Shown piece by piece: positions 1 to 25,857 of a stretch of 25,857 nt of DNA. The DNA is from a virus. Positions within the stretch are counted from its first letter, which is position 1; each line of letters starts with the position of its first letter. The position numbers and the translations under genes were made by a program. The stretch lies in the IMG/VR virus record IMGVR_UViG_3300031565_000321, positions 1-25,857 of that record; one strand, given 5' to 3'. Below the pieces are notes generated by a model that saw only the letters and a program-made list of their open reading frames with translations, made no database searches and was not told the origin of the DNA.

Positions 1-540
1 CTCGAAGGTGTTGTCTTCGGTCGCGGGCTTCCCGACGTCTTGGGTGCAGGGCCACGTCTCTGTTCCGAGACGACAGAGCTGACGGAAGCCGTTGACGATG
101 TAGTCGGTGCCTTCGACGAGAGTCACGCCGTCGATGCGAACGGAGACGATCTCGCGGATCGGCCCGGGTAGCGAGATGCAGTCGAGGTCGCATTCACCGC
201 AGCACAGACCGACATTGACCCACCGGCCATCGAGGCGAAGTGGGATCGATGGGTAGCTGTACCACCATCCGTAGTTCGATCCGTAGGGTCCACCGAAACG
301 GCGAGTCGAGTTGCATCCGCAGTTCGCCCCGAGGCACGGACGGATGACGACCGGACAGGCGCCGGGGAACTGGCGACCGGAGAGTCCGAAGAGGACTTGG
401 GAGGCGAAGTCGATGGCGGCCTCGACCGAGTCGAAGTCCCCTGACCCGGCGACAGGAAGCGGGTCGGGGCAATCCGCGCAGGACGCCATCTCCTCGCGGC
501 TTGTCCACGGCTCGCAGGGTCCTACGGTTGGAATGCTCAT
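1..540 (-). CDS. Head-tail adaptor-like protein (3' end outside window)
   Basis: The first 180 codons of a leftward gene whose end lies beyond base 1. The ATG at 540 follows a GGAG ribosome site and a 76-bp gap after the tail-protein gene. The N-terminal half has the helical pattern of actinophage head-tail connector proteins (gp6/adaptor type): an acidic Cys-containing start (CADCPDP), the segment AIDFASQVLFGLSGRQFPG, then CPVVIRPC. A Cys-rich stretch (VGLCCGECDLDC) and a strand-rich part with VRIDG and LVEGTDYIVNG follow. Such adaptors bind the portal ring and form the first layer of the neck. The dense cysteines suggest metal binding or disulfides. Function is inferred from motif resemblance and from position after the capsid genes. 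A head-tail stopper is less likely, because stoppers lack this helical N-terminus. Confidence 0.6.
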   Translation of the reverse strand, partial: MSIPTVGPCEPWTSREEMASCADCPDPLPVAGSGDFDSVEAAIDFASQVLFGLSGRQFPGACPVVIRPCLGANCGCNSTRRFGGPYGSNYGWWYSYPSIPLRLDGRWVNVGLCCGECDLDCISLPGPIREIVSVRIDGVTLVEGTDYIVNGFRQLCRLGTETWPCTQDVGKPATEDNTFE

Positions 541-562
541 GACTCTCCAATCCTAGACGCGC

Positions 563-592
563 CGGAGGCGGCCCCCGTGGGGACCGCCTCCG
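563..592 (-). terminator. Strong hairpin after the tail-protein gene
   Basis: Arms CGGAGGCGG and CCGCCTCCG pair perfectly over 9 bp. They enclose a further short C/G stem, so the whole 30-bp element folds tightly. It lies between the stop of the tail-protein gene (617) and the ATG at 540. No U-run follows on the minus strand, so it may be a partial terminator or an mRNA 3' stabiliser that sets relative expression of the tail protein and the adaptor. Confidence 0.5.
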
Positions 593-616
593 ATGTTCAC
601 TGATTCCTGTCGGGGA

Positions 617-1327
617 TCAGGAGCCGCTGGCTGCCGGGACGTAGGCGCAGTCGTCGACGTCGGGGAGTGCGGCGACGCACTTCCATGCGAACGGCGAACC
701 GGATCCGCCCTGGATCGTCGCGATCTGACCTGCGGTCCACTCCGCAGCCACCGACGGGGTCCAGCCGGGGCTTCCCTCGCCATCAGCGGTGAGGGTGATC
801 TCCAGCTGGGTGATGGAGAACTCCAGGTCGCCGCCGATCTGCCAGTTTTGGGTACAGGGCACCAGCCACTGGACATAGGGCAGCACCGTGCTGCCGGGGG
901 CACAGGACGCGGTGTCCTTGTTCCGGCTCCACACCTCCAGCTGACGCATGAGGGGGTTCGCGGCCGAGGGCTGATCGGTCAGCGACGGCAGGGCCGCGCC
1001 AACGATGTTGCCGCCGCCGTCGGTCAGAGCCGAGGCTCCAAGCAGAAGCTCCAGAAGCGGGATCGGAACCCCACAGAGCAGCACCTCGATGGTGAGGCGC
1101 TTGAGGATGTCGGGATCCTTGTCGTCGATGCAGATCGCACCGTCGGCGGTCTTGACGGTGATTTCCTCACCGGCTTCGATCTCCGGAGAGAGCGAGAGGG
1201 TGACGAACCCGTTGGTCGCCACGCGGCTATTGGCCTCGGTCTCCGGGGCGGCGGCGCAACAGATGTCGGCCTTCGTGACCCGGATGGCGAGTCCTTTGAT
1301 GGACTTTGGGCAACAGATTGTAGACAT
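617..1327 (-). CDS. Probable major tail (tube) protein
   Basis: 236 residues. The ATG at 1327 has a near-ideal ribosome site (AGGAGG, 8-nt spacing). The protein is beta-rich with no TM segment and is unusually rich in cysteine (about 11, including CC pairs at both the start and DICCAA). The segment VTLSLSPEIEAGEEITVKTADGAICIDD, followed by LKRLTIEVLLCGVPIPLLELLLG, looks like the paired sheets of phage tail-tube or minor virion proteins. The C-terminal part (WQIGGDLEFSITQLEITLTADG) is also sheet-like. The individual ribosome site, separate leader (1328-1415) and downstream hairpin suggest a highly expressed structural protein, which fits a tail-tube subunit. The family assignment is inference; another neck or decoration protein is possible. 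Confidence 0.45.
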   Translation of the reverse strand: MSTICCPKSIKGLAIRVTKADICCAAAPETEANSRVATNGFVTLSLSPEIEAGEEITVKTADGAICIDDKDPDILKRLTIEVLLCGVPIPLLELLLGASALTDGGGNIVGAALPSLTDQPSAANPLMRQLEVWSRNKDTASCAPGSTVLPYVQWLVPCTQNWQIGGDLEFSITQLEITLTADGEGSPGWTPSVAAEWTAGQIATIQGGSGSPFAWKCVAALPDVDDCAYVPAASGS

Positions 1328-1415
1328 CCGTTGTTCCTCCTGTGGTTTGGAGGTGTCATCCGAGTCGAATCACACCTTATGTATTTGGGGTACTGGAGTT
1401 GAGCATAGACGACGA

Positions 1416-1763
1416 TCAGTCGCCTGTGGGGGAACCATCCTCTTCGAGGGCGGCTTTGACGTTGTCGAGGCCCTGGATACGGCGGCCGTCGGCCAGTTCG
1501 TACCAGCCTCCTCCGACGTGGGAATAGACCTCGTTGTCGTCTGCCTCGACCTGCTCAGTGGTCTCGGTTGCGATCTCTTCTTCGGTCTCCTCGACCTCGA
1601 CCTCGACCTCGACTGGTTCCGGCTCGGGGGCCGGAGGCGGAGGCGGAGGCGGCGCTGGGGTGGCGGCCAGTGACGGAGCGGCATCAATGACGGCGCGGCC
1701 ACCGCGAGGAATGTTTCGATTCACTGCCGGGAATCGGCTGTGGCGTCCGGCCATACTTCTCAT
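1416..1763 (-). CDS. Pro/Glu-rich linker protein with small C-terminal domain
   Basis: 115 residues. The ATG at 1763 is preceded by AAGGAG with 8-nt spacing. Three parts are visible: a basic N-terminus (RSMAGRHSRFPAVNRNIPRGGR); a low-complexity middle with a poly-proline run and then alternating Val-Glu/Glu-rich sequence (about residues 37-75); and a compact end with GGGWYELADGRRIQGLDNVKAALEE. The WYEL-DGRRIQG-L piece resembles short domains at the ends of phage head-tail or tail assembly proteins, but I do not recognise the family. The middle is encoded by hexanucleotide microsatellites (GGAGGC near 1633-1650, TCGACC near 1591-1614), so its length may vary among relatives. It lies between the fibre-like cluster and the tail protein, which suggests a virion or assembly role. 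Confidence 0.55.
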   Translation of the reverse strand: MRSMAGRHSRFPAVNRNIPRGGRAVIDAAPSLAATPAPPPPPPPAPEPEPVEVEVEVEETEEEIATETTEQVEADDNEVYSHVGGGWYELADGRRIQGLDNVKAALEEDGSPTGD

Positions 1764-1837
1764 GATTTCTTCTCCTTCTGTCGCCTTTCGGCGGCTGGTT
1801 CTTCTTTCGATCTCAAACAGGTTGGGTCTACGCCATC

Positions 1838-2302
1838 TCAGAATTCTTCGACTATGACCAGATCATTACTTGCGTCATTTGTTTCGATGGTCAGTGATTC
1901 ACCGCGTCCGAACGTGTACGGGGCTGACGTCGCCGCGACTGGCTGCCCGTTGATGGTGGGGCGAGAACCGACGGAGCCTCCAGTGGGGGAGAGAACATAG
2001 ATCTGGACTTGGGCGGCCTCGTCGTCGGTGGCGTGCGACTGCGCGACGCCAGTCAGCGAAGTGATGGTTCGAGACTTCGGCCGTGGGGAAATCGCCGCAA
2101 GGTAGTCCTCTCTCGACAAGGGAGTGCCTCTTGGCTTTGAGCCATCAGTTACCTCGACTGGGACACCATTAACGTCCCACCATGTCGGGTGGGGAACCAA
2201 CCATTCGGCAGCCTGCTCGTCGGTCAGCGGAATCGCCAACGGTGTCGGTGGGGTGTCGGCTTCAACAATGTCGCCGGAAAGTCCTATCCGCCAGAATGCC
2301 AT
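1838..2302 (-). CDS. Virion-associated protein, last gene of fibre-like cluster
   Basis: 154 residues, starting MAFWRIGLSG. The ATG at 2302 shares one base with the TGA of the previous gene (TGATG), so translation is probably coupled; an upstream in-frame ATG at 2365 would lie wholly inside that gene. The N-terminal half carries IPLTDEQAAEWLVPHPTWW, a short Trp-rich segment. The C-terminal half (VQIYVLSPTGGSVGSRPTINGQPV, YTFGRGESLTIETND) reads as a small beta-sandwich of the sort found in phage decoration or fibre proteins. No catalytic motif, signal peptide or TM segment is seen. I do not recognise the family. The operon position suggests a capsid- or tail-surface component. Confidence 0.55.
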   Translation of the reverse strand: MAFWRIGLSGDIVEADTPPTPLAIPLTDEQAAEWLVPHPTWWDVNGVPVEVTDGSKPRGTPLSREDYLAAISPRPKSRTITSLTGVAQSHATDDEAAQVQIYVLSPTGGSVGSRPTINGQPVAATSAPYTFGRGESLTIETNDASNDLVIVEEF

Positions 2303-3543
2303 CAGGCTTCCTTCCAAACGATGCCGCCAAGGACGGAGATGGGTGTGTTCACAGGTCGGCCGCAAAGGACGTAGGTGTCTCGGGTCGTCACGGTTGAGCC
2401 GAGGACAAGGCCAATCGACTCGTCGATGGAAACCTCGCCTTCACGGGACACGTATCCAGCAGCAACAACCGTTCCTCCGGTCACCGTGTTCGCGGCTACA
2501 CCGATGGCACTTTGGAGTTGGCTGCTCGTCACGTCAGCGTAGGTGAACACCCCGGCGACGGTTGGGTTCCACCGCAACTCCCATAGCCAGTAGTCGTTGG
2601 CAGTGGCTGACATAGCGGTGATTCGTTGGATGATCGCGGTCTGACTCAGCGCCGTCGACTTGAGCCGGATTCCAACCAATGCGTACGCCAACGCAGAGTT
2701 CGCCATCGCCACAGCCGTCGTCCCGTTCGTGACCGCGATGTTTCTACCAAACGACTGTGAACCACCTTCGGACACAACACTCGAACAGATGCACTCAAGG
2801 GTCGAATCTGCACCTGTCCCGGCAGTGATGATGGCGTAGTTGAGCGGGAGGTTCGGGTTGCTCATGAACACAGACGTAGCCGTGTTCGCATGGTCCTGCT
2901 GGTGGGCGTAGACGATGTCTCCGTCGATGTCGAACCCGAACCGGACAGAACCAACACCGAGCCACTGGAAGTCCATGACGAGGATCTGCGCCTTCGTGAT
3001 GTCCAACGTGATCCCGGACGGACCGGTGCCGTCCAATGGGTCAAGGTTCCACGATGCCTGCGGGATCGACGTCGTGACGGTCGCACCCGTCACGAAACTG
3101 TCGATGTTGAACGACAACGCCCCAGCAGTGTTCTCGAAGTACACGCCGTTGATGGTGTCCCAAAGCCCGACCTTCTTCGTGCAGCCAGTCGGCGTAGCCC
3201 CCATCACGAACGTCATCAGAATGAGTTGGGACTTGCCAGGCTCGTAGTTGAACTTACGATTCGTGGCCCGGATACCGAAACCGCCAGCGCCCGGTCCAAA
3301 GAGAGTCACGCTGGCTCGGGTCGCGTTATACGTCTGAGTGAACGCTCCACCAGAGGATGCGAAATACCAGAGGAGCGGCGCATCGTCGTACAGCAGCTTC
3401 GTATCGAACAGGTTGTACGGGTCAGCGACTCGTAGCCGACCAAACGCGGTCGAAGAGGGTCTGGACGGCGCGATCGTGACCGGAAACTCAGGGTCGGTCG
3501 TGATCTCAACTGGGCGGGGATCTTGTGCAGCGTTCGTGGTCAT
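2302..3543 (-). CDS. Large virion structural protein of FGRLRV type
   Basis: 413 residues. The ATG at 3543 overlaps the previous stop as ATGA and follows AAGGG at 6-nt spacing. After the tag MTTNAAQDPRPV comes FGRLRVADPYNLFDTKLLYDD, a hallmark I associate with virion proteins of many large tailed phages. It is followed by the order PGKSQ, KKVGLWD-NGVYFEN, WNLDPLDGTGPSG, FQWLGVGSVRFGF, NPNLPLNYAI and CICSSVVSEGG, all typical of that family. The protein is beta-rich and soluble, with no enzyme motif. Members are usually annotated only as structural or fibre proteins. Its tag matches that of the gene at 4794, hinting at a shared docking partner. That it belongs to the virion is fairly secure; whether it sits on the capsid or tail is not known. 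Confidence 0.65.
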   Translation of the reverse strand: MTTNAAQDPRPVEITTDPEFPVTIAPSRPSSTAFGRLRVADPYNLFDTKLLYDDAPLLWYFASSGGAFTQTYNATRASVTLFGPGAGGFGIRATNRKFNYEPGKSQLILMTFVMGATPTGCTKKVGLWDTINGVYFENTAGALSFNIDSFVTGATVTTSIPQASWNLDPLDGTGPSGITLDITKAQILVMDFQWLGVGSVRFGFDIDGDIVYAHQQDHANTATSVFMSNPNLPLNYAIITAGTGADSTLECICSSVVSEGGSQSFGRNIAVTNGTTAVAMANSALAYALVGIRLKSTALSQTAIIQRITAMSATANDYWLWELRWNPTVAGVFTYADVTSSQLQSAIGVAANTVTGGTVVAAGYVSREGEVSIDESIGLVLGSTVTTRDTYVLCGRPVNTPISVLGGIVWKEA

Positions 3544-3806
3544 CGTTTGCCCTTGTTGAACAGAATGTCTCGGGTGTCGGCTGGCGGGTAGTCGGTCGTC
3601 GTGTCGGTCTTCAGATCAGTTCTCGACAATTCTACAACCACGATGCCTCTCGGTGCTTTAGCCCGGATCGACTCGATGGGTTCATCACAGAACACCACGC
3701 ACGTCAGGATGCCATCGTAATAGAAGGTTCCCCTATCAGGGAGGACCGCTGGCCCATACGGGATCTCGTCACCGTCACCCACAACAGGAACGCGATAGGC
3801 GGTCAT
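3540..3806 (-). CDS. Small fibre-cluster protein, unknown function
   Basis: 88 residues, starting MTAYRVPVVGDGDEIPYGPAV. The ATG overlaps the preceding stop by four bases (ATGA), and its own stop overlaps the next start the same way. The body has alternating hydrophobic residues (GTFYYDGILTCVVFCDEPIES, APRGIVVVELSRTDL), consistent with a small beta-barrel or sheet, and a basic tail (LFNKGKR). No TM segment or catalytic motif is visible. I do not recognise the family. Given its position inside a cluster of beta-rich virion proteins, it may be a small adaptor or chaperone for its larger neighbours; that is inference only. Confidence 0.5.
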   Translation of the reverse strand: MTAYRVPVVGDGDEIPYGPAVLPDRGTFYYDGILTCVVFCDEPIESIRAKAPRGIVVVELSRTDLKTDTTTDYPPADTRDILFNKGKR

Positions 3807-4483
3807 AGTGCGTAGGCCCGGATGACGTACCAGCGTTGACCATTTTGGAAGGCGGTCATGCCGCTCCGGGTGAGCGAGGCAGGGTAGACAGCCTGCTCGG
3901 CAACGGACAACGAGTAGGACACAGCCACTGTCATCGCGGACATATTCGGTTCCACGTCGGACCCGGTGTCAGCTATCGGGTCGTAGACCGTGAATGTGTT
4001 TCCGACCATCGAGAACTTGTACCACTGGATCGTGTCGACCGCACCGGTAGCGCCACCAGTAGCAAGTTGCGTGAACACTCCAGCATCCAACTTGATGACT
4101 TCAAGCGGGAAGGTCGCACGGGCGCGCATCCCAATGAAATTGAAATTGTTGGTAGTCCTGAAGCTCATTCCGCACCGAGGCGTAGAAGAAGCACCTGTCC
4201 TCATCCGACACCGCCACTCGAAGTCCCCAGCCCCGAGGTCGACGTGAGCCGTGACGTTGGAATTACCGGGCGACACGGTCGCGTACGTGTTCGCTACGAC
4301 GTTGTAGTCGTCCGCACCGTTCAGCGTGTAGGGATACCCGGGCGTCTCCATCGCCACGATCGGGTCGATGGTGGTCGGGAACGTATCGACAATAGGACCG
4401 GTGGCCCTGTCGATCGTCAAGCGGCTACCGACTCTAAATTGGTCAGTGAGCGTTCCACCACCAGAACGAGCCAGCGAGGTCAT
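3803..4483 (-). CDS. Lectin/LamG-like beta-sandwich virion protein
   Basis: 226 residues. The ATG at 4483 overlaps the upstream TGA (ATGA). The central region (about residues 80-190) follows the pattern of concanavalin A-like/LamG jelly rolls: GAGDFEWRCRMRTG, CGMSFRTTNNFNFIGMRAR, EVIKLDAGVFTQLATGG, then WYKFSMVGNTFTVYD. Such domains bind carbohydrate or act as a structural sandwich in phage fibres and decoration proteins. The start (SLARSGGGTLTDQF) and end (FQNGQRWYVIRAYAL) are probably linker and closing strand. There is no glycosidase signature, so binding rather than cleavage is more likely. The placement after the capsid genes and near a glycan-building cassette makes a surface glycan-recognition role plausible but unproven. 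Confidence 0.55.
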   Translation of the reverse strand: MTSLARSGGGTLTDQFRVGSRLTIDRATGPIVDTFPTTIDPIVAMETPGYPYTLNGADDYNVVANTYATVSPGNSNVTAHVDLGAGDFEWRCRMRTGASSTPRCGMSFRTTNNFNFIGMRARATFPLEVIKLDAGVFTQLATGGATGAVDTIQWYKFSMVGNTFTVYDPIADTGSDVEPNMSAMTVAVSYSLSVAEQAVYPASLTRSGMTAFQNGQRWYVIRAYAL

Positions 4484-4794
4484 GCCGTGATTTCGAGAAC
4501 CCGACAGTCAGCAGTGCCAGATGCAGTGATCCCATACCAGGCATCAACGGTCAACGTGTCGGTGAACGGCGTCCCAGCCGTCAACAAGATCCCGGTCGTC
4601 GCAGTCACCCCTGAATCACCGATGTAGATGTCGGCGTCGGTCGGTTGGAACACGGCGCCGGTCCTCGTCGCATCAGCCGCCAGGACGAGGGTGGCAGCGT
4701 TGGTCACAGACACGGCGGCCAACGTCGACTTGGCAGATGTCAGCAACTCAGTCGTCGACACGGGTCGAGGGTCCTGTGTTGCTGCGGTGGTCAC
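4480..4794 (-). CDS. Small beta-rich virion protein with MTTxAxQDPRPV tag
   Basis: 104 residues. The start is GTG at 4794, overlapping the previous TGA (GTGA). The first twelve residues, MTTAATQDPRPV, match 10 of 12 at the start of the much larger protein at 3543. The remainder (SVTNAATLVLAADATRTGAVFQPTDADIYIGDSGVTATTGILLTAGTPF) has the repeating short strands and Gly/Thr/Asp turns of small phage decoration or fibre-head domains. This layout resembles proteins of the kind annotated as capsid fibre or stabilisation proteins. No TM segment or enzyme motif is present. I infer a virion surface protein whose N-terminal tag docks to the same site as that of its larger neighbour. Confidence 0.55.
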   Translation of the reverse strand: MTTAATQDPRPVSTTELLTSAKSTLAAVSVTNAATLVLAADATRTGAVFQPTDADIYIGDSGVTATTGILLTAGTPFTDTLTVDAWYGITASGTADCRVLEITA

Positions 4795-5132
4795 GGCAGC
4801 TCAGTCCACGTAATCACAACGTCGGTCGCGGCGTCGACAGACGTAACCGAGAGCGGCCCAGTCGTCACATCCCATGTGAAGGTCTCGCCGACGTAGAACG
4901 CCATCGCCCCAGTCGTGGACGTGATTGTCACGTCCCCTGGATCTCCGCCAGCGCGGCGCATCATCGTCACCGACCGTACGCCAGTACCTGTGGGGTCCAC
5001 AGTGATGTCCCATGTACCTACGCCGAGGAGGTTCGCGGCGTCGCCGCGCAACGTCTCGGGGGTTGTGGTGACAGCGAGGGGTCTGTCGCCCGGGATGCAG
5101 GTGGGGAGTTGTGCCCCTACGTTTTCAGCCAT
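4791..5132 (-). CDS. Small beta-sandwich virion protein with GAQLPTC tag
   Basis: 113 residues. The ATG at 5132 shares one base with the previous stop (TGATG) and follows GGAGG at 6-nt spacing. The N-terminus reads MAENVGAQLPTC; the GAQLPTC block recurs at the start of the gene at 5964. The rest is strand-rich with many Thr and Val (WDITVDPTGTGVRSVTMMRRAGG, GDVTITSTTGAMAFYVGETFTWDV), like an immunoglobulin-type or decoration domain. No signal peptide, TM segment or active-site motif is seen. It probably belongs to the virion, for example as capsid decoration or fibre base. The family is not recognised. Confidence 0.55.
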   Translation of the reverse strand: MAENVGAQLPTCIPGDRPLAVTTTPETLRGDAANLLGVGTWDITVDPTGTGVRSVTMMRRAGGDPGDVTITSTTGAMAFYVGETFTWDVTTGPLSVTSVDAATDVVITWTELP

Positions 5133-5377
5133 CAGAAGCCTCCGTAAGCGGATGCGTAATTCTCATCGTAGAGGAGACGGTAGGCACCTTGTGTGATGAA
5201 GCTCGCAGATTTCGGCTTCGTCAATGACTGGGAAACCATGTTCCCACCGGCATCGCGGTAGACGGCATTGAAGCCCGAGCACCCACCGGACTCAATCAGT
5301 CCAGAGCCGTCCTTCCAGTAGGTGTAGTCGACCGAAGAGGCGCTTGGGGGAAGTCTCCCGTTATCTGGATAATTCAT
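5132..5377 (-). CDS. Small fibre-cluster protein, unknown
   Basis: 81 residues, starting MNYPDNGRLPPSASSVDYTYW. The ATG at 5377 overlaps the upstream stop (ATGA). The protein is rich in Gly, Ser and Tyr, with GSGLIESGGCSGFNAVYRDAGG and a final YRLLYDENYASAYGGF, suggesting a compact or extended structural element rather than an enzyme. No TM segment or recognised domain is found. It sits between the two genes that share the GAQLPTC tag. A role as a minor virion component is inferred from context. Confidence 0.5.
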   Translation of the reverse strand: MNYPDNGRLPPSASSVDYTYWKDGSGLIESGGCSGFNAVYRDAGGNMVSQSLTKPKSASFITQGAYRLLYDENYASAYGGF

Positions 5378-5964
5378 GGTGCCCCATCATTGAGGCCGAC
5401 GACCCGTACCTCGGGTCCGCCCACGAAGACGACGGACCCTCCGGCGATGCCAGTGACATCGACCGCCAGACGGTGCGAGAGGAAGATCGAGTCTCCAGGA
5501 GCAAGCGAGAAAGGGAAGAAGGCGAACTGGGACCCAGCGCCCGGGCCGACCAGATGGCGCTGAACGAAAGTCCCGGTATTTTCTTGCCCCATGAACCCGG
5601 ACTGGGAGAAGAAGGTTCCCGGTACGGAGATTGGTGTCGGTGAGGACCCAGTCCCAAAGTTGAAGAGGACGGCGGCTTGAGCGAAGGCCCCAACCGGCAG
5701 TGTGGCGAAGACCGCAGGGGACTGAAGATCGAACTGCAACTGGATGATGCACGGTGACGTGTTCGTGACAACGAGGTCGACCTGGGGACCCCAGGCTGTG
5801 AACATTCCGCCGAAGGGTCCGGCGATCGGGCCTCCGGTGACATCGGCGAGAATGGTCGGAACCGACCCAATAGGTAGGTCAGCGAATCCGGATACCGTCG
5901 GTTCACAGAGAGTGTCGATGTCGGGGTTCGTGCATGTGGGTAGCTGCGCCCCGAAGCCATTCAT
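5374..5964 (-). CDS. Virion surface protein with GAQLPTC tag
   Basis: 196 residues from the ATG at 5964, which shares one base with the previous TGA. An upstream in-frame ATG at 5982 would lie inside the preceding gene. It starts MNGFGAQLPTC, matching the tag of the gene at 5132, followed by a Pro/Gly-rich linker (LPIGSVPTILADVTGGPIAG). The main body has alternating strands: QVDLVVTNTSPCIIQLQFDL, FAQAAVLFNFGTGSSPTPISV, GSQFAFFPFSLAPGDSIFLSH. This is the look of a jelly-roll or Ig-like decoration domain. There is no catalytic motif and no membrane segment. It is the first gene of the overlapping fibre-like cluster and is coupled to the capsid-associated gene. Confidence 0.55.
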   Translation of the reverse strand: MNGFGAQLPTCTNPDIDTLCEPTVSGFADLPIGSVPTILADVTGGPIAGPFGGMFTAWGPQVDLVVTNTSPCIIQLQFDLQSPAVFATLPVGAFAQAAVLFNFGTGSSPTPISVPGTFFSQSGFMGQENTGTFVQRHLVGPGAGSQFAFFPFSLAPGDSIFLSHRLAVDVTGIAGGSVVFVGGPEVRVVGLNDGAP

Positions 5965-6926
5965 CAACAACCGCCAGCGCACACGTCCACGAGAACGGCG
6001 AACGTACAGCAGTCATCCCAGACCGCAGCGGCGAACCGCTCGGCTCGGTACTCAATCTTGTTGATGCGACGATCGAGGGCCTCGCGGATCTCGTTCTCAT
6101 CCGGGACGGTCATGATTTCGCTGAGTCGCCACTCCACCATCCCTGTGGCATAGACCCACACGAGATCGGAGTCAGCGACTGCGGGGTCGACTGTGAGGAC
6201 GCTGGGGCCGGTGCCCGGGTAGCCGCCGCCGTCGACTACAAGGTTCCCGCGGGTCATCGTCATCAGCCTCCCGCCCTCCTCTTTGATGTAGCCCTCGTCC
6301 GCCCACGCCTCCGCCACGTAGGGGGTGGCGTGGATCATTCCGCGACTTCCTTGGGCGCAGTTGGCGAGAGCCTGAGCCAGAAGGCGCAGAGAAGTCTTCA
6401 AGGAAACCGGAGTGGGATTCTGTGCTGTTCCCGGGTTTACGATCTGATCGAGCGACACTGAGTTGGTGAGGCTCATGTTCGCCACTGGGGACCCATCGGC
6501 AAGCTCAGCTTGGTTCATCTGAGCGCCGGTCCAGAACTCGTACTCGACCTGCTTGTGCTGGGATGCTTCGAGGCGGCGGACAGCCTGCCCCTTGTAGTCG
6601 ATGGTCCTGAACCCGAGGGTGTTGCAGGTCCGCTCATCCCACACCACGAAGGGGACGAACTCAATAAGGTCTCCTGCTTCACCGGAGTCTTTGGTCTGTT
6701 CGCCGGAACCTGAACCCGAGCCTCCGAGACCGAGACCTTCGTCGACTCGATCCTGGCATGGCACCCACACTCCACCGTTGGAGCAGGCCCAAGGAGCGAA
6801 AGTGAACCCCATCTCCCACCGAGTTCCCGCGGGGTCGCGGGCTTCCCTGGCGGTGTCGAGGAGTCCATGAAGGGGCGGAGTCGCCTCGATTGGCTCAACT
6901 ATTGCGTCTGGTCCGAGTAGGCCCAT
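5964..6926 (-). CDS. Capsid-associated structural protein following the major capsid gene
   Basis: 320 residues. The ATG at 6926 has a GGAGG site within AGGGAGGAGTGCCTG. The N-terminal part includes WEMGFTFAPWACSNGGVWVPC, and a Gly/Ser linker (GLGLGGSGSGSGEQ) lies near residues 65-80. FVPFVVWDERTCNTLGFRTIDYKGQAVRRLEASQHKQVEYEFWTG then leads into a mixed helical/strand body with WVYATGMVEWRLSEI, ending in YRAERFAAAVWDDCCTFAVLVDVCAGGC. The segment of basic and acidic residues before EFWTG, and the closing strand with Cys pairs, are reminiscent of the neighbouring major capsid protein. A diverged capsid paralogue or penton-type protein is therefore possible. It lies directly after the capsid gene and its terminator. 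The virion role is likely; the exact role is not established. Confidence 0.55.
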   Translation of the reverse strand: MGLLGPDAIVEPIEATPPLHGLLDTAREARDPAGTRWEMGFTFAPWACSNGGVWVPCQDRVDEGLGLGGSGSGSGEQTKDSGEAGDLIEFVPFVVWDERTCNTLGFRTIDYKGQAVRRLEASQHKQVEYEFWTGAQMNQAELADGSPVANMSLTNSVSLDQIVNPGTAQNPTPVSLKTSLRLLAQALANCAQGSRGMIHATPYVAEAWADEGYIKEEGGRLMTMTRGNLVVDGGGYPGTGPSVLTVDPAVADSDLVWVYATGMVEWRLSEIMTVPDENEIREALDRRINKIEYRAERFAAAVWDDCCTFAVLVDVCAGGC

Positions 6927-6954
6927 CAGGCACTCCTCCCTCTACTGCCGGGTA

Positions 6955-6987
6955 CATCCCCGACCCCAGAGGGAGGGGTCGGGGATG
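6955..6987 (-). terminator. 13-bp perfect hairpin after major capsid gene
   Basis: CATCCCCGACCCC and GGGGTCGGGGATG are perfect complements separated by a 7-nt loop. They lie 16 bp past the stop of the major capsid gene (7003) and before the ribosome site of the next gene. There is no U-run. Terminator-like hairpins in this position are common after phage capsid genes, where they reduce read-through. Confidence 0.65.
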
Positions 6988-7002
6988 ACTAGCGGGGTTG
7001 GA

Positions 7003-8844
7003 TCAGGAACCGCAGACGATGAGTGCGTCGGGTTCCGGAGCAGCACCGTTCGGGCAGAGGCCCTGGTGGGTGATCTTGATGGACTCGATGCCGATCTTGC
7101 AGACCTGGGTCCACTCCTCAGCGAAGATCTCCAGGTCGTTGGTCCGGTTGAGGGCCGAGTCCCGGATGAGTCCGACGTCGAGGCTGCCACCGTCCAGGCG
7201 GACGAAGGTGCCCGGCGAGAAGAGGTACGTCACCGCATCCTCGGGCCAATCGTTCAGCTCACCCGGAGCAGCGGGAGTACCCGCCTGGGTGGCCGAGAAC
7301 GCCTGGCCTTCGCCGGTCGCCGAGTCGTAGTACACGCACAGGCGCAGGTTGGCGTTGGCCGCCAGCGTGCGGAAGTACATCTCGGCGGTGATCCGGCCAG
7401 CCAGGACTTCCAGCCCAAGGCTGTGGTCGTTGGCGAGGTCGACGACCGCTGCGTCCATGACCCAGCTGGGAACAACCCAGTCGAGGACCGCGTTGACGTT
7501 CATGCCGTTGCGCTTGCGGTAGGCCGCAGCAGCTTTGACAGCGTCGGAGAACATCCGACGGGAGAGGCCGTAGCCGTCCAGCGGATCGGTCGTCGTCGGG
7601 GTCGACTCGCCGTCGATCACGTCGAGGTACAGGACTTCCTTGACCGAGGTGAACTCGACCATGAGGTCCATCGTCCGGCTCTCGACCCACTCGGGGAAGG
7701 TCCGGAAGTTGAGGTTGCCGAAGCGGATGCAGTGGCTGACAGCCACGACACAGCACTCGTCCGTGTCGGGACAATCGAACTGGATGCAGGGCTTCGGAGT
7801 CGCCTGACCGGAGCCGGAGCCGTATCCGGCCTCGTCCTCAGCGCAGGTGACCGTACCGACACCGGCGCGGGCTTCACGGAAGTCCGGCGGGACGATCCAC
7901 TTGATGCCACCTCGGGGCGCTCCCACGGAGGGGAGGCACTGGGCCACAGGATCGTGGGGCTGAGCGAGACGGAAGATCTCGTAGCTCGGGGGGAAGGGGG
8001 AGCAAGGACCGCCGGAGGCGACGAGGGCCGTCGCCTGCTGCTGGGTCTCACGGAGAGTCAAGAAGTTCGACTCTTCGCTTCCCTCCTGGAGGGAGGCGCT
8101 GACACCACTGGAGAACGACGCTGCGTCCCAGGGCATCTCGGCGGTCGCCACGGTGATCCGCTCATCGTGGACACCGGCGGGCACGACGCCCATCCGTCCA
8201 CGCTTGGTCGAGATCGCCTTGGCGATGGACTTGAGGTCCATCGACGTGCCGGGGGTGAAATCGGCTCCGGCGAGGTTCGTGGCAGCGAGCTGCACGTTGC
8301 CGAGAGGATTGGTGCTGGTCTCGGGGACCTCCACCTTCGTCTCGGGAGCCTTCGTCGCTTGGCGAGCCGTGAGGGCTGCGGCGAGTGCCTTGGCCTTCGG
8401 CTTCGGGGCGGCGGCAGCTTCCTCGACCACTTCGATCGCGGCGACTGCTTCAGCAGCAGCGGCGGCTGGGGTTTCGATCTCGATGGTCTCCTCGACGGCG
8501 ACCTCTTCGACCTCGACCTCTTCGGCGACCACTTCGGTCTCCTCAGCGGCGGCTTCTGCCTCGGGGGCTTCTTCGACGGCGGCTTCCTCGATGTCACCGG
8601 TGATCCGGAGGAGAGCTTCGTCGGCGCGAGCCTTCAGCTCACCTTCGACGGTCTCAATCTCGACGAGGCGGCCGTTGACCGCTTCGTAGCTGTCGGCGAG
8701 GGTCTCCAGCTCGGCGGCAACCTCGGGAGACATATCTCCTTCGGCCAACTCCGCGCTGCGGGTTTCGATCTGGGTTGCGAGTTCGACGAGGGTGGCCTTG
8801 TCGTTCTGCTCGGAAAGGGTTTCGAGTGCCTGGGCGATGTCCAC
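7003..8844 (-). CDS. Major capsid protein with N-terminal scaffold-like region
   Basis: 613 residues. The start is GTG at 8844 behind AGGAG at 7-nt spacing. Residues 1-145 are helical and very acidic/Ala-rich (AELETLADSYEAVNGRLVEIE, EEVEVEEVAVEETIEIETP), as in the delta or scaffold region that HK97-type capsid proteins lose on maturation. A basic Ala-rich hinge (PKPKAKALAAAL) and a linker to about residue 200 follow. The capsid fold would occupy about 205-613. It contains WVESRTMDLMVEFTSVKEVLYLD, GMNVNAVLDWVVPSWVMDAAVVDL and the closing WPEDAVTYLFSPGTFVRLDGGSLDVGLIRDS...NDLEIFAEEW, typical of actinophage capsid proteins. A Cys-rich insert (PCIQFDCPDTDECC, near 352-365) is unusual. No separate scaffold gene is seen, and the protease encoded at 15651-18488 is the likely processor. 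Confidence 0.9.
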   Translation of the reverse strand: MDIAQALETLSEQNDKATLVELATQIETRSAELAEGDMSPEVAAELETLADSYEAVNGRLVEIETVEGELKARADEALLRITGDIEEAAVEEAPEAEAAAEETEVVAEEVEVEEVAVEETIEIETPAAAAAEAVAAIEVVEEAAAAPKPKAKALAAALTARQATKAPETKVEVPETSTNPLGNVQLAATNLAGADFTPGTSMDLKSIAKAISTKRGRMGVVPAGVHDERITVATAEMPWDAASFSSGVSASLQEGSEESNFLTLRETQQQATALVASGGPCSPFPPSYEIFRLAQPHDPVAQCLPSVGAPRGGIKWIVPPDFREARAGVGTVTCAEDEAGYGSGSGQATPKPCIQFDCPDTDECCVVAVSHCIRFGNLNFRTFPEWVESRTMDLMVEFTSVKEVLYLDVIDGESTPTTTDPLDGYGLSRRMFSDAVKAAAAYRKRNGMNVNAVLDWVVPSWVMDAAVVDLANDHSLGLEVLAGRITAEMYFRTLAANANLRLCVYYDSATGEGQAFSATQAGTPAAPGELNDWPEDAVTYLFSPGTFVRLDGGSLDVGLIRDSALNRTNDLEIFAEEWTQVCKIGIESIKITHQGLCPNGAAPEPDALIVCGS

Positions 8845-8967
8845 GGCTTTTCTCCTGAGTTCGATGAAATTGGTTTAGGTCTGAGACTGCCGCAGAACGG
8901 ACTAGGCCCGTCCAGCTTGCCGCTACTGAGCAACGGCCTTTGGTCGGACAGTATTACACACGCGGGA
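8845..8967 (-). promoter_or_regulatory. Leader and possible promoter of major capsid gene
   Basis: A 123-bp gap between the methyltransferase stop and the capsid GTG, large for this compact genome. On the minus strand it contains an AT-rich stretch with TAATAC (a -10-like hexamer, near 8953-8958) and ends in the ribosome site AGGAG. No convincing -35 is seen at normal spacing. A dedicated promoter for the capsid gene is plausible, because the upstream cassette switches strand. Confidence 0.3.
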
Positions 8968-9600
8968 TTAACAAAGGTGGAGTCGATGTAACGATCCGTG
9001 GTGAGGACCGGCGTGCCCTTTACGCCAGCGCCCCGGATTCGTGTGCATCTCCACGACTTTGAGGCCAGCATTCTCGGCGGCCTTCTCGAACTGTTGAGGG
9101 GTCCAGGTTCCCACCGAAGTCCATCCTGACGGCTCTGTCGCGACCTCGTAGAGCGGAATCTGGATCGCCATAATCCCGCTCGGCTTCATCACCGAAGCGA
9201 GGCCCTTCAAGATCTTGGACCGATCTTTCGAACGATGGTGGGTGAGGCAGAGGAACGAGCAGACGAGGTCGAACTGGAGGTGGTCGACGATGGATGGGTC
9301 AGTGCCGTCCCACTGAATAGTCGAAAGGTCACAGAGGGACTCGAACCGATCAAGCATCGACCGACTGGCGTCCGCGCCCCACACCTCTCCGAAGTACCAG
9401 TGGAGTTCTCGGGTGACGCGGCCGTCTCCGCAACCGAAGTCGAGGACCGACCATCTTGGGTGAGGGCCAACGAGATCGGCGAGCTGCTTGGCCCGACGTT
9501 CACCGGAGCCGTCGTAGTTGTCGGTCGGGGCGATAAACCTTCGTGCAGCGTCACTTTGCCCAGCTCTCTCCCATGCTTCGATCGTCTCGTTCATCCCCAT
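8968..9600 (-). CDS. Class I SAM-dependent methyltransferase
   Basis: 210 residues. The ATG at 9600 follows GGAGG (5-nt spacing) and overlaps the end of the glycosyltransferase gene by 10 bases. Motif I is VLDFGCGDGRVTREL near residue 50, motif II is VWGADASRSML, and DLVCSFLCLTHH is the post-II acidic strand. LKGLASVMKPSGIMAIQIPLY gives the motif III region. This is the Methyltransf_11/25-like fold used for small-molecule or sugar methylation; nothing indicates DNA methylation (no NPPY/DPPY). With sugar transferases around it, O-methylation of a glycan is the likely job. It is the last gene of the cassette before the capsid gene. Confidence 0.8.
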   Translation of the reverse strand: MGMNETIEAWERAGQSDAARRFIAPTDNYDGSGERRAKQLADLVGPHPRWSVLDFGCGDGRVTRELHWYFGEVWGADASRSMLDRFESLCDLSTIQWDGTDPSIVDHLQFDLVCSFLCLTHHRSKDRSKILKGLASVMKPSGIMAIQIPLYEVATEPSGWTSVGTWTPQQFEKAAENAGLKVVEMHTNPGRWRKGHAGPHHGSLHRLHLC

Positions 9601-10430
9601 CGTTTCCTCCAGAGTGGGAACGAGCCACCGTTCGTGAACTTGCGACGCGAGTAGGCGAGGTCTTGATGACCGAGCTTGGAGACCCACTTCTTGTTCCGGT
9701 CGTTGTGGGACGTCGTCCGCTTCTGCCAGCCGAGGGGCAGCCCTTCGACCCGAGCGCAGGTGGCCCCGAGGTACTGGATCTGTTGAACGAGGTCGCCGTC
9801 ACCGCAGTACCAACGGAACTTCTCGTCGATGAACGGTAGACCGGCGACGTCGTGCATCTCGGGGGCGATCATGAAGCAGAACCCGGAGAGTCCTTTCTTG
9901 CGCATCGTCCCCACCGTGGGCGTGATCCTCGGAGGGTCCGAGACCTTCACAGGATGCTTCTCAGCGTCCTTCCGGTAGTCAGGGAACACGGCCCACACGT
10001 CGTCAGAAGGTTTCCAGCCGTCGGTTACGCCGGGTCGCTTGAATGGCTTGAGCGAGTCGTACCGTTCCGGGAGGACCCCTCGACGGAGGGCGCGGGAGAG
10101 GTGGCCGATCACCCCTTCGGGTGGGGTGATGTCGTTGTTGAGGATCGTGAGATCCGACCCCGGATGGTCGAGAGCGACGCTCCATGCCTCGTTCCACATC
10201 GGGTGGATGATGCCGTCACCGGATCGGTCCCGCACCTCGACGTGGTCCCCGTACTTTCCGTCCCTCACCGAGGCCAGCCACTTGATCCCGCCAACGGTCC
10301 GGGTGTCGTTGTTGAAGATGACGATCTGGTCAGCCTCGCCGTCATCGACGAGACGATTCAGAACGTGTCGGGTGAGGGGGTGGTAGTCACGCATCGGAAT
10401 GGCGACGATCTGCTCTCGACCCTCAATCAC
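9591..10430 (-). CDS. Glycosyltransferase family 2-like (GT-A) protein
   Basis: 279 residues, start GTG at 10430; the first strand (IVAIPMRDYHPLTRHVLNRL) begins at about residue 8, so a later start would cut the fold. DQIVIFNNDT resembles the nucleotide-binding strand, and DLTILNNDITPP looks like the metal-binding acidic motif of GT-A enzymes. GLSGFCFMIAPEMHDVAGLPFIDEKFRWYCGDGDLVQQIQYLG matches the acceptor-side segment of family 2 transferases, with ED/GDxD-type acids. It closes with TSHNDRNKKW. It likely moves a sugar from a nucleotide-sugar donor to a protein or glycan. It diverges from the plus-strand methyltransferase at 10449 with only 18 bp between starts. Confidence 0.75.
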   Translation of the reverse strand: MIEGREQIVAIPMRDYHPLTRHVLNRLVDDGEADQIVIFNNDTRTVGGIKWLASVRDGKYGDHVEVRDRSGDGIIHPMWNEAWSVALDHPGSDLTILNNDITPPEGVIGHLSRALRRGVLPERYDSLKPFKRPGVTDGWKPSDDVWAVFPDYRKDAEKHPVKVSDPPRITPTVGTMRKKGLSGFCFMIAPEMHDVAGLPFIDEKFRWYCGDGDLVQQIQYLGATCARVEGLPLGWQKRTTSHNDRNKKWVSKLGHQDLAYSRRKFTNGGSFPLWRKRWG

Positions 10431-10448
10431 TGGCTACCCTGTTTCCGT

Positions 10449-11039
10449 ATGGGAACTCTCTCGGCAGCACACTTTAGGTCCATCCTCGGAGACAGCGATG
10501 GTCCGAGCGTCTACATCGAGACGGGACTCTGGAAGGGCAACCAACTTGCCATAGCTTCCAAAGTCTTCGACGTCTGCTACGGGATCGAGCTGGCGCCCCA
10601 TTGGGCGCAGGTGAATCGGGACCGGTTCAACGGCATGGACCGGGTCACGATCTTCGAGGGCGACTCGGCGAAAGTACTCCCGAAGGTCCTCGCTGACCTC
10701 CGACAGCCCGTCGTCATCAACCTCGACGCTCACTTCTGCAAGACCGACCCGCCGGTGGCGAAGTCGAAGTTCCCTCTCTGGTCCGAGCTGGCATACGTCA
10801 CGGAGCGCCCCTACGCCGACATCATCCTCGTCGATGACATCCACACGTTCGGACGGCGCCGGGAGGACCTCCGCTTCTCGAAGGGTGATGAGGAGTGGGA
10901 GGCCGTGAGGCCTCGCCGTCTCGTCAGGGAACTCGGAAGGGTCGAGAGGCATGAGGCGGTCGATGACAGCTACGTGCTCTGGCGGTCAGCGTTGCCCGAA
11001 GAATCCGCCGCGGGGGTTCGGGGTCCAGACGCCTCGTAG
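10449..11039 (+). CDS. Class I SAM methyltransferase-like protein (plus strand)
   Basis: 196 residues, ATG at 10449. There is no Shine-Dalgarno sequence, but TACCCT lies 8 nt upstream, so a leaderless transcript is possible. SVYIETGLWKGNQLAIASKVFDVCYGIELAPHW is the SAM-binding loop with its acidic end. RVTIFEGDSAKVLPKVLADL and VVINLDAHFC follow, then DIILVDDIHTFGRR. This arrangement is that of Methyltransf_24-like enzymes, which methylate sugars in O-antigen and related gene clusters. An in-frame ORF extends upstream opposite the glycosyltransferase, but I regard that as an artefact. Its 3' end overlaps the minus-strand methyltransferase gene by 54 bp, tail to tail. Confidence 0.7.
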   Translation: MGTLSAAHFRSILGDSDGPSVYIETGLWKGNQLAIASKVFDVCYGIELAPHWAQVNRDRFNGMDRVTIFEGDSAKVLPKVLADLRQPVVINLDAHFCKTDPPVAKSKFPLWSELAYVTERPYADIILVDDIHTFGRRREDLRFSKGDEEWEAVRPRRLVRELGRVERHEAVDDSYVLWRSALPEESAAGVRGPDAS

Positions 11040-11543
11040 CTTGAGTCGTTGGATCAGCTTGGCGTTCCGATGATGCGGCGTGCCTGGTCGGCTGAGGTCG
11101 GCATCGTGACAGAGGATGTAGGAGTTCTTCTGCGCCGAGGACGCCCAGAGTCTCATCTCTCCTCGGCGCAACTTCCCGAGTGAGTCGAAGATGACAAGAT
11201 CCGCCGACTCGTAGTCCTGAGCCGTCGGGTGACCTTCGCAGAACTGGATGGCGGGGAAGTCGCCGGTCGGAATCTGGGAGTACATCCGGGGGTCTGCCTC
11301 GAAGGCCAGGTAGGTGGAGTTCTCAGGGAGTGCCTCGTGGACACGGCGCGTGGTGAACCCCTGTCCGACGCCCGTCTCGATGATGACCTCCGGGTCGAGC
11401 TGGCCGACGATCTCGGCGGCGCCTTCGCAGAACTCCCGCTCGGGGGACCAGCCGTTCCAGGAATGGAACCCCAGTTGGCATCCCTTCGTGAAGACCGACT
11501 CATCGACCACATCTGGCTCGCCGTCGATCCATGCGTTCTTCAT
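10986..11543 (-). CDS. Class I SAM methyltransferase-like protein
   Basis: 185 residues. The ATG at 11543 overlaps the TGA of the sulfotransferase gene (ATGA). VIIETGVGQGFTTRRVHEAL is motif I, TYLAFEADPRMYSQI carries the ribose-binding acid, FCEGHPTAQDYESADLVIFDSLG the next strand and acid, and SYILCHDADLSRPGTPHHR the active-site region. It is of the Methyltransf_24 or CmcI-like group that acts on sugars or small molecules. Its relationship to the plus-strand gene it overlaps (10449) looks like paralogy: both use the IETGxxxG loop. The likely role is glycan O-methylation. Confidence 0.7.
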   Translation of the reverse strand: MKNAWIDGEPDVVDESVFTKGCQLGFHSWNGWSPEREFCEGAAEIVGQLDPEVIIETGVGQGFTTRRVHEALPENSTYLAFEADPRMYSQIPTGDFPAIQFCEGHPTAQDYESADLVIFDSLGKLRRGEMRLWASSAQKNSYILCHDADLSRPGTPHHRNAKLIQRLKLRGVWTPNPRGGFFGQR

Positions 11544-12067
11544 CGGAAGGTTACCTCCAGGCCGACGTGTCGGGCGGCCGCTGTCAGGATCTGTCGATTG
11601 TAGGCATCAGCGAGACCGACCCCGTTCTTGATGGGTATCGAGTTCCGGCTCTTGAGAGAGCGGGCGACGTTGACGGGGCGACGAAGGATGACGACGAGGT
11701 GAGCGTCGTCTCCGAGGTACGGCTCATAGACGGGGAAGGTGAGGGCAGTGCGAGGGTCCTTCCATCCCCACAGCCCGTGCCCTGCCGAATCTCGTATCTT
11801 CATCATTTGCCGAGCCATGTGGGTGAACTCGGGGGTGACCGCGGCGATGGCTTCCGGGGTTGGTGGGTCGCGCCAGGTGCCTCCGGCAGCCTTCAGGATG
11901 GCGTCGTTGAAGTGGAGCAGATCGAGGTCTTCGAAGTGGCCGTTCGGATTCGACTTCCTCTTCCCGAGGAGACGGTCACCCATCCATACCCCCATCTTGT
12001 GCAGTCCACCGGCGACAAGGCTCGAAGCGGATCGGTGCATTCCCAATACGACGAAGGCTTTCGGCAT
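11540..12067 (-). CDS. PAPS-dependent sulfotransferase-like protein
   Basis: 175 residues from the ATG at 12067. A GTG nine bases upstream is an alternative, but the P-loop follows the ATG directly. VVLGMHRSASSLVAGGLHKMGVWMGD is the 5'-phosphosulfate loop of sulfotransferases of the GMHRSGTS type. GLWGWKDPRT and LVVILRRPVNVARSLKSRN match the 3'-phosphate binding region. It would transfer sulfate from PAPS to a hydroxyl, probably on a sugar. It is shorter than most family members (about 250-300), so it may be a minimal form. Its ATG shares the tetranucleotide CATG with the plus-strand gene at 12066. No Shine-Dalgarno is seen, but TAGGGT sits 7 nt upstream. Confidence 0.7.
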   Translation of the reverse strand: MPKAFVVLGMHRSASSLVAGGLHKMGVWMGDRLLGKRKSNPNGHFEDLDLLHFNDAILKAAGGTWRDPPTPEAIAAVTPEFTHMARQMMKIRDSAGHGLWGWKDPRTALTFPVYEPYLGDDAHLVVILRRPVNVARSLKSRNSIPIKNGVGLADAYNRQILTAAARHVGLEVTFR

Positions 12068-12689
12068 GAGTGACACCCTAACGGAAAGAAACCTTCCTTA
12101 CCTTTCTTGGGACCACATCGTCCACTACTCTGGCAACATGCAGCACAACGAGTGGCGGGCCAGGGTCGGACGCATCCGAGATTTCGACATCGTCGGAGCG
12201 CACCAATTCAACGTCCTCACCGGACTAGGGGGCCTTCGTGAGCACCACATCCTGGTCGACGTCGGGTGCGGATGCTTGAGAGCTGGGAAGCTCCTGATCC
12301 CCTACCTCGATCTGGCGCACTACCTCGGCCTGGAGCCGAACGGGGAACTCATCACCGCCGGAGTCATGCACGAGGTAGGCCCTGGCCTCATCTCGAAGAA
12401 GGGTGTCCGGTTTACCCAGCGTGACGACTTCGACTTCTACGAAGAGTGGCCCCACGTTGAGCCGGACTTCGTCCTCGCAGACGGGGTCATCGACTCGACA
12501 AACATCGAAGCGTTCGTCGACGCCCTCGACAGGGGCCTCTCCCTCGACCGAGGCGAAGCCTGGATCACCATCGATCTCGAAGATCTCGAAGGCACCGTTC
12601 TGCGTGAGGTCGCCTCGGACTACAAGGTCACCGCCTTGAAGCCCCAGCACCCCGAGAAACGCTCGTGGTTCCGGTTGGTCCCGAAGTGA
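12066..12689 (+). CDS. Class I SAM methyltransferase (plus strand)
   Basis: 207 residues, ATG at 12066 with GAAGG about 8 nt upstream. The order FDIVGAHQFNVLTGLGGLREHHILVDVGCGCLRAGKLLIPYLDLAHYLGLEPNGE is characteristic of a group of methyltransferases found in polysaccharide and phage glycan clusters: an AHQFN lead-in, then motif I with the Cys-rich VGCGCLRAG loop, then LEPN. FVLADGVIDST supplies a following acidic strand. The stop overlaps the next gene's GTG (GTGA), so the two are co-translated. Likely substrate: a sugar or lipid-linked saccharide. Confidence 0.75.
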   Translation: MSDTLTERNLPYLSWDHIVHYSGNMQHNEWRARVGRIRDFDIVGAHQFNVLTGLGGLREHHILVDVGCGCLRAGKLLIPYLDLAHYLGLEPNGELITAGVMHEVGPGLISKKGVRFTQRDDFDFYEEWPHVEPDFVLADGVIDSTNIEAFVDALDRGLSLDRGEAWITIDLEDLEGTVLREVASDYKVTALKPQHPEKRSWFRLVPK

Positions 12690-13387
12690 CCGAGCAATAC
12701 CCGGTCTTCATCATCTGTCGAGATCTCGTGACTTGGCTCAAGCGAACCGTCGCATGGCTGGAGAAGTCTGGACAGACCGAGATCTACCTGATCGACAACG
12801 ACAGCCGTTACCCGCCGCTCCTCGATTACTACGCCAAAACGCCTCACACCGTCATCCGGCTCGGGGAGAACATCGGCAAACGAGGACCCTGGAAGCGCGA
12901 TGTCATCGCCAAGTACGCAAAGGGACGACGGTTCGTAGTCACCGACCCTGACATTGAACCGATCGCCGAGTGCCCTTTCGATCTCTTCGATCGCTGCTCT
13001 GAAGTTCTCGACGCTGACCCCAAGCTCGTCAAGGTCGGCCCGTCGCTCGCCATCGACGACCTACCCGACTACTACGAGCACAAGCAGCAGGTCATCGAAC
13101 GTCAGTCGCAATTCTGGGACGACAAGCTGAAGGTCGATGCTGGCTTCTTCGCCCCCATCGACTCGGTCATGGCCCTGTACCGCGAGGATCAATTCGACCA
13201 ATTGCGCACCAATCCAGCGGTCCGTCTCGGGCACCCCTATATCGCCCGACACATCCCCTGGTACACGAGATCGAAGAGGCCTTCGAAGGAGCTTGCGTTC
13301 TACCGAGACCGGGCGGGCGCCCGGTACGGCGGCTGGGCCAAGAAGGTGTTGCCCAAGAGATACAGGGTCAAGCGCCGGATAGTGTGA
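12686..13387 (+). CDS. Glycosyltransferase (GT-A, plus strand)
   Basis: 233 residues. The start is GTG at 12686 within GTGA, overlapping the methyltransferase stop. The fold reads YPVFIICRDLVTWLKRTVAWLEK, EIYLIDNDSRYPPLLDYY, then RFVVTDPDIEPIAECP. DPD is the DxD motif that holds the metal and nucleotide-sugar. The next segment (VDAGFFAPIDSVMALYRED) fits an acceptor region. A basic end (KKVLPKRYRVKRRIV) suggests membrane or polymer contact. Sequence context in the fold (HTVIRLGENIGKRGPW) is that of glycosyltransferase family 2-type enzymes. It converges with the sulfotransferase gene at 13368, overlapping by 20 bp. Confidence 0.75.
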   Translation: MTEQYPVFIICRDLVTWLKRTVAWLEKSGQTEIYLIDNDSRYPPLLDYYAKTPHTVIRLGENIGKRGPWKRDVIAKYAKGRRFVVTDPDIEPIAECPFDLFDRCSEVLDADPKLVKVGPSLAIDDLPDYYEHKQQVIERQSQFWDDKLKVDAGFFAPIDSVMALYREDQFDQLRTNPAVRLGHPYIARHIPWYTRSKRPSKELAFYRDRAGARYGGWAKKVLPKRYRVKRRIV

Positions 13388-14054
13388 CGGCTTCTTCGTA
13401 GAGCATCATGTCCCACCGATTCCGCTCCGCCACCTTCGACAGAATTCGGGTGGGGACATCGAGTCTTGTCGTCGACCTGTGGCGATGTGGAATCTGTGGG
13501 ACCTCGGACCATCCTCGACCTTCAGCCAACCTCTCGATGAAGCCGGGTAGATCTCCGGCGATACCAACGAAAGACATGACCCGTAGTCGATTGAAAGCCA
13601 CCTGAAAGTCCTCCGGAGTGACGGGCGCGTGCATCTCATCCCCAGCGACCTGGCGGTGCCCACACAAGAGCCTGGTCATCCCATTGTCGACGTCGGCCAA
13701 AGACGTCCCGAGAGCGAACTTCTCGAAGCCTGGGCGAATCAGCCGGTCAGTCCTCGGGCGAGGGTTGTCGGTCAGCCACTGGTAGAGGCTGACGATCCGG
13801 TCGACCGGATGGCGGAGTACCACGGCGTACTGGCTCTCCTGGGTGAAGGCTTGGTGGATTCCCCATCGCCCGTGACCCGACACGAGCTTCGCCCGGTCTC
13901 GAATCTCGATGGGGATGCCCTCGGCCATCTTCAGCATGTTCCTCGACGATGACCCCTTCAGGTAAAGGTGCTCGTCGGGCGTGTACTGGGAGCTGGCAGC
14001 GGCGCGCAGACTGTCCCCCGCGGTCTTCGGAAGGTGCATGAGGATGAGCGGCAT
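13368..14054 (-). CDS. Carbohydrate sulfotransferase
   Basis: 228 residues. The ATG at 14054 follows GGAGG at 5-nt spacing. LILMHLPKTAGDSLRAAASS is a PAPS-binding loop of the PKTAG type found in heparan 2-O-sulfotransferases and their bacterial relatives. AVVLRHPVDRIVSLYQWL is the 3'-phosphate motif (R-x-P-x-x-R-x-x-S-x-Y), and SGHGRWGIH lies between them. No signal peptide or TM segment is seen, so it acts in the cytosol, unlike the Golgi enzymes of eukaryotes. Sulfation of a sugar is the expected reaction. Sulfotransferases are unusual in phages. It opens the sugar-modification block, downstream of the beta-helix gene. Confidence 0.8.
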   Translation of the reverse strand: MPLILMHLPKTAGDSLRAAASSQYTPDEHLYLKGSSSRNMLKMAEGIPIEIRDRAKLVSGHGRWGIHQAFTQESQYAVVLRHPVDRIVSLYQWLTDNPRPRTDRLIRPGFEKFALGTSLADVDNGMTRLLCGHRQVAGDEMHAPVTPEDFQVAFNRLRVMSFVGIAGDLPGFIERLAEGRGWSEVPQIPHRHRSTTRLDVPTRILSKVAERNRWDMMLYEEAVTLSGA

Positions 14055-14117
14055 CAGGGCCTCCAGGAGAGATTGCGGAGGGAGTCCGAGGGGAGAATCA
14101 GGATGCCAGTGGCCCCT

Positions 14118-15227
14118 TCAGAGGGCGGTGCCATCGAGCATCTGCATGATGTTGTTGATACCGCCAGGCAGGTAGTCGTAGGTGAACCCGGAGGCGAGTA
14201 CGTCCAACATCCGATTGTTCGCTGCTCCGGGCTTGAAGTAGAAGCCTTTCGTCCCGGACCCGACACCGGTCAACCGTCCGCCTTCGATCCGGTTGTTCGA
14301 CCCGTAGATACGGGCACCCATCAGGGTGCAGTCAAGACCGATCAAGTTTTGGATCAGACAGTTGTTGGCTTTGATGAACACGGCCTTGCGGCAGTCGATA
14401 GCGGTCAGGTTGGTAGCGACCGCATGGTCGGTGGTGAACAGGAAACCTTGGTCACACCCGACCGCAACCAAGTTGGCGACGGTGGCGTTGTCTCCGCCAA
14501 TGTTGAATCCGGTAACGGTCGCTACGCCGTTGGCGTTGACGTGACAGTTCGAGATGATCGACTGGTGGCCTCCGTCACCCCACGGGTCGGCTTCAACACC
14601 TGCTTGGCCGTAACGGAGACGGATGCAATCGGGTCCGTCAGCGTTGACATCTGGAGTGACCTGGCAGCCGGTGACCAGCGTGCCGACGCCACGAATATCG
14701 AGTCCGGCTTTCTGAGAGTTGCCGTCTGTCCCGAACCGTTCAACGACAACATTGACGATCCGAATATGACGGTTCTCCGAGTTCGGGTTTTTGATGTCGA
14801 TGCCGTCTTCACCAGAGTCGGAGATGAGGGTGCCTTCGATCAACAGCGTGTCGATCGTGCCGCCTTGCGCTCCGATGCAATACGACTCGCTGTCCCGGAT
14901 GTGGCCGCCCAGGATCTGTATGCGGGTCACGTTGTCGAGCCGGAGGCAGTGTGCTGCTACCTCTTGGCCTGCGTTGTTGCCGTCGATCTGCGGGTTGACG
15001 AGTGTCACGTCGGAGACGTTTATGAGTTCCATCAGATGCGTTTCGACTGCTGCGCCTAACGTCCACAACGACCCCGACGCACATTCGAGGGTGGTGTTTG
15101 ACGGAACCTCGATCGTGGAGGTGACCGTTTCGTTGCCGCCGTCATGGATGACGCGTCCGCCGTGAGCCGGTAATGCGTCGAGTGCGGCCTGAGTGTTGCT
15201 GTAGCCCGATGTGTAGATGGTCGTCAC
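14118..15227 (-). CDS. Right-handed beta-helix (pectate-lyase-like) protein
   Basis: 369 residues. The start is GTG at 15227, with AAAGGG about 10 nt upstream. The N-terminus (IYTSGYSNTQAALDALPAHGGRVIHDGGNETVTSTIEVPSNTTL) is the cap of a pectate lyase 3-type solenoid. Short rungs of strand and turn then run through nearly the whole chain (NVTRIQILGGHIRD, TLLIEGTLISDSGEDGIDI, ATVANLVAVGCDQGFLF, NNRIEGGRLTGVG). It ends with a short non-helical tail (GGINNIMQMLDGTAL). Phage proteins like this are tailspikes, depolymerases or capsule-binding fibres. No obvious catalytic acids can be assigned by eye. Its place between the protease and capsid genes is unusual for a tailspike. Confidence 0.75.
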   Translation of the reverse strand: MTTIYTSGYSNTQAALDALPAHGGRVIHDGGNETVTSTIEVPSNTTLECASGSLWTLGAAVETHLMELINVSDVTLVNPQIDGNNAGQEVAAHCLRLDNVTRIQILGGHIRDSESYCIGAQGGTIDTLLIEGTLISDSGEDGIDIKNPNSENRHIRIVNVVVERFGTDGNSQKAGLDIRGVGTLVTGCQVTPDVNADGPDCIRLRYGQAGVEADPWGDGGHQSIISNCHVNANGVATVTGFNIGGDNATVANLVAVGCDQGFLFTTDHAVATNLTAIDCRKAVFIKANNCLIQNLIGLDCTLMGARIYGSNNRIEGGRLTGVGSGTKGFYFKPGAANNRMLDVLASGFTYDYLPGGINNIMQMLDGTAL

Positions 15228-15242
15228 GGCGTGTGATCCCTT

Positions 15243-15644
15243 TCAGGTCTCGTCGATTGGTACATAGCGGGGCTTCGGCAGCTTGATCCTCTTACCCGAA
15301 GTCTCCTCTGCCCAATCGGACATCGCCTCGAACATGGCTTGATCGTCGAGGGCGTGTGAATTGATGGTGTAGGCAACCTTGGAGTGCTGAGCATCGTTGT
15401 CCATCTGGAAGTCGTCCAGCCGTTGCACGAGCGACCGATCATCACCGTTCATCCCAATGCGATCCGAGATCTCACCGAGTTTCCCGTGGATACCGTTGAT
15501 CTTCATCTCGTTCTCCAGGACCTTCTCGATAGCCATCGAGACTCGATGAGCCGCCCGAAATAAGGGGGTCAGCATCAAGCGGAGGGCGGCGACAACGGCA
15601 CCCAGCAGAACTATGGCTCTACCCAGCTCTTCCCATTCGGGCAT
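15243..15644 (-). CDS. Small membrane-anchored coiled-coil protein (DUF2746/holin-like)
   Basis: 133 residues, ATG at 15644. A single TM segment near residues 8-29 (GRAIVLLGAVVAALRLMLTPLF) is followed by a helical, charged region (RVSMAIEKVLENEMKINGIHGKLGEISDRIG) and a more polar end with KRIKLPKPRYVPIDET. The architecture (one N-terminal TM, coiled-coil, short basic tail) is that of actinophage DUF2746 proteins, often second holin or membrane partners in lysis cassettes. No lysin is visible nearby, so a lysis role is tentative. Its start lies within a small hairpin (15645-15660) holding the likely ribosome site. Confidence 0.5.
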   Translation of the reverse strand: MPEWEELGRAIVLLGAVVAALRLMLTPLFRAAHRVSMAIEKVLENEMKINGIHGKLGEISDRIGMNGDDRSLVQRLDDFQMDNDAQHSKVAYTINSHALDDQAMFEAMSDWAEETSGKRIKLPKPRYVPIDET

Positions 15645-15660
15645 TGAGGGTCATCCCTCA
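15645..15660 (-). promoter_or_regulatory. Hairpin enclosing the ribosome site of the membrane protein gene
   Basis: TGAGGG-TCAT-CCCTCA is a perfect 6-bp stem with a 4-nt loop, directly before the ATG at 15644 and overlapping the protease stop codon (15651-15653). The only purine-rich ribosome site (GAGGG) is one arm of this stem. Translation may therefore depend on ribosomes opening the hairpin as they terminate the upstream gene. Confidence 0.4.
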
Positions 15661-18488
15661 GATCGGCGCGAGGTAGCCAACTCCGCGATCCGCTCCAGGG
15701 CGGCGACACCGTCGGCGGCCGTCTTCGGAGGTGCCGGAGGGGCTGGGATGCGAGACGCCGCCGCCTCGGCTCGTGACGCAGCCAGGAACTTCTCGACACC
15801 GTTGAGGCGGGTTTCGAGCGCCTCGTATTCGGCGAGAGGGACGGTGGCTTCGACCTCTGGCTCGGGGTCGACGTGCATCCCGACGGCGACCATCGCCATC
15901 GGCTCATCGGTCTCGAAGTTCCACTCGATACGAGCACGGCCGTCTGCGGGGACAGTGCAGCCTGCGTCGAGTCCGGCGGCGACGAGTGCCGGAGGAATCA
16001 GCCCGGAGGTGTTGACGACCACGAGGCCGACCATCTCCATGCCACCGTCAATTGGACGCCAGTCGGGGGAGATCTTCTGGCAGTCGAACGCCCGCAGCTG
16101 GGCATCGGTCGCCGACGGGCGGACCGACCCGGCGACATAGATCCCATGCTCGGTCTCATACGGGACGACGTCGGCAACGGCGTGACCGGCGTTCGACATC
16201 GCGTCCATCGCCGCTTCCCAATTCAGGCGAAGGTCAGCGTGACCGCACCCAACATAGATGACGCCGGTCTTGTACCGGCTACCTTCGGCCGTGAAGACGC
16301 CACCACCGCGCTTGAACCTTCCATAGTCCTCTCGACTGTGGGGTGCCCGGGTGCAGCGGTCGTTGAAACCGATGTGGCAGGTCGACCAGTCGGACACGTA
16401 TCCGTGGACTCGTCCATCCGGCTCGCGCCGAGCGTCATAGTAGGCGTCGTGTTCGGGGAGGAAGGCGAACCATGCCGAGGGGGGCTTGGTCGGCGCCTTC
16501 GAAGGCAACGAAACGACGTTGCCCGAAGCGACCAATGGAGCTGTCTCCTCGTCAAGAGTGATGTTGAGGGGGATGTTGGTCTTCCACACGCTGAGGGACT
16601 CCCGGTCGCCGAACAGGGCGGCATGGTCGGCTTCGAAGGCGAGGTAGTCGATGGCTCCGGCGACGAGCGCCGTTTCAAGGACCTCGATGAACGCTTCCTG
16701 GAAGGCCGGGAACGGAGTGATCGTGGCTCCCATGACCCGAGCTTTGGTCATCAGCATCCGGGGCTGACCGCCAGCCTCGTCGACCTCGATGTCGGCTTCG
16801 AGCATGTCGAGGTCGACGGAGACGCCCCGCATCGTGCCCTCTTTGACAAGGCGTCGGGCTTCTTGGCCGTCTTCGCCTGAGTCGAAGATGATCCCGGCGA
16901 CGATTTCGTCACCGACTCGTTCGATCGTCCAAATCGATCCAGCGACGACAGATCCGTCGTGGCCTCCGGCGGCCGAGTTCACCTTCTGGAGCATCAGGGG
17001 AAGGGGGAGGTCGCGGAATTCCAGGGCACCTCGGGCGATGCGACGGCGGTCACCCGACTCGATGCCTTCGACGACGAGTACGGCCCGAGCGTCGAAGTCA
17101 CCAGCAGCAGCGCGAGCGGCGTTCTCAGAAGCGAAGGGGCGACCATCGTCTTCCTCCTCGACGTCATCTTCTTCCTCAACCACGACGATGACATCGTCGT
17201 GAGCAAGCTCCGTCGGAGCCTCAGTGGGATGCTGGCATCCGCACTCTTCTGTGCTGGTCGGCTCTTCGAGAAGTGCTGTCGAATCTTCACTCATGGTGGC
17301 GATCTCCTTGGGTTTCCAGCCTGACAATACCTCAGACGTGGGATTTGATCGTTCATTCGATCGGATCGACAGTTCAGAACCGAACAGGATCCCAATCAGA
17401 TCGGCGCTGCTCGGGTTCCCTTCGAGTGCCGAAATGAGACCACGGAGGCCTCCATTGTTGATCGATTCGACGACTGAATCTGGCAGCAGTCTCTCCTCGA
17501 CAGCTTCGGCCGAGATCCCATCAGGGATGTCGTTGCGAACCACGATCTCAGACCGGAGGCGGCGGGCGGCGGCGATCTTCTGGCGCCGTAGAGCAATCAT
17601 CTCGCCGACAACATCAGCCACCTCGCTGTCGTTGTCGGCGTTCACGTCATCTCCTCGTATCAAGAAGCAGCGGCAGCTGATCCTCATCGATGCGGGGAGT
17701 TTCGGGTCTCCGGGATAGCGGGCGGTGAACCCACCAACGATGAAGACACCCGACGTAGGCACTGAAGTCCCGTGGAGACTCCCGTGGGCGGTCCGGACCT
17801 TCTGGTCGAGCATCGTGATCCACGACTTGCGCCGAGAGAACGGGTCAGAGGCTGCACCGGCGACGAGTGTCGTAGACGCGACCGTCAGCATCAGATCCTC
17901 GATGCCGTTGCGGAGATGGACGGTGAGCGCCTCGGCCAGCCGGTCGACCCGGTCGGTGGCGAGGACCTTCTCCAGGGCGTCGCCGATCGAGATGGTCGGA
18001 TCCTTGACCTGCGCCTTGAAGACGGTCGCTTCGAGTAGCTGCGAGTACCGCCCGACTCCTTCGACGAGTTCTGTGGCGACGTTGCTCACCTGCTGGGCGG
18101 TCACTGAATTCGGAGCCAGGTCGTTGTTCGCCGCCGAGACCTCGACCATGATTTGAGCTTGGCGTTCCGCCTCGGCCCCGATGAACTCGGCCACAGATTC
18201 GTCCCAAGCCAACGTCACATCGCCTACGAGAATCGTGTTCTTGGCAGCCCCCCGAGTCGCATCGAGCACCTTGTCGAAGGCCGGGGCAAACGACTCTTCG
18301 GCGTTCGCCTGTGCTGCGGCCTCACGGATCTCTTGTCCGCTCTCCGAGGCATTCAGCGCGGCGATCTGACGGGCCGCTTTCTCGCGGGTCTCGTGGCACC
18401 CCTCCAGCTCACCATCGGAGTCCTTGCGGACACTCCACGGCTTCGAAGAAGGACAGCCACCGTCGTTCTGATGGATCGACCAGGGCAT
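15651..18488 (-). CDS. MuF-like minor head protein fused to capsid maturation protease
   Basis: 945 residues, ATG at 18488 just after the portal stop. The start reads MPWSIHQNDGGCPSSKPW...GCHETREKAARQIAALNASE, a short domain common on phage head proteins. Residues about 215-280 form the MuF tail (WITMLDQKVRTAHGSLHG, YPGDPKLPASMRISCRCFLI). A charged linker (VVEEEDDVEEEDDG) leads to the HK97-type protease (about 450-605), with candidate His510 (GGHDGSVVAG), Ser557 (RGVSVDLD) and the closing VMGATITPFPAFQEAF. Residues 660-870 carry a domain typical of actinophage capsid proteases (GYVSDWSTCHIGFNDRC, GHAVADV, HGIYVAGSVRP, DWRPIDGG-MEMVGLVVVN). MuF-protease fusions occur in other actinophages. An internal ATG at 17294 could give the protease alone. 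Confidence 0.85.
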   Translation of the reverse strand: MPWSIHQNDGGCPSSKPWSVRKDSDGELEGCHETREKAARQIAALNASESGQEIREAAAQANAEESFAPAFDKVLDATRGAAKNTILVGDVTLAWDESVAEFIGAEAERQAQIMVEVSAANNDLAPNSVTAQQVSNVATELVEGVGRYSQLLEATVFKAQVKDPTISIGDALEKVLATDRVDRLAEALTVHLRNGIEDLMLTVASTTLVAGAASDPFSRRKSWITMLDQKVRTAHGSLHGTSVPTSGVFIVGGFTARYPGDPKLPASMRISCRCFLIRGDDVNADNDSEVADVVGEMIALRRQKIAAARRLRSEIVVRNDIPDGISAEAVEERLLPDSVVESINNGGLRGLISALEGNPSSADLIGILFGSELSIRSNERSNPTSEVLSGWKPKEIATMSEDSTALLEEPTSTEECGCQHPTEAPTELAHDDVIVVVEEEDDVEEEDDGRPFASENAARAAAGDFDARAVLVVEGIESGDRRRIARGALEFRDLPLPLMLQKVNSAAGGHDGSVVAGSIWTIERVGDEIVAGIIFDSGEDGQEARRLVKEGTMRGVSVDLDMLEADIEVDEAGGQPRMLMTKARVMGATITPFPAFQEAFIEVLETALVAGAIDYLAFEADHAALFGDRESLSVWKTNIPLNITLDEETAPLVASGNVVSLPSKAPTKPPSAWFAFLPEHDAYYDARREPDGRVHGYVSDWSTCHIGFNDRCTRAPHSREDYGRFKRGGGVFTAEGSRYKTGVIYVGCGHADLRLNWEAAMDAMSNAGHAVADVVPYETEHGIYVAGSVRPSATDAQLRAFDCQKISPDWRPIDGGMEMVGLVVVNTSGLIPPALVAAGLDAGCTVPADGRARIEWNFETDEPMAMVAVGMHVDPEPEVEATVPLAEYEALETRLNGVEKFLAASRAEAAASRIPAPPAPPKTAADGVAALERIAELATSRRSEG
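17292..17309 (-). promoter_or_regulatory. Internal ribosome site and in-frame start for protease half
   Basis: Within the MuF-protease gene, AAGGAG stands 9 nt before an in-frame ATG (codon 399, first bases 17294-17292). The product would be 547 residues starting MSEDSTALLEEP: an acidic leader, the protease and the C-terminal domain, without MuF. The site lies exactly at the inter-domain linker, where an independent start would be useful. Confidence 0.5.
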
Positions 18489-18491
18489 GGA

Positions 18492-20609
18492 TCAGAACTT
18501 CACTGGAGCAGCCGTTTCGAGAGCGGCCACTACTACGGACGGAGGGATCTTCATGCCATCGTCGTAGAGGCGCGTGCCTCGATCGGCCAGAGTGATCGTC
18601 TGGAGGCGCGCGCACAACTCTTCAGATATGTTCCGGGCCACATCGACCGAGGCGGCGCCGTTGAACCCGCACCGGGCTACGACCCACGGCTGGACCCAGC
18701 CTCGAACCTTCATGGCGAGGTCATCCCATGCCCCATCGAGGAGCTGCTCGGGGGTGACGCCGAGAGCGGAGAAGTCTGCCGGGCCAAGAGACGAGAGAGC
18801 CTTCGACTTGTCGAGGCGTAGCCGATCTGCTGCCGGGAGCTTCGACGAATCGATCTTGTTCAGGTTGATCCGGGAGACGGCGCGCGACCCGGCCTTCTCC
18901 AGGGCACGGTCGATGGCGGCGTCGGACGCTACGACGATCTTGTCGATGATCGAGGCGTCAGCGTTTGGAGTGCCGGGAACCGATTGAACAGGGGGGAGCG
19001 GTTCCCGGCCTCCCGATTCGGGATCACCTCCAGACCGGCCAGTTGGTTCGTCGGCAGCCGGTGGGGCCGGTGGGATGCCGCCGGGACGGGAGTCGTCCAC
19101 GAGCACGATGTCTTCGAAGCCGGGAATCAACGGCAGCAACTGAGGGGCCAGTGCGGCGTTCGCTGCGATCAGATCCTTGAGCACCTTGATCCGTCGCTCT
19201 TCGTCATTGGGCATGTCGGCGAGCGTGAACCCGTTCGCCAGCACAACGGCTTCCTCGGCCAGCTGGCCTCGGTCACCGAGACGAGTCGCCGTCACGCCCT
19301 TGTCGGCGCGTGCGGTGATCGTCGATGCGTCGAAGACATACCGCCAGTTCTGGTACTTCCCAGCGTCCCACTGCTCGAACAGTTCGAGCATGGCATGGAG
19401 GTAGGCGACGGTGGAGAACGAGCTGATGAACTCGCCTTGAGGAATGACCCACTTCGAGTTGTACTCAGCGTCAGACGAGTACCCGGACCAGTGATTGAGT
19501 TCACCTTTCCCCGTCATCATGTCGGGGGAGATGTCGAGGTCCTGGGAGATGTAGGTCAATACTTCTTGACGAAGGGCCGACGCCCATTCGGCGTTCTGCT
19601 CGTCACCGAGTTCCATCTTCTCCAGACCCTTGAGCAGGTCTGGGTCGCCTACAGCAAAGATGGGCAGGAGTCGGGAGGCCGATCCGGGGTCCTCGAACGC
19701 TGATGAGAGATGTTCGACGAATGCTTCGGTGAAGGGGCGGGCACCCTCCTCGTTGGGGTCGTCGGAATCCTGTGGCATTCCAACGGCGTCGAGTCCTTCA
19801 GGGACCTTGACGACACCGGCGGGGATGCGCGAATCGGCCGAGGCGTCGATGATGGCCCGGAGCTTCAGGTAGGACCGACAGTCAGGTAGTGCTCGCTGCA
19901 TTCCCGACTCGGGCAGCTCCGAGTAGTCGGTGGCCGAGTTCCAGATACGAGCGATGTATTCGCCCTTGCCGAGTTCCTCTCGACCGCTCATCGTGATGCC
20001 CTGATGTCCGGCGCGCTTGCGGGTGATTGTCCCGTATTTGTCGGGGTCGATTTCGAGTGGACTGAGGAACTCCCAGACGAGGCCCGGCGAGTCGTCGTTG
20101 GGAACATCGATCTCTGTCGGGGAGCCGACGAGGAACGACTCGCCGCCGATACTCAGGTTCAGGGACGCCTTGCGGAGCAGCTCCTTGCGACCACCCAGCG
20201 GAGCGACGAACGCATCGTGGACCCGCTTCACCGCAAGAGCTTGATCGCGAAGTGCTTGACGTTGCGGAGTGTCCTTCTCGTCTTCGCCGAGACCAGACAA
20301 CAGCTCCGACATGGTCCACTCGTTGCCCGTCTCGGGATCCGTGTAGACCGGACGAATGTCACAGGCGGACACCGTGTTCGCCCGCATGTGGTGGACCTTG
20401 CCAACCTGTCCGACGAGGGTCGAAAGGTCATAGGCCGATCGCTGCCAATCCGCCGTCCTCGTGACGACATCGCGAGCGTCGCGGGGGATCTCGTCGGCCT
20501 TTCGAAGTTTCGCCCTCGTCCCCCGCGCTGGGTCGGGTGATACCCGTACCGTCATCTCAGCCCTGGCCGGTCGGCGGGACTCCATTGATTGTGATGGCGT
20601 TACCCGCAC
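18492..20609 (-). CDS. Portal protein
   Basis: 705 residues. The start is GTG at 20609 behind GGAGG with 6-nt spacing. Typical portal order is seen: an N-terminal helical part (RKADEIPRDARDVVTRTADWQRSAYDLSTLVGQVGKVHH), the wing (GGESFLVGSP, SPLEIDPDKYGTI, YIARIWNSATDYSELPESG), the stem and crown region (LTYISQDLDISPDMMTGKGELNHWSGYSSDAEYNSKWVIPQG, LELFEQW), then a helical crown (LGDRGQLAEEAVVLANGF). The C-terminal 200 residues after LVDDSRPGGIPPAPPA are a Pro/Gly linker and a further helical domain (ALEKAGSRAVSRINLNKID), longer than in most portals. It forms the dodecameric DNA entry ring with the terminase. MuF follows immediately. Confidence 0.85.
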   Translation of the reverse strand: MRVTPSQSMESRRPARAEMTVRVSPDPARGTRAKLRKADEIPRDARDVVTRTADWQRSAYDLSTLVGQVGKVHHMRANTVSACDIRPVYTDPETGNEWTMSELLSGLGEDEKDTPQRQALRDQALAVKRVHDAFVAPLGGRKELLRKASLNLSIGGESFLVGSPTEIDVPNDDSPGLVWEFLSPLEIDPDKYGTITRKRAGHQGITMSGREELGKGEYIARIWNSATDYSELPESGMQRALPDCRSYLKLRAIIDASADSRIPAGVVKVPEGLDAVGMPQDSDDPNEEGARPFTEAFVEHLSSAFEDPGSASRLLPIFAVGDPDLLKGLEKMELGDEQNAEWASALRQEVLTYISQDLDISPDMMTGKGELNHWSGYSSDAEYNSKWVIPQGEFISSFSTVAYLHAMLELFEQWDAGKYQNWRYVFDASTITARADKGVTATRLGDRGQLAEEAVVLANGFTLADMPNDEERRIKVLKDLIAANAALAPQLLPLIPGFEDIVLVDDSRPGGIPPAPPAADEPTGRSGGDPESGGREPLPPVQSVPGTPNADASIIDKIVVASDAAIDRALEKAGSRAVSRINLNKIDSSKLPAADRLRLDKSKALSSLGPADFSALGVTPEQLLDGAWDDLAMKVRGWVQPWVVARCGFNGAASVDVARNISEELCARLQTITLADRGTRLYDDGMKIPPSVVVAALETAAPVKF

Positions 20610-20670
20610 GAGCTACCTCCGGAAGATGCCCGCATCCTAGACCGCTGCGTGCTATGCGACGATGACCTCA

Positions 20671-22116
20671 TCAGGACGCTACGACGATCTGACGCCCGAC
20701 GCCGGGGGCTACCGCATAGCCGCGACCCGACCCTTTCCCGGCGAGAACCTGGAAAGCCGACGAAACAGCATCGACCTGATCGAACTTCTTGCCGTTCGGA
20801 AACATCAGGACCTCGTCCATGAAATCGTCGTTCCAATCGGCTCGGACCATCGTCACTCGCTCCTGTTCAGCAGCCGAAGCGAACATCTCAGCCCGGATGA
20901 TTTTCGCCTCCGACGCTTTCCCTTCGATTCCGAAACTGTGCTTCCCTCGGCTCGTCCCCGTCACAGAATGACCCTTCACCCGAGAGATCCCGTCGAGTTG
21001 CCGGGCGATCGTGGCGACCACCGATTTCCCTGCCGCGCCCAACTCCTGCTCGATCCACTGGACGACCTTCGGACCATCGTCTATGGCTCGACGTCGGATG
21101 AAGTCGTCACGTTTGCCGGGAGACAGGCGACAGCGGACCACGGACTCGATGCAGTACAGATTGGACCCTCTCGTGATCGAAACGAGGGCGCCGACCGTCC
21201 AGTCCGGATTCGAATTCGACGATGACGGCTCGGTGGCGGCCAGGTCCCAGAACCGGATGCGTGACGAGACCTCTATCGGGGGGCGATCCACATGGATGAA
21301 CCACCCGGGGGTGAACATCGAGCCTGAGTCGTCGAGGATCTCGCCGTGCAGCTCCTGACGCCCGAGGCGGGTGCCCTCGTAGCGAGCGACGACCCGGTCT
21401 CGGAACTGGGGGGAGAGGTTGTCGAGGTTGTCGTAGGTGGAGCCGGTGGTGACGACGATCGACTCGTCAGCCACCATCTCTTTCGTCAGAGCATTGTTCT
21501 TTGGTGTGCCGGTGACGACAACGCGGGGGTCAGGGGGGAGCCGTAGGCCCAGCATGAGGTTCGACCATGTCGTGTCCTCCTCGGTGCCGAGATGGGCATC
21601 GCGGAGGAACGCTGGCTCATCGACCCAGGCGAAGTGGAACTGCGGGCCACGGAGAGAGCGGGGCTTCTCCGACGAATAGCCTTTGATGATGCCGCCGTCG
21701 GCCAGGTGGATCTCCGACAGCGACCGGTTATAGGCCTTCTCCCAGTCTCCGTCGCGAAGCATCTCGGGAGGGATGACGAACTGAAGGCCCGACTCACCTT
21801 CGATCATTGTCCCACGCACGTCGGCGATCGTCGGGCCAACCAAGGCGCACCGGAAGCCGCCCTTGATCTGCGGGGAGATGTCTTCATATTTCTCTTTGAT
21901 GGTTTCCGATCCAGTCTTGGTCTTTCCGAAACCTCGCCCCGCCTTTATGTACCAGCCCACCCACTCACCGTCTGGTGGCGTTTGCTCTGGCCTTCTGATA
22001 GTCCACCAGGCATCGTTCATGATGGCTTCTGCCACATCATCGCCCTGCGATGCGAAAAACTCGGTGACTTCTTCGTCGTTGAGCAGCAGTAGCTGATCGC
22101 GGAAGGAGAGGCCCAT
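20671..22116 (-). CDS. terL: Terminase large subunit
   Basis: 481 residues from the ATG at 22116 (MGLSFRDQLL). In-frame ATGs at 22158 and 22173 are alternatives, but the usual N-terminal helix begins here. ATPase motifs (numbered from this start): Walker A GRGFGKTKTG (about 60), Walker B FHFAWVDEPA (about 160) and coupling motif VVVTGTPK (about 199). The C-terminal RNase H-like nuclease has FWDLAAT (about 289) and FDQVDAVS near the end as acidic centres. It packages DNA into the prohead through the portal and cuts the concatemer. No small terminase subunit is recognised. There is no Shine-Dalgarno at this ATG, but TACTAT stands 7 nt upstream. Confidence 0.9.
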   Translation of the reverse strand: MGLSFRDQLLLLNDEEVTEFFASQGDDVAEAIMNDAWWTIRRPEQTPPDGEWVGWYIKAGRGFGKTKTGSETIKEKYEDISPQIKGGFRCALVGPTIADVRGTMIEGESGLQFVIPPEMLRDGDWEKAYNRSLSEIHLADGGIIKGYSSEKPRSLRGPQFHFAWVDEPAFLRDAHLGTEEDTTWSNLMLGLRLPPDPRVVVTGTPKNNALTKEMVADESIVVTTGSTYDNLDNLSPQFRDRVVARYEGTRLGRQELHGEILDDSGSMFTPGWFIHVDRPPIEVSSRIRFWDLAATEPSSSNSNPDWTVGALVSITRGSNLYCIESVVRCRLSPGKRDDFIRRRAIDDGPKVVQWIEQELGAAGKSVVATIARQLDGISRVKGHSVTGTSRGKHSFGIEGKASEAKIIRAEMFASAAEQERVTMVRADWNDDFMDEVLMFPNGKKFDQVDAVSSAFQVLAGKGSGRGYAVAPGVGRQIVVAS

Positions 22117-22156
22117 AGGCAAGATAGTAGCCGCGGTCGCGCTAGCCTTCCCTGGC
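22117..22156. promoter_or_regulatory. Divergent start region between terminase and plus-strand gene
   Basis: A 40-bp gap separates the leftward terminase (22116) and the rightward gene (22157). TACTAT on the minus strand lies 7 nt before the terminase ATG; TAGCCT on the plus strand lies 8 nt before the other ATG. Both spacings suit leaderless transcription, frequent in actinobacteria. No -35 elements are obvious. The sequence CATG at 22156-22159 also offers an ATG on both strands. Confidence 0.3.
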
Positions 22157-22492
22157 ATGGACCGACCCGACATGCCCGAGTTCGGAACTGCGGAAGGCGA
22201 AGTGGGGATGCTCGGCGTCGTCGATGGCCCCTACCCGCCATGCAGTCTCTGTGGATCCAAAGGCTACCCAGCCGACCTGGAGATCACGATGGGCGGCAAC
22301 GATGCCTGGGTCTGCTACGAGTGCTGGACGTCGGACAAAATCCCCGAGGCCGTCCGTGCCGTAGCGCCTGTCAGCTGGGACAAAGTGATGCGTCTCCGAG
22401 CTACACCGTGGTCGAGGTCTTGGCGGGGATGGAAGCGCCGCAGTCGTGAGGACGCCCCCGACGACAAGCAGCCGACGCTACGACTCCCCTGA
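22157..22492 (+). CDS. Small zinc-finger-like protein (plus strand)
   Basis: 111 residues, ATG at 22157, with no Shine-Dalgarno. CSLCGSKG and, about 25 residues later, WVCYECW form a C-x2-C...C-x2-C pair, as in zinc ribbons; the C-terminus is basic (RATPWSRSWRGWKRRSRED). This suggests nucleic-acid binding or a protein interaction module. I do not recognise a family. It is the only plus-strand gene in the right arm and overlaps the end of the minus-strand gene at 22478 by 15 bp. A role beside the terminase (for example a small packaging or HNH-related factor) is possible, but no HNH residues are seen. Confidence 0.6.
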   Translation: MDRPDMPEFGTAEGEVGMLGVVDGPYPPCSLCGSKGYPADLEITMGGNDAWVCYECWTSDKIPEAVRAVAPVSWDKVMRLRATPWSRSWRGWKRRSREDAPDDKQPTLRLP

Positions 22493-22708
22493 GCCGACGA
22501 TCCCTTGCTCGGCAAGCTCGGCGATAATGTCGGCCGGGCCGAGCACTTCGACGTCGCCACCCGGCGGCTCCAACATGACCAAGAACCGGTCGTGTCCGGC
22601 CACACGCTGTAGCTCGACCTGAAGCTCCACGATCTGGACCTCGTCGAGAGAGTGGGGGATGACGACCATCGATCCCTTCTCGATCCGGTAGATGCGAGTC
22701 TCAGACAC
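22478..22708 (-). CDS. Small hypothetical protein
   Basis: 76 residues. The start is GTG at 22708, with AAGGA 5 nt upstream; it overlaps the previous gene's stop by 8 bases. An in-frame ATG upstream at 22744 would lie inside that gene. The sequence (SETRIYRIEKGSMVVIPHSLDEVQIVELQVELQRVAG, then FLVMLEPPGGDVEVLGPADIIAELAEQGIV) is mixed strand and helix, acidic and soluble. It has no recognised domain. It is the last gene of the right-arm operon before convergence with the plus-strand gene. Confidence 0.55.
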   Translation of the reverse strand: MSETRIYRIEKGSMVVIPHSLDEVQIVELQVELQRVAGHDRFLVMLEPPGGDVEVLGPADIIAELAEQGIVGSGES

Positions 22709-22913
22709 GAGGGTCCTTCTTCGAGAAGACGTGGAATCCCTCACAAGCCGTGCAGACCTCGAAATAGAGGATGCGCCCCTGGAACGTCGACTCCCATTTC
22801 CACATCATCGACCTCGCCTCGTCGGCCGTGGAGAACCGGCGGCGATGAGGATGCCCGTACTTCTTCGCCCGGACGTAGCCGACCTTGTCAGCGCAGGTGA
22901 GGAACATCTTCAT
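22701..22913 (-). CDS. Small zinc-ribbon-like protein
   Basis: 70 residues. The ATG at 22913 overlaps the previous TGA (ATGA). A basic N-terminal half (VGYVRAKKYGHPHRRRFSTADEA) is followed by YFEVCTACEGFHVFSKK, a C-x2-C-x2-(F/W)H pattern recurring in small phage proteins annotated as truncated zinc ribbons. The first Cys (MFLTCADK) could supply a further ligand. It likely binds nucleic acid or a partner protein. The exact function is unknown. Confidence 0.6.
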   Translation of the reverse strand: MKMFLTCADKVGYVRAKKYGHPHRRRFSTADEARSMMWKWESTFQGRILYFEVCTACEGFHVFSKKDPRV

Positions 22914-23200
22914 GCTGGACAGCGTAGGGGGTTGGCGAGCCAGTAGTCCGGGATCGGCGGGAGCGGCGCCGGGCGCGGACAGCCCTGAGCCTCCCACGAG
23001 ATCTCACAGGCCGGACAGCTTGGGTCGGAGCCGACAGCGAAGAAGCAGGCTGTGTCGAGGGGGCGCTCCGGAAACTCGCAGGCGTTCCATAGGTAGGGGA
23101 ACATCTCGACCCACTCGGCGTCCCGCTTGTCTGGCCGAACAAACTCGTGGCGGGGCGTGTACCAGTCCGGCTCGCCTCCGAAACGGAGACCTACGGCCAC
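22910..23200 (-). CDS. Small hypothetical Cys-containing protein
   Basis: 96 residues if the GTG at 23200 is the start. The reading frame runs open to an ATG at 23260, but that would lie deep inside the neighbouring gene, and the ribosome site of the GTG is weak, so the start is uncertain. Recognisable pieces are RFGGEPDWYTPRHEFVRPDKRD, FPYLWNACEFPERPLDTACFF and SCPACEISWEAQGC (C-x2-C), ending in a Pro-rich tail. The cysteine spacing hints at a metal site. No family is recognised. Confidence 0.5.
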   Translation of the reverse strand: MAVGLRFGGEPDWYTPRHEFVRPDKRDAEWVEMFPYLWNACEFPERPLDTACFFAVGSDPSCPACEISWEAQGCPRPAPLPPIPDYWLANPLRCPA

Positions 23201-23439
23201 CAGAGGAACCGATCCAGGAACCGACGGAGACGAGACTTCGGCATGTCCGGGAAACGCCACGGGTTCTGCTCGATGAGGTCGAAGAGTTCCTCGGCCTGGT
23301 CGAGGGTGATCGTGCCCGATGCCGTCATCATCGCTCGGCCAGGGCCGCGTAGCGACAGCGGAGCATCATCGGGTAGGCCGTTGTGTTGCCGGTAGGAGCG
23401 GGCCTGGGCTTGGAGGAAGTCGGCAGAGTCGTCAGACAT
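23191..23439 (-). CDS. Small helical hypothetical protein
   Basis: 82 residues. The ATG at 23439 follows GGAG at about 5 nt; the longer in-frame extension upstream to 23568 is probably not used. Two helices are likely (DDSADFLQAQARSYRQHNG and LDQAEELFDLIEQNPWRFPD), followed by a basic aromatic end (RLRRFLDRFLWWP). It overlaps both neighbours by several bases, so it is part of the operon. No family is recognised. Confidence 0.55.
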   Translation of the reverse strand: MSDDSADFLQAQARSYRQHNGLPDDAPLSLRGPGRAMMTASGTITLDQAEELFDLIEQNPWRFPDMPKSRLRRFLDRFLWWP

Positions 23440-23581
23440 ACCAACTCCATCGACGATTCTTCGGCGGAGTGAACCTCGGGTCACGGGTACCCCAGCATCG
23501 AGCGCAGCGTCCAAGCCAGGGCCAGGTCCTCTTTGTGCAGGAACGGCACCGGCCGAACGGAACATCACCGACGCCGGACAT
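23432..23581 (-). CDS. Zinc-ribbon mini-protein, 49 residues
   Basis: Starts MSGVGDVPFGRCRSC at the second of two adjacent ATGs (23584 or 23581), overlapping the DUF1360-like gene's stop. RCRSCTKRTWPWLGRCARCWG places two C-x2-C pairs 12 residues apart, a compact zinc ribbon, followed by basic and aromatic residues (RFTPPKNRRWSWYV). A nucleic-acid-binding or regulatory role is likely. Coding status is supported by the motif and by operon spacing, although its ribosome site is weak. Confidence 0.55.
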   Translation of the reverse strand: MSGVGDVPFGRCRSCTKRTWPWLGRCARCWGTRDPRFTPPKNRRWSWYV

Positions 23582-23949
23582 CATGCGTTCATTCGGCTCG
23601 CCAAATATCCCTGACCACCGGCGATAGCGGCGATCACTACGGCCTCGTCGACCCAGCCCCAGCCGGACTGGGTGTACGCCCACCAGACCGCCACCGACAC
23701 CCAGACGCCGAAACACCAGGAGCACGACAGGAGGCTTCCGACCCATCCTCGGATCGGTCCGAGGTCGTGGCCGTTCTCATCGTAGAGAAGCCGGTCGAGC
23801 CACGCTCGGACGAACGTGCCTCGCTTCTCCGGATCGCCAGGGACCTCGCCGGGGTAGTACCCGAGCACTGAGTCGAGGACGAAAAAGCGGGTGATCCGGT
23901 AGGACGCGAACGCGAGCACCAGAAGTTCGATGGGAGTCAGATCAGACAT
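23581..23949 (-). CDS. DUF1360-like small membrane protein
   Basis: 122 residues, ATG at 23949. LTPIELLVLAFASYRITRFFVLDSVLG is a first membrane helix with the AxYRxTRFxxxD signature of DUF1360 proteins. RGWVGSLLSCSWCFGVWVSVAVWWAYT is the second, with the characteristic SCxWCxGVW motif, and WVDEAVVIAAIAGGQGYLAS is a third. Family members occur in phages and Firmicutes/Actinobacteria; their function is not known. One copy of the repeated 15-bp near-palindrome (23955-23969) lies just before its start codon. Confidence 0.75.
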   Translation of the reverse strand: MSDLTPIELLVLAFASYRITRFFVLDSVLGYYPGEVPGDPEKRGTFVRAWLDRLLYDENGHDLGPIRGWVGSLLSCSWCFGVWVSVAVWWAYTQSGWGWVDEAVVIAAIAGGQGYLASRMNA

Positions 23950-24101
23950 GGGTTGGAAACTACCTTTCCTCGGGGGAGATGTCCAGCGGTCACGTCGGCG
24001 GGTTCAGGGGTCATCGGTCGGCCTTTCACGTCGGGGCAGTCGTCTGGGTCGAGCAGGATCTGTCGGCCTGTCTCCGGGTCCATGAACAGCCGTGCGGTCA
24101 T
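23937..24101 (-). CDS. 54-residue hypothetical protein
   Basis: A short gene translated by eye: it begins MTARLFMDPETGRQILLD, contains DPDDCPDVKGRP, and ends KVVSNPCLI. The ATG at 24101 overlaps the TGA of the coiled-coil protein gene (ATGA), and its own end overlaps the next start by 13 bp. This fits the packing of the surrounding operon. The start resembles a phage protein of RLFxDPExGRQI type, but I cannot name a family. Confidence 0.55.
   Translation of the reverse strand: MTARLFMDPETGRQILLDPDDCPDVKGRPMTPEPADVTAGHLPRGKVVSNPCLI
23955..23969 (+). promoter_or_regulatory. Repeated 15-bp near-palindrome, copy 1 (diverged)
   Basis: GGAAACTACCTTTCC agrees with copy 2 at 12 of 15 positions. It sits 5 bp beyond the ATG of the DUF1360-like gene (minus-strand view: just upstream of the start). 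Its arms GGAAA/TTTCC are complementary. Confidence 0.4.
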
Positions 24102-24646
24102 GTCGTCAGCGGTGATCCTCCGCCGCAGTCGATCACGCTTTCGGCCAGAGCGGCCAGGACTCGCTCTTGGTCATCAAGGAGTCCATCACCCTGGGCCACG
24201 GCAGCAGCGGGATTAGTACGAACCAGTGTTGCCCAATCCATGTACTCGGTGACCCACTCAATCAGTAGATACACGTCCTGCGGAAGCGACTCGCAGGCTT
24301 GTGCTCGCTCCTCGGCGTCGTCCCGTTCATCCCTTGCTGATTCCAGGCTGGACTCCAAGTCAGTGACCTTGATGTCGAGGTCGTCGTTGACGCCGGAGAG
24401 CTTGCCAACCTGATCGTCAAGCGTCTCGATCTCGGAGGCTTGGGTCTCGATCTCGGAGGCTTGGGTCTGGACTTCATCCCTGGCATCGGTGAGGTCACCT
24501 CCGATAGACACCAGGCCGAAGGTCAGGAGAAGGAGAACAGCTCCTGTCGCTGCTGCTCCCAGCACGACCTTGTTCCGGTCGATTGTCTGAGGGGCTTGGG
24601 TTGGTTCTTCGTCGTTGGTCATGGAAACTATGTTACCAGCTTTCAT
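24098..24646 (-). CDS. TM-anchored coiled-coil protein
   Basis: 182 residues from the ATG at 24646, which overlaps the previous TGA (ATGA) and follows GGAGG at 8-nt spacing. A later ATG at 24622 is an alternative without a ribosome site. After a short cytosolic start comes one TM helix (VVLGAAATGAVLLLLTFGLV, about 29-48). A long coiled-coil follows (about 55-115), including QASEIET twice and LESSLESARDERDDAEERAQ, then a helical C-terminus (YLLIEWVTEYMDWATLV). The topology (N-terminal anchor, external coiled-coil) resembles spanin- or superinfection-related membrane proteins, but there is no lipobox or other defining motif. The function is unknown. Confidence 0.65.
   Translation of the reverse strand: MKAGNIVSMTNDEEPTQAPQTIDRNKVVLGAAATGAVLLLLTFGLVSIGGDLTDARDEVQTQASEIETQASEIETLDDQVGKLSGVNDDLDIKVTDLESSLESARDERDDAEERAQACESLPQDVYLLIEWVTEYMDWATLVRTNPAAAVAQGDGLLDDQERVLAALAESVIDCGGGSPLTT
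24424..24465. repeat. Two exact 21-bp tandem copies inside the coiled-coil gene
   Basis: The unit TCTCGATCTCGGAGGCTTGGG occurs twice with no difference and encodes QASEIET, exactly one heptad. The exact identity suggests recent duplication by slippage, lengthening the coiled-coil by one turn set. Confidence 0.85.
24623..24637 (+). promoter_or_regulatory. Repeated 15-bp near-palindrome, copy 2
   Basis: GGAAACTATGTTACC, touching the in-frame ATG at 24622 and lying in the first codons of the TM coiled-coil gene. In minus-strand view it is GGTAACATAGTTTCC followed by ATG. Confidence 0.55.
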
Positions 24647-24903
24647 TCTCGATTCCTCCAATCGATCACTGATTTCCTTCGGGAGCGTGTGCCGCGGGCC
24701 ATCGCTTCGGTGAGATCGTAGAGGTCGGCTTGTATCAGGTTCACCGATACGTTCGCCTCCAGGAGTATCTCGACCGGCTTCCCGTCGGTATCCACACAGG
24801 GCAGGACACCGACGAGGGCGAACGTCTCGTCGTCGATGCGGGCCATGTAGATCTCGACGACGTGGTCGAGGTTGATGGTCCTGGACGGGAGGAGGAGAAG
24901 CAT
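24643..24903 (-). CDS. Small hypothetical protein
   Basis: 86 residues, ATG at 24903, with only a weak purine-rich site (AAAGAAAG). A hydrophobic start (MLLLLPSRTINLDHVVEIYMA) is too short and polar for a clear TM segment. The rest (DETFALVGVLPCVDTDGKPVEILLEANVSVNLIQADLYDLTEAMARG) forms a probable small alpha/beta domain, ending in a basic tail. Its stop overlaps the next start. No family is recognised. Confidence 0.6.
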   Translation of the reverse strand: MLLLLPSRTINLDHVVEIYMARIDDETFALVGVLPCVDTDGKPVEILLEANVSVNLIQADLYDLTEAMARGTRSRRKSVIDWRNRE

Positions 24904-24914
24904 GTCAACTTTCT

Positions 24915-24992
24915 TTACAAGTAGTAGGTGAGGCGGATGAAGAAAAAATTCAGGAGAATCGCGATCGAGATCGCCAGGAGTTGATGTCGCAT
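24915..24992 (-). CDS. 25-residue single-TM microprotein
   Basis: MRHQLLAISIAILLNFFFIR followed by LTYYL: one hydrophobic helix with a short basic start, a shape typical of toxin-like or membrane regulatory peptides of phages. The ATG at 24992 has no Shine-Dalgarno, but TAATAT stands 7 nt upstream, overlapping a copy of the 15-bp motif, so leaderless expression is plausible. Small size makes the call provisional; the start signal and membrane pattern support it. Confidence 0.45.
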   Translation of the reverse strand: MRHQLLAISIAILLNFFFIRLTYYL

Positions 24993-25007
24993 GGCAACTA
25001 TATTACC
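24993..25007 (+). promoter_or_regulatory. Repeated 15-bp near-palindrome, copy 3
   Basis: GGCAACTATATTACC, directly before the ATG of the 25-residue gene (minus view GGTAATATAGTTGCC then ATG). A -10-like TAATAT lies inside it, so a bound protein would block the promoter. Confidence 0.6.
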
Positions 25008-25075
25008 AGGAGCTGGGGCGAGAGTGGTCGATGCCGAGGTCCGGGGAATCGGTGGTCGCCGGAAAGTTGGCCTCT

Positions 25076-25090
25076 GGAAACAATGTTGCC
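25076..25090 (+). promoter_or_regulatory. Repeated 15-bp near-palindrome, copy 4
   Basis: GGAAACAATGTTGCC in the first 60-bp repeat. Half-sites GGAAAC/GTTGCC flank a 3-bp centre. Confidence 0.55.
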
Positions 25091-25135
25091 TTACTTGAGG
25101 GTCGAAAACTGGCGGTCGCTACAAAGTTGGCCTAT

Positions 25136-25150
25136 GGCAACAATGTTGCC
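25136..25150 (+). promoter_or_regulatory. Repeated 15-bp near-palindrome, copy 5 (perfect)
   Basis: GGCAACAATGTTGCC in the second 60-bp repeat; half-sites GGCAAC and GTTGCC are exact complements around AAT. This is the most symmetric copy and the best guess for the consensus. Confidence 0.6.
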
Positions 25151-25217
25151 TTACTTGAGGGTCGAAAACTTGCGGTAGCCAGAAAGTTGGCCTGACGTCC
25201 CTGGTTCGTCGGCGTGG

Positions 25218-25233
25218 TGTGACGTCGGTCACT
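25218..25233. promoter_or_regulatory. CRP/GlxR-like palindrome 1
   Basis: TGTGACGTCGGTCACT: matches TGTGA-N6-TCACA except for the last base. Actinobacterial CRP and GlxR proteins bind this class of site. Confidence 0.5.
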
Positions 25234-25245
25234 TACCCCCCTCGG

Positions 25246-25261
25246 TGTGACGGTCGTCACT
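25246..25261. promoter_or_regulatory. CRP/GlxR-like palindrome 2
   Basis: TGTGACGGTCGTCACT, one mismatch to TGTGA-N6-TCACA, 28 bp after site 1, so both would lie on nearly the same face of the helix. Confidence 0.5.
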
Positions 25262-25264
25262 TTT

Positions 25265-25297
25265 CGCTGAGCGTCCGCTGAGCGTCCGCTGAGCGTC
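25265..25297. repeat. Three tandem copies of an 11-bp repeat
   Basis: CGCTGAGCGTC is repeated three times exactly, without spacers. The core CGCTGAGCG recurs in the palindrome at 25343 and again at 25559 inside the neighbouring gene. Period 11 is close to one helical turn, as in iterons, so a protein array is possible. Confidence 0.8.
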
Positions 25298-25308
25298 CCG
25301 CGACGCGC

Positions 25309-25339
25309 CGCGGCGCCCGCGCTAGGCGCGGGCGCCGCG
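25309..25339. terminator. 14-bp perfect GC hairpin with TAG loop
   Basis: CGCGGCGCCCGCGC and GCGCGGGCGCCGCG pair without mismatch across a 3-base loop. It lies 14 bp past the stop of the minus-strand gene at 25353. There is no U-run, so it could be a terminator, a processing block, or a cruciform. The right arm is repeated exactly inside the gene at 25574-25587. Confidence 0.55.
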
Positions 25340-25342
25340 AGT

Positions 25343-25358
25343 CGCTGAGCGCTCAGCG
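25343..25358. repeat. 16-bp perfect palindrome over the stop codon
   Basis: CGCTGAGCGCTCAGCG is fully self-complementary and includes the TGA of the gene at 25353-25769. It contains the core of the 11-bp repeats in both directions. It may be another binding site of the same protein. Confidence 0.6.
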
Positions 25359-25769
25359 TGAAGCGCGTTGGGCGAAATCGTGGATCGCTTCCGCGTGATT
25401 CTCGAAATAGTGACCCGACTCGCACTCCCACCCGCGACCGTGGTTGTAGGTGACCCATGTCACATAGTCGTCGTGGAATGCCGCGAGCACCACTTTTTCG
25501 CCAGAACGCTTGTTTCGGTGTGCCAGTACGCGGGCGCCGTTTTCGAGCGTATCGCCGACGCTGAGCGCGCCCAGCGCGGGCGCCGCGGGCGCCGCGGGCG
25601 CCGCGGGTGCGTTCATGCGCCGAAATTCGCCAGTGTCGTCCGACCCGATCGCGGGACCATCGATGTCACGTGTGACCCATGTCACACCGACGAGTTCGGC
25701 GTGATTCGGCCAAACGGTCGAAATCTGACGGGCGATAGAAATGAGCGCGGTGACGAAATTCACATTCAT
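25353..25769 (-). CDS. Hypothetical protein with Ala-Pro linker and two VTWVT motifs
   Basis: 138 residues. The ATG at 25769 follows AGGAG at 7-nt spacing. The N-terminal half (NVNFVTALISIARQISTVWPNHAELVGVTWVTRDIDGPAI) and C-terminal domain (LSVGDTLENGARVLAHRNKRSGEKVVLAAFHDDYVTWVTYNHGRG, then ESGHYFENHAEAIHDFAQRA) flank an Ala-Pro linker (APAAPAAPAAPALGAL). VTWVT occurs in each half and is encoded both times by a CRP-like palindrome. Base use differs from the structural genes, with more AAA, TTT and ATT codons beside very GC-rich repeats, which suggests a separate origin. I do not recognise the family. It is probably an early or host-interaction protein. Confidence 0.6.
   Translation of the reverse strand: MNVNFVTALISIARQISTVWPNHAELVGVTWVTRDIDGPAIGSDDTGEFRRMNAPAAPAAPAAPALGALSVGDTLENGARVLAHRNKRSGEKVVLAAFHDDYVTWVTYNHGRGWECESGHYFENHAEAIHDFAQRASR
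25449..25464. promoter_or_regulatory. CRP/GlxR-like palindrome 3 (inside gene)
   Basis: GGTGACCCATGTCACA, one mismatch to TGTGA-N6-TCACA, lying in codons for the second VTWVT of the gene at 25353. Confidence 0.35.
25575..25610. repeat. Four 9-bp tandem repeats encoding the Ala-Pro linker
   Basis: Unit CGCGGGCGC, three exact copies and one with a single change, encoding Ala/Pro triplets. The start of the array reproduces the arm of the hairpin at 25309-25339. Confidence 0.85.
25671..25686. promoter_or_regulatory. CRP/GlxR-like palindrome 4 (perfect consensus, inside gene)
   Basis: TGTGACCCATGTCACA fits TGTGA-N6-TCACA exactly, at about codons 28-32 of the gene at 25353. It is preceded by GTCACGTGTGAC, which repeats the half-sites in inverted order. 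Confidence 0.5.
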
Positions 25770-25839
25770 GGATTTTCTCCTCGTTCGGTGTGGTGTGTCA
25801 GGTAGAACGCCGCGGCGCCCGATTCATTCCCGATTTCGG

Positions 25840-25855
25840 TGTGTCGCTTGTCACA
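25840..25855. promoter_or_regulatory. CRP/GlxR-like palindrome 5 (upstream of gene)
   Basis: TGTGTCGCTTGTCACA, one mismatch to consensus, about 70 bp upstream of the ATG at 25769, a usual place for activation or repression. Confidence 0.45.
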
Positions 25856-25857
25856 TC

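Follow-up and report, generated by a model that had tools for sequence, protein, structure and literature searches.

The window analyzed here is the whole of IMG/VR record IMGVR_UViG_3300031565_000321, a genome fragment that consists only of these 25,857 nt and probably derives from a tailed phage of an actinobacterium. Eight consecutive open reading frames were confirmed at positions 8968-14054, and they were assigned to two PAPS-type sulfotransferases (S1 and S2), two glycosyltransferases (G1 and G2) and four class I methyltransferases (M1 to M4). When the codon statistics were compared with those of the phage's structural genes, each of the eight scored as coding, with its own frame above the five other frames, so the eight genes proposed by an earlier, sequence-only reading are present where they had been placed. 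That the ORFs are spurious products of GC-rich DNA was ruled out by the codon statistics together with homology. Adjacent genes overlap by at most 54 bp, and no clear membrane segment was found by hydropathy in any of the eight proteins. Five genes (S2, S1, M3, G1 and M1) are on the minus strand, and three (M2, M4 and G2) are on the plus strand, opposite to the structural genes of the phage; this mixed orientation had been overlooked in the sequence-only reading. Since the strands are mixed, the cassette need not be one operon.

S2 (13368-14054, minus strand) is a sulfotransferase of the Sulfotransfer_2 type according to its profile, motifs and predicted fold. The direct Pfam match to Sulfotransfer_2 (E 0.0018) was below the cut-off, and the identity was settled by fold and profile. 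For the predicted model (pLDDT 87), the first seven Foldseek rows are heparan-sulfate 2-O- or 6-O-sulfotransferases with a best E of 6.5e-8, and rows 1-45 are all sulfotransferases or the related retinol dehydratase. PDB profile matches also support a sulfotransferase. Among 13 aligned sequences H7, P9-G13, R81 and S89 are invariant, comprising the 5' loop HLPKTAG and the R81-x7-S89 pair.

S1 (11540-12067, minus strand) is a short, Sulfotransfer_3-like sulfotransferase, as judged from its viral homologues (49 in number), its family profile and its predicted fold. S1 itself has no direct Pfam match; 23 of the 31 members of its family alignment match Sulfotransfer_3. Across these 31 sequences G9-S13 and S137 are invariant and R129 is near-invariant, and hence both the 5'-phosphosulfate loop and the R-x7-S 3'-phosphate site are conserved. 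The PKTAGDSL and GMHRSASS loops singled out earlier are where the two sulfotransferases bind the 5'-phosphosulfate. The first eight VIA structural rows for the S1 model (pLDDT 95) are sulfotransferases with Z of 10-11, in agreement with the profile evidence.

Because the P-loop fold is common to both enzyme classes, a kinase identity was also considered for S1, S2 or both. The S1 model is indeed close to adenylate and related kinases as well (Z up to 9.9 versus 11.0 for sulfotransferases), and the direct Pfam scores were nil for S1 and below cut-off for S2. However, sulfotransferases fill the leading structural rows of both proteins, and members of the S1 family match Sulfotransfer_3 and Sulfotransfer_1 and no kinase. 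S1 as a kinase was rejected on these family profiles and on the R-x7-S pair, and we regard a kinase identity of either protein as very improbable. PAPS-dependent sulfotransfer is thus the well supported prediction for S1 and S2 from sequence and model. Both resemble the heparan-sulfate 2-O-/6-O- and tyrosylprotein sulfotransferases of solved fold in their fold and PAPS-site residues. They are smaller than those enzymes and share 12-20% identity with them.

The two glycosyltransferases are both GT-A/GT2-like. G2 (12665-13387, plus strand), which carries a TDPD motif, was assigned from its homologues: a TDPD/ARHxPWY pattern retrieved 86 loci, all true homologues, and 5 of 26 aligned homologues matched Glycos_transf_2 weakly (best 5e-4), while DNDSxYPPL patterns found no loci. 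G1 (9591-10430, minus strand) has a weak PHROG glycosyltransferase match (E 0.0014) and one good relative (L140, phmmer 6e-11), which is itself a clear Glycos_transf_2 protein (5e-8). Neither G1 nor G2 has a direct Pfam match.

Of the methyltransferases, M1 (8968-9600, minus strand) is a class I SAM methyltransferase, with a Methyltransf_25 match above the cut-off (E 2.6e-15). M4 (12066-12689, plus strand) is class I SAM methyltransferase-like (Methyltransf_12, E 0.012, below cut-off), and its homologue (37%) adjoins an S1 homologue in loci L008 and L048. M3 (10986-11543, minus strand), whose start overlaps the S1 stop (ATGA), is methyltransferase-like (Methyltransf_24, E 0.002, below cut-off). 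M2 (10449-11039, plus strand) is a probable methyltransferase and the least certain of the eight; it has no Pfam match and is weakly similar to cyanophage genes, with a tblastn value of 3e-7 to an S-SCSM1 gene annotated as methyltransferase. PDB sequence searches with the G2 profile, M2, M3 and M4 gave no matches. Judged by homologues, the predicted identity is well supported for G2, moderately supported for G1 and M4, and weakly supported for M2 and M3. The enzyme classes assigned in the sequence-only reading were right overall, but G1, G2, M2, M3 and M4 have little direct profile support.

The cassette had been described as lying between the protease and the capsid gene. On its downstream border is the major capsid protein gene (7003-8844, minus strand; phrog_777, 2e-57), whose product is a candidate acceptor of the modification, and the upstream border of the insertion is a MuF/protease fusion gene (15651-18488, minus strand) with PHROG and Pfam matches including Phage_Mu_F and Peptidase_S78 (weak in Pfam). 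The position is correct in this sense, although two minus-strand ORFs separate the cassette from the protease. One of them (14118-15227) appears beta-helix-like on reading its sequence and has a positive coding score; it matched no entry of Pfam, PHROGs, NCBIfam or PDB, and may encode an acceptor or a fibre. The other (15243-15644) encodes a protein of 133 aa that has a single hydrophobic segment by hydropathy and no Pfam match.

That the cassette is an insertion was borne out by comparison with 64 relatives sharing the protease and capsid genes. The interval between the two genes is 213 bp or less, that is near-empty, in 51 of them, and "inserted" is therefore the correct word. The closest relatives of the window carry large and different cargo in the same gap, including WhiB, nucleotide-kinase and ATPase genes. 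Many of the ORFs listed in these GC-rich inserts are spurious, and so only profile-matched ORFs are named here. Since the gap serves the closest relatives as a general cargo hotspot and the strands of the cassette are mixed, the argument from position is weakened. Glycosyltransferase genes are linked to virion genes both here, between protease and capsid, and near the capsid genes of relatives: phrog_854 glycosyltransferases are in the same gap of L276/L333 and L264, and a GT4 glycosyltransferase directly follows the capsid gene in L262 and L263.

Single-protein scans of viral contigs with S1, S2 and the capsid protein gave no confirmed relatives, which had to be sought instead with degenerate DNA patterns and with alignments. 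None of 80 capsid relatives was found to carry the cassette genes, so that a comparison with a sister phage sharing the cassette was not possible; no isolated phage in a set of 50,697 records shows S1, S2, G1 or G2. A match of S1 to a Pseudomonas "phage Y4" was discarded as phage evidence, since that record bears the label UNVERIFIED and the neighboring ORFs look like those of a polysaccharide locus from a bacterium. In unrelated phages, the closest kin of S1 adjoin capsid or neck genes, together with glycosyltransferases, methyltransferases or more sulfotransferases. Within S1's own clade (support 0.87), two loci (L030 and L023) are beside SU10-type capsid genes and one (L055) is beside head-completion and adaptor genes; all three have glycosyltransferases and also a methyltransferase or second sulfotransferase. 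In a further locus (L226), two sulfotransferases and two methyltransferases are clustered on a contig that also has a tail-tube gene.

A cargo hotspot might, without any single pathway, have gathered unrelated transferases with separate targets, such as proteins, nucleotides and small molecules, as the unrelated cargo of the closest relatives, the mixed strands and the fact that the eight genes were not found together elsewhere would suggest. We consider this unlikely, since all eight genes fall within three functionally linked classes and similar enzyme mixtures recur in unrelated phages.

We propose instead, with a probability of about 0.5, that this is a virion-decorating cassette for a methylated, sulfated glycan, located in an insertion hotspot that the prohead protease and major capsid genes flank. 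G1 and G2 would transfer sugars in the cytoplasm from host NDP-sugars onto a virion protein, possibly the capsid protein or the neighboring beta-helix protein, or extend such a glycan. M1 to M4 would O-methylate the glycan with SAM, and S2 and S1 would sulfate it with host PAPS as the donor. The resulting glycan would be anionic and methyl-capped, and it may alter particle adsorption, stability or recognition. We infer the acceptor, the order of the steps and the benefit. Several observations stand against the virion proposal, namely the mixed strands, the general cargo hotspot, the lack of a relative with the same cassette and the weak identification of G1, M2 and M3; that no sugar-nucleotide or PAPS synthesis gene was recognized in the 25,857-nt fragment also counts against it. 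Among the available readings, the earlier suggestion of sugar addition, methylation and sulfation is the best, given the glycan O-sulfotransferase folds matched by S2 and the S1 relatives found with glycosyltransferases and methyltransferases at head genes, but the sequence does not decide between a virion protein and a host polymer.

The main rival is a cassette that was taken from a host polysaccharide cluster and acts, during infection or lysogeny, on a polysaccharide or glycolipid of the host surface, for receptor masking or superinfection exclusion. G2 has many homologues in bacteria, often in actinobacteria, genes of the S1 type are present in polysaccharide loci of bacteria (the Y4 record), and mixed strands suggest piecemeal acquisition. 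However, the cassette lies within the module of late structural genes, glycosyltransferases are found repeatedly on the capsid side in relatives, the window has no recognized integrase, flippase or membrane anchor, and none of 74 bacterial G2 loci (each 8 kb or less) contains an S1- or S2-type gene. We therefore hold modification of the host surface to be unlikely, if still the strongest competitor. Hypermodification of the phage DNA against restriction, with glycosylated, methylated or sulfated bases, seems improbable. Phage glycosyltransferase and sulfotransferase systems acting on nucleotides have been proposed (cited in PMC10829341), but S2 resembles glycan O-sulfotransferases, the genes in relatives adjoin capsid and neck genes, and base-oxidising or nucleotide-activating genes were not recognized in passing among the genes of this genome fragment.

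Virion glycosylation has been reported for the mycobacteriophages Che8 and Rita, with glycans on capsid and tail-tube subunits (PMC11256854 and PMC12619734, in passages citing Freeman et al. 2023), in line with the earlier statement that it is known in mycobacteriophages. The present locus is similar in having phage-encoded glycosyltransferases in an actinophage. It differs in that two sulfotransferases and four methyltransferases join them, whereas the passages on Che8 and Rita only mention glycans, and in being known from genes alone. Two sulfotransferases also act in N-glycan sulfation in Halobacterium salinarum, where they are reported to modify sugars of a protein-linked glycan (PMC11980604); that system is cellular and the glycan archaeal. 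Literature searches yielded no account of phage particles bearing sulfate, and as far as these searches reach, sulfation combined with O-methylation is, as had been supposed, undescribed as a phage system. A tentative idea, to which we give somewhat less than even odds, is that such cassettes are carried in the head or neck modules of several unrelated lineages of uncultured tailed phages and provide the particles with a coat of glycans that are both sulfated and O-methylated, an undescribed phage surface chemistry.

If sulfated and methylated sugars are indeed present on the particles, a surface chemistry known to date from cells would extend to phages and would affect how the particle adsorbs, persists and is recognized. 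PMC10829341, PMC8290583 and PMC11309003 list sulfotransferase genes of uncultured phages among the auxiliary metabolic genes. Like S1 and S2, these are phage-encoded, and in one study they co-occur with glycosyltransferases; in the passages that list them, unlike here, they are single auxiliary genes with no head-module cassette and no virion target. Under the proposal, many genes for sulfotransferases, methyltransferases and glycosyltransferases that are classed as host-metabolism genes in metavirome studies would gain a testable role; at least some of them adjoin a capsid gene and may have the particle itself as their target.

On its minus strand, the 25,857-base IMG/VR viral record reads as a late structural module, with genes for the terminase large subunit (22173-20671), the portal (20609-18492), a MuF/protease (18488-15651) and the major capsid protein (8844-7003) all on that strand, together with those for a phrog_779 protein and a major tail protein. 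Arthrobacter, Microbacterium and Gordonia phages have capsid proteins that share about 31-33% identity with the one encoded here, and one close relative, contig L262, carries WhiB upstream of its capsid gene. Because of these two features, we infer an actinobacterial host.

The sequence-only reading had placed eight sulfation, methylation and glycosylation genes between the protease and capsid genes. All eight were present, and the coding score showed each to be coding in its own frame. They comprise four methyltransferase or methyltransferase-like genes, M1 (8968-9600, minus), M2 (10449-11039, plus), M3 (10986-11543, minus) and M4 (12066-12689, plus), two glycosyltransferase genes, G1 (9591-10430, minus) and G2 (12665-13387, plus), and two sulfotransferase genes, S1 (11540-12067, minus) and S2 (13368-14054, minus). 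That reading had not mentioned the mixed strands; several adjacent genes also overlap. At 12065-12068 the start codons of S1 and M4 overlap, so that the two genes form a divergent pair with zero intergenic space. Two further ORFs lie between the protease gene and S2, one for a protein of 133 residues that has a single hydrophobic segment, the other for a beta-helix-like protein. The latter ORF (14118-15227) is Asn-rich, adjoins the cassette on the structural strand and had no match in any database searched.

The protease-capsid gap, 6.8 kb in the window, was surveyed in 64 capsid relatives also showing the protease. It was at most 213 bp in 51 of them, 0.67-0.9 kb in seven (the four examined each had one small ORF) and longer than 1.4 kb in six. 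Since the three closest relatives (capsid identity 41-47%) all hold 3.2-6.7 kb of differing cargo there, including WhiB, nucleotide kinase and ATPase genes, the gap is a cargo hotspot in this clade. Cargo intervals, with genes differing by phage and including a glucosyltransferase, were L261:1782-8485, L262:5732-8950, L263:4409-8038 and L276:4203-8944. The region around the gap repeatedly holds glycosyltransferases: L276/L333 carry a phrog_854 glucosyltransferase (5e-26), another phrog_854 match (7e-5) lies at the gap of L264, and in L262 and L263 a GT4 gene comes directly after that for the capsid protein. Among isolated relatives, Mimi, DSL-LC01, Cece and Forza lack a cassette of this kind at the site, though Forza carries two glycosyltransferases further downstream. 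That the hotspot merely gathered unrelated transferases is the second rival to a virion-modifying role, after modification of a host polymer.

In direct profile searches of the eight proteins, only M1 passed the Pfam cut-off, S2 (0.0018), M3 (0.002) and M4 (0.012) fell below it, and G1, G2, S1 and M2 had no Pfam match. The direct searches being weak, identities were rebuilt from homologues. Relatives of S1 were sought by a spaced DNA pattern (GMHRSxxS, 23 residues, NPxGxxE), which matched 49 viral contigs, all 49 encoding an S1 homologue (28-47% identity). Sulfotransfer_3 was matched by 23 and Sulfotransfer_1 by seven of the 31 aligned members, and the PDB matches of the family profile were tyrosylprotein sulfotransferases, CurM, SULT1A1 and StaL. 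The AlphaFold model of S1 (pLDDT 95) had sulfotransferases as its first five Foldseek matches and its first eight VIA-align matches (Z 11.0 to 10.0; top kinase, 9.9). The R129-x7-S137 pair is near-invariant in the family alignment; in known sulfotransferases the R-x7-S pair binds the 3'-phosphate of PAPS.

For S2, the PKTAGxS pattern matched at least 119 viral loci, and because 116 of these 119 carry family members, S2-type genes are common in phages. H7, P9-G13, R81 and S89 are invariant in the family alignment. The S2 model (pLDDT 87) had heparan-sulfate 2-O- and 6-O-sulfotransferases as its first seven Foldseek matches, several of the matched structures containing bound oligosaccharide and PAP, and the profile search agreed. 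A GH motif (H61) is common to S2 and four of its relatives, and is presumably the counterpart of the catalytic-histidine region in the heparan-sulfate 2-O-enzyme.

The G2 pattern (TDPD/ARHxPWY) matched 74 bacterial and 12 viral contigs, all with true homologues; actinobacterial genomes were among the best, and a few homologues weakly matched Glycos_transf_2. G1 has one good relative, a clear Glycos_transf_2 protein on viral contig L140, where a G2 homologue (46%) and a methyltransferase are encoded nearby. A gene adjoining S1 homologues in L008/L048 shares 37% identity with M4, M2 is weakly similar to cyanophage genes, one annotated as methyltransferase, and the sole support for M3 is its weak Pfam match.

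The sequence-only observation was confirmed and its interpretation supported in part: the enzyme classes rest on profile, homologue and fold data, whereas we infer acceptor, order and benefit. Cytoplasmic GT-A enzymes would attach a short glycan and then extend it, the methyltransferases would cap it with SAM as donor, and the two sulfotransferases would sulfate it with host PAPS as donor. A virion protein, either the capsid or the beta-helix protein, is the most likely acceptor; the main rival is that the cassette modifies a host polymer. Mycobacteriophage capsid and tail-tube subunits are reported to bear glycans (Freeman et al. 2023, via PMC11256854, PMC12619734). Sulfotransferases figure among the auxiliary genes named in metavirome papers (PMC10829341, PMC8290583, PMC11309003), one of which cites a sulfated-nucleotide proposal. 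Among the titles and abstracts listed by searches of an open-access library, none described phage-encoded virion sulfation or a sulfation-methylation-glycosylation cassette.

More interesting than this single locus is the recurrence beside head genes of unrelated phages. Among isolated phages (50,697 records), S2, G1, G2, M3 and M4 were not found at the limits used. The single S1 match there, OQ572406.1 (L006; Pseudomonas phage Y4, UNVERIFIED), is doubtful as phage evidence; the record is probably host DNA, because its second half reads as a bacterial polysaccharide-synthesis locus. In L030, L023 and L055 the S1 proteins are short, and the window S1 clusters with them (support 0.87). The gene order is SU10-type capsid, small ORF, S1, methyltransferase, radical SAM, two GT2-like genes and SU10 adaptor in L030; capsid, small ORF, S1, GT-like gene and structural gene in L023; and head-tail adaptor, head-completion, other small genes, S1, radical SAM, GT17, SPASM protein, a second (S2-type) sulfotransferase and two GTs in L055. 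Radical-SAM genes lie within head-side sulfotransferase/glycosyltransferase cassettes at L055:1496-4548 and L030:4713-5993.

In a larger group (L008, L009, L011, L022, L025, L028, L035, L036, L043, L044, L046, L047, L053 and others, those besides L008 and L011 placed by sequence resemblance only), S1 occurs with MptE-like, cupin, GT and other genes adjoining neck and tail genes. In L018/L016 S1 is joined by adjacent Sulfotransfer_1 and GT2-like genes, and in L226 FkbM and TylF methyltransferases precede two sulfotransferases, with a tail-tube gene on the same contig. In L013, L020, L021/L037 and L045, S1 makes up the C-terminal half of a fusion protein and the N-terminal part reads by eye as a GT2 domain, giving a putative single-chain sugar-adding and sulfating enzyme. 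MptE-like, cupin, GT and S1 genes form a recurrent neck-module set in related uncultured phages (L008, L011, L018, L025, L036 and similar).
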